This document shows positions 1 through 64,000 of a DNA stretch of 64,000 bases, piece by piece. The translations under genes were made by a program, and so were the position numbers. Under the pieces are notes generated by a model that was given only the letters and a program-made list of their open reading frames with translations, was not told where the DNA came from and searched no databases. Each line of letters opens with the position of its first letter. Position 1 is the stretch's first letter. This DNA is from a virus, in IMG/VR virus record IMGVR_UViG_3300047094_001651, positions 27,865-91,864 of that record; one strand, given 5' to 3'.

Positions 1-53
1 AGGAACCATTCTTTTCCATAGTCCTCGTAAGTTTGATAATCAAATAGTTTCAT
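1..53 (-). CDS. 5' end of a gene running out of the window
   Basis: An ATG at 53 overlaps the TGA stop of the RNA ligase gene in a CGATGA arrangement. It opens a frame of 17 codons (beginning MKLFDYQTYEDYGKEW) up to the window edge. Start-stop overlap of this kind is the usual junction in this genome, so this is probably the next gene of the RNA ligase operon. The visible residues are too few to assign a function. Confidence 0.55.
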   Translation of the reverse strand, partial: MKLFDYQTYEDYGKEWF

Positions 54-1114
54 CGGTCTTTGTGCTTCAAAAGATAAGAGTTAGCAATCGCCTTGAAAGT
101 GAAATCACTATCATACGACTTGAATACCAGACCTTCACGCTTAGTTTGAGGATTCAGCGATGGACCTTCAGCAAATGACAGAAGATCATCAATCGTGCTG
201 AATTCATTGGTGACAATACAGACAGTATCAATAAAAGGAACATGATTAATATAAGCATCATAGTTAAGATTCATCTTATCCATAATACTGTAGCGTTCTT
301 GAGGTTTCAGATAACGACCCTCAGTGATACTGTAGATGTCAAACAGATAGAAGTGTTGACCTTCGATTTTCTCAGGATTGCCCTGGATACCTTCACCAAT
401 TAGTTCACCTTGAATGGCATACTCTTCACCTTTGTCTTCACTGATACGGGCAAGTGCCTCAACGATATTCTGTTCCCGTGCTGCCTTCCAGAAACTATTA
501 CCTTCAGTTTCAATCAGATCAATATTACGGGAACACACACCAACTTCACCATTCTTGACGTAGACAGTCATGCTGCTACCATCAAGTTTGGTAGTAACTT
601 CATAGGTTTCACCTTCATGTTCCTCAAAGATTTCCCTGCGAAGATTCTGACAGCGTTCTTGATCAGTTTTAGGAATGAAGTGAGGGAAGTTACCCTTCAT
701 CGTGCCCTGAAGTTGAGCAGGAATAGGTGGTTCCCACTTCTGCACTCCAAGAATATGAGATACATTTTCACCAATCGCCAAATCCATATAGATAATAGAA
801 TTAGGAATATCCGATGGTTTGATTAGAAGTCCCTGACTGAGTTGACCACGAAGTTTCACAGTGCGAAGACGCTCACCCTTTACACCATTATATTCACGAG
901 GTTCTTGACCCTTACTCAGAAAAGGAGCAAGTTTGTGAGGAACCCAACTATCAATCTCAAGATAGATGGCAACATCACCAACTTGATATTCACCTTTACG
1001 AATAACTACAGGCCAACCACCATTTACGATGGCACATTCAATAGCATCAGCACCTTCAATAGGTTTGATGTAAGTGATTTCAGCAACGCTGGCAAGCTTT
1101 CTCACAGTATTCAT
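50..1114 (-). CDS. RNA ligase, DRB0094/Rnl5-like family
   Basis: This 354-residue protein is an ATP-dependent RNA ligase of the covalent nucleotidyltransferase superfamily. The nucleotidyl-acceptor motif I is KLDGSS at about residues 176-181, with the lysine expected to carry AMP. A motif IV-like EGLVFKS lies near residue 330, and the protein ends in a lysine-containing LLKHKDR resembling motif V. Residues 1-130 form an extra N-terminal domain with an IRKGEYQVGDVAIYLEID stretch like the OB-fold module of the Deinococcus DraRnl family. Such enzymes seal nicked RNA, and in phages may counter host RNA cleavage. The 4-base overlap with the upstream gene implies coupling, and an early promoter lies inside that upstream gene at 1169-1197. 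The function is recognised by motif only. Confidence 0.87.
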   Translation of the reverse strand: MNTVRKLASVAEITYIKPIEGADAIECAIVNGGWPVVIRKGEYQVGDVAIYLEIDSWVPHKLAPFLSKGQEPREYNGVKGERLRTVKLRGQLSQGLLIKPSDIPNSIIYMDLAIGENVSHILGVQKWEPPIPAQLQGTMKGNFPHFIPKTDQERCQNLRREIFEEHEGETYEVTTKLDGSSMTVYVKNGEVGVCSRNIDLIETEGNSFWKAAREQNIVEALARISEDKGEEYAIQGELIGEGIQGNPEKIEGQHFYLFDIYSITEGRYLKPQERYSIMDKMNLNYDAYINHVPFIDTVCIVTNEFSTIDDLLSFAEGPSLNPQTKREGLVFKSYDSDFTFKAIANSYLLKHKDR

Positions 1115-1422
1115 GGCAGAGGAGGCAGTGGTGGAGGTGGAGTTTGTTGAGTTTGTGGTACTGGAGGTAGTATAGCAGGTTGTGGTGCTGGTGTCAAGGG
1201 TGGTTGTGGAGGTTCCTCGACTGGGTGTGGTGCAGGAGTTTCAGCTACCACTTCTGGTTTACTTAAATCTTCTAGTTTTTGGTCTAGTTGATTAATCTTC
1301 TGATCTAATACTGTTGGCGGTACATCTGAATTTACTTGTGCAAGCTTCCATCCAGCTGCACCAGCACCAAAAATACTCGCTAGAGCTGCAACAGTTGAGA
1401 TAGTCGATTGAAATTTACTCAT
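1111..1422 (-). CDS. Small protein with N-terminal hydrophobic segment and proline-rich tail
   Basis: This 103-residue protein is not recognised. It has one hydrophobic stretch near residues 9-24 (VAALASIFGAGAAGWKLA), a short charged segment around residues 35-60, and a C-terminal half that is very rich in proline and glutamine. The layout suggests a membrane anchor with a flexible tail, but no family is evident. The ATG overlaps the stop of the upstream gene and the 3' end overlaps the RNA ligase start, so the three genes are probably translationally coupled. An early promoter sits within its coding sequence. Confidence 0.65.
   Translation of the reverse strand: MSKFQSTISTVAALASIFGAGAAGWKLAQVNSDVPPTVLDQKINQLDQKLEDLSKPEVVAETPAPHPVEEPPQPPLTPAPQPAILPPVPQTQQTPPPPLPPLP
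1169..1197 (-). promoter_or_regulatory. Early sigma70-type promoter inside a coding region
   Basis: On the minus strand TTGACA (1192-1197) is followed after exactly 17 bases by TATACT (1169-1174). It lies within the proline-rich ORF and points at the RNA ligase start 55 bases downstream. The spacing and boxes match the other early promoters here, so a second transcript start for RNA ligase is likely. Confidence 0.7.
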
Positions 1423-1625
1423 GGCAGTTGTTCAAGTTCGTTTGATAAAGCAATTAAATCGTTTTTATCAATTACAGACATATTGTTCATCTTCTGAGCA
1501 ACAAAAGTCTTGCAGTGATCTAGAGTCTTGCGAATGACTGCTGATACCAGTTTCTCTTCAGTATCAGCCCAGGAGTGTCTCTCCTCCCAGATCTCTGTCA
1601 TTAACTTCTGTGCTCTGTCTGTCAT
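1419..1625 (-). CDS. Hypothetical 68-residue protein
   Basis: This is an unrecognised, mostly helical, charged 68-residue protein with no cysteine cluster or membrane segment. Its TGA overlaps the ATG of the next gene by four bases. Its own start lies within the 3' part of a short upstream ORF in another frame (1564-1719). It belongs to the chain of small coupled early genes leading to the RNA ligase. Confidence 0.65.
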   Translation of the reverse strand: MTDRAQKLMTEIWEERHSWADTEEKLVSAVIRKTLDHCKTFVAQKMNNMSVIDKNDLIALSNELEQLP

Positions 1626-1719
1626 TTGTTCTCACTGTATTGTGTAGTTTAGAAGCCCAATGAAGATTGGGCCAAGTGTCACGAAAGATTTCGTTTAGTT
1701 TTTCGTTGTCGTATATCAT
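1564..1719 (-). CDS. Small hypothetical ORF (51 residues) coupled by ATGA overlap
   Basis: The ATG at 1719 shares an ATGA with the stop of the upstream 68-residue gene. The frame runs 51 codons and contains a protein-like stretch, NEIFRDTWPNLHWASKL. Its last 20 or so codons overlap the start of the next gene in a different frame. Without it, 1626-1715 would be empty, which is unusual here. No function can be given, and the C-terminal overlapping part is the weakest evidence. Confidence 0.5.
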   Translation of the reverse strand: MIYDNEKLNEIFRDTWPNLHWASKLHNTVRTNDRQSTEVNDRDLGGETLLG

Positions 1720-1922
1720 TTACTTACTACTTCAAAGCAGACAGAATTAAATTTGCCAGCTACTCCTCGTAATTCTACTTTAGTATGATTGGAATGAATG
1801 TACACATGTTCCACATAATACTTGTCGCCAACAAATAAATGTGGATTTGGATCATCATTACTCCCCCATCTGATTTGTTCTCGGGAGCAACCTAAGAATC
1901 TAACTGTGTCTCCTGCTCTCAT
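1716..1922 (-). CDS. Hypothetical 68-residue protein, likely small beta-barrel
   Basis: The protein begins MRAGDTVRFLGCSREQIRWG and alternates short hydrophobic and polar segments. A GDKYYVEHVYIHSNHTKVEL stretch suggests a small SH3-like beta fold. That is inference from the pattern only; no family is recognised. Both ends are joined to neighbours by ATGA overlaps, so it is translated as part of the small-gene chain. Confidence 0.6.
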   Translation of the reverse strand: MRAGDTVRFLGCSREQIRWGSNDDPNPHLFVGDKYYVEHVYIHSNHTKVELRGVAGKFNSVCFEVVSK

Positions 1923-2068
1923 TGTTTTAATTTGGTTTCGGTGAATAAACTTTCTAGGATTTCATCACAAATACCATACTCTTTTCCGTTTAATGGGACT
2001 CGATTCATTTGATAGTATCGAACTGCATTGAAGATAATCTTTTTTTGTTCAAGAGTAAATTCAGTCAC
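1919..2068 (-). CDS. Small 49-residue protein with GTG start
   Basis: The GTG at 2068 starts a 49-codon frame that overlaps the end of the upstream gene by eight bases. It ends in an ATGA overlap with the downstream gene. The product contains EQKKIIFNAVRYYQMNRVPL and is mostly helical and charged. The frame exactly fills the gap between the two flanking genes, which supports it despite the non-ATG start. Function is unknown. Confidence 0.6.
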   Translation of the reverse strand: MTEFTLEQKKIIFNAVRYYQMNRVPLNGKEYGICDEILESLFTETKLKQ

Positions 2069-2246
2069 TAGCCCTCCATTGTCCTAAGTTAGCTCGCTTA
2101 GTTTGAAATTCTTCAACTGCTTTAAGGATACTGGCAGAAGATTCTTTTGCATCTTCCTCATCCCATTTATCATCATGTTGACCACTAACGTAGTAGCCAT
2201 ACAAATGATCTTTGATAGTGTCCATTAACTTGTCGTAATGTGTCAT
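2061..2246 (-). CDS. Hypothetical 61-residue protein
   Basis: This is an unrecognised, acidic, probably helical protein (central DKWDEEDAKESSASILKAV). It has no membrane segment or metal-binding motif. It lies downstream of a hairpin terminator at 2252-2271 and heads the coupled set that runs to the RNA ligase. Confidence 0.6.
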   Translation of the reverse strand: MTHYDKLMDTIKDHLYGYYVSGQHDDKWDEEDAKESSASILKAVEEFQTKRANLGQWRASD

Positions 2247-2251
2247 AATAG

Positions 2252-2271
2252 AAAAGGGACTAATGAGCCCC
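2252..2271 (-). terminator. Short hairpin terminator
   Basis: On the minus strand GGGGCT-CATT-AGTCCC forms a 6-base-pair stem (one G-U pair) with a 4-base loop, followed by TTTT. It lies between the 60-residue gene (stop at 2281) and the 61-residue gene (start at 2246). It would end or attenuate transcription from the 2663-2691 promoter. Confidence 0.5.
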
Positions 2272-2280
2272 TATAGAAGA

Positions 2281-2463
2281 TTAGTATTCGTAATCATCAT
2301 AATCTCGGAACGTGGACTCGTTACGATTCCAACGCTTGGTTCCAGAGATTTTGTACTCTCGGAAACCTTCATCATATTCAAGATCTTGAAGTGATGCGTT
2401 TTGGCGTAGCTCAGAGAGGCTACCGTTAGGATTTTTGTTTCCTTTACGAAATGTGCGTCCCAT
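2281..2463 (-). CDS. Hypothetical 60-residue basic/aromatic protein
   Basis: The N-terminus is basic (MGRTFRKGNKNPNG) and the C-terminus is rich in aspartate and tyrosine (FRDYDDYEY). No known domain is visible. It lies ten bases downstream of another small Asp/Tyr-rich gene and shares its early promoter. It is a typical small early phage protein of unknown function. Confidence 0.6.
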   Translation of the reverse strand: MGRTFRKGNKNPNGSLSELRQNASLQDLEYDEGFREYKISGTKRWNRNESTFRDYDDYEY

Positions 2464-2472
2464 AGTTAGTAA

Positions 2473-2637
2473 TCAGTCTGCGTAATCGAAAGTGTAATCG
2501 TAGTCGTAGTCGTTGGCGAAGTCATCATAGGACTCTTCTTCATACTTGTCAAGTCCCCTCTTGCGATAAATTTCATCAAGTCTGATGTCATCACGAATCT
2601 GATCCAGAATAGATCCTCGGTAACTTAAATAAGCCAT
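2473..2637 (-). CDS. Hypothetical acidic 54-residue protein; start corrected to ATG at 2637
   Basis: The open frame extends upstream to a TTG at 2691, but that TTG is the first half of a TTGACA -35 box, so it cannot lie in the transcript from this promoter. The ATG at 2637 is preceded by GAGGATT and gives a 54-residue product starting MAYLSYRGSILDQ. The C-terminus is strongly acidic and repetitive (NDYDYDYTFDYAD). No function is recognised. It shares the Asp/Tyr-rich tail type with its downstream neighbour. Confidence 0.65.
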   Translation of the reverse strand: MAYLSYRGSILDQIRDDIRLDEIYRKRGLDKYEEESYDDFANDYDYDYTFDYAD

Positions 2638-2662
2638 GGACGAATCCTCGTTTAACTGTAAT

Positions 2663-2691
2663 AATATATATGAGGTTTCTGGATTTGTCAA
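2663..2691 (-). promoter_or_regulatory. Early sigma70-type promoter
   Basis: On the minus strand TTGACA (2686-2691) is followed by 17 bases and then TATATT (2663-2668). The next ATG is 26 bases beyond the -10. The match is close to consensus, and it decides the start of the downstream 54-residue gene. Confidence 0.8.
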
Positions 2692-2713
2692 GAGGTTCGG
2701 AAATCAGTAAAAC

Positions 2714-2863
2714 TTATGATTCCAATAAATGTAAGTTTTCTTTCAAATCAGTGTCTGAAAGATGTATAATCAGAATTAACTGATTTACAATCTTTTGTAG
2801 AGAGTTGACTCTAACCTCTAGGGTTTCTATTCGGTCTGCCAACTCTGACATGCTCCTATCCAT
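2714..2863 (-). CDS. Small coiled-coil protein (49 residues)
   Basis: The ATG at 2863 has a GAGGAG Shine-Dalgarno eight bases upstream, inside the preceding small gene. The product reads as a heptad coiled coil (ADRIETLEVRVNSLQKIVNQ) with a short polar tail. An alternative in-frame ATG lies at 2851. It is followed by an AT-rich inverted repeat near 2706-2735. The function is unknown; such peptides often form oligomers. Confidence 0.55.
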   Translation of the reverse strand: MDRSMSELADRIETLEVRVNSLQKIVNQLILIIHLSDTDLKENLHLLES

Positions 2864-2979
2864 TCGTCAAACTCCTCACCAATTGAAATTGCATCCTCAT
2901 AACGACCTTCTTCAATGAGTTGTTGAAAACGATCACAGCGTTCTTTTAGAATTTTGTCAAACATTTTGTTTTCGTTCAT
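2827..2979 (-). CDS. Small acidic helical protein (50 residues)
   Basis: The ATG at 2979 overlaps the stop of the upstream cysteine-rich gene (ATGA). The product contains KILKERCDRFQQLIEEGRYE, a helical pattern rich in glutamate. It overlaps the next small ORF by 37 bases in another frame, and its 3' end supplies that gene's Shine-Dalgarno. No function is recognised. Confidence 0.55.
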   Translation of the reverse strand: MNENKMFDKILKERCDRFQQLIEEGRYEDAISIGEEFDEWIGACQSWQTE

Positions 2980-3245
2980 GATACTTTACCCCATTTGCCA
3001 ATTGGACAAGAGCCAGATTTTAGTCTAGTCTTTGCACTCATAAAGCAACCACAGCGACGACATTGTGTAGTTTTGGTATTGAAGTCTTCACAAGATCTAC
3101 AGGTAGACATTCGAGCCTCCTGCACTGCTGATTCTACAAAGATGTTGTTGCCCTTGGCAATCTCTCCGAAAGAATCTGTAACAGTTTCAGATAGGTTCTT
3201 AAGTCTACCCATTAGTTCGTTTTTAATATCGTTGGGATTTGACAT
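2976..3245 (-). CDS. Cysteine-rich (zinc-ribbon-like) protein
   Basis: In this 89-residue protein the C-terminal half carries six cysteines: CRSCEDF, then CRRCGCF, then a later CPIG. This is compatible with a small zinc-binding fold. The N-terminal half is a polar helix (IKNELMGRLKNLSETVTDSF). It is unrecognised beyond the zinc-ribbon appearance. The start is immediately after the stop of the 71-residue coiled-coil gene, so the pair is coupled and read from the 3488-3516 promoter. Confidence 0.7.
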   Translation of the reverse strand: MSNPNDIKNELMGRLKNLSETVTDSFGEIAKGNNIFVESAVQEARMSTCRSCEDFNTKTTQCRRCGCFMSAKTRLKSGSCPIGKWGKVS

Positions 3246-3460
3246 TATGCAAGAGCTTCAGCTACTACTTCTGTATCTGCAGTTGGCTCATCCAGCTCTT
3301 CTTCTGGATTAAGAAGAGTTAAACCTTCAATAGCTCCTTGAAGTTTAACATAGAGTTCCTTTTTCTGTGCCAGTTCTGTATCAAGCTTACGGATATCTTC
3401 CATAGTTTGTGCTTGTTGAGTCTTGAAATTTTCAAGAAGTTGTTCAGGTGTCATGGTCAT
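3245..3460 (-). CDS. Small coiled-coil protein (71 residues)
   Basis: Residues 5-50 form a clear amphipathic helix (LLENFKTQQAQTMEDIRKLD and following). This is followed by an acidic, alanine-rich tail (EEELDEPTADTEVV). No enzyme motif is present. It is the first gene behind the minus-strand member of a divergent early promoter pair. The product could be an oligomerising accessory or inhibitor, but this cannot be decided. Confidence 0.65.
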   Translation of the reverse strand: MTMTPEQLLENFKTQQAQTMEDIRKLDTELAQKKELYVKLQGAIEGLTLLNPEEELDEPTADTEVVAEALA

Positions 3461-3487
3461 TTGATTTACCTAGAATCGTGAAGGTGT

Positions 3488-3516
3488 ATCGTAACATATT
3501 TAGCTGGTTTTGTCAA
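3488..3516 (-). promoter_or_regulatory. Early promoter, minus-strand half of a divergent pair
   Basis: TTGACA (3511-3516) is followed after 17 bases by TACGAT (3488-3493), reading left into the gene starting at 3460. Its -35 box is only five bases from the -35 of the plus-strand promoter. Confidence 0.8.
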
Positions 3517-3521
3517 GGGGG

Positions 3522-3550
3522 TTGACAAGACCCATGAAACCCTGTATAAT
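3522..3550 (+). promoter_or_regulatory. Early promoter, plus-strand half of a divergent pair
   Basis: TTGACA (3522-3527) is followed after 17 bases by a perfect TATAAT (3545-3550). It drives the oxygenase-like gene at 3607. The leader also contains TTAAATAG at 3584-3591, which may act as a weak late box. No other gene lies in 3461-3606. Confidence 0.85.
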
Positions 3551-3606
3551 AACTCTGTCAGGGTTCAGAACTAATATATAGTATTAAATAGTATTACTAC
3601 GGTTAT

Positions 3607-4188
3607 ATGAGTGATTTTACAAAGAAAGGTTGGTATTACCTTCCAGCAATTATTACCAAAGAAGAAGCTATACAAATTAAATATGCAAATCTATCTGGAG
3701 CAATTAGAGATCTTGGTGGATTAAAACCTTATTTTGACCCAGAAAGAGGACACGTATTAACTTGTTACGCTCCTCCAGCATGTGCATTTGTAATGAAAAG
3801 AATACAACCAGTGTTAGAAGAACTTTTAGGAGAAGAACTTATTCCTGCTTATTGGTTCTCTACAACTTATCACAATAGAGGATGGATGAATTGTCATACC
3901 GATAGACCATCATGTGAAATATCAGTTACGATGAATATTTGTGGTGATACTGCTTGGCCAATTAAACTTAAAGATTTAGAAGGAAATAAACAATCAGTTG
4001 TAACTCCTACTGGAGATGGCGTAGCATACTTAGGGACAATTGTACCTCACTGGAGAAGTCCATTGAGAACGCATGAACATGATAGATTTATGCAATTATT
4101 TCTTCATTTTGTGAGAAAGAATGGTCAATATGCAGACTATGCATATGATAAAAATCAAAAGTGTTATGACTTATTGACTAGGATTTAA
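3607..4188 (+). CDS. 2-oxoglutarate/Fe(II)-dependent oxygenase-like protein
   Basis: This 193-residue protein has a plausible iron-binding triad. H97 and D99 lie in NCHTDRPSCEIS, and H148 in VPHWR, with an arginine two residues later. A final FLHFV strand completes a jelly-roll-like pattern. The family hydroxylates proteins or small molecules with O2 and 2-oxoglutarate; such genes are frequent in cyanophages with unknown targets. It is the only gene of the short plus-strand island and has its own early promoter. Its stop overlaps the stop of the convergent oxygenase gene. The assignment is by motif, and the substrate cannot be inferred. Confidence 0.65.
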   Translation: MSDFTKKGWYYLPAIITKEEAIQIKYANLSGAIRDLGGLKPYFDPERGHVLTCYAPPACAFVMKRIQPVLEELLGEELIPAYWFSTTYHNRGWMNCHTDRPSCEISVTMNICGDTAWPIKLKDLEGNKQSVVTPTGDGVAYLGTIVPHWRSPLRTHEHDRFMQLFLHFVRKNGQYADYAYDKNQKCYDLLTRI

Positions 4189-4844
4189 TAAACCTCTATA
4201 CCATACTTGTCAGCAATTTCTTTATCAATTTCTTCTTTTGTCTTAAATCCTTTTACTCTCATCCAGGTAACAAGACTATAACGATTACCTGAAATTACTG
4301 GTTCTACCATATGAGTATACCATCTAGAAGATGGAAAACATAAAAGTAATCCTGGTTCAGGTTTTACTTTAATTCTTAAATCAGGAAAAGAGAAATATCC
4401 ACCTTCAAAATCATCATTCAAAAATAATACAGTGGATATATCTCTATCTATTGTTTTTTTCCATATTTGTGTACCATCGGGATTTGTCCACAAACCTTCT
4501 GCATCGTTGTGAGGTTTATAGTGTCCTCCTGGACTATAACAAAGTAACTGAGGTTCTTCACTATCCCGTATTTCAAATTTATAAAATGGATTGATTACAT
4601 TTTTTACGATGTTATCAAGTAAATCTTTCACTTGAGGATAGACTGGAAGCAAATCAGCGCACTCGACATTTCTAACTGACTTATCTATTTTTGATTCTCT
4701 TTGCCTTGTTATATCACTTCTTTCAGCATCAAAAACAGACATTTGTTCTTTATGAGATTTTTTCATATGATCGGTTAAAAATTTCAACCCTTCTGGAGTG
4801 ACTACTTTAGGTTGAATCAAAACATTAGCAAGAATATCATTCAT
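4185..4844 (-). CDS. Prolyl 4-hydroxylase-like 2OG-Fe(II) oxygenase
   Basis: This 219-residue protein matches the prolyl 4-hydroxylase alpha-subunit fold well. H112 and D114 lie in GGHYKPHNDAEG, and H178 in WYTHMVEPV. The 2-oxoglutarate-binding R188 lies in GNRYSLVTW, and the LFLNDDFEGGYFSFP strands lie between. The usual role is hydroxylation of proline or other residues on a protein. It is read from a late box at 4866-4873 that overlaps the stop of the adjacent kelch-like gene. That suggests it acts during virion assembly or late infection, possibly on structural proteins; this link is inference. Confidence 0.85.
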   Translation of the reverse strand: MNDILANVLIQPKVVTPEGLKFLTDHMKKSHKEQMSVFDAERSDITRQRESKIDKSVRNVECADLLPVYPQVKDLLDNIVKNVINPFYKFEIRDSEEPQLLCYSPGGHYKPHNDAEGLWTNPDGTQIWKKTIDRDISTVLFLNDDFEGGYFSFPDLRIKVKPEPGLLLCFPSSRWYTHMVEPVISGNRYSLVTWMRVKGFKTKEEIDKEIADKYGIEVY

Positions 4845-4865
4845 AATAGAATTGTATATGTAATT

Positions 4866-4873
4866 TTATTTAG
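4866..4873 (-). promoter_or_regulatory. Late promoter box overlapping a stop codon
   Basis: Minus-strand CTAAATAA contains the TAA stop of the 610-residue kelch-like gene. It lies 22 bases upstream of the 219-residue oxygenase start, matching the T4 late TATAAATA type seen across the window. Confidence 0.6.
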
Positions 4874-6702
4874 TTTGAGTTTGAAACTACACCACGCTGT
4901 CCACCTGATGCGGGCAAATTATTTCCAGGATCACTTACATTTTCTGTGGAAAAATCAAGTCGTGTGATGGTGTTTATATTTGGATTTCCACCACCATAAT
5001 ATCCATAAAAACTACTTGAGGTTGCTCCTACGCTATTTCTTGCTGTTGGTAAATTTTTTCCAGGATTGCTTACAGTTTCATTTGAGAAATCAAGTCTTGT
5101 GATTGTATTAATCACAGGGGGAGCATAACCACCACCAAAATATCCATAAGAATTATTTGAAAATGATCCTATATTCTGTCTTGCTGTTGGTAAATTTTTT
5201 CCAGGATTGCTTACAGTTTCATTTGAGAAATCGAGTCTTGTGATGGTACTTAAAAATCCCGGAGCATTACCACCAACAAAGTAACCATAAGAATTGTTTG
5301 AAGTTGCTGTTAAATTTCCTCTTACCGTTGATAAATTATTTCCAGAGTTACTTGCAGTTTCATTGGAGAAATCAAGTCTTGTGACTGTATTAATTCTTGT
5401 TGAAGGATTGTATCCTCCCCCAAAATAACCATAAGAATTACTTGAGGTTGAACCCATACTCCAGGCTATTATTGGTAAATTTTTTCCAGGATTGCCTAAA
5501 GTTTCATTAGAGAAATCTAATCTCTGTATTAGACTTAAACCATTTCCACCTACAAAATATCCATAATAATTATTTGATACTGCTCCTAAATCAAATGTTC
5601 CCGTTCCCAAATTTTTTCCTGGATTACTTACAGTTTCATTGGAGAAATCAAGTCTTGATATTGTATTTACAGAGGGAAATCTGCCAGCAAAGTATCCAAA
5701 AGTCTTAGAACCACGATAAACTGATGCTCCACCGGAAAGTGACATTGATTGACTTATACTTTCGGGTAAACTAACCGCAAGATTACTTGTAGTTTCATTG
5801 GATAAATTAAATCTTGTTATTGTACTAATACGTCCTGTTGTAAATCCACCGCCAATATATCCAAAAGAACTATTTGAAACTGCGGTCATAACATTTCTTG
5901 CTTCCGGAAGATTACTTCCAGGAGCACTTAAAGTTTCATTTGAAAAGTCAAGTCTTGAGACTGTACTAATTCTGCCACTTGCCGGAAAATTCCATCCACC
6001 ACAAAAATATCCAAAAGAATTTCCAGATATTCCCTGAGTACCATAGATGTTCGCAGGTAAATTTCTTCCAGGATTACTTATATTTTCATTTGAAAAATCA
6101 AATCTTGTGATTGTACTATATGCTGTAAAAATTGATGGTTCGCTTAGCCATCCTCCAGCAAGATAACCATATAAATCAGTTGAAACTGTTGCCGCATCAG
6201 TTCTAGTTGCTGGAAGATTTTTTCCAGGAGCAGATATAGTTTCACTGAGAAAATCAAGTCTATGGACTGTACTAATTGTGGTTGGCTGGCCATTTCCGCC
6301 AAAAAAGTATCCATAGGATTTACTAGAAATCCCTGGACTAGCTAATGTCATTGGCAAATTCTTTCCTGGAAGACTTATAGTTTCATTAGAAAAATCAAAT
6401 CTTGTGATGGTGGAAACGCTTCCGCCATCAATTCCGCCTCCACCAAAATACCCAAAAGAAATACTTCTTACTGTTCCAGTACTATTAAATGCCACAGGTA
6501 AATTTTTTCCAGGAAGACTTACAATTTCACTAAAAAAATCAAGTCTTGTAATTGTGCTGATAGTTGATATAGGTGAAATGCCACCGCAAAAATATCCATA
6601 AGTTGCACTTTCAGGCCAACTTACAAGGTTATTTGATTCTATATTTTGTACTTGTTTTTCATAAACAGAATTTAATCCAAAAGTGTCTCCTATAACAGGC
6701 AT
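4870..6702 (-). CDS. Kelch-like 12-repeat protein A
   Basis: This 610-residue protein consists almost entirely of 12 repeats of about 47-50 residues. Each has the core YGYF-G-G, then TITRLDFSNETVS, then NPGKNLP. A short N-terminal module (VQNIESNNLVSWPES) is shared with two paralogs at 9312 and 12015. Between repeats 6 and 7 there is a linker with SGGASVYRGSKT, also present in the paralogs. The pattern suggests two six-bladed beta-propellers or a related beta-rich fold. There is no signal peptide. Its place beside fibre genes and late promoters suggests a virion adhesin or decoration protein; this is inference. The repeats are also conserved at DNA level, giving scope for recombination. Confidence 0.7.
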   Translation of the reverse strand: MPVIGDTFGLNSVYEKQVQNIESNNLVSWPESATYGYFCGGISPISTISTITRLDFFSEIVSLPGKNLPVAFNSTGTVRSISFGYFGGGGIDGGSVSTITRFDFSNETISLPGKNLPMTLASPGISSKSYGYFFGGNGQPTTISTVHRLDFLSETISAPGKNLPATRTDAATVSTDLYGYLAGGWLSEPSIFTAYSTITRFDFSNENISNPGRNLPANIYGTQGISGNSFGYFCGGWNFPASGRISTVSRLDFSNETLSAPGSNLPEARNVMTAVSNSSFGYIGGGFTTGRISTITRFNLSNETTSNLAVSLPESISQSMSLSGGASVYRGSKTFGYFAGRFPSVNTISRLDFSNETVSNPGKNLGTGTFDLGAVSNNYYGYFVGGNGLSLIQRLDFSNETLGNPGKNLPIIAWSMGSTSSNSYGYFGGGYNPSTRINTVTRLDFSNETASNSGNNLSTVRGNLTATSNNSYGYFVGGNAPGFLSTITRLDFSNETVSNPGKNLPTARQNIGSFSNNSYGYFGGGYAPPVINTITRLDFSNETVSNPGKNLPTARNSVGATSSSFYGYYGGGNPNINTITRLDFSTENVSDPGNNLPASGGQRGVVSNSN

Positions 6703-6707
6703 CGGAT

Positions 6708-7547
6708 TTACTCTACTCTAAGGTCTGGGTTAAATAATGACTCGGGAATTTGTTTCTGTGTTTGCTCTTCAACACCACGAAGAAGTTGTTGATCCATACC
6801 TGTAATTTCTTCAATACCAGAAGCAACTGCTTGCTGAAGACTATTCAGAAAATCCATAGGATTATTTGGATCTCCAAAACTTCCCTTGGTGCGATTTACA
6901 TCATCAGGTAATACTGTAGGAGCACTTGCTCTTCTCATAGAACGAATATTACCAGCATTTACACCAGTTCTTGCAGCGAGTAAATCATCCAGAGATTGAT
7001 TTGCAAGTCTGCGCTCCCAGTAGTTTGGTTGGTCTTCATTATATTGGTCTCTTGAAACCAATTTGCCACCATTCAGTTCAATCAAACGATTAATGAGTTT
7101 GTCGAAGCATTCGAGTTCTTCAACCGCTGCTTTAAAACCACGGTTCAATCCTTCAAGCATACGATGAAAATGAAACTCATCAACATCATACCAGGAAAGT
7201 TCTTCTCCACCTTGACGTGTCTTCCACCAGATGGGTTGTGTTTTATCTTTTCCATCCCACTTGTAGTGAAATTCTCTTGCGGATCTTTTTGCTTCAATGA
7301 CTTGTTGTAGAAGTCCTTCGGCTACACTTCTACGATTAATCAGTGCAGCTTTAAATGCTGATGGGATTGTGAAATTGTCGTGAATAATAAACTTCTCAAT
7401 CTGAAAATCTGAACGACCTTGTGCAAGTTCAGTTTCACTTTCTTCCCAACGAGTTGCCTCTTGAAGAACTTTTAACATAAACTCATTACTATCATCTAAA
7501 ACTTCTTTAGATGTTGCAAGTGCAATTGCTTCATAATTGTTAGACAT
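6708..7547 (-). CDS. Conserved-looking protein of unknown function, 279 residues
   Basis: This is a soluble, mostly helical protein, rich in charged residues and tryptophan in the middle (KTQPIWWKTRQGGEELSW). A distinct C-terminal segment (DFLNSLQQAVASGIEEITG) follows a proline-rich linker. No catalytic motif is evident. It starts downstream of a late box at 7576-7585 and ends six bases before kelch-like protein A, so it is expressed late with it. It could be an assembly or attachment partner of the kelch-like protein, but nothing in the sequence proves this. Confidence 0.6.
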   Translation of the reverse strand: MSNNYEAIALATSKEVLDDSNEFMLKVLQEATRWEESETELAQGRSDFQIEKFIIHDNFTIPSAFKAALINRRSVAEGLLQQVIEAKRSAREFHYKWDGKDKTQPIWWKTRQGGEELSWYDVDEFHFHRMLEGLNRGFKAAVEELECFDKLINRLIELNGGKLVSRDQYNEDQPNYWERRLANQSLDDLLAARTGVNAGNIRSMRRASAPTVLPDDVNRTKGSFGDPNNPMDFLNSLQQAVASGIEEITGMDQQLLRGVEEQTQKQIPESLFNPDLRVE

Positions 7548-7575
7548 ACTTATTCAATCTTTTAATAGTGTTATT

Positions 7576-7585
7576 GTTATTTATC
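7576..7585 (-). promoter_or_regulatory. Late promoter box overlapping a stop codon
   Basis: Minus-strand GATAAATAAC overlaps the TGA stop of the glycosyltransferase gene and lies 29 bases upstream of the gene starting at 7547. Confidence 0.55.
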
Positions 7586-9287
7586 AAGAATATCTTTGAG
7601 TTACTGCAAGAGATAATCTTGAATTTGCAATTTCTTTACCCCACTTTTTACAAAAATGCAGGTATAATTGTTCTGTTCTTTTATCTTTTTCTTCTACTGT
7701 CTCATGATCTAATGTTCTATGAGAAAAATGTAGAAGATATGAACCACGATTAAACTTAGTTTCAATACCAAGTTGTTCTGCTCTTAAGGTATAATCAATA
7801 TCTTCTCCACCACCAAGTCCAAACTCTTCATCCAGCAGACCAACCTTTGAACTCACTTCATGAGGAACATAGAAACAATAGAATGCTTTGATTAAATTTG
7901 TAGGAATATCTTGGTTGTTTGTTGTAATATGTTGTGCTAACTCATTCAATTGATCTTCTTTTCCAACAAACTCTTCAAGTTGCATTTCTGGTTTTAGTCC
8001 ACCAACCTGTAGATGTTGATTGCATAATGGAATTGAAATACTACTAGAGTCACCAAGATTGTGATTCCAATTTTTTGTAAATGCAATATCATTATTCAGT
8101 CCAACAAAATCAGCACCATCGATAAGTGCTTGTTTGAGAATAAAGTTCATATTCTCTGCAAATGACTTTGGTGATGAGTTTGAAATGATTGTTACATTCT
8201 CATAGTCTTGAGTAAATGTTTTATCATTATCAATCAAGAAGAACTTATCATTTGAATTGAAAATACTATTTCTGAAGAATGTATCTAAAGCAAGGTGAGT
8301 ATACTTTTCAGAACACTTTATATTCACCATACAGTAATACTTTGGGCGACTTACTGTTTGAGACTGAATATTATTAATGAGGTTTTTCCATACTACTGCA
8401 ATTTTCTTCCAATCATAAGTTTCTTTGGTGATACAAGAAAGTTCTTTCGTTGCATTATAAAAAGTTTCTGGTTCTTTATCAAAAAACTCAAAACATCTTG
8501 AAAGTTCTTGCGCGAATTCATTGATAAACTTGGGAGATGGCTCCCAACCAACCGAAGTATTTTTTCCATCCATTGGAATGTACTTACCACGATTGAATGA
8601 AATTTCACTTAATGCTCCTATATCACTGGTAATTGGATAACACCCACAAACCATTGCCTCTGCTAGAGACACGCAGAAGGTCTCTTCCCAGACATTAGGA
8701 TGTACGAAGAATGCAGCATCTTGGATATGAGGTAGTAGTGTTTCACGGTCAATACAAGGAGAATACTCAACACCAGGAAGAGACTTTAATTCTTCAATTG
8801 CCTCTAAGTGTTCTGGAATCTTAAAGTGTTGTTCGTATTGTTCTCCATAAAGATTATGAGAAGAAAATACTTTTAACTTTGCATCTGGGTGATTTTGAAT
8901 CACCTGCCTCCAAATTTTTGGAAGTGGTACAATACCCTTGTGTGGCCCAGAGAAATAGATTGCTGTCTTTGATTTTGGGGATTTAAGATTGAAAATATCT
9001 GCAACACCATTTGGAATGACTACAATTTTGTCTTCCGGTGCTCGCTTATATTTGATATATTGCTCTGCTTCCCAGTTTGATACGCAGACAATCTTATCAA
9101 TCTGCGATACAAGTTCTGGAAGTCTTAAGAGTTGTGGTTGGTCACAGTTATCATGCGCCCAGAGAATTTTATATTGTTTATCTGATTGTGCTAAGACTTC
9201 TATACTTCTTGAAACTTCAACATTATTTGGAAATTGATAATGTTGATTTAGGTAATAAAAAGAACTTTCAGTTGCTCCAGATTTCAT
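7584..9287 (-). CDS. Two-domain glycosyltransferase (GT4-like plus GT2-like)
   Basis: The first half of this 567-residue protein is a GT-B glycosyltransferase of GT4 type. An IPNGVADIF segment lies near residue 91, and the characteristic E-x7-E region EETFCVSLAEAMVCGC at about 201-216. After residue 310 a second domain resembles GT-A/GT2 enzymes, with a GLNNDIAF acidic metal-binding motif and a LGGGEDIDYTLRAEQLG acceptor-site motif. The enzyme probably adds two sugars or extends a glycan. Lying between two kelch-like genes, it may modify those proteins or other virion surface proteins. The target is inferred; the fold assignments are firm. Confidence 0.85.
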   Translation of the reverse strand: MKSGATESSFYYLNQHYQFPNNVEVSRSIEVLAQSDKQYKILWAHDNCDQPQLLRLPELVSQIDKIVCVSNWEAEQYIKYKRAPEDKIVVIPNGVADIFNLKSPKSKTAIYFSGPHKGIVPLPKIWRQVIQNHPDAKLKVFSSHNLYGEQYEQHFKIPEHLEAIEELKSLPGVEYSPCIDRETLLPHIQDAAFFVHPNVWEETFCVSLAEAMVCGCYPITSDIGALSEISFNRGKYIPMDGKNTSVGWEPSPKFINEFAQELSRCFEFFDKEPETFYNATKELSCITKETYDWKKIAVVWKNLINNIQSQTVSRPKYYCMVNIKCSEKYTHLALDTFFRNSIFNSNDKFFLIDNDKTFTQDYENVTIISNSSPKSFAENMNFILKQALIDGADFVGLNNDIAFTKNWNHNLGDSSSISIPLCNQHLQVGGLKPEMQLEEFVGKEDQLNELAQHITTNNQDIPTNLIKAFYCFYVPHEVSSKVGLLDEEFGLGGGEDIDYTLRAEQLGIETKFNRGSYLLHFSHRTLDHETVEEKDKRTEQLYLHFCKKWGKEIANSRLSLAVTQRYS

Positions 9288-9307
9288 ATCAAAATGATGT
9301 AGGTATT

Positions 9308-9315
9308 TTATTTAG
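9308..9315 (-). promoter_or_regulatory. Late promoter box overlapping a stop codon
   Basis: Minus-strand CTAAATAA includes the TAA stop of kelch-like protein B and lies 21 bases upstream of the glycosyltransferase start. The arrangement is the same as at 4866-4873. Confidence 0.6.
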
Positions 9316-11183
9316 TGTGTGTTTGAGTTTGCCAGTGAATTTACTGAAAATTTTGTTATGGAAAAATTATTTGCTAGATCATTTAAATTTTCTGTGATAA
9401 AATCAATTCTTGTGATAGTGCTGAGGTTCGCTGAGGTTGGTGGATTGCTTCCACCAGCAAAATATCCATAATAACTACTTAGTGTTCCTCTTATATTAGA
9501 TCTTGGTATTGTGAAATTTTTGCCAGGAAGACTTAAATTTTCTGTGGAAAAATCAAGTCTTGTAATGGTACTGATTGGTGGTGCAAATCCACCCGCAATA
9601 TAACCATATAAATTAGTAGAAACTGAGCCTTGACCTGTTGCGGCCAGTGGTAAATTTTTTCCTGGACTACTTACAGTTTCGTTAGAAAAGTCAAGTCTAA
9701 AAACATTAGATGTTCTACCAGTAGGAATATCACCGCCACAAATATAACTATAAGATGTATTTGCAACTGTTGCCGCAGAATATCTTACTCCAGGTAAATT
9801 TTTTCCCGGAAGACTTACATTTTCGGTTGAAAAATCTATTCTTCTGATTAAAGAAGTAAACCATACTGGTGGTGTCACCCCAGTATATCCACCAATTATA
9901 TATCCATAAGAACTTGATGAAGTCCCTGTTACATTACCAGTTTGCATAGGTAAATTTTTTCCAGTGATAGTTACAGTTTCATTAACAAAATCAAGTCTTT
10001 GCACTACAGAAGTAAACAAACTTGGCCGATTTCCCCCACATATATAACCATAATTATTAGATGCTACCGTTGCTGAGTTACCACAATTTACTAGAAGATT
10101 TTTTCCGGGGTCACTTAATGTTTCATTAGAAAAATCAAGTCTATTGATTGTAGAAATTGCTGAAGGAACCGGATCATTACCTCCAGCAAAATATCCATAA
10201 GTTTTAGAACCACGATAAAATGATGTCCCACCAGACATTGAATATAGTCCATGATTATTTTGTGGAAGATTGTTAGCTAAATTAGTTGTACTTCCTGTCC
10301 CAAAATCAAGTCTAGTTATAGTACTTACAAATGAATATGGAGGTGAGAAAAATCCACCAGCAAAATATCCATATGAGTCAGTGTTAACTGTTGAAGGAGA
10401 TGCTCTAGAAATACCTGCTAGTGTGCTAGGATTATTACTTATGGTTTCGGTGTCAAACTGCAATCTTGTAATAGTATTATATACTAAAGCTGGTGGCCAA
10501 GTATAACCACCTCCAAAATATCCATATAATTTACTAGAAACTCCACCAAAAGAATCTCTAGTATTAGGTAACCTATTTACTGGAGTAGTTATATTTTCTG
10601 TCGAAAAATCAAGTCTTGCAATTAAACTTGTTACCGCACCACCCCCCACATAACCATATAGATTATTTGACACAGTTGCAATCCCTGCCCTTCCAAAAGG
10701 CAAAGGTTTTCCAGGGTTACTTACATTTTCACTAGAGAAATCAAGTCTTTGTATTGTACTATCAAAACCTGGAGTAAACCCACCAATAAAATATCCATAT
10801 GAAATGCTAGAAACACCACCAAGTAATCTAGATCCAAGAAATAAATTTTTTCCTGGACTACTAAAAGTTTCATTAGAAAAGTCAAGTCTTGTGACTACAG
10901 ACACTCCACCTGAACCAAAACTACCTCCACCAAAATATCCATATAAATTTGAAGTTGCTGTTGCACCTCTTGATATTGCTGAAGGTAAATTTCTTCCAGG
11001 GGCACTTAATGTTTCATTGAAAAAATCAAGTCTATTAAAATTGGATGATACACTAGGCGTGCCAGCAATATATCCACCTCCAAAATATCCATAACTAGCA
11101 CTTTCGGGCCAACTAATGAAGTTATTATTTTCAATATTTTTTACTTGTTCTACCTTAACTTCGTTGAGTGAAAATACTGCCAT
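9312..11183 (-). CDS. Kelch-like 12-repeat protein B
   Basis: This is a 623-residue paralog of the proteins at 4870 and 12015. It has the same N-terminal module (VKNIENNNFISWPESASYGY), exactly 12 YGYF-G-G repeats and the SGGTSFYRGSKTYGYF linker before repeat 7. Its repeats are more diverged from one another than those of the other two copies. The ATG shares its A with the TAA stop of the sulfotransferase (TAATG), so the two are translationally coupled. A beta-propeller or similar binding protein at the virion surface is the likely role. No catalytic residues are apparent. Confidence 0.7.
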   Translation of the reverse strand: MAVFSLNEVKVEQVKNIENNNFISWPESASYGYFGGGYIAGTPSVSSNFNRLDFFNETLSAPGRNLPSAISRGATATSNLYGYFGGGSFGSGGVSVVTRLDFSNETFSSPGKNLFLGSRLLGGVSSISYGYFIGGFTPGFDSTIQRLDFSSENVSNPGKPLPFGRAGIATVSNNLYGYVGGGAVTSLIARLDFSTENITTPVNRLPNTRDSFGGVSSKLYGYFGGGYTWPPALVYNTITRLQFDTETISNNPSTLAGISRASPSTVNTDSYGYFAGGFFSPPYSFVSTITRLDFGTGSTTNLANNLPQNNHGLYSMSGGTSFYRGSKTYGYFAGGNDPVPSAISTINRLDFSNETLSDPGKNLLVNCGNSATVASNNYGYICGGNRPSLFTSVVQRLDFVNETVTITGKNLPMQTGNVTGTSSSSYGYIIGGYTGVTPPVWFTSLIRRIDFSTENVSLPGKNLPGVRYSAATVANTSYSYICGGDIPTGRTSNVFRLDFSNETVSSPGKNLPLAATGQGSVSTNLYGYIAGGFAPPISTITRLDFSTENLSLPGKNFTIPRSNIRGTLSSYYGYFAGGSNPPTSANLSTITRIDFITENLNDLANNFSITKFSVNSLANSNTH

Positions 11184-12010
11184 TAGAGTCCAAAAATAGA
11201 ATATCTTTGAGTTCTTGATTTCCAGAACTCCATATAATTATATTTATCAATCACATACTCACTTAAGAACTTTGTATTATCACGATGTATTTTTTCAACC
11301 TTATTTCTGACAGTGTGCATATTCTCTAAACCATAAACCTCATCATTCTCATCATATTTTGGTTTTATATTTTCAAAACTGTGAGTAAATCTTGAAAGTT
11401 CCAAAAAATCATAAATGCGATTAAGTTCTTGGTGTGGTTTATTTACCAGATTATCGTATTCAACTAATAACAAATATTTATTGTTACCTTTACGAAATGC
11501 TTCTGAAAGTGCATGACATGATTGTCCGATAATCCCTTGTGGAGACATTAGGTAGTCTGCACGATTATCATTATTAATCTCTATGCCATTAGCAATAAGT
11601 GCTTCGTCAATAAAAGAAGTTGATTTTGAATGATAAACAAGATTTAGAAATGAGGAAATAATATCTTGAATATCTCTGACTGGACATATAATCTTTGGTT
11701 CTTTTGTAATATAATCTTGAATGTGTTGAATTTCATTAACCCAACCTCTGGATTTATCTATAATAATGTCTTGTGGGATATTGAAGTAATAGTTATCAGG
11801 TATTGATGATAAGACCTTATGTGCTCCTTCTGGATTTGGTGTTGCTTTGTATTGTTCTGATTGATATAAAAGATACTCTTCTGTGTAGTGTATTGTATCT
11901 AAAAGTGGAGAGTTTGTAGATGCATGTACTTCTGGATTTTGATTGAGTAATGCTGTCAGTAAGGTAGAACCTGAACGTGGAAGTCCAGACATAAAATAAA
12001 AAGTTTTCAT
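11183..12010 (-). CDS. PAPS-dependent sulfotransferase family protein
   Basis: This 275-residue protein begins with the 5'-phosphosulfate-binding loop SGLPRSGSTLL (residues 8-18), diagnostic of sulfotransferases of the heparan/tyrosylprotein type. The second element is VRDIQDIISSFLNL near residue 112. A helical C-terminal half carries KVEKIHRDNTKFL. The family transfers sulfate from PAPS to sugars or tyrosines. Its TAATG overlap with kelch-like protein B and closeness to kelch-like protein C suggest that it sulfates these proteins or their glycans; that link is inferred. Sulfotransferase genes occur in other marine cyanophages with unknown targets. Confidence 0.85.
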   Translation of the reverse strand: MKTFYFMSGLPRSGSTLLTALLNQNPEVHASTNSPLLDTIHYTEEYLLYQSEQYKATPNPEGAHKVLSSIPDNYYFNIPQDIIIDKSRGWVNEIQHIQDYITKEPKIICPVRDIQDIISSFLNLVYHSKSTSFIDEALIANGIEINNDNRADYLMSPQGIIGQSCHALSEAFRKGNNKYLLLVEYDNLVNKPHQELNRIYDFLELSRFTHSFENIKPKYDENDEVYGLENMHTVRNKVEKIHRDNTKFLSEYVIDKYNYMEFWKSRTQRYSIFGL

Positions 12011-12014
12011 AATA

Positions 12015-13841
12015 TTAGTTTGAGTTTGAAAGACCTGTTAAAATATTTCTAGCACTTGGTAAACTAGGAGAAGCACTTATATTTTCGGTTGAGAAATCAA
12101 TCTTTGAGACAGAGGCAGTTCTTACAGTCGGTGAAGTCTGACCTCCTGCAAAATATCCAAAAAACATAGATGATGTTCCACCCAATCTACTAACACCAAC
12201 TGGTAAATTCTTTCCGGGATTACTTACTGTCTCATTGGAAAAATCAAGTCTAGAAATTGTATTAATATATGGTGGTAAATACCCACCACCAAAGTATCCA
12301 TAAGAATTATTTGAAACTGCTGTCATAGTTTGTAATGCTGATGATAAATTTTTCCCAGGATTACTTACATTTTCATTGGAAAAATCAAGTCTTGATATTG
12401 TGGAGTGTCCACCACTAAAATATCCATATGAACTATTTGAGACTGTTACTGAATTTTGTAATGCTGATGATAAATTTTTCCCAGGATCACTTACAGTTTC
12501 ATTGGAGAAATCAAGTCTTGTTATTGTGCAAATCTCTGTTCCTGGGGCAGCCCCACCACCAAAATATCCATAAGAATTACTTGATGTTCCTGCGAAATTA
12601 TATCTTGCTAAAGGTAAATCTTTTCCAGGATCACTTACAGTTTCATTGGAGAAATCAAGTCTTGATATTGTATTGATAATTGATGGACTAGCTCCACCAC
12701 CAAAGTATCCGTAAAAATTATTTGAAACTGCTGCGGTCCATCCCCTAACAGTTGGTAAATTTTTTCCAGGATTGCTAAAACCATCAGTTGAAAAATCAAG
12801 TCTTGAAATTGTATTAACAAATACTGGAAAGTATCCACCACCAAAGTACCCATAAGTTTTGGTCATTTTAGTATAAGATTTACCTCCAGTAAGTCCAACC
12901 GCCGAAACAACTATCATAGGTAAATTTTTCCCTGGATTATTTAATGTTGTACTAGAAAAATCAAGTCTATTGATTACATTCGAGTCAAATCCAGGAGTTC
13001 CGCCACCTCCAAAATATCCATAAGTATTACTTGAAGTTCCTGCTATATGTCCCCGTACACCAGGCAAATTGTTTCCTGGGTCACTTACAGTTTCATTTGA
13101 GAAATCAAGTCTTGTAATATTACTTATGTATGGACCATTGAGATATCCACCACCAAAATATCCAAAATAATTGTTAAAAATTGGTCCAACATTACTTCTT
13201 CCTGAAGGTAAATTTTTTCCTGGACTACTTACAGTTTCGTTAGAAAAATCAAGCCTTGGTATAGTGTTAGTTAGCACAAATCCTGGATCAAATCCACCCG
13301 CAAGATAACCATATAAATCAGTAAAAACTGACCTTATATAGTGTCTTTCTGAAGGTATATTTTGTCCCGGGATACTAAAAGTTTCATTAGAAAAATCAAG
13401 TCTTCTGATGTTACTAGAGACAAATCCTGAATAATTGCCTCCAGCAAAATAACCATATGATTTACCAGAAACTCCAGCTGCGTTTGTTCCTGCTGATGGT
13501 AAATTATTTCCAGGAAGACTTACATTTTCAGTCGAAAAATCAAGTCTTGTAATGGTGTTAGTGTTTATAAAATTTGGTGGTGTATCTCCACCACCAACAT
13601 ACCCATATGAATTATTGAAAACTCCCATTGCAAAACGCCTAGATCCTGAAGGTAAATATTTTCCTGGGTCACTTACAGTCTCATTGGAAAAATCAAGTCT
13701 TGCAAAAACAGTGCTAAGATTGGATCCCGAAGCATAGTAACCATAATTGCCAGACTCAGGCCAACTTGCAAAATTATTACTTTTTACATTTTGGTATTGA
13801 TTTTTATAAACTCTGTTAAGTCCAAAAACACCAGTTGCCAT
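12015..13841 (-). CDS. Kelch-like 12-repeat protein C
   Basis: This 608-residue paralog has 12 repeats of the YGYF-G-G / RLDFSNETVS / PGKNLP type. The N-terminal module is VKSNNFASWPES, and a diverged linker (TGGKSYTKMTKTYGYF) lies before repeat 7. Repeat 10 is shortened (GYFSGGHSTISRLDF). Repeats 10 and 11 share a nearly identical DNA stretch (near 12340-12400 and 12460-12520), which points to recent unit duplication. It lies four bases from the sulfotransferase stop and four bases from the upstream glycosyltransferase. A surface adhesin or decoration role is proposed from context. Confidence 0.7.
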   Translation of the reverse strand: MATGVFGLNRVYKNQYQNVKSNNFASWPESGNYGYYASGSNLSTVFARLDFSNETVSDPGKYLPSGSRRFAMGVFNNSYGYVGGGDTPPNFINTNTITRLDFSTENVSLPGNNLPSAGTNAAGVSGKSYGYFAGGNYSGFVSSNIRRLDFSNETFSIPGQNIPSERHYIRSVFTDLYGYLAGGFDPGFVLTNTIPRLDFSNETVSSPGKNLPSGRSNVGPIFNNYFGYFGGGYLNGPYISNITRLDFSNETVSDPGNNLPGVRGHIAGTSSNTYGYFGGGGTPGFDSNVINRLDFSSTTLNNPGKNLPMIVVSAVGLTGGKSYTKMTKTYGYFGGGYFPVFVNTISRLDFSTDGFSNPGKNLPTVRGWTAAVSNNFYGYFGGGASPSIINTISRLDFSNETVSDPGKDLPLARYNFAGTSSNSYGYFGGGAAPGTEICTITRLDFSNETVSDPGKNLSSALQNSVTVSNSSYGYFSGGHSTISRLDFSNENVSNPGKNLSSALQTMTAVSNNSYGYFGGGYLPPYINTISRLDFSNETVSNPGKNLPVGVSRLGGTSSMFFGYFAGGQTSPTVRTASVSKIDFSTENISASPSLPSARNILTGLSNSN

Positions 13842-13845
13842 TTAA

Positions 13846-14505
13846 TTATCCTTCTTGATAAACGTGAGACCCAACGTGGGCGAGTCTAATATTACTATTT
13901 AACCAGACAGTGTATCCAACACTTTTTGCTCTTTCAAAAAATGAAAAATCTTCAGGAAGATATGCCATATCTTTTTTAAGTTCTAGAAAGTAATGATATG
14001 AATTATTATATTCTTTTTCAGTTGGTGGGAAAGTAGAATTATTAGTTGGTGGATAGTATTTTAATTCTTCACCATATTTTTGAGAAATATCCTCAAAAAT
14101 TTTTCTTTTAATCATAGCAAAACCAAACCCAATATTTTCAATTTGTATTAATTCTCCTTCAATTATTTCTGGTTTTGTAATATTATAATTATATCTAAGT
14201 GGAATTCCTTTCATAGGATAAGCTCCACATATAATATCTTTATCGTACTTTAAAAGATTAAATACATCTTCCGCAGTAAATCCAACATCAGCATCAATAA
14301 ATAAAATTCTTTCATATTCTGTATTATTCATAAAAAAATTAACCATCTTAGATCTTGCTTGAGTAACAAGACTTTCATTTGCCATTGTAAGTAAACCATG
14401 GTCAATGTTTGCGGTTCTCAGTTCTTTCCCCAGATTAAATAATCCTTTTGCTGTTTTATCACTGACAAGTCCACCATAACAAGGCATAGCAATTAAAAGA
14501 GACAT
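13846..14505 (-). CDS. GT-A type glycosyltransferase
   Basis: This 219-residue protein starts MSLLIAMPCYGG. It has the GT-A nucleotide-sugar-binding pattern ILFIDADVGF, in which DAD is the DxD-type metal site, followed by YDKDIICGAYPMKG. The C-terminal part contains DFSFFERAKSVGYTVWLN, typical of GT2-like enzymes. It transfers a sugar from an activated donor. Adjacent to kelch-like protein C and just downstream of fibre genes, it is a third candidate modifier of surface proteins. Acceptor and sugar are unknown. Confidence 0.8.
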   Translation of the reverse strand: MSLLIAMPCYGGLVSDKTAKGLFNLGKELRTANIDHGLLTMANESLVTQARSKMVNFFMNNTEYERILFIDADVGFTAEDVFNLLKYDKDIICGAYPMKGIPLRYNYNITKPEIIEGELIQIENIGFGFAMIKRKIFEDISQKYGEELKYYPPTNNSTFPPTEKEYNNSYHYFLELKKDMAYLPEDFSFFERAKSVGYTVWLNSNIRLAHVGSHVYQEG

Positions 14506-14521
14506 ACAAATAATTTAAAAC

Positions 14522-17500
14522 TCATACTATATATTTGCCTGATAATGTGACTGCCAATGCGCTTGCTAAAGATGCTGATGCGACTATAGAATCATTTGTT
14601 GCAAGATATTTTGGTTTTACTAATAGTTCAATTACACTATTTTTTGGAATTGTAATATTAAAAGCTAAGTATCCTAATCTTACTCCAGATGCCAAAGTGC
14701 CACGATAGATAGAAACAGATGCATCAATATCAGTATTTAAACTATAGTTGCAAAGTTTAATTGATTGCAACATTGCATTCCCTGTTGTTGCCTGGAAAAT
14801 TTGAGTTCCCGTTGCAGTTGATACTATACCTCCAGTTCCAATATAAGTAGTGTCACTTTTTTCTGAAATGATAATAAATGCATCCAAACCCCCATCAATA
14901 CCTACTGCAGTTGGCGAAGCATTAGAAAGTGCTTGAAATCTTATAGTATCTGATGGACTTGCGATAATTGGTTGATCTAAAAATTCCATCGCACCTTGAT
15001 ATGGAACAATCACTCGTTGGGCCAATGGAACATTTGATCCACCATTAAAGTCATGTCTTGCTACAAAATATAATTCATTAGTAAATGTATTGGTAACATG
15101 TATAGATTCGATTACATATTTTTTACCGGCAGTCGATGGAAATGTATATGCAATACCTGGACCAGTAGTAATATCATTCAAAGATGCTACAGTTGTGCCA
15201 ATTCCAGAAGTAACAGAAACAAAAACTGATGATGTAATTGAATTGTTATAACCTCCAAATCCACTTGCACCACCACCACCAGCGGTAGCCCAAGATAAAG
15301 TTCCAGATCCATTGGTAACTAATGCCTGCCCAGCAGTGCCATCTGCATTCGGAAGAAACCAAATTGTGTTTGTAGTTATGTTTGCTGGAGCTTCAAATCC
15401 AACATAATTGGTTCCATTTCCAGAAGCTTCTAAAAATCTAAGTTCAGCTTGATTATTTAAATTTACTAGGGTAGTAAATGATGGTGAATCTGCTCTTACT
15501 TCATTTCCTGTTCCAGTACTTGTAGGATTGGTCCCTGCTGTTACTCTACCTTTAGCATCTACTGTAACTGATGTGTATGTCCCAGATGTGACTCCAGAGT
15601 TGGATAATGTAGTAGCAAATGATCCAGTACCAGTCCCAGTTACATCGCCAGTTAATGTTATAGTTTGATCTCCTGTATTACTTCCTGAAACAGTAGCATC
15701 TGCAGAAACAGTTAAGTTTCCAGAAAGGGAGATAGTTCTATTTGCATCATTAACATTGACACTCAATGATCTAGTAGCCGTTAAATTAGCACTATTTGTT
15801 ATTTGTAGATAATGACTTGGCGTTGAATCATCATACAAGAAAATATCACCAAAATAACCAGATTGAGTTGATGTATTGCTACTAGTTAGAAAATCTACTC
15901 CACCAAAAGTATTCCAAGATAAATTTCCAGCTCCATCAGTAATTAAAGCTTGGCCATTAGTACCATCTACATTTGGAAGAACCCAAATTCTATTTGTAGT
16001 TATATTTGCCGGTGCCTTAAGTCCTACATAATTGGTTCCATTAGTGGTATCTTCTAAAAATCTAAGTTCAGCTTGATTATTTAAATTTACTAGAGTGGTA
16101 AATGATGGTGAATCAGTAAGTGCTATCGATGGATTTGACCCTGCTGTTACTCTACCTTTAGCATCTACTGTAACTGATGTATATGTTCCGGCACTTACTC
16201 CAGAGTTGGATAATGTAGTAGCAAATGATCCAGTACCAGTACCAGTTACATCACCAGTTAGTTCTATAGTTTGATCTCCTGTGTTACTTCCTGAAACAGT
16301 AGCATTAGAACTAATGGTTAAATTACCACTTAATGATATAGTTCTATCTGCATCATTAACATTAACACTTAATGTCCTTTCTGCCGTTAAATTAGCACTA
16401 TTTGTTATTTGTAGATAATGACTTGGCGTTGAATCATCATACAAGAAAATATCACCAAAATAACCAGATTGGGTAGATGTGGAAGAAGTAGTTAATGCAT
16501 CTATTATACCATAGCCACCTAAAGTTGTTGGATTAGTCCCGGCGGTTACTCTACCTTTAGTGTCTACTGTAACTGATGTATATGTTCCAGCAGTTACTCC
16601 AGAACTTGCTAAAGTTGAAGTAACACTTATATTACCAGATCCATCAATATCAGTAGCAGTTCCAGATACATCTCCACTTAATGTTAATGTGCGTTTTGTA
16701 CTCCATTTAGTGGCAGTATCTGCGTTTCCTACTAATGCACCACGAAAATTAGTTGCTTGAATGTCTCCAAGAGTACCACTAAAAACTTCACTTGAATTGG
16801 TTGCATCTGGAATATATGTCAGATATCCTGTACTATCATCAAATCCAAAAAAACCAATTTTTGCATTTGATCCGTCATGCCATCTAAACTCTATTCCACG
16901 ATCTTTTGAATCATCAGTTGTTGGAGCAGTATCTCCTCCTAATGTAATAATTGGATCATCAATTGTAGTTACAGTTGAATTAATAACTGTTGAAGTTCCA
17001 TTGACTGTTAATGTTCCAGCAACCGTTAAATTATTAAATGATACATTATCAGTTGTACCTACACTTTGTCCGATTGATATTGTAGGAGTTCCTCCCTCAG
17101 TTGCCGTACCATTAGTAAGAGTAACTCCAGTGCCAGCAACTAAATTTGCTACGTAATTTCCAGTTGTATCAGTACCTAGAGTAAAATTTGGAATCCAGTT
17201 TTCCCATCTAGTATTTGAGTTATTATATCTCAATAATTGATTATTGGATGGAGATGAAATAACAACATCTGTTAAATTATCTAATGATAAATCTGAAAGA
17301 GTTACAGTTGCAGTTGATCCAGATGAAGTTGCAGTTATATAATTTCCAACAAATTTAATTTCTGTAGTGCCATACAAATTTCCTAATAATGTATTTTCTT
17401 CATATACTGAAACTCCTCCTGGTGGTGCAGATATCCATTGTATTCCAGTGCCACTAGATGCTAAAATTTGACCAGAAGTTCCTACCTGGCCATCTTTATC

Positions 17501-17635
17501 TTTTAAAGATTTTTTTAGTTCTACAGAACCATCAAAAGTAGAGTTTCCAATAATATTGGCAACATCAATGGAATCGGTATACCCAGAAATACCAACCTGT
17601 AACTTTTTAAGTCTATCTGAAAGATAATTTGCCAT
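14522..17635 (-). CDS. Tail-fibre-like structural protein with internal repeats
   Basis: This 1037-residue protein is built of beta-rich modules typical of phage fibres. LTGDVTGTGTGSFATTLSNS and VTVDAKGRVTAGSNP recur three times, with NYVGLKAPANITTNRIW and FLYDDSTPSHYLQITNSANL in two copies. The N-terminus (YLSDRLKKLQVGISGYTD) may attach to the virion. The C-terminal 240 residues are a different, compact beta domain without collagen or chaperone motifs. The role is inferred to be host recognition or a whisker/fibre part. Duplications of 606 bases lie inside the gene. Confidence 0.75.
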   Translation of the reverse strand: MANYLSDRLKKLQVGISGYTDSIDVANIIGNSTFDGSVELKKSLKDKDGQVGTSGQILASSGTGIQWISAPPGGVSVYEENTLLGNLYGTTEIKFVGNYITATSSGSTATVTLSDLSLDNLTDVVISSPSNNQLLRYNNSNTRWENWIPNFTLGTDTTGNYVANLVAGTGVTLTNGTATEGGTPTISIGQSVGTTDNVSFNNLTVAGTLTVNGTSTVINSTVTTIDDPIITLGGDTAPTTDDSKDRGIEFRWHDGSNAKIGFFGFDDSTGYLTYIPDATNSSEVFSGTLGDIQATNFRGALVGNADTATKWSTKRTLTLSGDVSGTATDIDGSGNISVTSTLASSGVTAGTYTSVTVDTKGRVTAGTNPTTLGGYGIIDALTTSSTSTQSGYFGDIFLYDDSTPSHYLQITNSANLTAERTLSVNVNDADRTISLSGNLTISSNATVSGSNTGDQTIELTGDVTGTGTGSFATTLSNSGVSAGTYTSVTVDAKGRVTAGSNPSIALTDSPSFTTLVNLNNQAELRFLEDTTNGTNYVGLKAPANITTNRIWVLPNVDGTNGQALITDGAGNLSWNTFGGVDFLTSSNTSTQSGYFGDIFLYDDSTPSHYLQITNSANLTATRSLSVNVNDANRTISLSGNLTVSADATVSGSNTGDQTITLTGDVTGTGTGSFATTLSNSGVTSGTYTSVTVDAKGRVTAGTNPTSTGTGNEVRADSPSFTTLVNLNNQAELRFLEASGNGTNYVGFEAPANITTNTIWFLPNADGTAGQALVTNGSGTLSWATAGGGGASGFGGYNNSITSSVFVSVTSGIGTTVASLNDITTGPGIAYTFPSTAGKKYVIESIHVTNTFTNELYFVARHDFNGGSNVPLAQRVIVPYQGAMEFLDQPIIASPSDTIRFQALSNASPTAVGIDGGLDAFIIISEKSDTTYIGTGGIVSTATGTQIFQATTGNAMLQSIKLCNYSLNTDIDASVSIYRGTLASGVRLGYLAFNITIPKNSVIELLVKPKYLATNDSIVASASLASALAVTLSGKYIV
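15402..16475 (-). repeat. Intragenic direct repeat, 606-base period
   Basis: Blocks near 15402-15490 and 15780-15870 recur almost base for base at 16008-16115 and 16385-16475. Several anchor points, such as TTTAGCATCTACTGTAACTG, are 606 bases apart. A third, partial copy begins at 16556. The period is 202 codons, so the duplication keeps the fibre reading frame. Confidence 0.75.
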
Positions 17636-17646
17636 TTTAAGTACTA

Positions 17647-17979
17647 CTAATTAATTGTTTCTAAAACAGATGCTACAAATTTCAAATTACTTCCATTACT
17701 ACCAGACAAATATAATTTATCTCCAGATTCTAAGACTAATTTTCCTTGCAATAAATTAACGGTATCTTTAAATGGAACTGGAAATGATTTAAATAATTCA
17801 GTATTTGTACTACCTCTAGTATAAATTAAAGTAACATCATATGATGTTGTTGTGCTAATATTTGCAACTTGTGCCAATAGAAGAACAGCCGAATATCCGG
17901 TAGGTGCAGTATATATTAAAGTAGAGCTAGTAGGAACTACTTCTGCTATAGTTTTAAATACATTATTTTTTAATGCCAT
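17647..17979 (-). CDS. Small beta-rich structural protein (110 residues)
   Basis: No family is recognised. The sequence is a run of short strands (STLIYTAPTGYSAVLLLAQV, TSYDVTLIYTRG, KLVLESGDKLYLSGSNG). This resembles the small jelly-roll or Ig-like accessory proteins that sit between fibre genes of cyanophages. It is separated by 6-11 bases from the fibre genes on both sides, so it is co-expressed with them. A decoration or fibre-capping role is possible. Confidence 0.6.
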   Translation of the reverse strand: MALKNNVFKTIAEVVPTSSTLIYTAPTGYSAVLLLAQVANISTTTSYDVTLIYTRGSTNTELFKSFPVPFKDTVNLLQGKLVLESGDKLYLSGSNGSNLKFVASVLETIN

Positions 17980-17985
17980 TGTTAA

Positions 17986-20900
17986 TTACGCTCCTAAAGC
18001 TAGAATGAATGGAGTTATTGATGAAAATAAACTCTTAGAGTAAGAATTTCCAGTTATTGTTCCGGTTAATTGATTTATTACAACTCCATCGCCTATTCTA
18101 AAGTTTCCGGATTGATCAGTAGATGTATATACTACTAATCCTCCATTTTTCATATCAACTTCATTTTCTTGAATGCTTACCCCACCTTTAAACGGTAAAC
18201 TAGTTTGAATATCAGTTCCAGATCCAATATATTCAAATGAATGCCCAGATGCTAATAATCTAGTCTGTTTATAAAATTCAATTGAATCATTTTGAGCAAC
18301 ACTAAATGGAATTGTATCAGTAAGAGTAATTTTATAATTATTTGAACTTAGTTGTTCTGTAGTATCTATCACATAATATTGTGGGGCCATTTCAACTGAA
18401 TATGTAACTCCAGAACCTCCACCCCCAGACAATGTTAATGTTGGGGGACTGGATGTGTATCCTCTACCAGATGAGATAACTTCGATAGATTTAATTTGGC
18501 CGTTTTGAATTTCAGCTATAGCTTGAGCACCAATTCCCCAAGAAGTTGCTGGACTAGATATTGTAATATTTGGTGCTGTTGTATAATTATTTCCACCATT
18601 CGTAATAGTAATTTTGTTAACTTGATAATATAAAGTATTATTAAAAGTAACTACTTGACCATCATATGGCTTTACATTGTTAATTTTAACAGTTCCGCCA
18701 GATACATAAGTATGACTCAATGTAGAACTTCCAACATTTGCAGTTATTGAAGTAGATGTTACAGATTTTACCGTAAATACATATCCATAATTTCCGGAAG
18801 GAAATACTTGATTACTGGATGATCCACCAGAAGTACAACTAAAAGTTAAATTTTCAATTTTTACATCCATTCCAACTTGAATTGAATGAGATCCAATTGT
18901 AACTGTAACTTCTCCAGTAGAATTATTATAAGATGCCCCGGTAACATTATATGTAGGAGTAGAAATATCTACATTTATACTATCTGTTGTATTCGCAGAA
19001 ATAGCAGAGGTTACACTTCCAGTATATTTTAAATCACTAACTCCATCAGCAATTAACCCATAATTTCCAAATGATGAATTGGAATTAGTTAAATCACAAC
19101 CGCCACCATTTCTACATTCAATAGCTTTATCTGTGCATATTGTAAACATAGATACCAATTGAGCATATCCATCATTTTGTATTTTAGCACCAATTCCATT
19201 TTGATTAAATTGTGTATATGAATCTACGACCATACTCTTAAGTTGTCCGATGCAATTATCTCCATCAATAAGTAATCCAGTGGACCCAGAAATAAAATTA
19301 GTACAATTTTGAATATATGGAGACTGATTAATATATGGAGGATCTGACGGATTAAATGAAAATATTGCTCCGCTGTTTGATGTTGATGATGTAAATGACA
19401 TATTGGATGCATATGATCCATTGTTTACATAAAATAAATTTCCAGAATTTTGAGGACTAACACTGACTTCTCTTAAAGAATCTCCAACTACACTAACTTG
19501 TGCTGGAATGATAACTGGATTATTTTCTATATAATTTCCAGCCGAAACTTTTACTACAGTTCCTGCAGATGCAACTGACAATGCAGATTTTATTGTAGCT
19601 TTAGCATTCTGTAAACTAGTTCCAGAATTTGAATCATTACCATCTTTAGATACATATAAAACATTTGTAACAGTTGGATATTTCCACTCTATATTTGTAC
19701 CAGTAGATGATAAAAATTGTCCAGCACTACCTAAATTACCTAATCTATCTCTTAATCCACTAGATAAAGTTAAATTGCCAGTAATAGTATGATTTGCAGT
19801 AATAGTTCTGTTTTCACTAACATGCACATATTGTAAATGATCATCATCACCAAGTCCACTGAGCAATCCATGGTCAGATACTGGAGTAGTTCCAGAAATC
19901 CCACCAGTGGAAGTAAGTTGTCTAATATCAAATACGGCAGCAATTCTTGCTTTTGGAGTATTAGCATATCCAGAATCTGTCTGCCAAATAATTTTCCAAA
20001 TAGGTCTAAATTCTACAATTGGAAAATCACTTAAAGTTAAATCAGCAAATGTTAATTCTTCTTGATCACTGATTAAACTTGATTGACTCTGCCCCATAAT
20101 TGTAATTACAGGGTAATTGATATTGTTTGTCGCAATTATCCAAGATGTAGTATAATGAGTATTGGTAGCTACATCTGGAGTTGACCACGTTCCCCCACTC
20201 AATAAATTATACTTAATTCTTGATGTTCCTTGCTTTACAGCATAATCTGTAGGAGCATCCACCACCCACGAATTTCCACTCTGATAAAAAACCGGAATTC
20301 GAGCTGGACCTTGCAAATCTTGTTGCCATGTATTTGCAGTCGGACTATTACTATGAGTAACTATAACTTCTAAATCTTCATCAAAAAATGTACCACCGCT
20401 GAGATCAAACTGAGCATCTGAATTGTTTGCACCAGTTCCGGTGGTAATATAATTACTGATTGAAAATCCATTAGCAATTACTGCACCACGAGTTCTGTGT
20501 AGGTATTCGTGGGTTTGCCAATCTAAAACAATACCATGCCTTTCGTCTGCCACAAATGGCGCAGTTGCAGTAGTTGAATTCCAATAAACATACGCAGTTG
20601 GAGTATCATTCTCCCAATCAAAATATGAAGTTCTATATTGTAGAACTCCATCTGCATCAAAGTAAATAAAATATAGTCCAGTCGTATTTGGAATAGTTAC
20701 TGTGCGAGCACTAGTTATATTATACTTTACTCCTTTACACCAAACATTGAATGAGGTAGAACTTGGTTGAATCGTGAAAACCCTAGTTCCACTGTCAAAA
20801 GAAATGGTACTTTGAGACTTATCTTCGTGTCCCATAGGCTCACTAGCCTTTAATGGGGCAGTTACCTCTATAATTTTATCTGTGCCAGTTCCATCGCCCT

Positions 20901-21018
20901 TTCTAAGGAATAATTTGCCATCAGCAGTATTAACTGCCAATTCTCTTAGAGACAATTCTGAAAGTGTAGGTTCTTTTCCAGATTGAGAGCTAGATTTAAG
21001 CCTAATATTTGTAGCCAT
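17986..21018 (-). CDS. Large virion protein with beta-helix region, fibre-like
   Basis: This 1010-residue protein opens with a short virion-attachment type sequence (SGKEPTLSELSLRELAVNTA, GKLFLRKGDG) common in cyanophage fibres. Around residues 455-700 it resembles a right-handed beta-helix: VSKDGNDSNSGTSLQNAKAT, a pectate-lyase-like opening, followed by NNPVIIPAQVSVVGDS. The remainder is beta-rich with glycine-serine turns. It has a late box at 21074-21082 and its own leader hairpin. It probably forms a fibre or baseplate-attached spike that may bind or degrade polysaccharide. No catalytic residues can be fixed. Confidence 0.7.
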   Translation of the reverse strand: MATNIRLKSSSQSGKEPTLSELSLRELAVNTADGKLFLRKGDGTGTDKIIEVTAPLKASEPMGHEDKSQSTISFDSGTRVFTIQPSSTSFNVWCKGVKYNITSARTVTIPNTTGLYFIYFDADGVLQYRTSYFDWENDTPTAYVYWNSTTATAPFVADERHGIVLDWQTHEYLHRTRGAVIANGFSISNYITTGTGANNSDAQFDLSGGTFFDEDLEVIVTHSNSPTANTWQQDLQGPARIPVFYQSGNSWVVDAPTDYAVKQGTSRIKYNLLSGGTWSTPDVATNTHYTTSWIIATNNINYPVITIMGQSQSSLISDQEELTFADLTLSDFPIVEFRPIWKIIWQTDSGYANTPKARIAAVFDIRQLTSTGGISGTTPVSDHGLLSGLGDDDHLQYVHVSENRTITANHTITGNLTLSSGLRDRLGNLGSAGQFLSSTGTNIEWKYPTVTNVLYVSKDGNDSNSGTSLQNAKATIKSALSVASAGTVVKVSAGNYIENNPVIIPAQVSVVGDSLREVSVSPQNSGNLFYVNNGSYASNMSFTSSTSNSGAIFSFNPSDPPYINQSPYIQNCTNFISGSTGLLIDGDNCIGQLKSMVVDSYTQFNQNGIGAKIQNDGYAQLVSMFTICTDKAIECRNGGGCDLTNSNSSFGNYGLIADGVSDLKYTGSVTSAISANTTDSINVDISTPTYNVTGASYNNSTGEVTVTIGSHSIQVGMDVKIENLTFSCTSGGSSSNQVFPSGNYGYVFTVKSVTSTSITANVGSSTLSHTYVSGGTVKINNVKPYDGQVVTFNNTLYYQVNKITITNGGNNYTTAPNITISSPATSWGIGAQAIAEIQNGQIKSIEVISSGRGYTSSPPTLTLSGGGGSGVTYSVEMAPQYYVIDTTEQLSSNNYKITLTDTIPFSVAQNDSIEFYKQTRLLASGHSFEYIGSGTDIQTSLPFKGGVSIQENEVDMKNGGLVVYTSTDQSGNFRIGDGVVINQLTGTITGNSYSKSLFSSITPFILALGA

Positions 21019-21049
21019 ATGGCAAGTCCTGTCGGTATTTACCTATTAG

Positions 21050-21073
21050 AAAAGAGGGATATATATCCCTCTT
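21050..21073 (-). terminator. Hairpin in the leader of the 1010-residue fibre gene
   Basis: Minus-strand AAGAGGGA and TCCCTCTT flank an AT loop and are followed by TTTTC. The hairpin starts one base after the late box, so it can end transcription from the gene upstream while lying at the very 5' end of the new transcript. Confidence 0.5.
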
Positions 21074-21082
21074 CTATTTATT
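21074..21082 (-). promoter_or_regulatory. Late promoter box overlapping a stop codon
   Basis: Minus-strand AATAAATAG includes the TAA stop of the 173-residue gene and precedes the 1010-residue fibre gene by about 55 bases. Confidence 0.55.
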
Positions 21083-21599
21083 CTGATTGTAGTTGCATCT
21101 CTTGTAAAATATGATCTGGTGGAGGTCCAAACAAAGAAGTTAACTTTTGAGATGTTGCATCAATGTCAGAATCTTCTTCTGGAATGATAGAATCTATAAT
21201 CTTATCAATGTCTTCAAAATCATCATCCAATACAGTAGGTTCTTCTGGAGTACTTTCCAATTCATTCACTGGCACATCTGGTTCCTTAACACTAACTTGA
21301 TCATCTATAATTTCTACATTATTTGCAGGATCATAGATTGCCTTAGATTGATTAGTGATATGATGATGAGCATAGATTCGGTTTCCTTCATTGCAAGGAG
21401 TGAAGGAAACAGTATAGTACCCATACTTTGGATCAAAGGCTGGAATCGGACTACCAGTTTCTTCAGTCTTTTTAATGATTTCTTTCAGTTCGTCTGAAAG
21501 TTCATCCGATTCCATTTGTTTATGATATGCTATTCGGTTTTGCTCATCTAAGAATAAATTCAATTCATATTCTTGTTGATCTGTTAAAAAATAAGCCAT
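21078..21599 (-). CDS. Hypothetical acidic 173-residue protein
   Basis: This is an unrecognised soluble protein. Residues 1-85 look folded (FLTDQQEYELNLFLDEQNR, then a beta region YGYYTVSFTPCNEG). The remainder is a low-complexity acidic stretch (VLDDDFEDIDKIIDSIIPEE). It lies 17 bases downstream of the giant structural gene and is co-transcribed with it. It could be a chaperone or assembly factor for the neighbouring fibres; the acidic tail fits but does not prove this. Confidence 0.6.
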   Translation of the reverse strand: MAYFLTDQQEYELNLFLDEQNRIAYHKQMESDELSDELKEIIKKTEETGSPIPAFDPKYGYYTVSFTPCNEGNRIYAHHHITNQSKAIYDPANNVEIIDDQVSVKEPDVPVNELESTPEEPTVLDDDFEDIDKIIDSIIPEEDSDIDATSQKLTSLFGPPPDHILQEMQLQSE

Positions 21600-21616
21600 A
21601 GTTAAATTTTCGGTAA

Positions 21617-24600
21617 TTAAATGTGTAGGGGATCTCCAACCACAGAAATAGATGTTTCGACGTGAGTTTTTGGATTAAATCTTGTAACTTCCACATTGAA
21701 TAGTGGTGATACGTAGGTGGATAAATCTCCAAATTTAATATCAATAACTCTGTTTGCTACATCAAAAGATTCTACAGGTTTCAAGTTGTTGAAAGTATTT
21801 ATCAGTGTTGACTGGTTGTATACTCTTCTATCAACATTGAATCTTATATTATATCTATTAAATCCTGGCTTGTTGTTTCCAATCACGTTGTATCCGAGAG
21901 TTCCAACATTAGTTGGAGTTACACCAGTTTCAGAGTCACCAGAGAATACTAGTGATTGTCCAGCCACAGCACCAGCACCAGCAGTTGTTGAGTGCATTAC
22001 TCGTGGAGAAATGTATGACCAAGCTGTATCATTTGTAATTGTAGTTCCTGTATAAGCTTGAGAAATAATCACTTCATTGTCATTCGCACCTTTTGATCTT
22101 ACAACGCCAACAAAACTAGATGGAGATGGTGATTGATCTGCATAAACTACGTCACCTGGAAGTAGTGTGAGTGCTACGTTTGTTCCCGTAATAGTTGATG
22201 ATCCAGATGTTATAGAGATAGACAGTGATTGATTCTGGCGTGCAAAAGTAGTGCTTAGTGATGGTTTGTAGTTAATAACATTATTGATAGCCAATTGTTC
22301 TGCAAGTCTTGAAGAACTACCACCTGCAACACTACCAGTATCAGATACTGTACCATTTTGTAGAGAATATCTCAATCTAGTATTGGTTGAGATAAACTGA
22401 TACTGCTTAGTATCGTAAGATTCCCCACCATATGAAGCATAATCACCAGTATTATGAGAAGCATAGATAGAACCTGTCGATAATGTAGTATGATTCAATG
22501 CTGAGAATGTGAATGATCCAACACCATCATAGTTAGTTAATGTGGTTGGAGCATAATTACTTTCAATAGTTGAACCAACATTACATTGTAGCATGTATGG
22601 TGAATATGAAGCATTTTCCCACTTGGCATGAACTGGAACTGCAGTTAGCCAGATAGAACTATTATATTGTCTACCTCTTTGTAGTGATGATGCACCATTT
22701 AATTGAATACCAATGGTTCTTTGACCTGATGCAGATAATCCGAAGTTTCCAACCCAACCTTGTCTTCCAGACATTGCCTGTCCAGTAGAGTTTTCATTTG
22801 CGTTAATATAATTTTGATATCTTTCATACCAGATTTTATATTCTCCGAAGGTTAATTTAACTCCAGTATCAGAGTAAACAAACTTTCTTGCAATAGGACC
22901 ATCAAATGTAAAGTTTCCTAATCTATGGCTTACAAACACATCTTGGATTGTATACCAATTTGGCTTGTGGCTATCTCTATATCCATTATGTAGAATGTGG
23001 GCATTATTTGCAATGATGGTACATCTTGAATATCCAAAATATTCATTGCTACTTGTGGTTGATGGAGGATCCACTGTAAAGATCTGAGAAGAATATGTAT
23101 ATGTTCTTCCAGTAGAAGTGTATCTCCATGAAGCATTAGTTGTAACAGCAGCCTTGGAATTTTCCACCAAGTAAATCTTGGTAGCATCTACACTAGAAAC
23201 AGTTCCCAACTCAACTCCACTAGAACTATAAATGATATATCCAGGTAGAATGATCTGCTGTGCAAATTTTGCATCAGATGTAGAACTTAAAGTAATTTCT
23301 TTACTTGCAGTGCTTGTTGTAATTGTACAAGTTAGATCAGTAGTAGCTTGAATTCTGTAGATATCTTCCCAAGTGTATGACAGTAAATCTCCAGCTCTAA
23401 CTCTACCACTTCTATTTGGAAGATAAATTTCAGTGCAGAATACTGAATCACTAGCATTTGCATTAGCAAGTTTAATATTATTTGCACGGAATGCACTACC
23501 ACCAGTCTTAGGATAAGTCCATCCACCATGATTAATGTACATCATACCGTAAGTTTTAACTGGACTTGATGTGGTTGAACCATCCGCTAGTAATGCTCCG
23601 GATGAATCTCGGTTCCAATTTGCAGTTGGGAATGGATCTGCAAGGTAAACATTAATCTTGCCATTTGTGCCATCCTTTTCCAGATCAAGAATTCTTGACT
23701 TGAATAGGAATGAATTATTTTGTCCCTTTCCAGGATGTCCATAGTCATTATTATAACCATAGTCTGGTGTAGGTGCAATATTAAATTTCGTTCCCTCTGG
23801 AATAGCTTTAGTCAATGGTTTATCTAGAGTTAAAATTATACTATTATCATAATAACCACTATAGTAGAATACAATATTAGAACCTGCAGCGATTGAAAGT
23901 GTGCTTGCGCTACCATCGCCAGGAGGATTATCTCCAGGATTTCTTCCTCCATCAGGATCAACTAGATTATTGTTTAGATATACAGTTGTTGTATTATCAG
24001 AATTTACAACTTTATAATCGACATTATTTATCCAACAGCAATTGTTTGGAGCATAATATAACCAATCTGTTGAATTTTTTTGTCCATATACTGTCACATT
24101 TCCAGTTAGTGCTGGTGGATTTTCTACAAGTAGAACTCTGTAGGTTCCAATTCCTCCATTTCCAGATAGATTAATAGAATCTTCATATGTTCCATCATCT
24201 AATGAGCGGACATCTCCATCCATACCAACCACATAACCAATCAAGTTAGTATAATTTGAATTTAAGTATAAAGGTTGACCTTTTGTGATTGCTCCAAATG
24301 ATGGCTGGGCAGAAACAGTCATTAATCTTTCATATGGATCATTTGGGGTATCAATTGCATCAAATGTAGCTACAAATGTTGCAGCACTAGAAATTCTTTG
24401 CATACTTCTTACGAATGCAGAAGAAATTGTGAGAGCTTTTTGGCCAGCATTTGCATTTAATCCACTTATAGCACCGAGATATCCCCATCTCCTAAATCCA
24501 CCTGGGTGAAGTTGCTCAACAGAAGAATCTCTTGCGGAACTTAAGTTTGCAGAAACAAGAGGATTGATATACTGATAAATTGAGGTATCTTGAGTATTAG

Positions 24601-27600
24601 TTGCATGAATATTATAAGTATGCTTATAAAATACAGCTTTAAATCCTGAAGTTCTATATGCAATACTTCCACTAATACGTCTATCACCTTCTCTATTACT
24701 TGAGATGTTAGATGCGGCTGTATTTTGAGGATCGCCAACAACAATTTCGACTGCATTCCAGTTAGTTGCAGCTTGTCCACTTACAGCAGGCTTTGAAATA
24801 TCTCTATATGGAATAGTAACAGTCTGACCAATTGAAAGTTTTTCAAAGTCAGCGAGTAATCCTTGTGCATCAGTAGTAGAACTAATTGATATTTTAGCAA
24901 GTTTATTAGCTACAATTCCAGTAGGAGTTACATATGTAGATGATCCACCATAAGTAATACCTTCAATGTTATTTCCAGATCCTGTAGCATTGAATCTCTT
25001 AATTCCATAACAAGTTACATCTACTGGATCTGCTAATGTAAGTGTAGTAGGAATAACACTATCAACGGTAACAGTAGCATCAGAAGAATTGTTTGGATCT
25101 AGACCTTCCCAGTCACGAATGTAATGTGGCCAGTACTTGGTCATGCTTCTTGTTAGACGAAGCTCATATCCCTTAGGATCTGATGAATTTCCGGCCTTTG
25201 TGAAGTCACATGTTTCACGATTACCAATTACAATTCTTCCTGTTGCAGGCCAATAATCTAGGATATTGTCATAATCAAAGACATCAAATCTTGTATTGCT
25301 TGGATATGTTGGAGAATACTCAGAATCTTCTAACATCACTACAATATCTGCTCTAATATCAGAGGTGTTAGTTTCATTGATATATTTGTATACACCTATG
25401 TATGGACTGTTAGTTGTAGGATTATTAACAGCGATCTTGTAATAAATGTTATTATATAAAATATATCCACCAGGCTTAAATATAGACTTAGATTTTAGTA
25501 TCTGAGATTTTAGATTTGAAGCAATAGTTGGATTTTCTACACTATTTACAATAAAGCAATTGTTAGGAAGAATGACTTTAAATTCACCATTTTCAAATAG
25601 TTCAAGTAATTCTTCATTGTAATTATCTCTAACTGTCATTGTAAATGTATTAGAGATTTTTGTAGCTCCACTATAAATTTCAAATACATCATTCTTGAGA
25701 TGTCCACTACCAATAGAAATGATATCTAGGCTGGTTAATTTTCCACTGCTATTTGTAGACAATACAACTTTACCAGATGTTGCAGAAGGTCTTGTGACAT
25801 TTCTCAATTCATAAATTGTGGATCTGCTAGCATTTGCTACTGTAAATGTAGAATCAATATTAGAGATTGCTAAGTTAGCTGGCTCAGAGTATCTAATAAC
25901 GTTATCATCTTGGGAAAGAATTAATCTTGAGTTAGTTCCTACAATAGTCTTTTGATAACGTGAAGTTGCAGTTGCAACATAGTTATATCTAATTGAACTT
26001 AGATAGTTAACATTAATATCAATCTTTGTTGAATTAACTTTAGATAGTGCAGAGAAAGATCCGGAATATGTAATTTTTACAAACTTATAATCTCCTGATT
26101 GTCCAGCTCCAGCTCTAGTTACAGCTCCAGTACTAGAATTGATAAAGAATGTATCCCCAGTGGTAATAACTTTAGTTGCTGTTGCGTAAGTAGTTTCAAT
26201 GTTATCAAATTTAACAAATTTACTTGCATTCCTACCAACGAAGATATTTCTAATAATATCTTCACCTGCTTCATTGTTTGCATAGAAGAATGATAATGTC
26301 TTAGGTTCTAATTGTGCATATGAAACTACAGATGTAGGCATTGACAATTGAGAACTAGAAGTGATGGTTGTAGTGCCATCATTCCATCTTAATAATACAG
26401 CAGAACTATTTCCAGATGCAGTAGGAATATGATTTCCAGTTGGAGTTCCGTTTGGAGCATCATAATAAATTTTATTAGGAGTTTGATATCTTTCATTCAA
26501 TGCAACTTTTGTCAGTAATCCTCCTTTAGGAATTTCACTTTCTCCAGTCCAAGGAACTACACCCTGAGAAGACTTATTAAATCTTCTAATAGCTTGTAGT
26601 GTATTAATTGGGAATGTTCTAGCATCACCATCGGATAATCTACCATATGGATCCTTAGATGGCTCTAGGTAAATATTTGATTGTGGATTATATTCTGATA
26701 GAGTTCTAAATTCTTCATCTTGTGGAGAAGTAGCAATTGCATATGCAGGTAAATCTCCACCCATTTGAGTAAATTCATTCTGATCTTCCATCTGGAACAT
26801 CTCAATAGAGTGCCCAGCAATGAAGCTACCTCCAACTCTAGATGAATTGCCACTAAACAATCCAGTCCAATCAAGAGATAGATTTCCTCTAAATCTAGTT
26901 CCATTTAGGGTTAGTTTAGAACCTCTACACTTGATCAGTCCTCCACGATATCCTCCACCAAATGTATTTGCAGCTTCAGAAGCAGGAGATTGAGCACCAA
27001 TTGTAACCCCAGTTAGGTTTAATGTGAACCCAGATCCTGGAATTGCATTTACGGTAATTAGGCTGCTCTGATAGTTACCATTGACAGGGAATCCTGCAGA
27101 TGGGAATCTTCTTCTGAGTGCTCTATATGCATATGGCCAAGATAGAAATATCTTTTTACCTCTAGCAGTTAGTGCATCATCATCTACATTTGCTCCAGGA
27201 CCAGTTGTTCTCTTTCTAACATAATCTAGATATGGAGATGATCCACCACCTGTAGTATCTGGAGTAGTAGCAATTGCAGATAGAAGATTTTGCTTTGCAA
27301 CAACTTTAAAGTCGTCAGCAGATAGTTGGTTATCTGATAATGATACAGTTCTTCCTGTAGGAGAAAGAATAAATCCTCTACCATCATTAATCTGAATTCT
27401 AAATGAACCATTAATGGTAGTTTGTTGAGTACTGTTAAGTCTATACGCCATAACTGAAGTAATAGCTCCAGTGCTAACATTAATAGTTGCATACAACGCA
27501 ACATTAGATGAAGTTCCTCCATTAGATACTAAAGATGCAAATAGCCTATCATTGTAACTTCTAGTATTTGTGAGGCTTCCTGCAGAATTCAATGCAGTAT

Positions 27601-30600
27601 TAATTGCACTTTGAATATCATTACTTCCAATTGTAAACTCAGCATTAGCAGCAATAGTAATATTATTAAAGTTTATAGTTGGCTGTACAAATCCTTTACC
27701 AATACCACCACCAAATTGCAGAGTGGTGTTATCATAGTTTGCAAACTGAGTTAGAATAGTCTTAGAAATTCCAGCATTCTCAATAAATGAATCAATAGAT
27801 GTAGCTGCGTTTGGATTTGATGCATTTCCTGCAGGGATAGCGCCAAATTCTCTAGGAGCAATATCAAGAACAAGATATCTAGTTTCAGTGAAACCATTTC
27901 GTCTCAATGGAAGAGCTTTCTTTCTGTTTGTAGCAATAGCAACATCTTCAGCTGCACCATAATTAGTTGTAGTTGAAGTTGGTGTTGTTTTTAATTGAAT
28001 TAATTGAGTTGGATATTCTGAGAATGAACCAGCACCATATGGATAAGGTTGAATGGAATTATCAACTTCATAGTTTGGATTTCTATCAATTATAAGTGAA
28101 ATGTATCCTTCTTCAGAACCACGTATGATACCATAAATTTCAGGAATATCATACTTAGTAATCTCATCACCAAAAATATTAAACTGTGTAAATGATACAA
28201 ATGATTGAGCAGGGATGCTTGTGGTAATGTTATCAGTTAATGTAATTACATTTCCTACAATAGTCTCTACTCTTGTTCCAACTGGAATTAAATTGTTGCC
28301 AGCAGAATCTAAAGCTACAATTTTGTCCCCTGTTAAAATTGATTCAACATTGTCTAATGTAATTGTTTTAGTTCCACTAGCTCCACCAGAAACTACTGTT
28401 TTAATAATTGCTGACTGATAACCACCTTCATGCATGAATCCTTTTGGAAGGAACTGCCTTCTAGTTTCAAGTGCCCAGTTGTATGCAAGTGTGGTAAATT
28501 CTGCTCCATCTTCATTGAGGAAGACTAGTTTTCTCTTTCCAGATGTATATCCTTCTAGATCTAAATCTTCTACGGGATTAGTATAACTTGCATTATTGCC
28601 ATTATTGCCACCTGCAGTGCGATATACTGAAATTAATACCTGAATTTCTTCTGTATTGAGACCAGCGTTCTTTCTTCTGACACTTAGAACTTTAGTAGAC
28701 TTGGATAGATTTTCAACAGTAGCTTCATCTGATAGTTTAATTACTTTACCATTCTCTGCCAACCAATACATGGTTGTACCTGGAATGATATATTTTCTCA
28801 TGCGGTCAAATTGTTCCGCAGTAAAGTCACTTTGCTTCAGTACTACTACTAAATAACGACTATTTGAAATAGTAGCAGAGTTTAATTCATAATAATTTGC
28901 ATTATCTGCAATATCATTTACAATATCTATACTATTGACACTTGGTACTAGTAAAGCGTTTACTCCAGTTCCAGTAGAAACATTTGCAATCACTTCAATT
29001 GCACCGTCAACTCCAGTGCTGTTGATGGTATTCAATGATGGAGTTGATTTAATTTTTCCTTTAATATAATATGCTCTTCTTACTACTCTTCTGGCATTTT
29101 GAAGAACCGGATTGGAGGTATAAATGGAGTCAGGAATTTCACTCTTGGTAATCGCTTCATTTAATCCAAGGAAATGTACATTATTAACATTAAATGAGCC
29201 ATTTGCACCAAGTCCTCCACTCACATTTACATACATTGCATCATTTCCAAATCCCCATTGTGTGTAAAACTCGGGAGAGCGATAAAGATAAATGCTATCT
29301 CCTCTTCGGACAGTATCTTCTAGGTATCCACCCATTCTACCTGCAGATGTACGAGTACGCTCTTTACCAGCAAATACACTGCTATTTGCAACTCCAGTAC
29401 CATTAATTTTAACAGAGCATGGGAACTGAGTTCCATCTAGTTTGTAATAACCAGGCTTCATAAGAAGTTCTAGTTCATCAGCAGAAGTAAATCCAGAGTT
29501 TTCTGCCCACTGCTTTGCCTGGGAGAATGAGAATAGAGGGCTAAATTTCTTAACTGCTCTTCTTTCTTGAATATTAACACCAAGAGCTTTAGAGCTATAT
29601 GGATTAGGTAAATTCTTATCAAACCAATCTTGATCAAGAGTTACTGCAACTGGAAGAGATTTTTGTGGGCTAGTGTACAGAATTGCATCTTCAATATTAA
29701 CTTCCTCTACTACACCCTTTGTTGGATCTAGAGGTGGAATGAATGGAGATTCGGCTGCCCATCTATCAGAAGAATAGACCTGAGTACTACATCCAAAGAA
29801 GAATACATTTTTAGATGCAATTCCTGGATAATTATTTTCGTAGTCAGTTGTAAATTGGGCGCTAGTTCCAGCAGTATTAGTTCCTTCTCCAACGTTTTTA
29901 GTTAGTTTAAATGTTGCAACATTAGTTCCACTATTGTGTCCAGTTTTGTAATATGCAAATGTAGCAATTTTATATGTTCCTCCTTTAGGAGCTTCTCTTA
30001 ATGAAATGCAACCTCTATTTGGCCATTGTTGATATTCATCTGCAGTCATAGTAACCTGCAGATCTTTATATGTTGAAGTATTTAATACGTTAATATCATT
30101 ATTGTTGGTGAAGTTACTTGCAAGTTTTGCGGTTAGATATTTAATATCTCCCTCAGATGCATCTGTTCCAAAATTTCCACCAGTAGCAATGATAGATGGA
30201 TAGTTTTTAATTATGGAAGTATAAGTTCCATTGCCACAATAACTTCTTAGATATGTAGGTAATGCAATTCCATTTTGATAATTTGAAATTACAGCTGTAT
30301 TATCAGTATAATCAATTTCTTGATATTGAAGTGGGATATTAATAACAGGATTGAAGTAAATTTTATTTCCCGATCCATCAACATAAAAATCGGTAACAGT
30401 TAGACCGATTAAATTCATTTCGATATCAATTTTACCATAAGAAGGAATACCAGAACTTTCAGTGAATGCTAGTTTAATTACTGAACTAGTTGACCAAGTA
30501 ACATCATTTACTACAGTATTTGTAAATGTAATTGCATCAGCTACTTTCTTTCCATTTACTGATTTATATGAATCGACAGAGTTTTGTAGATATGGTTGAA

Positions 30601-33600
30601 CATAAACTCTGTTGTTATCAAGTGTAACTGCTTGAGCAGAAATGAGTTGCCTCTTTACTCTCCATGCATCAAGGTACTTAGGAGAAACATATAGTTTATC
30701 GTTAGTATCAGTTGAAATAAAACCAGTTTTTTCAGGTTTAGCAGCTTTTACGAAACCATATGCATTAGTATTACCTTCTGGGAAGAATGCAGAATTATTA
30801 ATTTCAGCTCTGTCAATGAATAGTCTTTCTCCAATGATCAAGTTATTGATATTTGCTTTGTCGCTAACGGTTAGCTTTGCAATGTTGAAGAAGTTGGATA
30901 GTTCTTTCAATGCACTCTGATTTGCATTTGCCCCAGAGCCATCAGCAGTATCGGTAACATTGACAACTGCATTTGAGATACGGTTTTCAATATTGTCAAT
31001 ATCTAGATAATTAGATTCTGATGATTTGCGAAGCTTTGGTACGTTTAGTGTTACTGTAGAAGTACCACCAGCTTGAATGATTTGGTTTCCAATATAGAAA
31101 TCACCAGCAGAGTTTGTACCAGATGATGCAATAAATCCACCAGAATTTTCATAGCCCTGAGCAATAAACTGCTCATAGATTTTAAGAACTCTTGTTTGTA
31201 GATTTGGGAAGCCAGTTGAATAGTTACCAGAACCAAGACCAATATATTCCCAAGTGTGTGAAGATGCACGGAGAATAGAAGGTCTATAAAGTGGTAATAA
31301 TGGAGCATAAGTCAGTCCAGTTTGATTGGCATCACTACTAGCTTGTATAGTATTGGAATTTACAACATAGCCAGGAGAAGTAACGATAATTCTTCTATCC
31401 GCAGCATCCAAGTTAACACCAAAATTATTATACTCTGTAATTTTTGATGCTTCGGTAACTATTGATCCTGCAGGACCTCTACCAAATCTAATTGAACTAG
31501 AATATACATTAAAAGAAGTTGAACTTGAAGTATACCCCAATGCAGACTGAGAAGTTCTAGAATCCCATGGTGCAACTGGGGCAATGAATACTCTACCAGA
31601 GTTATCTGGGCCACCACCTGTAGTGGCCATAGTATTAGAAGATGTGATATATCTTAGATCTAGTGCTTGAACTAATCTATGAACAGATTCTGCAGTAACT
31701 GAATATAAAGATGGAATATCTTTAAATGGAGTAGTAGAATCAGTTGTTCTAAAACTCTTAAAGTTTGGAACAGAGATATCTTTAATTCTATTTCCCTGGC
31801 CAATATTTTCAAGTAATACACGAGAATCTGCTTGTGGGAAATTCCAAACTCTTCTAGTATCATAATCTGGACCTTCTTCATTTACAGAAGGATATAGATA
31901 ATTTATATTTGTGAATAGTTTAGTATCTTTATCAAAGTTATTAACTTCTTCAATAAATGTAGAACTAAATGATGTTGTAGTAGTTCCAGTTCCAGGAGCA
32001 TCAATTCCAGTAGGTCTCCTTTCGATGGTAGACGGTGAATTTGCGGAAGAATCAGCAAACTTATTTACGTCACATCTAATAACAGTTAGATAATATACAC
32101 CATCTCTAACATCTTTTTCCCAAGAAGTAACTTCTTGAACATCCCATACCATAAATCTATAGTCTGAGTATGGAATTCCATCTTCACCATTACCTGCTCT
32201 AGTTCCTTTGATAATAAATCTTTTCTCTGGTGCCTTTGGAATTGCATTACTACTTAAGTATTTTGGAATAGTATATTCAAGCTTCCATAATAGTTCTGAA
32301 GGTGCAGATGTTCTAGTATCTAAGTATTTTTTAATTGTTAAAGTTGATGGGAATCCAGTCTTATATCTTAAAAGTTTTCTAGTTACTTCTTCAAGTGCAG
32401 TTGTAGCTGAACCATCACCAGGATTAAATTTAGTTACAAAATCAAATGATTTTTCTTCATTGAATGAAAAGATAAAATCAGTTAGGAATTTTCTAGTATC
32501 TGCATCAGTATAATCTAGTTTTAAATATACTCCATTATTATCCCAGAAATATCCAACTCTTTCTGCATTCTTTGTTGTTGGAACATTATTAACTTTTGGA
32601 TTATCTTCATCTGGAATATCAGTTGGATCGAATATCTTTACCTTTGCTCTAAATTTACTAGGTTCACCACCAGTAGAACTTTCTAATTCTAAGTTAATAT
32701 ACCTAGATGATTCTGGAGAAATTCCAGTAACTTGATAATAATCACGGAAAAGTGAGTATTGATTTGAAGTTCCATAACTTAGGAATCGTTTTGTTACTTT
32801 ATTGCCGGTAACTTTATCTGTACTAGTAACAATTAATTCTGGAATACTATCTTCATTAGTTGCACCAGTTTCAAGATATAGACTAAAATATTTTGAGTTA
32901 GTGAAACCTGCAAGAGCACTTAATACTGCTGGAGTTAATTCTTCACTTGTTGCGAATGTACTTGGACCCCAAGTTGGACCAGCATTAATATTATAGAAAC
33001 TTACATCATTGAGAGTTGGTGAGATTCCTTTAGGTGGAACTACTGCAGTGATTCTACCTTGTGATGCTGGAGCAAAGGAATTAAACTGGGAACCTTTTGC
33101 ACGAAGTGAAATCTGACCAAAGTTAGAGTTGGAGTTGGTGATAGACATATCACCACCAGTTTCTGCAAGGAATTGATCAGCATATCCAACTGCGAACACA
33201 GAAACTACCTGAATGAATCCACCATTGGATGCTTTGATGTGGAAGTGTCTGCATTCTGGCTTATATTCTGCGTCTGGATCTGCAAATACTGGAGGTTTTG
33301 CAGTAGTAGATTCATCATCATCATTATATAATGTGGTTGTGTTTGGAGATGGAGTTACGTTAGTATCTCCTTGTAAATCTTTAGGTTGAATGAATACACT
33401 TCTATCTTTTTGTAGAGAAATACCAGTGAACTGTGCAACAACCATGGACTTGAAGCTGTTTTCTGCAACCTTACTGCCATCAGTATGCATACCGCACATA
33501 CCAAAGACAGAACGTAGTGAACAGTTAAAAATGTATGGTGAGCAAGAATTAACAGTATCAATAGTGCTATTCTTACTTCCATCACCAACGATAGTATATT

Positions 33601-35323
33601 CTTCTGGTCTTACTTGAGATGTATCTGGTCTTCCCTGCCATGCATCAATTTTTTTATAGTACTGATCTAGTTCACCATCAGTTGTTCTTTGATCCGCATA
33701 TGTAAATGCAACAACTCTATGGTGAGAATATTTTGAATCAGTGGTAGTGCTGAATGTTGGAATTCCATTTGAATCAAATGAAGCTCCATTATAAATTGGC
33801 TTTGATGATGTTGCAACAGCATCCTTGAAGGTCATCTGCCAGAAGTAGCAACCACCAGTTACCTTAAAGATTGAGGTTTGATTAAATACTCCTTGAGTTT
33901 TTCTGAGCTTTACAGTTGCAGTTCCGCCACCAACAAGAGTTACTGTAACTGCTTCTCTAGTGTAATCATCTGGATTGTTGAGAATTCCAGTAGCAATAGC
34001 ACCTAAAGTTGCTACAGCATTAACTACAGCAGAACAATCTCCATCGGAAACATATCCATTTCCTGCAGAGAATGTAGTTCTGTTGATAGTTTTGCCAGAA
34101 GTAATTTCTGAATATGTAATGCTACTATCATTATAAGATTTTGTAATAAATCTCATAATGCTAATCGCATGATTAAATGCGGCTACTGTAGCTGCAACTT
34201 CTTGAGATAAATCACTATCACCAGACTTCAAGAATTGTGTTCTGTAGCCATTACCATCAATATAATATTCTGCATTATTGAAGGTATTCTCGTTGCCACC
34301 TTGCCTTAAATCTTTAACAATAGCATCAATAAAATAGCCAATATCACGAATACATAGATTCTTTTGAGCATCATTTAAACCATTATATCCAGCTTGATTT
34401 CCTTGAAGATATAATTTAGTTTGCTCTTGAATATAACCACGATTCTTTTCAACCATATTTGCACCATCATACATGGTATGGTACAGAATATATCCATCAC
34501 TGGTTATGCTTCCATCAATTGAAAATGGTGAAGGAACATACTTAGGTCTGATAACAGTTTTTCTGAGATCATAACCAACAATTGAAGTACCTCTAGGTAC
34601 AATAACGCCACCATTTCTTGGGTTAAATCTAAATGGCTCTGCATCAATTGCAACAGCAGTTCCTGCAGATAGCGGGTTGGTAGTAATATCATATCCAGGT
34701 CTGTTGTCAATTTCATATTGACCAGGCAGAACCATAATGGTAAATGCCTCAAACTTATCATTGCTTAGAACTACTGTACCAGTTCCATTTCCTTGTGCGG
34801 TAGCAATGAAAGATACACCAGCAGTATTAGACGATGCACCAATAGAAACAAAATCAGTATTGCCTGCGTTTACAATAGTATATGCTTTACCAACTTCTAA
34901 TGTACTTACGGAAATCGCAGTTGGGTTTGGTTTATAACTTCTCTTTGCTGCCTCTAGTAATGCTCTTTCAATAGTTTTGAATGGTCTATTTAAATTACCA
35001 CCATCATTATCTTCTAGGTCGGTAGCATTTTTGTCAGACTGGTTTACATAAAGAGTGATATTCTCTGCATTCTCAAAGTCTGGGTTTGTTCCACCTAGAA
35101 TAGTTCCATTCCCTGCAATGATTTTACCATCAGGTTTAAAGGTCAATCGTGTTTGACCATCTGTAGAAATAGCTAATTCATTATTTGCTGGGCTGTAAAT
35201 ACCAGTTCCAGTATTACCTACACCTTCAAATCCAATAGCTGGAGCTGTTGGGCTATTATTTTGATCAAACTTTATTACAACGCCTTCCGCAATACCACCA
35301 GATGTAATTCTAGTTAGAGCCAT
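21617..35323 (-). CDS. Giant virion structural protein (4568 residues)
   Basis: One uninterrupted frame covers 13.7 kb. The N-terminus (MALTRITSGGIAEGVVIKFD, GNTGTGIYSPANNELAISTD) is the attachment type found on phage fibre proteins. It is followed by repeated beta-rich modules, including a pectate-lyase-like opening (LYVNQSDKNATDLEDNDGGN). No transmembrane segment, peptidase or hydrolase motif stands out. Cyanomyoviruses are known to carry single structural ORFs above 4000 residues. A long tail fibre or baseplate-surrounding filament is likely. It has its own late promoter at 35356-35363. An intact frame of this length implies strong selection for the full product. Confidence 0.8.
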   Translation of the reverse strand: MALTRITSGGIAEGVVIKFDQNNSPTAPAIGFEGVGNTGTGIYSPANNELAISTDGQTRLTFKPDGKIIAGNGTILGGTNPDFENAENITLYVNQSDKNATDLEDNDGGNLNRPFKTIERALLEAAKRSYKPNPTAISVSTLEVGKAYTIVNAGNTDFVSIGASSNTAGVSFIATAQGNGTGTVVLSNDKFEAFTIMVLPGQYEIDNRPGYDITTNPLSAGTAVAIDAEPFRFNPRNGGVIVPRGTSIVGYDLRKTVIRPKYVPSPFSIDGSITSDGYILYHTMYDGANMVEKNRGYIQEQTKLYLQGNQAGYNGLNDAQKNLCIRDIGYFIDAIVKDLRQGGNENTFNNAEYYIDGNGYRTQFLKSGDSDLSQEVAATVAAFNHAISIMRFITKSYNDSSITYSEITSGKTINRTTFSAGNGYVSDGDCSAVVNAVATLGAIATGILNNPDDYTREAVTVTLVGGGTATVKLRKTQGVFNQTSIFKVTGGCYFWQMTFKDAVATSSKPIYNGASFDSNGIPTFSTTTDSKYSHHRVVAFTYADQRTTDGELDQYYKKIDAWQGRPDTSQVRPEEYTIVGDGSKNSTIDTVNSCSPYIFNCSLRSVFGMCGMHTDGSKVAENSFKSMVVAQFTGISLQKDRSVFIQPKDLQGDTNVTPSPNTTTLYNDDDESTTAKPPVFADPDAEYKPECRHFHIKASNGGFIQVVSVFAVGYADQFLAETGGDMSITNSNSNFGQISLRAKGSQFNSFAPASQGRITAVVPPKGISPTLNDVSFYNINAGPTWGPSTFATSEELTPAVLSALAGFTNSKYFSLYLETGATNEDSIPELIVTSTDKVTGNKVTKRFLSYGTSNQYSLFRDYYQVTGISPESSRYINLELESSTGGEPSKFRAKVKIFDPTDIPDEDNPKVNNVPTTKNAERVGYFWDNNGVYLKLDYTDADTRKFLTDFIFSFNEEKSFDFVTKFNPGDGSATTALEEVTRKLLRYKTGFPSTLTIKKYLDTRTSAPSELLWKLEYTIPKYLSSNAIPKAPEKRFIIKGTRAGNGEDGIPYSDYRFMVWDVQEVTSWEKDVRDGVYYLTVIRCDVNKFADSSANSPSTIERRPTGIDAPGTGTTTTSFSSTFIEEVNNFDKDTKLFTNINYLYPSVNEEGPDYDTRRVWNFPQADSRVLLENIGQGNRIKDISVPNFKSFRTTDSTTPFKDIPSLYSVTAESVHRLVQALDLRYITSSNTMATTGGGPDNSGRVFIAPVAPWDSRTSQSALGYTSSSTSFNVYSSSIRFGRGPAGSIVTEASKITEYNNFGVNLDAADRRIIVTSPGYVVNSNTIQASSDANQTGLTYAPLLPLYRPSILRASSHTWEYIGLGSGNYSTGFPNLQTRVLKIYEQFIAQGYENSGGFIASSGTNSAGDFYIGNQIIQAGGTSTVTLNVPKLRKSSESNYLDIDNIENRISNAVVNVTDTADGSGANANQSALKELSNFFNIAKLTVSDKANINNLIIGERLFIDRAEINNSAFFPEGNTNAYGFVKAAKPEKTGFISTDTNDKLYVSPKYLDAWRVKRQLISAQAVTLDNNRVYVQPYLQNSVDSYKSVNGKKVADAITFTNTVVNDVTWSTSSVIKLAFTESSGIPSYGKIDIEMNLIGLTVTDFYVDGSGNKIYFNPVINIPLQYQEIDYTDNTAVISNYQNGIALPTYLRSYCGNGTYTSIIKNYPSIIATGGNFGTDASEGDIKYLTAKLASNFTNNNDINVLNTSTYKDLQVTMTADEYQQWPNRGCISLREAPKGGTYKIATFAYYKTGHNSGTNVATFKLTKNVGEGTNTAGTSAQFTTDYENNYPGIASKNVFFFGCSTQVYSSDRWAAESPFIPPLDPTKGVVEEVNIEDAILYTSPQKSLPVAVTLDQDWFDKNLPNPYSSKALGVNIQERRAVKKFSPLFSFSQAKQWAENSGFTSADELELLMKPGYYKLDGTQFPCSVKINGTGVANSSVFAGKERTRTSAGRMGGYLEDTVRRGDSIYLYRSPEFYTQWGFGNDAMYVNVSGGLGANGSFNVNNVHFLGLNEAITKSEIPDSIYTSNPVLQNARRVVRRAYYIKGKIKSTPSLNTINSTGVDGAIEVIANVSTGTGVNALLVPSVNSIDIVNDIADNANYYELNSATISNSRYLVVVLKQSDFTAEQFDRMRKYIIPGTTMYWLAENGKVIKLSDEATVENLSKSTKVLSVRRKNAGLNTEEIQVLISVYRTAGGNNGNNASYTNPVEDLDLEGYTSGKRKLVFLNEDGAEFTTLAYNWALETRRQFLPKGFMHEGGYQSAIIKTVVSGGASGTKTITLDNVESILTGDKIVALDSAGNNLIPVGTRVETIVGNVITLTDNITTSIPAQSFVSFTQFNIFGDEITKYDIPEIYGIIRGSEEGYISLIIDRNPNYEVDNSIQPYPYGAGSFSEYPTQLIQLKTTPTSTTTNYGAAEDVAIATNRKKALPLRRNGFTETRYLVLDIAPREFGAIPAGNASNPNAATSIDSFIENAGISKTILTQFANYDNTTLQFGGGIGKGFVQPTINFNNITIAANAEFTIGSNDIQSAINTALNSAGSLTNTRSYNDRLFASLVSNGGTSSNVALYATINVSTGAITSVMAYRLNSTQQTTINGSFRIQINDGRGFILSPTGRTVSLSDNQLSADDFKVVAKQNLLSAIATTPDTTGGGSSPYLDYVRKRTTGPGANVDDDALTARGKKIFLSWPYAYRALRRRFPSAGFPVNGNYQSSLITVNAIPGSGFTLNLTGVTIGAQSPASEAANTFGGGYRGGLIKCRGSKLTLNGTRFRGNLSLDWTGLFSGNSSRVGGSFIAGHSIEMFQMEDQNEFTQMGGDLPAYAIATSPQDEEFRTLSEYNPQSNIYLEPSKDPYGRLSDGDARTFPINTLQAIRRFNKSSQGVVPWTGESEIPKGGLLTKVALNERYQTPNKIYYDAPNGTPTGNHIPTASGNSSAVLLRWNDGTTTITSSSQLSMPTSVVSYAQLEPKTLSFFYANNEAGEDIIRNIFVGRNASKFVKFDNIETTYATATKVITTGDTFFINSSTGAVTRAGAGQSGDYKFVKITYSGSFSALSKVNSTKIDINVNYLSSIRYNYVATATSRYQKTIVGTNSRLILSQDDNVIRYSEPANLAISNIDSTFTVANASRSTIYELRNVTRPSATSGKVVLSTNSSGKLTSLDIISIGSGHLKNDVFEIYSGATKISNTFTMTVRDNYNEELLELFENGEFKVILPNNCFIVNSVENPTIASNLKSQILKSKSIFKPGGYILYNNIYYKIAVNNPTTNSPYIGVYKYINETNTSDIRADIVVMLEDSEYSPTYPSNTRFDVFDYDNILDYWPATGRIVIGNRETCDFTKAGNSSDPKGYELRLTRSMTKYWPHYIRDWEGLDPNNSSDATVTVDSVIPTTLTLADPVDVTCYGIKRFNATGSGNNIEGITYGGSSTYVTPTGIVANKLAKISISSTTDAQGLLADFEKLSIGQTVTIPYRDISKPAVSGQAATNWNAVEIVVGDPQNTAASNISSNREGDRRISGSIAYRTSGFKAVFYKHTYNIHATNTQDTSIYQYINPLVSANLSSARDSSVEQLHPGGFRRWGYLGAISGLNANAGQKALTISSAFVRSMQRISSAATFVATFDAIDTPNDPYERLMTVSAQPSFGAITKGQPLYLNSNYTNLIGYVVGMDGDVRSLDDGTYEDSINLSGNGGIGTYRVLLVENPPALTGNVTVYGQKNSTDWLYYAPNNCCWINNVDYKVVNSDNTTTVYLNNNLVDPDGGRNPGDNPPGDGSASTLSIAAGSNIVFYYSGYYDNSIILTLDKPLTKAIPEGTKFNIAPTPDYGYNNDYGHPGKGQNNSFLFKSRILDLEKDGTNGKINVYLADPFPTANWNRDSSGALLADGSTTSSPVKTYGMMYINHGGWTYPKTGGSAFRANNIKLANANASDSVFCTEIYLPNRSGRVRAGDLLSYTWEDIYRIQATTDLTCTITTSTASKEITLSSTSDAKFAQQIILPGYIIYSSSGVELGTVSSVDATKIYLVENSKAAVTTNASWRYTSTGRTYTYSSQIFTVDPPSTTSSNEYFGYSRCTIIANNAHILHNGYRDSHKPNWYTIQDVFVSHRLGNFTFDGPIARKFVYSDTGVKLTFGEYKIWYERYQNYINANENSTGQAMSGRQGWVGNFGLSASGQRTIGIQLNGASSLQRGRQYNSSIWLTAVPVHAKWENASYSPYMLQCNVGSTIESNYAPTTLTNYDGVGSFTFSALNHTTLSTGSIYASHNTGDYASYGGESYDTKQYQFISTNTRLRYSLQNGTVSDTGSVAGGSSSRLAEQLAINNVINYKPSLSTTFARQNQSLSISITSGSSTITGTNVALTLLPGDVVYADQSPSPSSFVGVVRSKGANDNEVIISQAYTGTTITNDTAWSYISPRVMHSTTAGAGAVAGQSLVFSGDSETGVTPTNVGTLGYNVIGNNKPGFNRYNIRFNVDRRVYNQSTLINTFNNLKPVESFDVANRVIDIKFGDLSTYVSPLFNVEVTRFNPKTHVETSISVVGDPLHI

Positions 35324-35355
35324 ATGATTACCTAGAGGGGCTTTAAAACTAGATT

Positions 35356-35363
35356 TATTTATA
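35356..35363 (-). promoter_or_regulatory. Late promoter box for the giant structural gene
   Basis: Minus-strand TATAAATA, identical to the T4 late consensus, lies 33 bases upstream of the start at 35323 and just beyond the stop of speD. Confidence 0.7.
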
Positions 35364-35368
35364 CACGT

Positions 35369-35704
35369 TTACCTGTCAAAACAGTTCATGTTATATTCTG
35401 TAGGCTTTAGAAAATTTATGATGTGCAAAAGTGCTAAATCTGGTTTAGAATCTCCGCATGTAAATACATCTAATGCGGAGCTACCAGATTCTGGCCAAGT
35501 ATGAATTGAAATATGGCTTTCTGATAATAAAGCTACTATAGTAACTCCTTGTGGGTCAAATTTATGAGAGCAAATATTCAATAACGTTGCGCCAGCAATA
35601 TCAATAGACTCTCGTATGAGTTCTTTTAAAATTTTCTCATTATCGAGAATGGTGTGATCGCATCCATAGAGTTCTGCGACACAATGCTTTCCTAAATTTT
35701 TCAA
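35369..35704 (-). CDS. speD: S-adenosylmethionine decarboxylase proenzyme
   Basis: This 111-residue bacterial class 1B AdoMet decarboxylase makes decarboxylated AdoMet for spermidine synthesis. The self-cleavage site is E62-S63 within LSESHISIHTWPES; S63 becomes the pyruvoyl cofactor. H68 and C83 (FTCGD) are the expected catalytic partners, and the length is normal. The only in-frame start is a TTG at 35704, with no clear Shine-Dalgarno, so initiation may be weak. A late box lies at 35728-35738. speD is a known cyanophage auxiliary gene. The phage carries no spermidine synthase in this window, so the product probably feeds the host pathway. Confidence 0.92.
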   Translation of the reverse strand: MKNLGKHCVAELYGCDHTILDNEKILKELIRESIDIAGATLLNICSHKFDPQGVTIVALLSESHISIHTWPESGSSALDVFTCGDSKPDLALLHIINFLKPTEYNMNCFDR

Positions 35705-35727
35705 GTCTGTACTTGTATTAACGATAA

Positions 35728-35738
35728 CTTATTTATTA
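35728..35738 (-). promoter_or_regulatory. Late promoter box upstream of speD
   Basis: Minus-strand TAATAAATAAG lies 24 bases before the TTG start of speD and directly after the tRNA-Leu gene. It could also be read by transcripts coming from the tRNA promoter. Confidence 0.5.
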
Positions 35739-35741
35739 GTA

Positions 35742-35825
35742 TAGGGCGAGGGGGACTTGAACCCCCACGGCATTACTGCCAACAGATTTTAAGTCTGGTG
35801 TGTCTACCACTTCCACCACCGCCCC
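35742..35825 (-). tRNA. tRNA-Leu (UAA)
   Basis: An 84-base cloverleaf with acceptor arm GGGGCGG/TCGCCCT (two G-U pairs), anticodon loop CTTAAAA giving anticodon UAA, a long variable arm typical of class II tRNAs, and T-loop TTCAAGT flanked by five G-C pairs. CCA is not encoded. UUA is expected to be a frequent leucine codon in such AT-rich phage DNA, so this tRNA would assist late translation. Confidence 0.93.
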
Positions 35826-35840
35826 GTGATGTATGAGACA

Positions 35841-35869
35841 ATCATAGCATATGGCTAGGAGATTGTCAA
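35841..35869 (-). promoter_or_regulatory. Early promoter between two tRNA genes
   Basis: TTGACA (35864-35869), 17-base spacer, TATGAT (35841-35846). The -35 begins one base after the 3' end of tRNA-Met and the predicted start lies about eight bases before tRNA-Leu. Confidence 0.8.
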
Positions 35870-35870
35870 G

Positions 35871-35943
35871 TGCTGATTGAGGGGATCGAACCCACCTATA
35901 TCCGATTATGAGTCGGGTGCTTTCACCAGATAGCTAAACCAGC
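35871..35943 (-). tRNA. tRNA with CAU anticodon (Met, or Ile2 if modified)
   Basis: A 73-base cloverleaf with acceptor arm GCTGGTT/AATCAGC, anticodon loop CTCATAA (CAU) and T-loop TTCGATC with one mismatch in the T-stem. It lacks the features that define an initiator at position 1-72, since a normal G-C pair closes the arm. It is therefore elongator Met or lysidine-modified Ile2; sequence alone does not settle which. Confidence 0.88.
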
Positions 35944-35986
35944 AAAAAACCCTACAAGTCAAAAATCTTGGGAGATTTTTTTTCGG

Positions 35987-35994
35987 GTATTTAG
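35987..35994 (-). promoter_or_regulatory. Late promoter box upstream of tRNA-Met
   Basis: Minus-strand CTAAATAC lies 44 bases upstream of the tRNA. Between them is an AT-rich inverted repeat (AAAAATCT-CCCA-AGATTTTT, near 35961-35981) that may terminate transcription of the upstream 63-residue gene. Confidence 0.45.
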
Positions 35995-36010
35995 TAACTA
36001 AAAGTTGATT

Positions 36011-36202
36011 TTAGTACGTATATGTGATCATATCCACTGGTAGAGTTTCATTGATGAATGTACACATGTTTGTGAATTGATCCGAATCGGAATCATCTAC
36101 TTTCATATACTCTCCGTCGTCTCCATGTAAATGGATAGTCCTAGACAGCATATCAACCTCGACCCGATTCAGAGTTGAATTATCCCGAATGTTCATAGGC
36201 AT
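36011..36202 (-). CDS. Hypothetical 63-residue protein
   Basis: This is an unrecognised small acidic protein. Short strands (STLNRVEVDMLSRTIHLHGD, GEYMKVDDSD) suggest a compact beta fold followed by a helix. It has a dedicated, near-consensus early promoter at 36219-36247 and no downstream partner before the tRNAs, so it is probably an early single-gene unit. Function is unknown. Confidence 0.65.
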   Translation of the reverse strand: MPMNIRDNSTLNRVEVDMLSRTIHLHGDDGEYMKVDDSDSDQFTNMCTFINETLPVDMITYTY

Positions 36203-36218
36203 CTCTCAGTACCCACAT

Positions 36219-36247
36219 AGTATAGCACGCTACCAGGGGCTTGTCAA
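36219..36247 (-). promoter_or_regulatory. Early promoter for the 63-residue gene
   Basis: TTGACA (36242-36247), 17-base spacer, TATACT (36219-36224). The -35 lies between GGGG and GCCCC, so it can sit in the loop of a small hairpin. Confidence 0.85.
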
Positions 36248-36259
36248 CCCCCCTCCCTA

Positions 36260-38710
36260 TTATGTATCGAAGATGACTGGAGCTTCTCTCATGCATAAGG
36301 AACTACTTAAATCTAGTATTGGTCCCTCTGTTATTCTTGATTCTGGAGCTGCAACTGTACAGAAATTAGGCCCACCAACAGCCTCCAGCTGAACCGCCAA
36401 TCTATTCTTAGATGTTGCTCCAACTGTAGTATCATTATTAATACCCAACCTAGTAAGACTATTGACTCCCATAATAGTAGTATTGTATAATCCGCCCTTC
36501 CATACATTTTCTGCAGTTGCCTGGAATTTATTAGATAACCCAGTTCCAATATCGGTATTAGTTCCTGCACGAAGATTGATTTTATTTCCTCCAACCAAAC
36601 AAAATTTATTTAATCCAATATACTTATTCTCATACATTGCAAACAGATTCCAAGATCCAGATAATAGATGATTTTGTTCTGTGCAAATAGTACTAAATGT
36701 TGGCGCATATATATCTAACTGTCCACCTGCACTAAGACCTATTTTAGACCCTGCAATAGCCAATCCATTCGCAGCACTTAACTTAGCATCATTACTATAA
36801 ATTGTTTCATGTTCTCCATTATAAGTTACTTTACTTTCTCGGTTTGCAAATACATTATACTGACCATCTACTTCTAGATGATAGTTCCCACCAACCTTTA
36901 AGTGATAATTACCTTTAGTCTTGATGTGTACATCTCCCATAATAGTAACTTCTTGTTTGCCAAAAGTAATTTCAACTTTGTTATTACTATTGGTGACACG
37001 AATATTCCCATCATCATCTACTTGAAAACCAGTTCTGCTACCAGCAGCTTCAATGACAAGTCTATTATGATATGGAGTGTCATCCATCATAATCATATGA
37101 CCTGCCTCAGAAGCTTGAACAGAAACTTTTGAATATTCTGGATTCCATTTACCTGCAATATTATTAGTAACTCTAAAATTAAATGGATTGCAGTTGTTTC
37201 CAGTTAATGCACATTCATTCCAATCAATTTGCAGTGGGGAATCAGTAGTTCTGTTACATCCAATGCCAAGTAAATTTAAAATAAATCCAACTATATTTCC
37301 TATGTTACTTAACATATTTGCATTTACGAATCCCTTGTCATCAAACAATGCACCCATCTCACCTATTTTCCCAACACTTTGAATCAAAGATATAATTCCT
37401 TGAATAGCACTTGCAATTTCAGTTCCGACTGCTATGAGTTCAAAGATAGATCCAAATATATCATTAATACAATTCTCTGCAAATTGAATATAATTATCTG
37501 CCATTTCCAACAAATCATTAGCCATATTCTCAACAAAATCTTTAATAAACCCTTCAATTCCACTCATCAATGCATCAACTAATGCTTCATCAATTGTACA
37601 TGAAATAGTTTTCAGAACTTGAACAACAACTTCAGTAAGAGTTTTTACAAAATATGGAATGGGGCTACTTGCTCCTAGCCCAATATCATTTAAAATTCTG
37701 GTAACTTCCGCCATCAACCAAGACTTAACTTTGTTGACAATATACCAAACTAAATTTCTAATTACTTGAATACATCTATCTACGGCACTTTTTAAATCTA
37801 CAACTTTATTTGTAAACTTACCATAGATTTCAATTGGAGTATCAGTCTTCTTAATATATCTAATAGATGCACCTGAAGAATGTGCAATTGGTGTTGTTCC
37901 TTGTAGTCCTCTTTTTACATTGACTAAAGACTTTTCATTCTTTCCATTATATCCAATCTTTTCATTTCCTATTTGAATTACTCCAATTGGAGGAAACGCA
38001 TCTACACTACTAATTGTAATATAATTTTCTTCGATAGATAAATCTCTAGTTAATTTTGGATTAGTTGCATTTGGATTATATATAACTCCAGTTTTAAATA
38101 TATTACCAAGTCCTTCAATACATCTTTTAATATCTTCTACAAGTGTATTTGCAGGGCCATCTTTTCCATCTGCAATAGATGTGGCTCCAACATTTCCAGA
38201 TGGATTAGATGGAGATGCAGGAAGAGAAGCAGCTGCAACGGAATCAGATGCTAGTCCACCTGCATCATTAGTTCTCTCGGCATCTTGTGGCTGACCTGTT
38301 TTGGATTCTTTTGAAGTTACTGTATTTGCAATTCCAGGAGTATTAGCAGTAGCAGGAGTATTTGGGTCTCCAAAAATTGGTCTGATTTGACTATAGAATG
38401 AGCCCATTACTACGGGCTGTTGGCAGTCAGGATAGTCTAGGAAAAATCCCATCACAAAACTACCTGCTTTTAATCCTGCATTAGCTGCATTTCCAATACC
38501 ACTTACTGCAGCATTAGTAGTTGGTTGAAGAACGAGTGCCCAAGGTAAATTCTCTGGCTTCTCAAATGGATCATGAAAGCCAAGAATTTTTACACGAACT
38601 CTACCTAGTTTCGCATCTCGATCATCTGGATTTTCTACAGTGCCTAACCACCAAGTGAAATCATTATTACCAAGGAATGCAGAATTTTGTAATGTAGGAT
38701 TAATTGACAT
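36260..38710 (-). CDS. Baseplate central spike / hub protein, gp5-like
   Basis: This 816-residue protein has the N-terminal OB-fold of T4 gp5 (WWLGTVENPDDRDAKLGRVR, GFFLDYPDCQQPVVMGSFYS). Its C-terminal repeats (MGDVHIKTKGNYHLKVGGNY) form the triple-stranded beta-helix needle that pierces the cell envelope. The middle has a RGLQGTTPIAHSSG module and a long amphipathic helical region. The lysozyme domain that interrupts T4 gp5 is absent, consistent with marine cyanophage relatives. Peptidoglycan cleavage may be delegated to the M23 and SleB domains encoded upstream. It is read late with the baseplate genes. Confidence 0.85.
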   Translation of the reverse strand: MSINPTLQNSAFLGNNDFTWWLGTVENPDDRDAKLGRVRVKILGFHDPFEKPENLPWALVLQPTTNAAVSGIGNAANAGLKAGSFVMGFFLDYPDCQQPVVMGSFYSQIRPIFGDPNTPATANTPGIANTVTSKESKTGQPQDAERTNDAGGLASDSVAAASLPASPSNPSGNVGATSIADGKDGPANTLVEDIKRCIEGLGNIFKTGVIYNPNATNPKLTRDLSIEENYITISSVDAFPPIGVIQIGNEKIGYNGKNEKSLVNVKRGLQGTTPIAHSSGASIRYIKKTDTPIEIYGKFTNKVVDLKSAVDRCIQVIRNLVWYIVNKVKSWLMAEVTRILNDIGLGASSPIPYFVKTLTEVVVQVLKTISCTIDEALVDALMSGIEGFIKDFVENMANDLLEMADNYIQFAENCINDIFGSIFELIAVGTEIASAIQGIISLIQSVGKIGEMGALFDDKGFVNANMLSNIGNIVGFILNLLGIGCNRTTDSPLQIDWNECALTGNNCNPFNFRVTNNIAGKWNPEYSKVSVQASEAGHMIMMDDTPYHNRLVIEAAGSRTGFQVDDDGNIRVTNSNNKVEITFGKQEVTIMGDVHIKTKGNYHLKVGGNYHLEVDGQYNVFANRESKVTYNGEHETIYSNDAKLSAANGLAIAGSKIGLSAGGQLDIYAPTFSTICTEQNHLLSGSWNLFAMYENKYIGLNKFCLVGGNKINLRAGTNTDIGTGLSNKFQATAENVWKGGLYNTTIMGVNSLTRLGINNDTTVGATSKNRLAVQLEAVGGPNFCTVAAPESRITEGPILDLSSSLCMREAPVIFDT

Positions 38711-38713
38711 GTA

Positions 38714-38929
38714 TTACACTTCGTATATACGACATTCAGGAGCTTCTGGGTTTTCGTTGCAGAATAGATCTAGTGGGCTAGGATCTTTTGTTTTGGTTGG
38801 GTGATTTTCTTTATATTTAATTAGAGACTCTAGTTCGCTTTCTAAAAATCTACGTCTTTGAGAACTAGTATTTGAATCTTCTAGTTGATCTTTATTTCGA
38901 TCGATGTGTTGATTTATATCTTGTTCCAT
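38714..38929 (-). CDS. CP12-like Calvin-cycle inhibitor
   Basis: This 71-residue protein ends in LDLFCNENPEAPECRIYEV, the C-terminal signature of CP12. The redox-active pair is C57 and C66. CP12 bridges GAPDH and phosphoribulokinase and switches off carbon fixation when oxidised. The N-terminal cysteine pair of plant CP12 is missing, as in many phage homologs; the N-terminal part is instead a charged helix (FLESELESLIKYKENHP). The ATG follows directly on the stop of a baseplate gene (TAA ATG), and the next gene is the gp5-like spike. This places a metabolic switch inside a virion operon. Confidence 0.82.
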   Translation of the reverse strand: MEQDINQHIDRNKDQLEDSNTSSQRRRFLESELESLIKYKENHPTKTKDPSPLDLFCNENPEAPECRIYEV

Positions 38930-40252
38930 TTAGAATGTTGCTCCGCTGGGTACATTAGTTTTTTTGATTTCATTACCACCAAATGAATCTCTTGTTAATG
39001 TAGCAATAGTTCTAAGTTCAGTTCTATTTAGGATGGTATGCTTAACAGAATGAACAATATATCTGCCACTTAATCTAGTATCTTCTTTTATTTTATTATC
39101 GCTAGTTCTCTTCGGAGAAGGAATAGAAACATTGATTACGTACCCTGGTTGAAGTTTTAAGTCTCCAGGAACAGCGATTTCTAATTTATTATATTCCAAG
39201 AAGTAATATCTGTAAATTGACTTCTCATAATTTTTATTTACTTCATCTATGTTGTTTAAATTTTCAATTTCTTCATTGGATAAATCTTTCCAACCAAATG
39301 TAGAATTTGTGGTAGGTCTATAGATTAATCTAGATGGTCGCTTCAACAAATCTTCATCTTGATATGGAGTCATTTTATTAAGATGACTCATATCTTTCCA
39401 GTATGTTGAGGCATTAGTACTCCAATTTTGAAAGTTACGATTGTTGATATCTACGTACAGTGCATTATGTGCAAATGCACCATTACGAAGGTCATCTAAA
39501 ATATCAAATGCCTTTGTAGATGAATAATTCATAATTCTATAGTTATTCAACTCAGTCTTGGATGCAGATGTATTTCCCTGAACAAACGCATATTTTGTTT
39601 TGTTATTTGGATATGTACCCGCATCAAATAATACGTCTAGAGATTTAAAATTATATCCCTCAAAGGTTTCATAAAATACATATCCCACGGAAGATTTATT
39701 TTTTACTGGAACACTTCTGCGAGACATCCAGATTGCAGTATCAAACAATCTCCAGTTGGGAACATACATGTCAAAAGGATATAATGTATCATCTACATTC
39801 TTTTTAAACTCTTTTTGGCTTATGGTTTTTAATTTTTCTTCTAGAAATACTTCTGCTTTTTTTCCATTTACTCGTTCACGAATTCTAGTGTACTCGTTGT
39901 CTAAAGCTTCTTTACTTATTGCATGAACCACATATACTTGGTTCTTCTCTTGCATTACTCGACCATCAATCTTATGAATGTAAAAATTCAAATCATAATT
40001 TGCATATGGAGTTGAGATATTTAATTCAATTCTTTCTCGTCCAATCAGGGGAAGAGTTTCGATTAAGTTTTCTCCAATATCATTAACTACAAGTTCACAA
40101 TATAAACTAGTGGATATAATACTCTGGTAAAAAGTAACTTCTTTAACAAGTTCTTTGATGTCAATAAACGGACGTTTATCTCCATTAACTGCAGTAAGTG
40201 GATATAACTTTATTGTTTTTAGAGAAAAATCTCCAGCAAATTGTTGATTCAT
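38930..40252 (-). CDS. Baseplate hub protein, possibly gp27-like
   Basis: This 440-residue protein starts with an extended beta-rich region (VKEVTFYQSIISTSLYCELV, then LETLPLIGRERIELNIST). This resembles the N-terminal domains of tail hub proteins that surround the spike (T4 gp27, VgrG/Mu gp44 type). A C-terminal GDLKLQPGYVINVSIPSP segment resembles the second hub barrel. The position directly upstream of CP12 and the gp5-like spike supports a hub role. The gp27 label is by context and fold pattern, not sequence identity. Confidence 0.65.
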   Translation of the reverse strand: MNQQFAGDFSLKTIKLYPLTAVNGDKRPFIDIKELVKEVTFYQSIISTSLYCELVVNDIGENLIETLPLIGRERIELNISTPYANYDLNFYIHKIDGRVMQEKNQVYVVHAISKEALDNEYTRIRERVNGKKAEVFLEEKLKTISQKEFKKNVDDTLYPFDMYVPNWRLFDTAIWMSRRSVPVKNKSSVGYVFYETFEGYNFKSLDVLFDAGTYPNNKTKYAFVQGNTSASKTELNNYRIMNYSSTKAFDILDDLRNGAFAHNALYVDINNRNFQNWSTNASTYWKDMSHLNKMTPYQDEDLLKRPSRLIYRPTTNSTFGWKDLSNEEIENLNNIDEVNKNYEKSIYRYYFLEYNKLEIAVPGDLKLQPGYVINVSIPSPKRTSDNKIKEDTRLSGRYIVHSVKHTILNRTELRTIATLTRDSFGGNEIKKTNVPSGATF

Positions 40253-43230
40253 TAGAGTCTTGTGTTGAGTTTAAACGCAGTTGCGCTATCTATACTTGAG
40301 AATGATCCAGAAGAATAATCTAGTTGCTCAATTGGAGTCAACAATGTAGTACTTGAAATTATATTAGTTCCACCCATCATAATATATGTATCTGGATTTG
40401 GCTTGAAGTCTTTGAATGCTTGGACATAATCCATACTATTTTTTTGTAACTGAGCACCATTTGTCTTTGGAGTTCCAGTTAACATCTGGAACAATTCTCC
40501 TAGATTTTTAGCAATGTCATCATAATTAATTGGTGGCGGTTGCGATTCTTGCTGAGATTCTTCCGACTCTTTTACTGTATTCGGGGATGCAGCTGGAGAT
40601 TGTGAAGGTTGAGCAGGTCCACTAGTTGCACTTCCAGGGGCACCACCTTTCCTCAATAATCCAAATAGACCTTGTGATAATGGATCAACCTTACCATTTA
40701 AAGTCTCTGCTAAATCTTTTTGAGTTGTGTGTTGCTCTAAATGTAAATGTGGCCCACCAGATCTACCAGAGCCAGGTGCTCCTGGTGCGCCACCACTTAA
40801 TGCAACAATTGCATTTGGTGTGAAATCGCCACCCTGCTTTACCCAATTGGGGATAGAGCTTAGGTGTGCAAGTCTGGCAATCTTTCCATCGGATAACTTA
40901 AGATCCATGTATTGACCATAGCCACCATTTGCTTCTCTTTCTTTACTGGAACTTCTAGCAACTTTAAGAAATTTTCCACCTAAAGTAAATGATAAAGGAG
41001 TTCCAGATGGAAATGCAATATCAATTCCTTCATGAGAATTTTTTCTAAATGATTCTTTATTTCCAAACTTACTCGTAATATCTCCTCTTGAAACTAAACC
41101 ACCTTGTTGCATCTTAGGGACACCCGCAGTATTAAAGGTGTGCCGTTTATATACAGTCTCATTAACCTTCTGAGATCTATCATTGCTTGCACCTGCATCA
41201 TAGTTTCTAAATCCAGTTGAATTGATTAGAAATTTTATACTATTTTCACTAACTCCTTCAGCTTCCAATGCTTGTCTCAACTTAGACTTATCCATTCCCA
41301 TTTGCAAAGCTTTCTCTGCAAGGTTCAGTGATCCTTCACCCCACTGCTTGTTAATAGTGCCACTTTGAACTGGAGTATATTGAACACTGTCTTTGGCGTA
41401 TATTATTCCACGAATAGTTTTATCAGTTGCATGGAATAATCCAGGAGAAGCACCACCATCTAAAATTCGCTTTCTATTCAACACAGAATTGACAACCAAT
41501 GCCATTCCAACAACACCTTCACCTGCAGCTTCTGCAAGTGCTAGTTGCTTTAATAAAGTTCTATCGTCAGCGTCAGATAAATCTACTTCCCCACCAACTT
41601 CACCAATATCCCCATTTCTAGTTGTATCACCTGGGCGTGTTTTCTTTTTAGACTTTTTAGTAAAGTCTAGATTGATAATATTGTTTAGAATATCTCCAAG
41701 AATTTCACGAACACTATTCCCAGAATTGTATCTGGCTTTTTTAGCCTCTTCTGCAGTTTCCTTTTTCTTGATTAAATTAATGGTTTTATTCAGACCAAGT
41801 ATTTTAGCAACTTCCTCGTTGTCATTTTGCTCTGGAAGTTTAGTAGTTAAAGGTGTAGTCTTACCTCCAATATTAGAAGTGAACACATAGTTGGTAGATC
41901 CAAACTCTCTTCTGTATGGAGCTAGTAAACTAGATGCATATGGTCTAATCGTTAAGCCAACAGGACCCAATGAAGATATAACTGCATCTATCCCCCCAAT
42001 CATAGAAGATGCAACTATACCCATAGGAGCATTTAATATAGTTCTATCATAAATTTTTGGTAGCGGAATAACTGCTTCTGGCCCAGCCTCACCAATCAAA
42101 GCCCTGGTTGGCTTGGTTACAATACCACCAACAGCAAGTGCAGGTTCTTTAGGTGCGGTGAATCCTTTAAAGAATCCGTATAATTTATCACCAACCCAGT
42201 CTCCAATAAATCCACCAACAAATGCACCAAGTCCAGCACCAGCTGCAGTTCCTGCAACAGGAACGATGCTTCCCAATGCGCCCATTACAATACCACCTAG
42301 CCATGCTCCAATCCCAGCACCAATTGCTTTGACTGCAGCCTTGTCTAGTGGATCACCAAAAATTAGATTTAATCCAAAGCCAAGTATAGGTCCAATGAAA
42401 GGTATTCTAGTTAAAGGCTTGGCAATATTTTTTGCAGTATTTTTTACAAACTCTTTTGCACTTCTGAATCCAATTTTAGAAGCTACCTTAGTCAGGAGTT
42501 TTAAAGTATTCTTTCCAAATACTTTAAGAATTACTCGCTTAACTCCTGCAGTCAATCCTCTGGTATATACAACATATAAATTTGGAGTTAATAGTTTAAA
42601 TAGTCTTCCAAGAGCTTCTTTAAGTTTTCCAGATCCTAATGCTTGGAATACTTTACCAATAGACTTTCTATTCTTTAATATCCAAGTAATGTCTTTAAGT
42701 ATTTTACCTGGAAACAATAGTCTCCTGATAATGAAAAAGCCACCTATGAGTTTAAATATTCCGAAAAATCTTTCTAAAAAGTTGCTTCCAAATAGAACAC
42801 TATGAAGTCCACCAAGAACTCCTTCAACTCCAATACCAGCAAGATGATCTATAATCTTAAAAATATTTTTCATGGCTTTGGCGATTTCGCCAATAGATTC
42901 AATATTCTCTTTGCGAGACATCCACTGTAATACTTTATATCCTACAAAGAACTTGAACAAATCAAATAGTTTTATAGACTTATCTTTAAGTTCTTCACGA
43001 ACAAATCCAGCTTTTCTTTTTGGTTTCTTTGCTTCCTGAAGTCTTTCTTTGTCTCTTAATTTATTTCTATCAATAGTATCCTTTTGAATTTTGAAGAATT
43101 TTTTTTCCAATTCAAAATTCTGTTTTTTCTGCTTTACTAAATCTTGTGCAATACCCTTTATCGTCTTGATTTCTCTTAGACGACTATTACCTATAATGGA
43201 AGCTGGTCTAACTGGTGTTAAGTTTTCCAT
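40252..43230 (-). CDS. Tape-measure-like tail protein with SleB-like and M23 peptidase domains
   Basis: This 992-residue protein has a basic coiled coil at residues 20-90, an FKFFVGYKVLQWMSRKENIE segment, and a glycine-rich hydrophobic region at about 275-355. The tape-measure signature GEAGPEAVIPL follows near 380. A cell-wall hydrolase SleB-like domain begins at about 559 (LALAEAAGEGVVGMALVVNS). An M23 endopeptidase follows at about 733-835, with H733 and D737 in HEGID and the HLHLE metal motif at 828. The enzymes probably cut host peptidoglycan during injection. The last 80 residues share LGELFQML with the next gene. The two genes appear to be diverged tandem duplicates. Confidence 0.75.
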   Translation of the reverse strand: MENLTPVRPASIIGNSRLREIKTIKGIAQDLVKQKKQNFELEKKFFKIQKDTIDRNKLRDKERLQEAKKPKRKAGFVREELKDKSIKLFDLFKFFVGYKVLQWMSRKENIESIGEIAKAMKNIFKIIDHLAGIGVEGVLGGLHSVLFGSNFLERFFGIFKLIGGFFIIRRLLFPGKILKDITWILKNRKSIGKVFQALGSGKLKEALGRLFKLLTPNLYVVYTRGLTAGVKRVILKVFGKNTLKLLTKVASKIGFRSAKEFVKNTAKNIAKPLTRIPFIGPILGFGLNLIFGDPLDKAAVKAIGAGIGAWLGGIVMGALGSIVPVAGTAAGAGLGAFVGGFIGDWVGDKLYGFFKGFTAPKEPALAVGGIVTKPTRALIGEAGPEAVIPLPKIYDRTILNAPMGIVASSMIGGIDAVISSLGPVGLTIRPYASSLLAPYRREFGSTNYVFTSNIGGKTTPLTTKLPEQNDNEEVAKILGLNKTINLIKKKETAEEAKKARYNSGNSVREILGDILNNIINLDFTKKSKKKTRPGDTTRNGDIGEVGGEVDLSDADDRTLLKQLALAEAAGEGVVGMALVVNSVLNRKRILDGGASPGLFHATDKTIRGIIYAKDSVQYTPVQSGTINKQWGEGSLNLAEKALQMGMDKSKLRQALEAEGVSENSIKFLINSTGFRNYDAGASNDRSQKVNETVYKRHTFNTAGVPKMQQGGLVSRGDITSKFGNKESFRKNSHEGIDIAFPSGTPLSFTLGGKFLKVARSSSKEREANGGYGQYMDLKLSDGKIARLAHLSSIPNWVKQGGDFTPNAIVALSGGAPGAPGSGRSGGPHLHLEQHTTQKDLAETLNGKVDPLSQGLFGLLRKGGAPGSATSGPAQPSQSPAASPNTVKESEESQQESQPPPINYDDIAKNLGELFQMLTGTPKTNGAQLQKNSMDYVQAFKDFKPNPDTYIMMGGTNIISSTTLLTPIEQLDYSSGSFSSIDSATAFKLNTRL

Positions 43231-43231
43231 T

Positions 43232-45892
43232 TTATGGTGCTAATGGATAATTGATTAATGAATTCGGTGGAGTTGTGCCTCCTAATGTAGATGTCATTGG
43301 TTGAGATCTTGATTCTGTAATAGTTTTATTTGGCTCGCCTAGAGTTATTACATTACCACCAGCTTTAGTTTGCTGTTTAGCTTGAGCCTGAACTTTTAGA
43401 TTTTCTCTCTGAACTCTCTGTAGATTTTGGGAGTTTCCAGAAACTGCAGTTGTTATTTTAGGAGTCTGCGGAGTGGTAACTTCTGGGACTGTAGTGGGTG
43501 CAGGACCATTTAACATCTGGAATAGTTTGCCCAACTGCTCAGCAGCTTTGGCTCCCATCTCAGCAGTAAATGTTGGTGTAGATTCTGTGGAATCATCAGG
43601 AGAGTCTGTATTAGTTCTGGATGATGTTTTTCCACTTACAGATGGAATAGCTTTGCCAGAGGACCAACTAATTGGATCTATCTTTCCACCAATAGTTCCA
43701 TTCCAAGAACTACCAATTTCCCAATGTAAATGTGGTCCACTACTTCTTCCTCCTCCATGTCGATGCCCACTTAATGCAACTTGTTCACCCGCTTTAATTT
43801 GTTCACCTTGCTTTTTAGAATAATCACTTACATGTCCAAACAGAGAATAAACTCCATTGGAACTTTTTAATACCATGAAATTTCCCCACCCATCAGGATT
43901 CTTTCCGGTTTCTTTCACCATTCCATCGAAAGGTGCAAGTAGCGGAGTTCCTACTGGCATTGGAATATCTGTTCCGCCATGTCGTGAACTCATTCCTCTG
44001 CCTAACGATACACCAGAAGAATCTTCTGGTACAGGAGCCCATCCACCACCAAGCTTTAAAAACTTTTTAGTTGAAACATTTGGACCACCACTACCAAATC
44101 TTGGATACATTCCATAGTTAATAGCATCTAATACTTTTGGACCACCCATTCCCTTGACAGCATTTCGATTCAGGACATACTCTTGAGGTTCTAACAATGC
44201 AGGAATTTTATCTCCACCGCCTTGCCCAGGAACACCACCCTCTCCTTGAGTTGGATACGTGAATATGGAACTCGGCTTAGTAGCTGGAGGAGTGCTCCCT
44301 GAAGTGCCACTAGAAGGGGTTCCAGATGGGGCTGGTGGGGTGGAAGGGGGTGGAGGAGGCGTGGTTCCAGGTGTGGTGGCAGCTTTCTTTTGCTTGCTGA
44401 TCAGAGCACCAAGAATGTTTCCAAGTAATCCTTTAACTGAAGTATCATTGGTTGGAGAAAACTCTTCTCCTTTCTGCTGACGTATATTGACTTCATTCTT
44501 CCCAAATAATTCAGCTACATTGCCAAGTCCTCCAGAAATTGCAGATGTAACACCACCTACAAAATTACTCATTCCCGCAACCAATCCTGCAGGCAAACCA
44601 AAGCTAGATGCAATATTAGAAATCAGTGGAAGTATAAATTGTCCTACACCAGGAATTTTAGATACTGCAGATGAAATTAATGCTACGATTCCTGCACCAA
44701 CAATATTAAATGGTAAAGTCAATAGCTTCATGAATTTAGGAATCATCTTATTGGTAGATGCCTTGAAGCCATCAATACCAAATGATCCCAATTTATCCAG
44801 TGGAAGAATTGCTTCTGGTCCTGCCTCACCAACAATCGCTTCAGTTGGTTTAGTTACGATACCACCCTTAGCTAACTTAGGAAGAGACTCTTGAGTTTTA
44901 GGTCCACTGAATAATGATTTAATAGAACCACCAATCTTGGCTCCAATATTCGCAGCAACATCCATCCCTGGGAACAGAGTCTTCAGGATGTTCTTTCCAA
45001 TATTAGAAAGTGATTCTTTTGCCTTTTCTCCTAGATCTTTTTTACCAGTATCAGATTCTGTTGATGGAGTCTGTGGTTCTGCTGGTTTCTTTGCTTCTAC
45101 TGCTTGATCAGCCTGACCTTCTAGTTCTTTCTGGCTACCAAATAGTCCTTGGGTTAAAACTGATTCCAGGAAATTTGGAATCAAATCAGTCATGAATTTT
45201 ACTGCTAATGTAATTGCATTTGGAATACTTGCAATAACAGAAGTAGCATTTTCAATGGTGGATAATAGCCATTCTACTCCACCGCCCAGCCAACTAAAGC
45301 TGAAAAATTCTGCTACCTTTCCTATGAAATCAAAGACTCCATTGATTACTTTAGAAGTAACCGTAAGAGTTTTCATTAATACATCAACACCAAAGTTGGT
45401 GACTGCACTAATGAATTTAAATAACGTTATGAATAGATTGGCAAAGTCTTGAATTTTGCTTATGTTTTCTTTTTTGGATGCCCACTCAAGAACTTTATAC
45501 CCAACGAAAAACTTCAGAAGATTTTTGAAGAATCCTCCGATCATTGATAGATCAGACTTTGCTTTTTCTAAAACAGGGTTCTTTTCTTTATCCTTTCCTA
45601 GTTTCTTTTTCTTTTCTTGCTCAGACTCTTCTTGCTTTAATTTATTTCTTTCGTCTTCTTTAGCAAAATGTAGAATCCTATCCCCTAAAAATTGATAATA
45701 TCTTTTCTCTAATGCTAATAATCCACCAAGGATTTTTCTGACCTGGCCGAATTCTTCTACTTCTTTCTTTGTAATATTTGCGCCAGACACTCTCCCTCCA
45801 GTAATCGCAGATGGATTTACTGGAGATAGTCTTCTAGATCTGAGTGACTCAGAAAATGATCTAAATGATGTCTGAGTTTGTCTGGCTGGCAT
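43232..45892 (-). CDS. Tape-measure-like tail protein with M23 peptidase domain
   Basis: This 886-residue paralog of the downstream gene has the same LKFFVGYKVLEWASKKENIS segment, the GEAGPEAILPLDKL motif near 365, and hydrophobic blocks around 400-450. A long proline/serine linker follows. An M23 domain covers about 638-735, with H638 and D642 in HGGTD and HLHWE at 721. The C-terminal LGKLFQML motif is also shared. It lacks the SleB-like domain. It lies five bases downstream of the frameshifted extension of the gp26-like gene. That is where a tape measure normally sits, after a tail-assembly chaperone pair. Confidence 0.75.
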   Translation of the reverse strand: MPARQTQTSFRSFSESLRSRRLSPVNPSAITGGRVSGANITKKEVEEFGQVRKILGGLLALEKRYYQFLGDRILHFAKEDERNKLKQEESEQEKKKKLGKDKEKNPVLEKAKSDLSMIGGFFKNLLKFFVGYKVLEWASKKENISKIQDFANLFITLFKFISAVTNFGVDVLMKTLTVTSKVINGVFDFIGKVAEFFSFSWLGGGVEWLLSTIENATSVIASIPNAITLAVKFMTDLIPNFLESVLTQGLFGSQKELEGQADQAVEAKKPAEPQTPSTESDTGKKDLGEKAKESLSNIGKNILKTLFPGMDVAANIGAKIGGSIKSLFSGPKTQESLPKLAKGGIVTKPTEAIVGEAGPEAILPLDKLGSFGIDGFKASTNKMIPKFMKLLTLPFNIVGAGIVALISSAVSKIPGVGQFILPLISNIASSFGLPAGLVAGMSNFVGGVTSAISGGLGNVAELFGKNEVNIRQQKGEEFSPTNDTSVKGLLGNILGALISKQKKAATTPGTTPPPPPSTPPAPSGTPSSGTSGSTPPATKPSSIFTYPTQGEGGVPGQGGGDKIPALLEPQEYVLNRNAVKGMGGPKVLDAINYGMYPRFGSGGPNVSTKKFLKLGGGWAPVPEDSSGVSLGRGMSSRHGGTDIPMPVGTPLLAPFDGMVKETGKNPDGWGNFMVLKSSNGVYSLFGHVSDYSKKQGEQIKAGEQVALSGHRHGGGRSSGPHLHWEIGSSWNGTIGGKIDPISWSSGKAIPSVSGKTSSRTNTDSPDDSTESTPTFTAEMGAKAAEQLGKLFQMLNGPAPTTVPEVTTPQTPKITTAVSGNSQNLQRVQRENLKVQAQAKQQTKAGGNVITLGEPNKTITESRSQPMTSTLGGTTPPNSLINYPLAP

Positions 45893-45896
45893 TTAA

Positions 45897-46085
45897 CTAC
45901 AACGATGTTGTTGTTCTGTTTCTATTATTTTCCTCTTCAATATAGTCAACTAACATCTGAACATAAATTTCTCTTTCCCATGGTAACATACATTCAATTT
46001 CGGAAAGAGACCACTTATGATGTTGAAGTAATATAAAATTAATTCTAAAGTAATTTTCTAGCGATTCGTGCGCTAGGGCTATGCG
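45897..46085 (-). CDS. -1 frameshift extension of the gp26-like chaperone
   Basis: This 62-codon frame has no usable start codon near its beginning and is open backwards into the gp26-like gene in the -1 frame. It reads RIALAHESLENYF, then LLQHHKWSLSEIECMLPWER, then a charged tail. This resembles the second part of frameshifted tail-assembly chaperones. A slip on T-TTT-TTC at 46085-46091 would join it to residue 235 of the upstream protein, giving a 297-residue fusion (46789 to 45897). It fills the gap before the tape-measure-like gene exactly. Separate initiation at the internal methionine would give only a short fragment. Confidence 0.75.
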   Translation of the reverse strand, partial: RIALAHESLENYFRINFILLQHHKWSLSEIECMLPWEREIYVQMLVDYIEEENNRNRTTTSL

Positions 46086-46091
46086 AAAAAA
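46058..46091 (-). promoter_or_regulatory. Programmed -1 ribosomal frameshift signal
   Basis: The minus-strand heptamer T-TTT-TTC (46085-46091) lies in the zero frame two codons before the TAG stop. After eight bases there is a perfect 6-base-pair stem, CTAGCG (46071-46076) with CGCTAG (46058-46063), and a 7-base loop. Heptamer, spacer and stem match the classical arrangement. Confidence 0.78.
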
Positions 46092-46789
46092 GCTGCAAGA
46101 CCTTCTAGTACCACATCACTTTCTACATTTGTTACTGGGTTAGTAACCTTAACTGTATGAGATAGCTTTGGCATAGTCTCAAAGAATTTTTGAATCAGTA
46201 AAAACTGTGCAGTATCTAAGCTATCAAGGAAATCGTTAATTTCTTTTTTAGAGAAACTCTTGGTTTCATAAACATCTTCCCCTTCTACAACTTGTTCAAT
46301 GCAAGATGCAGCAATCTCAAATACGTCTTCAGTTTTTACACTAGCTGTAAAGTTTGACTTAACAAACATTTCCATACTAGGGTATTTCATTACAACAGAA
46401 ATAGTATCATTCAATGAAATAATTCTAGAATGATCTTCAGACTTTTGAATCTGAATATCCTCAACATTAATCTCTAGTGGAACTGTAGTTTCCCCATCAT
46501 CTGGGCAAGTGATGTTGAGTTCGATTTGTTCTCCCACAGACTTAGCACGAATATTGAGGAACAAATATTCGATATCAAATACTGCTAGGTCATCAACTTT
46601 AATTTTAGAGTTAATGCAATTTCTTAGGATGGTTTTCACTGCATTAATCATCTGAGATTCATCTTCAGATTCCATCGCCATCAGAAGAACTTTTTCTTCT
46701 TTTACTAGAAATGGTCTATATTTAATTAATTGATCAGTTGATGGTAAACGCAATTCATACGTCGGAGTTACAATTTTAGGTAAAGGCAT
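46079..46789 (-). CDS. gp26-like baseplate hub / tail assembly chaperone
   Basis: This 236-residue protein resembles T4 baseplate hub protein gp26 and relatives. It begins MPLPKIVTPTYELRLPSTDQ, followed by YRPFLVKEEKVLLMAME and a central NITCPDDGETTVPLEINVED. The arrangement here, with a -1 frameshift site at its end and tape-measure-like genes next, is that of the lambda G/GT tail-assembly chaperones, suggesting that role in T4-like cyanophages. The zero-frame product ends LAAFFA. A late box at 46816-46823 lies 27 bases upstream. Confidence 0.75.
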   Translation of the reverse strand: MPLPKIVTPTYELRLPSTDQLIKYRPFLVKEEKVLLMAMESEDESQMINAVKTILRNCINSKIKVDDLAVFDIEYLFLNIRAKSVGEQIELNITCPDDGETTVPLEINVEDIQIQKSEDHSRIISLNDTISVVMKYPSMEMFVKSNFTASVKTEDVFEIAASCIEQVVEGEDVYETKSFSKKEINDFLDSLDTAQFLLIQKFFETMPKLSHTVKVTNPVTNVESDVVLEGLAAFFA

Positions 46790-46815
46790 AGTGTATACTA
46801 TAACATAATCTCAAT

Positions 46816-46823
46816 TTATTTAG
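46816..46823 (-). promoter_or_regulatory. Late promoter box for the gp26-like gene
   Basis: Minus-strand CTAAATAA lies immediately after the stop of the tail-tube-like gene and 27 bases before the gp26-like start. Confidence 0.6.
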
Positions 46824-46824
46824 G

Positions 46825-47658
46825 TTAGTTAGTTATCTGTAACCAGTTTGATGCTTCCAGAACACTTCCACCTGCAGTTTGAGATGATGGCACTGCAAGT
46901 TCATATTCAAATGTTACCTGCACTCTAACTAACTGAGAAGATCCACTGGACAATGGAATTGAAGAGATAGTGGTAGGAAAACAATTCCTCAGCCTAACTG
47001 AATATGTGTAAAATGGTTTTCCAAATCCAGGAAGAAGTGGTCCATTATAATCTGGTATAATTTGTTTGTTATCATAGAAGTTACGTTGTGAATCAATATT
47101 AGTAACTCGTGGTCTAGTATTTTTCTTACTGCTTCTATGTCTTTCCAATTTAGCCACAACAATATCTGTTACATAATCATCACGATATCTAGTTCTTCCA
47201 AGATCTATTTTAGTAGTAAAATTCAAATTAGTATTTGATACAACTCCTCCTGCCAATGAAACACTACCGTAAATATAATTACCCCAGGCATCAAATATTC
47301 TTCTGATCTCAGCATCTGCATCTAAAATAAATGATATTGTGATTTCATTGTTTACTATACCGTATGCATATTTCATTGATGGAGTATTGGTTATTCTATA
47401 ATCTCCAGTTGAAATTGAGTATCCAGGAATAGAACATTCATCCGCATACAATCTTAAAAGTCCTTCCATAAAAGACGCACTGGTATTATTTGGATTACCA
47501 GACATCCCAAGATTAAATATATTTTTTAATAGTTGAGAGTTACTAGAATCATTACTAAGATAAAATTGCACATCATAAAAGTTACTTAATGAAAAGCCAT
47601 GCTTTTGTACAAAACCTTTGAACTCTTTAAAATTTGTAGGAGTAGTATTGATGCTCAT
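46825..47658 (-). CDS. Baseplate tail-tube-like protein (gp54-like by position)
   Basis: This 277-residue protein has the pattern of a tail-tube fold. An early FYDVQFYLSN strand is followed by the ECSIPGYSISTGDYRI segment that precedes the tube loop in many contractile-tail proteins. Then comes ITISFILDADAEIRRIFDAW, a strand-helix pair of the tube domain, and a final VTFEYELAVP strand. T4 gp54 and gp48 have such folds, and the gp48-like gene lies close by, so gp54 (tube initiator) is the best guess. It overlaps the upstream gene by four bases. Confidence 0.65.
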   Translation of the reverse strand: MSINTTPTNFKEFKGFVQKHGFSLSNFYDVQFYLSNDSSNSQLLKNIFNLGMSGNPNNTSASFMEGLLRLYADECSIPGYSISTGDYRITNTPSMKYAYGIVNNEITISFILDADAEIRRIFDAWGNYIYGSVSLAGGVVSNTNLNFTTKIDLGRTRYRDDYVTDIVVAKLERHRSSKKNTRPRVTNIDSQRNFYDNKQIIPDYNGPLLPGFGKPFYTYSVRLRNCFPTTISSIPLSSGSSQLVRVQVTFEYELAVPSSQTAGGSVLEASNWLQITN

Positions 47659-48218
47659 TTACGGCTGTCTCCCCAGACAAAGGATTTACTAACTTGCTTA
47701 TATGAACCTGCTTGTCTACTTACAAAACTTTCAAGTGGTAGAAAAATAGATTTCATCCAGTCGTCACTATTTATTTTAAATAGTGGTGTATCAAGACCTT
47801 CATAAACATAATTATGAAAGCACTGCTTAGGAATTGTTGGTCGTCCATCTATAATACTCTGTAGAACTTTATAACGTGTTGGATAATTTAAATAGTGAAG
47901 ATTAGCTCCAAAAAATTTCCTCCCACCCTGTAACATGTACACTAAAGGAAACTCATCATAATATGGAAGTTTTCTAGCCCAAGTTGCTTTATACTCAAAC
48001 AAATACAGATTTCCCCCAGAAGGAATGAGAGTTTCATCAAGCGTAACTAATGTTTTGTAAATATCATTCTTTCTAGCAACTTCAGCAACAGTATCTTTAT
48101 ACCAACTATATGATAGGACATGAAATCCTTTTCGTTTTTTATTTGCTATTTCATCTACCTGTTCAAATATATTAAGTGGTGACGTATTTTTTGTTCTAGC
48201 TGATACTTCTCTTCTCAT
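47655..48218 (-). CDS. Conserved-looking structural-region protein (187 residues)
   Basis: No family is recognised. The protein has an N-terminal polar segment, then GFHVLSYSWYKDTVAEVARK, YLFEYKATWARKLPYYDEFP and LHYLNYPTRYKVLQSIIDG. It is rich in tyrosine and tryptophan and looks like a compact mixed fold. It overlaps the gp4-like gene upstream and the tube-like gene downstream by four bases each. It is therefore made with tail and head-completion proteins and may be a tail-completion factor; this is positional inference. Confidence 0.6.
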   Translation of the reverse strand: MRREVSARTKNTSPLNIFEQVDEIANKKRKGFHVLSYSWYKDTVAEVARKNDIYKTLVTLDETLIPSGGNLYLFEYKATWARKLPYYDEFPLVYMLQGGRKFFGANLHYLNYPTRYKVLQSIIDGRPTIPKQCFHNYVYEGLDTPLFKINSDDWMKSIFLPLESFVSRQAGSYKQVSKSFVWGDSRK

Positions 48219-48652
48219 ACCTTTAGCTCCGATTCCGTGAGAATTTTAAATTTCCACATTCTATCATCACAGAATTCTTTGGCAGCTTTCCACTTAGCTT
48301 GATTCTTAACGTATTCAGTCACTTCATAGATATAACTTTTAGTTTGTCTTTGAGGTTTCTTTGGTGGAACTGTTTGTTTACTGGGTTTTATTTCAATCAA
48401 ATACTTAGTGATAGTGCCATCAGCTTCTTGAATTTTAGCATAAAAATCAACAAAGTATCTATGAATTTTATTATCTAATGGAGATCTATATGGAATAACA
48501 CATTCTTCTGATGCCCATTCTAATACATTAGATCTAGTATCACAGTACTTCATAAACTTTAATTCCCAGGAAGACCTATAAATTATATTCCTATAGTCTC
48601 CTTTATATTTGCGAATATTCGTTGGGGTAAATTTTCCCTTTAGAGTATTCAT
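48215..48652 (-). CDS. Head completion protein, gp4-like
   Basis: This 145-residue protein matches T4 gp4 (also called gp50/65). It has IRKYKGDYRNIIYRSSWELK near the N-terminus, EWASEECVIPYRSP, then RYFVDFYAKIQEADG and a YLIEIKPSKQTVPPKKP motif. The C-terminal KWKAAKEFCDDRMWKFKILT is also shared. The fold is nuclease-like (TnsA N-terminal type). The T4 protein completes the filled head before tail joining. Its start codon overlaps the late box of the divergent plus-strand gene. Confidence 0.88.
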   Translation of the reverse strand: MNTLKGKFTPTNIRKYKGDYRNIIYRSSWELKFMKYCDTRSNVLEWASEECVIPYRSPLDNKIHRYFVDFYAKIQEADGTITKYLIEIKPSKQTVPPKKPQRQTKSYIYEVTEYVKNQAKWKAAKEFCDDRMWKFKILTESELKV

Positions 48653-48658
48653 AAATAC
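48650..48658 (+). promoter_or_regulatory. Plus-strand late promoter box
   Basis: CATAAATAC begins on the complement of the minus-strand start codon and lies 31 bases upstream of the gp48-like ATG at 48689. Confidence 0.6.
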
Positions 48659-48681
48659 TTATTATAAAAGGCTTATCATAA

Positions 48682-48691
48682 AATATTTATG
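48682..48691 (-). promoter_or_regulatory. Minus-strand late promoter box
   Basis: Minus-strand CATAAATATT begins on the complement of the plus-strand ATG and lies 30 bases upstream of the gp4-like start at 48652. It mirrors the plus-strand box. Confidence 0.6.
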
Positions 48692-49675
48692 GCCGTTACA
48701 GTAAATAAAGGATATACCCAAAACATACTCAATAGAGATGATTTATATTGGCCTGATAAAAATGAAATGTTTGATATGCTTCAAATTAATGTAATGGAAT
48801 ACGTACCTATTGCAAGTGCAAAAGATGCTAGTGGAAGTGCTACATTACAATTTATTACTGATATTCAAAGTGGCGATACAGTACAAACTGGTAGGTGGCA
48901 AGCAGTAAATAGTACACTAGGATCTAGACCAAGAAATAAAAAATTAGCAAAAATTTTACTACCAGTTCCCAATGATATTAATTACAATGATCAGTTATCT
49001 TGGTCGGCAGAAAATATTGGAATGCTAGGTAAAATGCTACCTATATTAGCTGGCGCCGCAATAAATGACCCAGGAAACATTGGAACATTGATTAGTAAAA
49101 TGGCGGGTGCAGGAACTCCAGAATTTATTTTGAAAGCAATTTCAAATATTCCAGGAGCCCCACCTGCAGAAGCATTAACAAGTGGTATTGGAGGAAAGGT
49201 ATTAAATCCTTATGTTGAGCAAATATTCAAAGGAATTGCAATGAGAGAATTCAGCTTTTCCTGGAAGTTAGTTCCTAGAAATGCATCTGAACAAAATAGA
49301 ATTCATAACATTATTAAAACTCTCAGATATTATTCATTGCCAAATTATAGTGGAACTGGACCAGTTCAAGATGCACTAAATTCTCCAATTCAAGTAATAA
49401 GTAAATTAGAAGATAGATGGCTAACTGTCCCAAACATATTTGATTTAACCTGGAAGCAAGCTGGAACTGAAACAGCAATTCAATCACTCCCAAAAATTAA
49501 ACCATGTGTTCTAAAGAACATTCAGGTTAATTATACTCCAGACAATGTATGGGCTACTCATATCAATACTGCCGGCAACGCATTGAGTGGACCAGCTCCA
49601 GTTGCGTATGAAGTTACAATGTCATTTGCAGAAACAGAAATCGTTACAGCAGATAATGTTCTTCAAGGAAATTAA
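48689..49675 (+). CDS. Baseplate tail tube cap, gp48-like
   Basis: This 328-residue protein has the N-terminal sequence of cyanophage gp48 homologs (NKGYTQNILNRDDLYWPDKN, then MLQINVMEYVPIAS). A conserved MREFSFSWKLVPRNASEQNR segment carries the tube-fold strand, followed by IIKTLRYYSLPNY. T4 gp48 caps the baseplate and starts tube growth together with gp54. It is the first gene of the plus-strand pair and ends 12 bases before gp53. It is read from the late box at 48650-48658. Confidence 0.78.
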   Translation: MAVTVNKGYTQNILNRDDLYWPDKNEMFDMLQINVMEYVPIASAKDASGSATLQFITDIQSGDTVQTGRWQAVNSTLGSRPRNKKLAKILLPVPNDINYNDQLSWSAENIGMLGKMLPILAGAAINDPGNIGTLISKMAGAGTPEFILKAISNIPGAPPAEALTSGIGGKVLNPYVEQIFKGIAMREFSFSWKLVPRNASEQNRIHNIIKTLRYYSLPNYSGTGPVQDALNSPIQVISKLEDRWLTVPNIFDLTWKQAGTETAIQSLPKIKPCVLKNIQVNYTPDNVWATHINTAGNALSGPAPVAYEVTMSFAETEIVTADNVLQGN

Positions 49676-49687
49676 TGGAGAGTACCA

Positions 49688-50341
49688 ATGTTTTTTAACT
49701 CACAACCAAATTTTTATTATCCATACAAAGGTGGGTTAAAGTTATCTAAAAATCTGTTTCGTAGAGTTAGATTTAGAGATAACCTAAACGCTTTATATGT
49801 GGCATCTACTCGATACACAATCCAACAAGGTGAGACTCCAGAGCAAGTATCAAATAAACAATATGGATCTCCTGATTGGTACTGGACCATTCTAATCCTT
49901 AATAACATTATTGATGTGAATAATGATTGGCCAGTGTCAGATTACGAATTAGATTTAGCTATAGAAAAGAAGTACGGTAATAATCAAGACAAAATTAAAT
50001 TTTGGGAAACTAAAGAATTATATGAAGGAAATAATCTTGTTTTACAAGGTGGAATCATTATTGAATATAATGAAGGAAGATCCACACAAGAAGTAGTTGG
50101 CTATTATCCATCATATACATTCACTACTTCAACTGGCTCATTGAAATCCGGATCTCAAGTAATGACTCCAATTACCAATAGAGAGTTTGAATATAGAGAG
50201 AATGAAAATAAAAAGGAAATATTTTTAATTAGACCACAATTCTTAACCACGATGGAAGAAGAGATTGCATCTCTGTTTGCATATGATACTGAATACAAGA
50301 TTGATTCTGCTGGTATTAGATTTCCCGAAACTTCTATATAA
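49688..50341 (+). CDS. Baseplate wedge protein, gp53-like
   Basis: This 217-residue protein resembles T4 gp53. It has an N-terminal FRRVRFRDNLNALYVASTRY segment and a LysM-like TIQQGETPEQVSNKQYGSPD, followed by DWYWTILILNNIIDVNNDWP. gp53 joins wedges around the hub in the T4 baseplate. It is the last gene of the short plus-strand operon. Its stop meets a bidirectional terminator shared with the convergent gp32 gene. Confidence 0.85.
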   Translation: MFFNSQPNFYYPYKGGLKLSKNLFRRVRFRDNLNALYVASTRYTIQQGETPEQVSNKQYGSPDWYWTILILNNIIDVNNDWPVSDYELDLAIEKKYGNNQDKIKFWETKELYEGNNLVLQGGIIIEYNEGRSTQEVVGYYPSYTFTTSTGSLKSGSQVMTPITNREFEYRENENKKEIFLIRPQFLTTMEEEIASLFAYDTEYKIDSAGIRFPETSI

Positions 50342-50368
50342 AAAAAGGAGGCTTTAAGCCTCCTTTAA
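50342..50368. terminator. Bidirectional terminator between gp53 and gp32
   Basis: The palindrome AAAGGAGGCTT-T-AAGCCTCCTTT is flanked by A-rich sequence on the left and T-rich on the right. It forms a strong G-C stem with a U-run in both orientations between the convergent genes. Confidence 0.85.
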
Positions 50369-50373
50369 TATTA

Positions 50374-51279
50374 TCAATCTTCTTCAGCTAGTCGAGCGAA
50401 GTAACTGAGGGTATCATCTTCATCATCATTGCTAGTAGAACGTGAAGCAAAGGATGGAGTAGAAGTAGAAGCAAAAGAAGCAACGGTTTCAATTACGTTC
50501 TGCTCTTCGTCTTCGTAAGTTTCACGATCAATTCGTTGAACTGGCTTTGAGTTTAGAACATCGTTTAAACGCTTAGCTAGTTCTTCATAAGTTTTGAAGT
50601 TATCATCTGCAGAGAATTGAGTTAGACTATGAGCCTTTGAATAAATTTGCTCTAGCTTAGCATCATCAAAATCACCTAGAGTACCAGGAGTAGAAAACTC
50701 AGACTTGTCATAGTTCCAGTAACCTTCTACTTTGCGAAGCTTGATTTTGAAGTCTGCACCAGTCCAGAAGTCAAATGGATTGATAGCTTGCTCATCTGCA
50801 AATGCAGGTTGCATAGCTTCGGTGATCTTATCAAAGATCTTCTTGCCAAACTTGTAAAGGAATACTTTACCTTCGTTTTCTGGGTGAGCAGGATCCTTTA
50901 CGACATAGATATTAGTGTAATAGGTTAGCTTACGCTTTTGTTTGCGAGCAACTTCTTTATCTTTATCACTACCAGTGTTCCAGAGCTGACGATTGAGATC
51001 ACCTACAGGATCTTTTTTGTTGAGAGTAGTTAGAGAGTTTTCAATGTACCAGCCACCAGGACCTTGGAAAGCATGGCTCCATACCTTCGCCCAGGGTACG
51101 TCTTCACCTTCTGGAGCTGGGAGGAAACGAATGACAGCGTAGCCATTGCCTGACTTGTCCATCTCAGGCTTCCAGAACCTTTCGTCTGCACCACCTTCTG
51201 TGCTAGACATTTTTTCGATTTCTTGGGTTAGCTTATCAAATGAGTTGGATGAGTTACGCTTGAGTGTTGCAAAAGACAT
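50374..51279 (-). CDS. Single-stranded DNA-binding protein gp32
   Basis: This 301-residue protein has the T4 gp32 core: NGYAVIRFLPAPEGEDVPWA, WYIENSLTTLNKKDPVGD, YTNIYVVKDPAHPENEGKVF and KFGKKIFDKI. An acidic serine-rich tail ends in YFARLAEED. The ATG at 51279 is chosen because GGAG lies six bases upstream. The 17 extra codons upstream have no such signal. The Cys residues of the T4 zinc site are absent, in fact there is no cysteine. It coats ssDNA and organises replication and repair. An early promoter lies at 51342-51370. Confidence 0.92.
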   Translation of the reverse strand: MSFATLKRNSSNSFDKLTQEIEKMSSTEGGADERFWKPEMDKSGNGYAVIRFLPAPEGEDVPWAKVWSHAFQGPGGWYIENSLTTLNKKDPVGDLNRQLWNTGSDKDKEVARKQKRKLTYYTNIYVVKDPAHPENEGKVFLYKFGKKIFDKITEAMQPAFADEQAINPFDFWTGADFKIKLRKVEGYWNYDKSEFSTPGTLGDFDDAKLEQIYSKAHSLTQFSADDNFKTYEELAKRLNDVLNSKPVQRIDRETYEDEEQNVIETVASFASTSTPSFASRSTSNDDEDDTLSYFARLAEED

Positions 51280-51341
51280 GTGGATTCTCCGTATTAGTTG
51301 GATTAAATGGATTTGGCTCGTGTGCCCCAACCCATGAGAGT

Positions 51342-51370
51342 ATGGTAGCAGAGTCAGAGAGATTTGTCAA
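51342..51370 (-). promoter_or_regulatory. Early promoter for gp32
   Basis: TTGACA (51365-51370), 17-base spacer, TACCAT (51342-51347). The -35 lies in the last codons of the upstream DUF1825 gene. Confidence 0.75.
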
Positions 51371-51689
51371 GTGCCTCCTTGGCTCGGATGATGTCTTGCT
51401 TCATGTGGGTGAAGATTTGTGACACATCCACATCTGGGGGCACCCCAAGGAATGTAGCAGATGTCCTTAACATGTCAACGAACTCTTCAGCTTCTTCATC
51501 GCTAGAATACTTTGCTCTGAAATAAAGAAGCTCTTGAAGTTCTACAAGTCTGTTTAATTTATCCAGACATTCTCTACGAGTCTCTTGAGATTTTTCATGA
51601 GGACTATACATTATAAAAGAAATTTCTTTATATAATAAAGTCATTTCTTCTAATTCATCACGAATTAATTCGTTTTCAAAAAAAGACAT
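51354..51689 (-). CDS. DUF1825-like protein
   Basis: This 111-residue helical protein (MSFFENELIRDELEEMTLLY, LDKLNRLVELQELLYFRAKY, VSQIFTHMKQDIIRAKEAL) matches the length and pattern of the DUF1825 family of cyanobacteria and their phages. The function is unknown. It lies between gp59 and gp32, where replication accessory genes sit in T4. Its TGA stop is part of the gp32 promoter spacer. It shares one base with the upstream gp59 gene. Confidence 0.75.
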   Translation of the reverse strand: MSFFENELIRDELEEMTLLYKEISFIMYSPHEKSQETRRECLDKLNRLVELQELLYFRAKYSSDEEAEEFVDMLRTSATFLGVPPDVDVSQIFTHMKQDIIRAKEALDKSL

Positions 51690-52279
51690 CAGCTAGAAAC
51701 CTTCGACAAAACTATCTGCTTATATTTAGGTTTATCTAGTGAAAGGAAAGGTTCGTATTTCAGTACCTTCTTCTTGATATCTGGCCAAACTACAGGATCA
51801 TTAATTGAAGTATCAAAGTCTTTAATGAAGTTTAATAATTGGTTAAGAATAACTAATGTTTCCAAGTTTATAGAACTTGAAAGGTATTGTTTTATAACTG
51901 GAGGATGTGTATTAGTTACCTTAAAGATATCTTCAAATGAATGTTCCTTCAATAAGATATCTAAATCATTTGAAAAGACAAAGCTCATGCTCTGAATTTT
52001 CTTTAGCCAATTTAAATAGACTGAAGTGTTTTCTATCCTAGAAATATCTCCAATCCAAGTGTCTCTGTTTTGTACAAAGTGAGCTACAAAATATTGAATC
52101 AATTCATCTTGACTAAATTTTGTAGCCAACTTCTTAAAAAAGTATTTGTCTTTTCGTTTTTCAAATGCCTCTAGTGAAGCTTTGGCTTTACCTGTACCAC
52201 ATTTAAAAAAATCAAAATTATCTTTACTAAAGTGTAGTTTTATTGCTAGATATGTTCGATAAACATCAAACCCATTCAT
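51689..52279 (-). CDS. Helicase loader, gp59-like
   Basis: This 196-residue, mostly helical basic protein (FDVYRTYLAIKLHFSKDNFD, KFSQDELIQYFVAHFVQNRD, PPVIKQYLSSSINLETLVIL) matches T4 gp59 in length and layout. gp59 loads the gp41 replicative helicase onto gp32-coated forks. The neighbours gp33 and gp32 are the same as in T4, which supports the assignment. Its ATG overlaps the stop of gp33 by four bases. Confidence 0.85.
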   Translation of the reverse strand: MNGFDVYRTYLAIKLHFSKDNFDFFKCGTGKAKASLEAFEKRKDKYFFKKLATKFSQDELIQYFVAHFVQNRDTWIGDISRIENTSVYLNWLKKIQSMSFVFSNDLDILLKEHSFEDIFKVTNTHPPVIKQYLSSSINLETLVILNQLLNFIKDFDTSINDPVVWPDIKKKVLKYEPFLSLDKPKYKQIVLSKVSS

Positions 52280-52539
52280 AAAGGAAGTCTGGCACGAGAA
52301 GTTCGTTTCATAAAGTTCATACGTTGAGCATCAACTTTAATTTTTTCTTTAAGTGGTTTAGAAATTAATTTTGAAACATTTCCTAGTTCAATGTCATTCT
52401 CTTCGCAGTAAACTAATACTGCATCAATATAATTGAGACCGCCCTGATTTGACCGGACGATCTCTTCCACTTCCATGGAAAATTTAGATGCTGTCATAAA
52501 TTTGTCTTCAAATAATTCATTAAGTTCGTTGTTCTTCAT
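52276..52539 (-). CDS. Late transcription coactivator, gp33-like
   Basis: This 87-residue protein has the gp33 core: VEEIVRSNQGGLNYIDAVLV, YCEENDIELGNVSKLISKPL, KEKIKVDAQRMNF. In T4 gp33 links the sliding clamp to RNA polymerase carrying gp55 so that late TATAAATA promoters fire. Its presence fits the many late boxes in this window. It overlaps the upstream nuclease gene by 20 bases in another frame. Confidence 0.85.
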   Translation of the reverse strand: MKNNELNELFEDKFMTASKFSMEVEEIVRSNQGGLNYIDAVLVYCEENDIELGNVSKLISKPLKEKIKVDAQRMNFMKRTSRARLPL

Positions 52540-53185
52540 AGGCTCTGATGTATTCCATTAGTACTTTCATGTATTTCATGATATCGTACTCCTGGAAGAC
52601 TTGGATTTCTCCATCCTCACAGGCGATTAAAGTTACAAGTTTTTTTACTTTGATACCAGTACGTTCATAATACATCATTGCATATGCACACTCTTGTGCA
52701 ATATAGTTTTCAATCCACTCTCTCTTTTTTGGTTCAGTAGAAGACTTGAAATCTATAATTGCTAGCTCGTTTTCATATTCTGCAATGCAGTCAACTCGTC
52801 CAGCAAGTTTTAGTTTATCACTGTATAGTGCTCCTTCCAAGACATGAATGTTGTTAATTCTATCTAGGAAAGGTTTTAAATGTTTAAACATGAATAGAGG
52901 CAGTACTTTATCTTTGTACTTCTCTTCATTGAACATATTATTTAGGTAGTCTTCATTCATTAGGTGAAGATTTGTACCTCTAGATGCTGCTCTGGAAGAA
53001 ATACGATTAGCCTCTGCTTCCCCTACCCTTTTCCTCCATTGTAGAATTGACTTCTTTGAAGTGGTACCAATAACAGTAGTAACGGAAGGATACTTATTTC
53101 CATCTGGAGTTAAGTATAGCCTCCCGCTATCTGTAGTTATAGCTTGTAAATCAATCAGAGGTTCATTATTTAAATGTACAAACAC
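52520..53185 (-). CDS. PD-(D/E)XK exonuclease-like protein
   Basis: This 221-residue protein carries RecB-type nuclease motifs. An upstream histidine lies in GTNLHLMNEDYL (H74). The catalytic GRVDCIAEYENELAIIDFKS contains D132, D145 and K147. A QECAYAMMYYER motif matches the usual downstream glutamine-tyrosine helix. The family includes genome-maintenance exonucleases such as MGME1. It probably trims or recombines DNA during replication. It is two bases downstream of the PhoH-like gene. Confidence 0.82.
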   Translation of the reverse strand: MFVHLNNEPLIDLQAITTDSGRLYLTPDGNKYPSVTTVIGTTSKKSILQWRKRVGEAEANRISSRAASRGTNLHLMNEDYLNNMFNEEKYKDKVLPLFMFKHLKPFLDRINNIHVLEGALYSDKLKLAGRVDCIAEYENELAIIDFKSSTEPKKREWIENYIAQECAYAMMYYERTGIKVKKLVTLIACEDGEIQVFQEYDIMKYMKVLMEYIRAYEEQRT

Positions 53186-53187
53186 TA

Positions 53188-53943
53188 TCAGAATCCCAAA
53201 TTAAGTTTGCTGATTAGATAACTTCTGATTAGACCTGAACGAACGATGTCGGCGATTCCAAATTCTACCATGGAAAATTCATCCATAGTTTGAAGAATGC
53301 TCATGAAATTCAGAACACCATTTCTTTCGTTGGTCTTTACAAGGTCAGTTTGTTGAACATCACCACAGAAAATAATTTTAGCATCTTGCCCAACACGAGT
53401 GATGATAGAATCTAGTTCATGGAAATTAAGATTCTGACTTTCATCAACAATGATGATACAGTTATCAAGAGTAGTACCACGGATGAATGATGTACTCCAG
53501 AAACTTACAGTTCCTTGTCCTTTTAGATTACCATACAAAGCTTCAAATGAAGCATCATCTGGCATCTCAAACATGTACTTTACCATGTTCTTATATGGAA
53601 TCTGGTAAAGGCTTGACTTATCCTCATGATCTCCTGGAAGGAAACCAATCTCCCTAGTAGAAACTAGAGAACGAACCATATATACTTTTTCATATGGAGT
53701 TTTATCGTTTAATACATCCTTTAGTGCTAGGTAGAGACTAACAAATGTTTTACCTGTACCTGCAGCTCCATATAGAAATAGATTTTTGTCGTTTGCGTAT
53801 TCTTCAAATACTTTTTCTTGAGCTGGAGTCAGAGGTTGAATATCAACCATATGCTCAGCATCAATTGGCTTTTTTCTCCTCATTTTTTTAGATGATAAAT
53901 CTGCAAATGAACTTTCATTCTTTCTTCTACGGGAACTTGTCAT
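53188..53943 (-). CDS. phoH: PhoH-like ATPase
   Basis: This 251-residue protein has the P-loop GAAGTGKT (residues 59-66), Walker B IIIVDESQNL and sensor CGDVQQTD, the hallmarks of the PhoH family. The family is common in cyanophages and was first named for phosphate-starvation induction in E. coli. Its action on RNA or nucleotides is still debated. No PHO-box-like repeats are obvious nearby, and it is simply part of the replication-gene operon. Confidence 0.9.
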   Translation of the reverse strand: MTSSRRRKNESSFADLSSKKMRRKKPIDAEHMVDIQPLTPAQEKVFEEYANDKNLFLYGAAGTGKTFVSLYLALKDVLNDKTPYEKVYMVRSLVSTREIGFLPGDHEDKSSLYQIPYKNMVKYMFEMPDDASFEALYGNLKGQGTVSFWSTSFIRGTTLDNCIIIVDESQNLNFHELDSIITRVGQDAKIIFCGDVQQTDLVKTNERNGVLNFMSILQTMDEFSMVEFGIADIVRSGLIRSYLISKLNLGF

Positions 53944-54173
53944 ACGTCAAAAGTTGAGTTGGGATATGATTTTTTGATGCGACCTAACACATCTTTAAAT
54001 GAGCCAGGGACTTTCGTGTTTTTCCAGTCCCCAACTTCGCTGATAGAATACATTCCTGTTGGAACTTGGGTGATGTGTGGGTTTTCTTTTAGATATGGCT
54101 CTCGGTCAGCCATATACATCCACTTCTCAAACTCTTCACCAGTGTTATTATCTTTGAATCTATAGGTTGGCAT
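53940..54173 (-). CDS. Small protein with FmdB-like N-terminus; start at 54173
   Basis: The likely start, ATG at 54173, gives a 77-residue protein beginning MPTYRFKDNNTGEEFEKWM. This resembles the opening of FmdB/CxxC regulatory zinc-ribbon proteins, but the cysteines are absent. Next come a hydrophilic segment and a C-terminal FKDVLGRIKKSYPNSTFDV. Upstream codons overlap the previous gene and look non-coding. It overlaps the PhoH-like gene by four bases. The function is unknown. Confidence 0.7.
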   Translation of the reverse strand: MPTYRFKDNNTGEEFEKWMYMADREPYLKENPHITQVPTGMYSISEVGDWKNTKVPGSFKDVLGRIKKSYPNSTFDV

Positions 54174-54708
54174 TTGTCTTAAACCATTCAGGGATAGTAG
54201 AAGGAGATTTCCATTTTGCAAAAGCAATTTTATCTCCAATGTAATAATTACGATAAGACTGAATTGTGTCAGTTTCCTTATATTTATCGGGCATAGCTGG
54301 AGGTGGATCAGACCACCCCAAATCAGGAAGATTATTAGGAGGATGTTTTAAATATGCTCTCAAAGATTCAGTAGCATGAAACTTGCCGTATCTTCTGGTG
54401 TATTCAATACAACATTGTTCAAAGAGTTCATAGAGCCAGTTGTAATGTGATCTAGAACTCCTAGCCCAGATAGCAGAAGGGTGGTTAATATGACAAGCTT
54501 TATAGAGATTTGATTCTCTTGGCTCATCGAGTTTGAATCTCTTGACTTGTCGATTCTTATTAGAAAGTTCGTAATAACCAATACCGTCAAGAACTCGATG
54601 AGCGGTTGATAGAAGTTGTGCATACTCGACAATCATTTTGACTACATGCTTGTCACAATGTTCTTGAGCACATATAGCTGGATTGTAATTCAAATAAAAG
54701 ATGTTCAT
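54160..54708 (-). CDS. Conserved-looking protein of unknown function (182 residues)
   Basis: The protein has the N-terminal sequence MNIFYLNYNPAICAQEHCDK, followed by HVVKMIVEYAQLLSTAHRVL. Near the middle is YKACHINHPSAIWARSSRSH, with several histidines and cysteines that could bind metal. The type recurs in cyanophages and other large phages without a function. It sits between ThyX and PhoH in the nucleotide/replication operon, so a role in nucleic-acid metabolism is possible. Confidence 0.7.
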   Translation of the reverse strand: MNIFYLNYNPAICAQEHCDKHVVKMIVEYAQLLSTAHRVLDGIGYYELSNKNRQVKRFKLDEPRESNLYKACHINHPSAIWARSSRSHYNWLYELFEQCCIEYTRRYGKFHATESLRAYLKHPPNNLPDLGWSDPPPAMPDKYKETDTIQSYRNYYIGDKIAFAKWKSPSTIPEWFKTNANL

Positions 54709-54725
54709 AACAAAGAAATTTCACA

Positions 54726-55388
54726 TTACCAGTCTAGTGCTTCTGCAATATCAGGGAAGCAGGTCTTAAAGATATCTTTACATTCATTTGCGATATCCAT
54801 ATGTTCCTTTTGGGTTCCATTTGAAGATCGTAGATTGATATAATGAATCCATGACCTGGCTGAGCCCTTCATGTAAATCCTTGTTGGGGTGGCTAGAGGA
54901 AGCACAAACCTTGCACATTCCTTTGCCACACCCTGTTTGAGAAGAGAATCATATAGTTGTTGACTCTTCTCAAAATGTTCTTGAATTTCACCTTGCATTT
55001 TTAGCTTCACATAATCACCAAAGTCATCAATTGAGTTCTGGCGATTCTTGGTATCCTGACGGCGAAGATCTGGAACTGATGGTCTATCAGTGAGAAGTTT
55101 CGTATCAGCATATCGCTGTGAAAATTCTTGATATGTAAATGAACGGTGACGAAGCACTTGAGCCGCGATTCCTCTGGTAGTATTAATCTCCAGAGTCATA
55201 TCAGCTTGTTCAAAGATACTCCAATGATTTTCACGAATGCAGTATCGAAGAAGTCCAGCAGCAGTATCAAACTTTTCTTGGTTTGCTGGATTACTTACAC
55301 GAGCAGTATAAGTAATCACTTCTTGGGCTGTCTTACCTTCTAGTTTTCCAGCACCTTGACTTAACGAAATCAAAAAAACATTGCTCAT
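54726..55388 (-). CDS. thyX: Flavin-dependent thymidylate synthase
   Basis: This 220-residue enzyme, started at the ATG at 55388, has the ThyX signature RHRSFTYQEFSQRY, the early segment ARVSNPANQEKFDTAAGLL and the C-terminal SWIHYINLRSS. ThyX makes dTMP from dUMP using FAD, folate and NADPH and serves phage DNA synthesis. The 14 codons further upstream lie within the previous gene, so the ATG two bases after that gene's TAA is preferred. An internal early-type promoter lies about 145 bases upstream. Confidence 0.92.
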   Translation of the reverse strand: MSNVFLISLSQGAGKLEGKTAQEVITYTARVSNPANQEKFDTAAGLLRYCIRENHWSIFEQADMTLEINTTRGIAAQVLRHRSFTYQEFSQRYADTKLLTDRPSVPDLRRQDTKNRQNSIDDFGDYVKLKMQGEIQEHFEKSQQLYDSLLKQGVAKECARFVLPLATPTRIYMKGSARSWIHYINLRSSNGTQKEHMDIANECKDIFKTCFPDIAEALDW

Positions 55389-55390
55389 AG

Positions 55391-55648
55391 TTACTTTTTC
55401 TTTTTGGGTTCCTTTGGTTGAACTCCCCATAGTTTGGGGTTGACCTTGCCATCGGTCCAGCGGATGTCTTTCAGACCTTCACGGTACTTGTCCCAGTACA
55501 TATCAAAGATCTGAGCCCGCTTGTTACACACTATTATATCATACCTTGTCTGGTTGTCAACCTCATAGGTGACTAGGTATGAATTTAATGGTAGTGTTTT
55601 ATCCTTTGCTAAATCTCTGCTGCAATCTTGATGTACGATTTTACACAT
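55391..55648 (-). CDS. Hypothetical basic protein (85 residues)
   Basis: The ATG at 55648 overlaps the end of the upstream gene closely (TGACATG) and gives an 85-residue product starting MCKIVHQDCSRDLAKDK. It has beta strands (NSYLVTYEVDNQTRYDIIVC), a helix (KRAQIFDMYWDKYREGLKD) and a lysine-rich end (KEPKKKK). No family is recognised. The basic tail suggests nucleic-acid contact. A promoter for thyX is embedded in it. Confidence 0.65.
   Translation of the reverse strand: MCKIVHQDCSRDLAKDKTLPLNSYLVTYEVDNQTRYDIIVCNKRAQIFDMYWDKYREGLKDIRWTDGKVNPKLWGVQPKEPKKKK
55533..55560 (-). promoter_or_regulatory. Internal early promoter upstream of thyX
   Basis: TTGACA (55555-55560), 16-base spacer, perfect TATAAT (55533-55538), inside the coding sequence of the 85-residue gene and pointing at thyX. 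Confidence 0.6.
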
Positions 55649-55649
55649 G

Positions 55650-56102
55650 TCACGACCTATTGCCCCACTTAATTTCAGGATAGGCTTCTTCAATACAAGC
55701 TTTAGTAATCTTATATTTTTTACCTAGGGTTTTGTCCTTTACCATACAAAGAACTTTAGCTTCATCTTGATGAAGACTTTCTAGTAATTGAATAAACATG
55801 GTCTCTCGTTTGTTGTTTGCAAGACCATCGTTTCCGCCCTTTACAAAGTTATACAGAATTCGATATTCATGTAGTAGTCGAGTGTGCTCTGTATCTACTG
55901 GAGCTTCGTTTGGAGTGTACGGAACTTCACCTTCTGGTAAAAGAGTAATTACACTGTCATCAAAGTTCCAAATTAAAATTGATTGAAGTGCTGCGCTTTT
56001 ATACTTACGTAGTAGTTCAATCTTTTCTTTTTTTGTTTTTGCATTAGATACTTTTTGTAGAACTTCCGAAATCAGAAGTCTTTCTACTGGTAGTTCAGCC
56101 AT
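55650..56102 (-). CDS. DUF6433-like protein
   Basis: This 150-residue protein opens with MAELPVERLLISEVLQKVSN and then a helix KTKKEKIELLRKYKSAALQS. The pattern resembles a family of cyanophage proteins catalogued as DUF6433. A C-terminal segment (LGKKYKITKACIEEAYPEIK) completes it. The function is unknown. It lies three bases downstream of the RNase H gene in the replication operon. Confidence 0.65.
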   Translation of the reverse strand: MAELPVERLLISEVLQKVSNAKTKKEKIELLRKYKSAALQSILIWNFDDSVITLLPEGEVPYTPNEAPVDTEHTRLLHEYRILYNFVKGGNDGLANNKRETMFIQLLESLHQDEAKVLCMVKDKTLGKKYKITKACIEEAYPEIKWGNRS

Positions 56103-56105
56103 GAG

Positions 56106-56987
56106 TTAAAAATCCTCCAATTCATTTAATAATGTTATTAACCTGTTTTCAATGAAGTAGTTCATTGAAATTTTATTTGGTGTACTACTATTTAACAAGT
56201 TGTACTCAGTGATAATTTTATCCTCTATTTCAGATGGGATACAGGCTAGGTCTATAAGTTTTTGATTGCGATGATAGTTAATTAACTGTTGTTCATTGCA
56301 ATAACTTTCTGGTTCTGCAGTAATCCATTTTGCAATATTCTTCTTGCTAATGGGTTTCTGCCTTTTACCAGAAACAAAGGTATCTGATTCAGATAGAAAA
56401 TTTGGAATACCATCTGACCTATCACCTTTGATCACATGTTCTTTGATGTATAATTTGGGATCTATCCCATCATTTACATACTTCTTTTGAACAGGATTAT
56501 ATTGAGTTACACAGGGATACTTCGATAATTGAATGAAGTCTTTATCGCCTGATAAAATTAAGACCTTTTCAGTCTTTAAATTTTCTTTTTGCTTTTTGAT
56601 GTTGTGGACTGTAACATGTTTTGATAGAGTGGCAATAATATCATCTGCCTCAGCTCCATAAATTTCCATTACAATATATGGAAAGTTATCTCGAATTTCA
56701 TCTCGAATTTTATTCAAGATTTCAAAGATCTGAGACCAATCAAATAAAGATTTCTCTCTATCTTTTTTTCGGTTTTGTTTATAGTATGGAAAAATTTCTT
56801 TCCTCCAATAGTGCTTGCTATCGTAACAAAGAACTAAGTTGCCATACTCGGCATGAAATTTTTTTTTGTATGATTTGAGAGATGTAAGTACCATGTGACG
56901 GACCATATTTTCATCTAGTCCGTCACTCAGTCTAGTTTGCATCATCAAATTACTAATCATGCACTGATTCATATCAACCAGTATCAT
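56106..56987 (-). CDS. RNase H / 5'-3' exonuclease, T4 Rnh-like
   Basis: This 293-residue FEN-type nuclease has acidic metal-binding motifs. MILVDMNQCM is at the N-terminus and LVLCYDSKHYWRKEIFPYYK near residue 52. IYGAEADDIIATLSKHV and VLILSGDKDFIQLS follow, and finally IKGDRSDGIPNF. T4 RNase H removes RNA primers from lagging-strand fragments. Length and motif order match. It is followed by further replication-associated genes and read with them. Confidence 0.9.
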   Translation of the reverse strand: MILVDMNQCMISNLMMQTRLSDGLDENMVRHMVLTSLKSYKKKFHAEYGNLVLCYDSKHYWRKEIFPYYKQNRKKDREKSLFDWSQIFEILNKIRDEIRDNFPYIVMEIYGAEADDIIATLSKHVTVHNIKKQKENLKTEKVLILSGDKDFIQLSKYPCVTQYNPVQKKYVNDGIDPKLYIKEHVIKGDRSDGIPNFLSESDTFVSGKRQKPISKKNIAKWITAEPESYCNEQQLINYHRNQKLIDLACIPSEIEDKIITEYNLLNSSTPNKISMNYFIENRLITLLNELEDF

Positions 56988-56990
56988 AAA

Positions 56991-57224
56991 TTAATCCTCT
57001 TCGTCGTCCTCGTCGTCTTCTTCCTCAAAACGTACAGCAATTAATTCCTCGGTAATATAGTTTCCATTCTCATCATACATTTCTGGATGCCCAGTTGCAT
57101 GAGCTGAGACTGGATTGAAATATTCGTTTGCGAACCATCCAAAAACCATACCAATTAAGAATGATAATCCTATTAAAACGAATCCTACTGCAAATACAGT
57201 AAGCAAAAGTAATAGATTGCCCAT
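56991..57224 (-). CDS. Small membrane protein with acidic tail
   Basis: In this 77-residue protein, residues 3-33 (LLLLLTVFAVGFVLIGLSFL and beyond) form one long hydrophobic segment or two short ones. A soluble tail ends in a run of glutamate and aspartate (EEEDDEDDEED). A Shine-Dalgarno AAAGGA lies upstream. The N-in, C-terminal acidic layout is seen in small cyanophage inner-membrane proteins. The function is unknown. Confidence 0.7.
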   Translation of the reverse strand: MGNLLLLLTVFAVGFVLIGLSFLIGMVFGWFANEYFNPVSAHATGHPEMYDENGNYITEELIAVRFEEEDDEDDEED

Positions 57225-57244
57225 GGTTCTTTTCCTTTAGAGTT

Positions 57245-57403
57245 TTAGTCTTGTGTTTCTTCTACGAAGATCTTAACTTCCACTCTATAGTTTCTCTTGA
57301 ATATGGAAACTAATTTATCGAAGTGGAAGTCAGGCTTTTGCAAGTCTTTTTTCCTCCCACTTATCATTGCTCTTACATTTTTATTTAGTAACTTTTCGCT
57401 CAT
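57245..57403 (-). CDS. Small hypothetical protein (52 residues)
   Basis: The ATG at 57403 overlaps the stop of the upstream 233-residue gene (ATGA). The product begins MSEKLLNKNVRAMISGRKKD, is basic, and ends with VEVKIFVEETQD. It fills the otherwise empty stretch before the membrane-protein gene. A CTAAATAA sequence inside its first codons could also act as a weak late box. The function is unknown. Confidence 0.65.
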   Translation of the reverse strand: MSEKLLNKNVRAMISGRKKDLQKPDFHFDKLVSIFKRNYRVEVKIFVEETQD

Positions 57404-58101
57404 GTAATGACCTTGATTAGAATGTGCTTGGATGTCATTCGTCCAGTTGGAGTTTTTGGTTTGGTAGTTAGATGACTACCAATATTCTCTACATTAAATT
57501 TGCTAGCTGATAGTACTTCAGATAGAAACTCTTCTGGTTTCCTGAGAGTTCGTACCCAAGATTTGTCGGGATCAAACCCATCTACCATAGTACGTCGAAC
57601 TGATAAAGATCGTCCAGTATAATAACATAATTCTCGCTTCTCTACATTATAGAGGAAAACATGTTTTGAGCCGATGATTTCTGTAGGAGATTGTGGCTTA
57701 TAGACATCAGTTCCAAAGACAAGTTCTTTGTCGTATAATGTGACGAGTTTAACCAGTTTTTCTGGCGTAACTCGACGCTTCTTACGAGTAATCTTTTTGG
57801 CACTTTTATATGCATACAGATCATCTACAATCTGATTAAGAAGTTCTTTGAAATCACGAAGCTCTGGACGACGGAAGTTACCATAACCTTCTTTGACTAC
57901 TTCATCATCACCATCTAATGCAATAGATAGTTCCTCAATTTGATCTGTAATAAAATTGAGTTTGTTATCTACAAAATCATTGATAGTCCTACGATCAATG
58001 TCTTGAGACTTTAGAAATTGAGTAAAGCTGGCTTTTGGTTTTTTACGGGTTACGACAAAGCTATCAATAACTGTGTCAATAAAAGCTGCGATCTCACTCA
58101 T
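57400..58101 (-). CDS. Conserved-looking protein of unknown function (233 residues)
   Basis: The N-terminal half is helical (FIDTVIDSFVVTRKKPKASF, NDFVDNKLNFITDQIEELS). The middle is basic (KKITRKKRRVTPEKLVKLVT) and the C-terminal half is beta-rich with GSKHVFLYNVEKRELCYYTG. No catalytic motif is seen. It overlaps the glutaredoxin gene by four bases upstream and a 52-residue gene downstream. Its basic patch suggests nucleic-acid binding. Confidence 0.65.
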   Translation of the reverse strand: MSEIAAFIDTVIDSFVVTRKKPKASFTQFLKSQDIDRRTINDFVDNKLNFITDQIEELSIALDGDDEVVKEGYGNFRRPELRDFKELLNQIVDDLYAYKSAKKITRKKRRVTPEKLVKLVTLYDKELVFGTDVYKPQSPTEIIGSKHVFLYNVEKRELCYYTGRSLSVRRTMVDGFDPDKSWVRTLRKPEEFLSEVLSASKFNVENIGSHLTTKPKTPTGRMTSKHILIKVIT

Positions 58102-58334
58102 AGTAGGTTGTTTTCCTTTAGGTATTCAATAGTATCAGAAGCTCCACCAATTAGCTTATCGCCAATAACAACTCGTGGAAATGTAGAACCTTCTCCAAAC
58201 TCCTGAATAAAGTTCTCTCTGGTAAAATCAGTATCTAGTTTGTATTCAACAAATTGAACTTCAAGTAATCCAAAAACTTGTTTGATTTTTTCGCAATACG
58301 GACAATTTTCTTTGCTGTAAATAGTGACTTGCAT
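58098..58334 (-). CDS. Glutaredoxin
   Basis: This 78-residue protein has the dithiol active site CPYC at residues 11-14, the cis-proline segment TFPRVVIGDKL and the GGASD glutathione-binding turn, all standard for glutaredoxins. In T4-like phages glutaredoxin or thioredoxin can supply electrons to ribonucleotide reductase. It has a near-perfect early promoter nested in an upstream terminator at 58356-58391. Confidence 0.92.
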   Translation of the reverse strand: MQVTIYSKENCPYCEKIKQVFGLLEVQFVEYKLDTDFTRENFIQEFGEGSTFPRVVIGDKLIGGASDTIEYLKENNLL

Positions 58335-58355
58335 AGGACCTTGACTTGCCTCCGT

Positions 58356-58384
58356 AGTATACCAGAAAAAAGGAGGGCTGTCAA
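58356..58384 (-). promoter_or_regulatory. Early promoter with its -35 in a terminator loop
   Basis: TTGACA (58379-58384), 17-base spacer, TATACT (58356-58361). The six -35 bases form exactly the loop of the terminator at 58366-58391. Confidence 0.88.
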
Positions 58385-58391
58385 GCCCTCC
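58366..58391 (-). terminator. Intrinsic terminator sharing sequence with the glutaredoxin promoter
   Basis: Minus-strand GGAGGGC (58385-58391), loop TTGACA, GCCCTCC (58372-58378), then TTTTTT (58366-58371). It closes the small-protein operon from above. The glutaredoxin transcript begins after the T-run. Confidence 0.9.
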
Positions 58392-58397
58392 GAAGAA

Positions 58398-58553
58398 TTA
58401 AAATTTCTTGAACATCCACTTGAATTTGATATATCGTAATTGCAAATATACTAGAAAATGATTTATCTTTATGGAAATCCAATCCAATACATTTGGATCG
58501 CTAACACAAACATAAGTAACTACCATTACAAATAAAAGAAAGTATAGTTGCAT
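58398..58553 (-). CDS. Small membrane protein (51 residues)
   Basis: The ATG at 58553 shares its A with the TAA of the previous gene (TAATG). The peptide starts with a hydrophobic segment (MQLYFLLFVMVVTYVCVSD), has a second partly hydrophobic stretch (WISIKINHFLVYLQL) and ends in a basic IKFKWMFKKF. One or two membrane helices with a positive C-terminus are likely. It ends just before the terminator. Function is unknown. Confidence 0.68.
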   Translation of the reverse strand: MQLYFLLFVMVVTYVCVSDPNVLDWISIKINHFLVYLQLRYIKFKWMFKKF

Positions 58554-58738
58554 TATACTAGTGGATCATCGGTAGTGACATTTTCTGGTCGATCAAAGTA
58601 ACCATTTTCCATGGCTTCTGTTAGAAGCTCGGTAATAAATTGGTCTACTGAGATACCTTTTTCTTCTGCCAAGATGTGAGCAATAGCGGCAGTCTTATCA
58701 TCTAGTTCAATTTCAATCTGTTCATTTTCAGTAGTCAT
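58553..58738 (-). CDS. Small acidic protein with possible ribbon-helix-helix fold
   Basis: This 61-residue protein has a short strand (EQIEIELDD) followed by helices KTAAIAHILAEEKGIS and DQFITELLTEAMENGYF. The order matches the MetJ/Arc ribbon-helix-helix pattern, but the strand lacks the usual basic residues. A DNA-binding regulator is possible and unproven. It overlaps the upstream zinc-ribbon gene by four bases. Confidence 0.6.
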   Translation of the reverse strand: MTTENEQIEIELDDKTAAIAHILAEEKGISVDQFITELLTEAMENGYFDRPENVTTDDPLV

Positions 58739-58941
58739 GATGGTAAATTAAAATAAGGGTTTTCATCATATCCTGGCGGGTAGTTTGCTTCTTCATCATA
58801 GCATGGGTTGGCACATGGAGAATCTACTTTACGATATTGACACACTCGTTTTGCCAAGTATTCTAGATCTCCAGGCTTCCCAAAGGAAAACTTAGCAACA
58901 CCGTCTTCAATAACTACCCCACATGCAGGACACTGTTTCAT
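58735..58941 (-). CDS. Zinc-ribbon protein; start at 58941
   Basis: The ATG at 58941 (preceded by GGGGTGG) gives a 68-residue protein with CPACG at the N-terminus. Further cysteines follow in VCQYRKVDSPCANPCYDE, enough to bind zinc. An upstream TTG could extend it by five codons but has no ribosome site. The late box at 58965-58973 lies just before it. The function is unknown. Confidence 0.68.
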   Translation of the reverse strand: MKQCPACGVVIEDGVAKFSFGKPGDLEYLAKRVCQYRKVDSPCANPCYDEEANYPPGYDENPYFNLPS

Positions 58942-58964
58942 AGCCACCCCGATCAATAGTGATA

Positions 58965-58973
58965 CTATTTAGT
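58965..58973 (-). promoter_or_regulatory. Late promoter box overlapping a stop codon
   Basis: Minus-strand ACTAAATAG contains the TAG stop of the 51-residue gene and precedes the zinc-ribbon gene by 24 bases. Confidence 0.55.
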
Positions 58974-59120
58974 CTCAGGGTGATATTTGTGTTTTAATTC
59001 GTTGACAATCATAACAGATTTTTTTAATCCAAGAGCATATTCATTATGCCCATGTTTAATTGAAATCTGTATGCTGTGTTGGATCCGTTCATAAAATTCT
59101 TTGTAGAATTGTTCGTTCAT
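58965..59120 (-). CDS. Small hypothetical protein (51 residues)
   Basis: A complete ATG-TAG frame lies between tRNA-Ser and the zinc-ribbon gene. The peptide is helical and rich in His and Lys (MNEQFYKEFYERIQHSIQIS, GHNEYALGLKKSVMIVNEL). No domain is recognised. It is the only candidate in this interval, and the phage codon style (AT-rich third positions) fits. Confidence 0.62.
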   Translation of the reverse strand: MNEQFYKEFYERIQHSIQISIKHGHNEYALGLKKSVMIVNELKHKYHPETK

Positions 59121-59137
59121 AAAATAATAACGGACAG

Positions 59138-59220
59138 CGGAGAATAATAGAATCGAACTATCAGGCTATTAACCTGGCATCGTTTTCAAGACGATTTACC
59201 GACCATCGGTGCTATTCTCC
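59138..59220 (-). tRNA. tRNA-Ser (UGA)
   Basis: An 83-base class II tRNA with a 7-base-pair acceptor arm (GGAGAAT/ATTCTCC), anticodon loop CTTGAAA with anticodon UGA, a long variable arm and T-loop TTCGATT. CCA is not encoded. Its 5' end touches the stop codon of the PD-(D/E)XK gene without a gap, so the two share a transcript. Confidence 0.93.
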
Positions 59221-59607
59221 TTAAAGTTTATCTTTAAATGATTGATATTTTTCACCTAAAGATAAAGTAGATTTTGATTTAATTTCTGAAGTTGGTATAA
59301 AGTATATATCTCCAACTTCAGTAACTGCTAGTAGATAATCGCAAGAATTATTGTCAAATTTATGAATTGTATTTTCTGTTCTATTAGATCTAATAGATCT
59401 TAACTGAATACAATAATTTGAATTTTCTTTAGTTCGTGTAGATTTAACTTGAACTTTTTTTAAGTTGCCATCAATCTCACACACTAAATCATAACTTTGA
59501 TTATCTACTAGAGGAACTGAAACATTGTAACCTTTTTTTGTCAAATATGCAATAGCATAGGATAATCCTATAGTTCCTTGAGCTACTGGAGGAAGATTAT
59601 CAAACAT
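59221..59607 (-). CDS. PD-(D/E)XK endonuclease-like protein, I-Ssp6803I/PDDEXK_5 type
   Basis: This 128-residue protein opens with GTIGLSYAIAYLTKKGYNVS. The nuclease core SYDLVCEIDGNLKKVQVKST then carries D40 and the Q53-V-K55 variant of the D/E-x-K motif. This is the layout of cyanobacterial group I intron-associated endonucleases such as I-Ssp6803I. The tail (DYLLAVTEVGDIYFIPTSEI) is also typical. It probably cuts double-stranded DNA at one site. It lies between tRNA-Ser and the psbA region. A freestanding homing endonuclease next to psbA has been described in phage S-PM2, but the tRNA is another conceivable target. A general Holliday-junction-like role cannot be excluded. Confidence 0.75.
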   Translation of the reverse strand: MFDNLPPVAQGTIGLSYAIAYLTKKGYNVSVPLVDNQSYDLVCEIDGNLKKVQVKSTRTKENSNYCIQLRSIRSNRTENTIHKFDNNSCDYLLAVTEVGDIYFIPTSEIKSKSTLSLGEKYQSFKDKL

Positions 59608-59628
59608 ACCTGTATAGTATACTGGTAT

Positions 59629-59636
59629 TATTTATA
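59629..59636 (-). promoter_or_regulatory. Late promoter box for the endonuclease-like gene
   Basis: Minus-strand TATAAATA lies 22 bases upstream of the start at 59607 and would also read through tRNA-Ser. Confidence 0.6.
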
Positions 59637-59661
59637 CTTTTAAAAGGTTACATATTATATA

Positions 59662-59892
59662 TCAAAGATTAGATTGAGTTCTTGCGTCCATCTGACGTAC
59701 AGTATAGATTGGACTCTTCATGTAGCGTTTAATTTTTTTAAGTTGCTTATTAAGTTGTTTTAGTTGCTGTAGATCCCTTTGAATTTCTGCAGGACTTTTG
59801 ATTTTGTCTTCATTCAGACTAAGTTCTGGAGTTAATACGGTTTCTTCTTCTGAAACTTCAACAGATTCTACATCAATAATTTGGTCTTCCAT
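59662..59892 (-). CDS. Hypothetical acidic/basic helical protein (76 residues)
   Basis: The N-terminal half is acidic (VESVEVSEEETVLTPELSL). The C-terminal half is a basic coiled coil (IQRDLQQLKQLNKQLKKIKR). No family is recognised. It has its own early promoter, whose transcript begins within a hairpin placed between psbA and this gene. The basic helix may bind DNA or RNA. Confidence 0.65.
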   Translation of the reverse strand: MEDQIIDVESVEVSEEETVLTPELSLNEDKIKSPAEIQRDLQQLKQLNKQLKKIKRYMKSPIYTVRQMDARTQSNL

Positions 59893-59904
59893 AGTTTACT
59901 CATG

Positions 59905-59927
59905 AAAAAGGAGCCTCTAGAGGCTCC
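59905..59927 (-). terminator. psbA terminator
   Basis: Minus-strand GGAGCCTC-TA-GAGGCTCC (59910-59927), a perfect palindrome with the innermost pairs necessarily open, is followed by TTTTT. It lies 29 bases beyond the psbA stop. Confidence 0.85.
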
Positions 59928-59930
59928 CAT

Positions 59931-59959
59931 ATCATAGCACGTTAGAGAGTGCTTGTCAA
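59931..59959 (-). promoter_or_regulatory. Early promoter overlapping the psbA stop codon
   Basis: TTGACA (59954-59959) includes the psbA TGA stop. A 17-base spacer and TATGAT (59931-59936) follow. The predicted start falls inside the first arm of the psbA terminator. Confidence 0.85.
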
Positions 59960-61035
59960 CCGATTGCAGGGGCGGTCAGGGCCACAGGAGTGGTCTGAAC
60001 GGATGCAAGGTCTAGAGGGAAGTTGTGAGCGTTACGCTCGTGCATCACTTCCATTCCAAGACCACCACGGTTCAGGATGTCTGCCCAAGTGTTAATCACA
60101 TGTCCCTGACTATCCTGGATAGACTGGTTGAAGTTGAAACCGTTTAGGTTGAAGGCCATCGTGCTAACTCCCAGAGCAGCGAACCAAATACCAACAACAG
60201 GCCAAGCAGCCAGGAAGAAATGAAGACTGCGAGAGTTGTTGAATGAGGCGTATTGGAAGATGAGTCGTCCGAAGTAACCGTGGGCTGCAACGATGTTGTA
60301 GGTTTCTTCTTCTTGTCCGAACTTGTATCCATAGTTTTGTGATTCGTTTTCAGTTGTTTCACGAACGAGTGAAGACGTAACCAGACTTCCGTGCATAGCA
60401 CTAAAGAGACTGCCACCAAATACCCCAGCCACACCGAGCATATGGAAAGGATGCATGAGAATGTTGTGTTCTGCTTGGAAGACGAGCATGTAGTTGAAGG
60501 TGCCTGAGATTCCGAGAGGCATTGCATCACTGAAGGAACCTTGACCGAAAGGATAGACAAGGAAAACTGCAGAAGCGGCGGCAACAGGAGCACTATAAGC
60601 AACGCAGATCCAAGGACGCATACCCAGACGGTAGGAAAGTTCCCACTCACGACCCATGTAAGCATAGATACCGATTAGAAAATGGAAGACGACCAGTTGG
60701 AATGGTCCACCATTATATAGCCACTCATCGAGTGAGTTTGCTTCCCAGATGGGATAGAAGTGTAGACCGATAGCATTGCTTGAAGGAACAACAGCACCAG
60801 AGATGATGTTGTTTCCATACATGAGTGAACCAGCTACAGGTTCACGAATACCGTCGATATCGACAGGAGGAGCAGCAACGAAAGCAACAATGAAACAAAT
60901 AGTAGCAGCGAGAAGGGTTGGAATCATTAGAGTTCCAAACCAACCGACATAAAGACGGTTTTCGGTAGAAGTTACCCACTCACAGAATTGTTCCCAAGTG
61001 TTACTTCCACGCTGTTGAGCGATGGATGCAGTCAT
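59956..61035 (-). CDS. psbA: Photosystem II reaction-centre protein D1
   Basis: This 359-residue D1 is complete. All key residues are present: Tyr161, His198, Asp170, Glu189, His190, His332, Glu333, Asp342 and the processed C-terminus Ala344. Residue 130 is glutamate (YMGREWEL), the form associated with high-light D1 in cyanobacteria. No intron interrupts the gene. Phage D1 replaces the short-lived host protein so that photosynthesis continues during infection. Its base composition is distinctly less AT-rich than neighbouring small genes, fitting host origin. It has overlapping early and late promoters at 61099-61132. Confidence 0.98.
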
Positions 61036-61098
61036 AGTTTTAAAAGAACGTAAAGGTTTATTAAAAAGTATGTGAAGAAACGTAACGTCCCTTCGACC

Positions 61099-61132
61099 TA
61101 TTTATAGTACCACAGGTTTGGTGACTTGTCAA
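61099..61132 (-). promoter_or_regulatory. Combined early and late psbA promoter
   Basis: TTGACA (61127-61132), 17-base spacer and TACTAT (61104-61109) form an early promoter. TATAAATA (61099-61106), the exact T4 late box, overlaps its -10. psbA can thus be read in both phases from nearly the same start. Confidence 0.85.
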
Positions 61133-61142
61133 GGGGGCTAGC

Positions 61143-61150
61143 CTAAATAC
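61143..61150 (+). promoter_or_regulatory. Plus-strand late promoter box
   Basis: CTAAATAC lies 16 bases before the ATG at 61166 and is back to back with the psbA promoter. Confidence 0.55.
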
Positions 61151-61165
61151 ATATAAACTGTTCTC

Positions 61166-61366
61166 ATGAACGAGAGAAGGACATTTAACACTCCAATTAG
61201 AGAGCCTTGGAATGCTCCAATCCATCAAATGCTAAAAGCTATAGATAATCATACAAGAGAATATCTAAAGACTGGAGATCCTTGGCATAAAGAAAAAGCA
61301 GATACGTTAAGAACATATCTGCATGAGTTAAAAACTTGGATTCACAAAGAGGAACACCATGAATGA
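61166..61366 (+). CDS. Hypothetical 66-residue protein
   Basis: This small polar helical protein (MNERRTFNTPIREPWNAPIH, DTLRTYLHELKTWIHKEEHH) ends in histidines and glutamates. No family is recognised. It starts a short plus-strand unit divergent from psbA and overlaps a 36-residue membrane peptide by eight bases. The pairing of a soluble and a membrane peptide facing the endolysin gene hints at a lysis-related role, but this is speculation. Confidence 0.6.
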   Translation: MNERRTFNTPIREPWNAPIHQMLKAIDNHTREYLKTGDPWHKEKADTLRTYLHELKTWIHKEEHHE

Positions 61367-61469
61367 TTTTCCCTGGGGAGTTGCAATAGGACTTGGAATA
61401 GTTCTATTAGGAACCCTATGTTGTATAGTTTATATTATGATGTTAGACTACTTAGAGAGTAAACAATAA
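61359..61469 (+). CDS. Small membrane peptide (36 residues)
   Basis: The ATG at 61359 has an AGAGG ribosome site six bases upstream within the previous gene. One hydrophobic segment, GVAIGLGIVLLGTLCCIVYI, is followed by a short polar end. It ends one base before the convergent endolysin gene's stop. Size and layout would suit a small holin-like or other inner-membrane peptide; no family is recognised. Confidence 0.6.
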   Translation: MNDFPWGVAIGLGIVLLGTLCCIVYIMMLDYLESKQ

Positions 61470-61470
61470 A

Positions 61471-62103
61471 TCATTTGATCTTAGATAATCCAGAATCCCA
61501 TAATGCACCCTCAGCTCTACGTCTACGTGCAAGACCCTTCTCTACGCTAGATCCTGGATTACGGTAGCGATATAGTGCCTCTGGAACCATGTGCCAAGAC
61601 TTTTCTTTCAGTGTTTTGGTGATGGTAGCAAATCCATCTGACCCATAGAAATTAGCACCAAGATTATATGCAAATGAAAGTAGTGCTCCTCGCATCTCAT
61701 CATTCATTTCATTCCAGTATGGAATCTTAGTGAGTGGTGGTAGAAATTGATTGCGAATTTGATATTCTAAAAGTTGATCTGCTTGTTGCAATGTAATCTT
61801 ATCAGTAATCTTAAATGGATTTCCATTCATATCTTTGGTACTTCCCCAACCAATAGTGATAGGAAGTCCTCCAGTATGTGGATCATAATAAGCCTTTAAT
61901 ACACACCCTTCAAATTGCTTAATTAAATCTACACCACACAGAGGAACTACAGATGTATTAGGCTGTGCGTATTGATTCCTAAACCTTTTAGCAAACTCTT
62001 CTAGAACATTTGGTGGTGTATTCTGCTGAAGGTATTCCCATGCATCCATTTGATGCATGTAATCTTTGGTGTTCTTCGCTGCATCAGTTAATTTTATAGA
62101 CAT
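61471..62103 (-). CDS. Endolysin, GH24 lysozyme family
   Basis: The catalytic region of this 210-residue protein is LIKQFEGCVLKAYYDPHTGG, with E65 and D74, followed by ITIGWGST with T83: the E-D-T triad of T4-type lysozymes. EMRGALLSFAYNLGANFYG is the conserved helix, and a basic AEGALWD end follows. Residues 1-52 are an extra helical N-terminal part. There is no signal peptide, so it needs a holin to reach the wall. A hairpin and late box lie directly before its start. Confidence 0.9.
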   Translation of the reverse strand: MSIKLTDAAKNTKDYMHQMDAWEYLQQNTPPNVLEEFAKRFRNQYAQPNTSVVPLCGVDLIKQFEGCVLKAYYDPHTGGLPITIGWGSTKDMNGNPFKITDKITLQQADQLLEYQIRNQFLPPLTKIPYWNEMNDEMRGALLSFAYNLGANFYGSDGFATITKTLKEKSWHMVPEALYRYRNPGSSVEKGLARRRRAEGALWDSGLSKIK

Positions 62104-62128
62104 AAAAAAAGGAGGTATTGAACCTCCT
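62104..62128 (-). terminator. Hairpin before the endolysin start
   Basis: Minus-strand AGGAGG (62123-62128), loop TTCAATA, CCTCCT (62110-62115), then a run of seven Ts directly before the ATG. It looks like an intrinsic terminator for the short hli gene but lies in the leader of the endolysin. Confidence 0.75.
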
Positions 62129-62136
62129 GTATTTAT
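62129..62136 (-). promoter_or_regulatory. Late promoter box for the endolysin
   Basis: Minus-strand ATAAATAC ends directly at the hairpin and lies 26 bases before the endolysin start. Confidence 0.55.
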
Positions 62137-62141
62137 TTAAT

Positions 62142-62261
62142 TCAAAGAATTCCAGGAATAATTTGCCCAGTCGTCAAGTAAGTGCCAACTGCAATTACAA
62201 AACCAAGCATTGCTAGACGTGCATTGAGGATTTCTGCCTCAGGGGTAAAACCGAATTTCAT
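62142..62261 (-). CDS. hli: High-light-inducible protein, short form
   Basis: This 39-residue protein contains the Hlip core PEAEILNARLAMLGFVIAVG, followed by TYLTTGQIIPGIL. It is essentially a single chlorophyll-binding transmembrane helix with the conserved E-x2-N-x-R motif. Hlips protect photosystem II and aid D1 turnover under stress. An AGGAG site lies seven bases upstream of the ATG. It ends the ferredoxin/hli unit and is followed by the hairpin at 62104-62128. Confidence 0.9.
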   Translation of the reverse strand: MKFGFTPEAEILNARLAMLGFVIAVGTYLTTGQIIPGIL

Positions 62262-62276
62262 AGTTGTTCTCCTAAA

Positions 62277-62570
62277 TTAAAGGTTTTCTTCTTGTTCAGT
62301 TAAAATAACACAATCACTGGTGGGATATGCTACACAAGTTAGAACCCAACCTGCTTCAATTTGTTCATCATCAAGGAATGATTGTTCTTCGTTGTCTACT
62401 GTACCACTAATCAGTTTACCAGCACAAGCAGAGCAAGCACCAGCACGACAAGAGGAAGGTAGATCAGCGCCAGCTTCTTCAGCCGCTTCAAGGATATATT
62501 GATCATCGGCACACTGAATGGTAGTTTCGGTGCCATCGGGGGATTGAAGTGTAATGTTGTAAGTAGCCAT
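62277..62570 (-). CDS. petF: Plant-type [2Fe-2S] ferredoxin
   Basis: In this 97-residue protein the iron-sulfur ligands are C41, C46, C49 ([12 protein letters not shown]) and C79 (LTCVAYP), with the typical spacing. The acidic [10 protein letters not shown] segment provides the partner-docking surface. It would carry electrons from photosystem I to reductases such as those for bilins or ribonucleotides. It overlaps the membrane peptide upstream (TGATG) and lies 15 bases from the short hli gene, giving one photosynthesis cassette. Confidence 0.95.
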
Positions 62571-62656
62571 CAGTATGTTTTAGAAAGTTGATTTACAGAA
62601 TGGGCAAGAAGTACAAAGAATACAATGCTTGTTACAGTGAAAATTAGTTCAGTCAT
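62570..62656 (-). CDS. 28-residue single-helix membrane peptide
   Basis: This short frame starts directly after the stop of the upstream hli gene (TAA ATG). It ends in a TGATG overlap with ferredoxin. It is a single hydrophobic helix, [19 protein letters not shown], with a short polar end. The perfect fit between its neighbours supports a real gene. Size and setting resemble small photosystem subunits (Psb/Pet peptides), but no specific subunit is recognised. Confidence 0.65.
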
Positions 62657-62851
62657 TTAGAAGACCCCGAAGAAGAAATTACCTGTGACCAGATAAGAAA
62701 CAAGACCAGAAACAAAACCGACCATTGCCCAGCGCCCATTGTACTTTTCCTTTACTTGATTGGGGGTATCCATACCGTAGTTTTCATAATACATAGTGGG
62801 TTCTTTTGCCCACATATTCATTTGCCCACGGTCATTACTTGTTACAGTCAT
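62657..62851 (-). CDS. hli: High-light-inducible protein, long form
   Basis: This 64-residue Hlip has a soluble N-terminal 35 residues and then the core VKEKYNGRWAMVGFVSGLVS with the conserved E-x3-N-G-R-x-A-M-x-G-F chlorophyll-binding motif. The helix ends FFFGVF. It protects photosystem II assembly and D1 under high light. It is the first gene of the cassette and follows a near-perfect early promoter at 62877-62905. Confidence 0.93.
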   Translation of the reverse strand: MTVTSNDRGQMNMWAKEPTMYYENYGMDTPNQVKEKYNGRWAMVGFVSGLVSYLVTGNFFFGVF

Positions 62852-62876
62852 TTAAATTATTAAGAATTGTTGCACT

Positions 62877-62905
62877 AGTATATATGAAACAGGGGGTTTT
62901 GTCAA
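62877..62905 (-). promoter_or_regulatory. Early promoter of the hli-ferredoxin cassette
   Basis: TTGACA (62900-62905), 17-base spacer, TATACT (62877-62882). The -35 lies between GGGGG and AACCCCC, so it can sit in a hairpin loop. Confidence 0.88.
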
Positions 62906-62923
62906 CCCCCAATTGTCAGAAAA

Positions 62924-63802
62924 TCAGAACTTGAACCCCAGACCCGTAGTGAATACAGGTGAGTAAGTACCGTTAGTAACACCATAGCTATTAGAAGCAT
63001 TGGTGGTAGGGAACTTGAGATCAGCAAAACCAACTAGAGAGTTGGTGAGACGACCCTCTACACCTAGAGCTAGAACTACCTGACCCTTCTCGCCAACAGC
63101 AGACTGATAGTTAGCATCAGTATTGTTTACGAAAGGAATCTGATAACCTACACCAGTGTAGATGTTAGCACGACTTACACCAGAAGGAGCACGAGAAATA
63201 CTCCAGTCATAGGACACTAGAGCACCGCCACCTGCACCAATCTGACCAGCAGGAGTACCAACTAGGTTAGCATAAGGACGAACAGCAACAGCATTCTGAT
63301 TGCTGAAAGTCTTTACTGCATAACGACCTTGGATGGTAGCACCAGATACAGTACGGTTTTCGGTGTAACCATTACCAGCAACACCTTGCTTGTTCAGTAG
63401 AACACCAGCACCTAGATAGTTACCAACACCTTGAGCCTTTTGTGCAACTGCAAGTTCTAGTGCAGATACACGAGCATTAGTAGCACCTAGTTCTTTAGCA
63501 AACTCAGCACGAAGTGCGGCTGCTAGTTGTGCATCAGCAGCAGTTTCAAACTCAGTGATACGATCTAGACATGCATTTGTTAGTGCAGCTAGTTGAGCAC
63601 GAGTTGCAGGTTGACCAGGACGGAAAGTGCCATCAGGGAAACCAGCAACACAACCGTAACGTGAAACTAGGTTAGAGATAGCCTGATAGGACCATTCAGT
63701 AGGCTGAACGTCACGTAGCTGAGAAACGCTAGTGACTTGTGCCATGGCAGGAGTAATCGCAGTAGTAGCAACAACACCAGCAGTGATAAGTGAACGAATC
63801 AT
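62924..63802 (-). CDS. SLH-domain porin-like outer-membrane protein
   Basis: This 292-residue protein has a signal peptide ending AMA-Q near residue 21. An SLH domain follows (SQLRDVQPTEWSYQAISNLV, GFPDGTFRPGQPATRAQLAA; about 27-80), then a short coiled coil (85-120). A beta-barrel-like C-terminal half ends in phenylalanine (GLGFKF), the outer-membrane insertion signal. Order and motifs match cyanobacterial Som/OprB-type porins, but the barrel is much shorter than the usual 350 or more residues. It may alter envelope permeability or block receptors of other phages; both are speculation. It has early and late promoters. Confidence 0.82.
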   Translation of the reverse strand: MIRSLITAGVVATTAITPAMAQVTSVSQLRDVQPTEWSYQAISNLVSRYGCVAGFPDGTFRPGQPATRAQLAALTNACLDRITEFETAADAQLAAALRAEFAKELGATNARVSALELAVAQKAQGVGNYLGAGVLLNKQGVAGNGYTENRTVSGATIQGRYAVKTFSNQNAVAVRPYANLVGTPAGQIGAGGGALVSYDWSISRAPSGVSRANIYTGVGYQIPFVNNTDANYQSAVGEKGQVVLALGVEGRLTNSLVGFADLKFPTTNASNSYGVTNGTYSPVFTTGLGFKF

Positions 63803-63829
63803 AATTTGAAAATGATTAAGTACAGATTT

Positions 63830-63837
63830 TATTTATA
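63830..63837 (-). promoter_or_regulatory. Late promoter box for the porin-like gene
   Basis: Minus-strand TATAAATA lies 28 bases upstream of the start. Between it and the early promoter is an inverted repeat (GAACCA/TGGTTC) that can form a leader hairpin. Confidence 0.65.
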
Positions 63838-63876
63838 TTGTTAGGAACCATAACGTGGTTCGGTCCCTTCCCCAAT

Positions 63877-63905
63877 ATTATAGGGTAAAAGGTGGGGGCT
63901 GTCAA
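63877..63905 (-). promoter_or_regulatory. Early promoter for the porin-like gene
   Basis: TTGACA (63900-63905), 17-base spacer, perfect TATAAT (63877-63882). The -35 lies between GGGGG and CCCCC and overlaps the stop codon of a small upstream frame. Confidence 0.88.
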
Positions 63906-63976
63906 CCCCCTTTGCAGGCTCGCCACTTGCCCTTTGACTGGAGGCAAGAAACCAGGCGGGAGTAAGCACTCCTCAT
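63902..63976 (-). CDS. Possible 24-residue peptide
   Basis: The ATG at 63976 shares an ATGA with the end of another frame. The TGA stop is part of the TTGACA -35 box, as at psbA. The peptide is basic with three cysteines (MRSAYSRLVSCLQSKGKWRA). It is short, so this is only a suggestion. Confidence 0.3.
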   Translation of the reverse strand: MRSAYSRLVSCLQSKGKWRACKGG

Positions 63977-64000
63977 CCGCACCAGTCGGCATATTTACTG
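63973..64000 (-). CDS. Possible 3' end of a gene entering the window
   Basis: The frame reading SKYADWCG then TGA is open to the window edge and overlaps the next ATG by four bases, as other genes here do. Only eight residues are visible, so nothing can be said of function. Confidence 0.3.

Follow-up and report, generated by a model that had tools for sequence, protein, structure and literature searches.

The closest described systems to the locus analysed here are the tail assembly chaperone (TAC) genes of other T4-like phages, in which a −1 frameshift was reported by Vladimirov, Gautam and Davidson (Virology 2022, doi 10.1016/j.virol.2021.11.003), according to papers citing that study. The PRFect paper (PMC10885494) refers to it for T4-like phages in which a short gene is accompanied by a long, fused one, and the Adele paper (PMC12846349) does so for poly-T −1 signals within the TAC-N genes of these phages. 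As far as these citing papers convey, the mechanism in T4-like phages has been known since 2022, and our phage provides one more example together with some new information about stimulators: what it shares with the TAC-N/TAC-NC pairs they describe is the poly-T −1 signal in the TAC-N gene, and what the present set adds is lineage-specific hairpins and an upstream purine patch, both measured here. The abstract of the 2022 study is said to describe frameshifting as conserved in several T4-like groups, with T4 itself using genes 26 and 51. A second point of comparison is phage lambda, where, according to PMC5009743, a short form (gpG) and a minor −1-shifted long form (gpGT) are encoded before the tape-measure gene; the likeness to our locus is one of arrangement.

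The DNA analysed (the window) is a stretch of 64,000 nucleotides from IMG/VR virus record IMGVR_UViG_3300047094_001651 (positions 27,865 to 91,864), and the locus lies on its minus strand at the end of a gp26-like gene whose last codons are GCT TTT TTC GCA TAG (Table 1). The slippery site, T TTT TTC when divided into gp26 codons, is a different heptamer from that of lambda, which is GGGAAAG. The original prediction for this locus had described an in-frame heptamer close to the gp26 stop, an 8-base spacer leading to a perfectly paired CTAGCG/CGCTAG stem with a 7-base loop, and a −1 frame open for 62 codons with no start of its own. Each of these elements is present. The −1 frame contains no ATG, GTG or TTG between its upstream stop and codon 33 of the extension (a scan carried out partly on the relative L002, whose DNA equals that of the window across these 899 bases), and the extension protein begins RIALAH and ends TTTSL. 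If the shift takes place, the gp26-gp51 fusion is exactly 297 residues long, in agreement with the rough figure of 297 given beforehand, and the ATG of the next gene (at 45892) follows 4 bases after the −1 stop. The abundance of the heptamer was dropped as a line of evidence, TTTTTTC being at chance level in the window (33 copies vs 32.7 expected). Among the 36 open reading frames of at least 150 codons in the window (18,167 codons) there are two in-frame cases of TTTTTTC, and one case within the last five codons. The placement of this heptamer is not put down to chance; it recurs together with the −1 domain in 157/157 assessable IMG/VR loci.

Table 1. Features of the gp26-gp51 locus and its neighbours in the window.
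Feature	Coordinates	Strand	Details
Tail-tube-like gene, upstream	46825..47658	minus	PHROG 45 tail tube, E 1.5e-31; Pfam Phage_TTP_2, E 1e-13
gp26-like gene	46079..46789	minus	236 codons + TAG; 236-aa zero-frame product, putative TAC-N
Shine-Dalgarno-like GAAGG	46101..46105	minus	9 bases 5′ of heptamer; possible stimulator
Slippery heptamer TTTTTTC	46085..46091	minus	reads T TTT TTC in the gp26 frame
Zero-frame stop TAG	46079..46081	minus	single codon (GCA) separates heptamer from TAG
Stem-loop CTAGCG/CGCTAG	46058..46076	minus	arms 46071-46076 and 46058-46063; 7-base loop
−1 extension, gp51-like (putative TAC-C of TAC-NC)	45897..46085	minus	62 codons (46085-45900) + TAG (45899-45897)
Large tail gene, downstream, tape-measure position	43232..45892	minus	Pfam Peptidase_M23, E 7e-21

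The short product matches Pfam T4_baseplate (PF12322, E 1e-73) and PHROG 150, 'baseplate hub' (E 7e-82, profile positions 5-232). For the −1 product the match is to PHROG 634, 'baseplate hub assembly catalyst' (E 3e-26), which bears out the suggestion that the fused part is gp51-like. This product also matches PHROG 150 weakly (E 1.4e-4) at positions 232-276, adjoining the region covered by the short product, as would be expected if some members of the family are fused. The order of genes is tail tube, chaperone, large tail gene, so that the predicted map position ahead of a tape-measure-like gene holds, with a tail-tube-like gene upstream and a large M23-containing tail gene directly downstream. 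The product of the latter hits tape-measure PHROGs with E values no better than 1.8e-9, in part by way of its peptidase domain, and its position together with these modest profile matches suggests that it is the tape measure. The large tail genes at 40252-43230 and 43232-45892 have a common N-terminal motif (FFVGYKVL.W.S.KENI) and both contain M23 peptidase domains, and on this basis they look like tandem paralogues.

We consider it very probable (roughly 93%) that the gp26-gp51 locus encodes a TAC-N/TAC-NC pair made by −1 frameshifting. This reading is founded on the sequence signal and how widely it is kept, on the purifying selection acting on the −1 frame, on the identity of the domains and on the chaperone-like predicted fold of the N-terminus. 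From it we infer that slippage occurs and at what rate, what the stimulators do and which proteins are bound. The gp26-like gene would encode the short tail assembly chaperone, TAC-N, near the end of which some ribosomes, on reaching T TTT TTC, would move back by a single base, probably aided by the Shine-Dalgarno-like patch upstream and the hairpin downstream. Those that slip would pass the TAG and add 62 gp51-like residues, giving a TAC-NC of 297 residues. By analogy with gpG and gpGT of lambda, the tape-measure protein would be covered by many copies of the short form and few of the long form, whose additional C-terminal domain would recruit tail-tube subunits.

Relatives were gathered in two batches. 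A search of IMG/VR with gp26 supplied the first, consisting of the best 80 of 580 confirmed candidate loci, and the gp26 proteins of KVP40, Rhizobium N34 and phiN3 supplied the second, in which 77 of 81 loci were assessed (L145, L166, L167 and L182 were excluded because they run off the contig end). The second batch re-includes KVP40 (L102) and phiN3 (L105), while L002 and L025 are identical in DNA to the window at this locus. TTTTTTC stands in frame near the gp26 stop in 80/80 loci of the first batch (the best 80 of 580), 79 of which have a complete −1 extension of 60-65 codons; the extension of L044 ends at the contig end, and this locus was excluded from counts of complete extensions. T TTT TTN is found in 77/77 assessable loci of the second batch (final base C in 62, T in 14, G in 1), again with a complete −1 extension in 77/77, here of 57-73 codons. 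The extension proteins are diverse, with 46 distinct ones in the first batch and 45 in the second, and a profile that we derived from 30 extensions of the first batch matches 157/157 loci (the best 80 of 580 plus the 77), the weakest at E 5e-9. The distance from the heptamer to the zero-frame stop ranges from 0 to 24 bases and is 3 bases in 117/157 loci. We chose 30 representatives from the 79 complete first-batch loci (<90% identity) and 31 from the 77 second-batch loci, and across these 61 the heptamer is TTTTTTC in 54, TTTTTTT in 6 and TTTTTTG in 1.

We also examined 18 annotated phages from a set of 20 records, T4 and ZX13 being handled separately. The T TTT TTN heptamer and the −1 frame occur together in 16 of the 18, namely S-PM2, S-RSM4, S-SM2, P-HM2, HTVC008M, Melnitz-2, phiN3, Milchi, BUCT608, KVP40, RHph_N34, OLIVR6, S13, PX29, AS-yj and D486. 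Within this set of 18, the heptamer is absent from the Vibrio phages D506 and K444, though a gp51-like −1 frame is kept. It had been said in advance that the frameshift would be refuted if close relatives lacked the heptamer or had lost the −1 frame. This is not what we see: both are kept in 157/157 loci and in 16/18 annotated phages. The signal extends past cyanophages to KVP40 and to phages of Sinorhizobium, Rhizobium, Pelagibacter, Cronobacter and Aeromonas, so that the earlier description of a chaperone pair of T4-like cyanophages gains support as regards the pair but is too narrow as regards the phages. Used as queries, the gp26 proteins of KVP40, Rhizobium N34 and Vibrio D506 yielded 2, 1 and 0 loci, respectively, so that our sampling of distant groups is sparse.

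Purifying selection acts on the −1 frame. It has no stop in 1878 codons of the 30 representatives, compared with 185 and 199 stops in the other two frames. We compared 29 pairs, each sharing ≥70% DNA identity, among 12 representatives whose extensions are 62 codons long. In the −1 frame mean pN is 0.12 vs a mean pS of 0.62, with pN below pS in 29/29 pairs; the same DNA gives pN/pS values of 0.19/0.20 and 0.24/0.08 in the other frames. The slippery site is constrained at the synonymous level: the base preceding the two phenylalanine codons is T in 30/30 representatives (p 9e-8 given the codon usage of these genes) and the codons themselves are TTT TTC in 30/30 (p 1e-19), both p values treating the lineages as independent.

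Among other explanations for the two-frame layout, gp51 might be a separate small gene whose translation starts in or just after gp26 by coupled re-initiation, the heptamer being incidental. Public annotation favours such a gene, in that none of the 16 annotated heptamer-carrying records has a joined gp26-gp51 gene; 14 of them list the gp51-like part as a CDS of its own (11 of these 14 being named gp51 or hub-assembly) and two (S13 and AS-yj) do not annotate it. The two heptamer-less Vibrio phages point the same way, with an ATG that overlaps the gp26 stop. However, the first possible start in the −1 frame varies in position from the 2nd to the 33rd codon over the 79 complete first-batch loci (from the best 80 of 580), and the annotated starts are scattered too. 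In 13 of the 79 loci (two of which are the window DNA) it is codon 33, which lies inside the conserved domain. A separate gene also leaves the invariant T TTT TTC, with its synonymous constraint, unexplained, and we regard this account as very unlikely. On the frameshift reading, what 14/16 records annotate as a separate gene following gp26 most likely forms the C-terminus of a fusion with gp26, and the genes in those records should therefore be joined. The fusion would also explain why, in Sullivan 2010 (PMC3037559), cyanophage and marine vibriophage gp51 proteins are described as lacking the first ~200 residues. In Cronobacter phage S13 (L094) and Aeromonas phage AS-yj (L098) the gp51-like extension is unannotated, yet the −1 frame is open. 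In the Vibrio phages D506 (L095, about 3690-3900) and K444 (L100, about 3200-3405) the overlap of the ATG with the gp26 stop takes the form TAATG, which in the absence of the heptamer suggests re-initiation or a weaker shift.

The sequences flanking the heptamer are less uniform. The exact stem was rejected as a feature of the family, as all six pairs are kept in 3/30 representatives and in 4/45 distinct downstream sequences, and the CTAGCG/CGCTAG arms are a property of the window phage and some close relatives only. Of the three elements whose conservation was to be checked, the heptamer and the −1 frame are kept (157/157 loci) and the stem is not (exact arms in 3/30 representatives). We compared the folding of the 45 bases 3′ of the heptamer with that of shuffled sequences preserving the −1 protein, kinship between the sequences being ignored. 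The window hairpin (measured on L002) is stronger than these −1-synonymous shuffles (z −2.87, p 0.01). Across 46 sequences (the 30 representatives and 16 annotated phages, kinship ignored), significant hairpins (p ≤0.05) occur in 22, with about 2 expected, and by the same test a significant hairpin within these 45 bases is absent in the remaining 24. The mean z is −1.54, compared with −0.30 in control stretches taken from gp26. Lineages differ in the stem they carry, S-PM2 for instance having a long stem (p 0.04) and P-HM2 a different one.

Upstream, a purine patch with Shine-Dalgarno character is found 9 bases before the heptamer, reading GAAGG in the window and mostly GAGGG in the first-batch representatives. 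Its Glu-Gly codon pair uses GAG in 21/27 cases here vs 77/250 elsewhere in the loci (p 7e-7) and in 13/17 cases in the second batch; the window itself uses the minority codon GAA. A Shine-Dalgarno-like core is present in 30/30, 24/31 and 13/16 of the sequences in three sets vs 10% of control windows, and predicted pairing to the end of E. coli 16S rRNA is better than that of synonymous shuffles in 24/30 representatives. E. coli dnaX combines the same three elements, a Shine-Dalgarno-like patch about 10 bases upstream, a slippery heptamer and a downstream stem-loop, and by analogy the patch and hairpin found here may stimulate shifting; the dnaX gene is unrelated, and its shifted product is the shorter one. 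We advance only tentatively, at a little under even odds, the idea that patch, T TTT TTC and hairpin form a cassette in which the slippery site would be fixed across much of the superfamily and the hairpin would have given way time and again to an unrelated hairpin with much the same spacing, such that selection keeps the rate of shifting and not the RNA sequence. A literature search covering papers outside subscription, in their accessible text, returned no earlier account of hairpins or of an upstream patch for gp26.

The run of T could instead act during transcription, with RNA polymerase slipping on it so that some of the transcripts differ in their number of U and are translated without any ribosomal shift. 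Longer runs in some relatives, with eight T in HTVC008M and Melnitz-2, lend this some weight, but the window has just six T followed by C and 54 of the 61 representatives likewise have TTTTTTC. The phase of the heptamer relative to the codon frame, the purine patch upstream and the hairpins downstream all fit a ribosome better, and as a general account polymerase slippage seems to us highly improbable. In Pelagibacter phage HTVC008M (L086) and Methylophilales phage Melnitz-2 (L087) the eight-T run extends into the zero-frame TAA, and transcriptional slippage could contribute in those lineages. An error in the sequence, or a frameshift mutation that has split a decayed gene, could not be excluded from one genome by itself but is refuted, and is the least probable account of all, by the same two-frame layout in 157/157 assessable contigs and 16/18 annotated phages, with purifying selection.

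In T4 the two proteins are obtained without the shift. Genes 26 (208 aa) and 51 (249 aa) are separate and lie on opposite strands, so that T4 would make the two forms from two separate genes, whereas the window phage would make both from one locus. T4 gp51 covers positions 13-280 of the 282 in PHROG 150, while T4 gp26 reaches only to 235, and T4 gp51 also matches PHROG 634. A profile of the −1 extensions built without T4 finds residues 207-241 of T4 gp51 (E 6e-5 when searched alongside 2000 shuffled decoys) and also ZX13 gp51, with no gp26 and none of the 2000 decoys at E ≤1. T4 gp26 and gp51 are identical at 34 of 177 aligned residues, and the alignment of gp51 to the fusion spans the junction, while gp26 aligns with the short form. 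On the basis of this coverage and these alignments, we can conclude that T4 gp26 is the counterpart of the short form and gp51 that of the fusion, their domains being homologous to those of the window proteins. T4 and its relatives thus offer a clean comparison of two routes to the same two proteins, by recoding or by separate genes. In Leiman 2010 (PMC3004832), gp26 and gp51 of T4 are listed as hub assembly chaperones, and gp51 is needed for assembly, yet is absent from the particle. The same text cites genetic studies placing gp26 in the baseplate hub, i.e. in the particle, which is a poor fit to a pure assembly chaperone.

Finally, we considered the predicted structure of the short form (the zero-frame gp26 product, modelled on its own and not as the fusion). 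The AlphaFold2 model has a mean pLDDT of 88 and a pTM of 0.81. A sequence search of the PDB found no relative of the short form up to E 1, and a Foldseek search of the PDB with the model gave nothing under E 0.001. The top row of a VIA-align comparison is 2ob9, the HK97 tail assembly chaperone (Z 7.1, rmsd 3.7, 84 of 236 residues), where a Z under 8 is weak alone, and the next rows are 3klu (YqbN; Z 6.5) and 3fgx (Z 6.4), both of which we take to be chaperones of the tail-assembly type; the rows that follow are at 4.6 and below. All three top rows fall within residues 1-94 of the model. The predicted N-terminal domain of gp26 therefore appears to resemble solved tail assembly chaperones to a moderate degree, and a Z of 7.1 over 84 of 236 residues can reflect a common arrangement. 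Against a library of viral structures the model has 62 matches at E ≤0.001, and among the 50 matches listed 17 are named as baseplate or gp26-like, the others being unnamed, uncharacterised or otherwise named.
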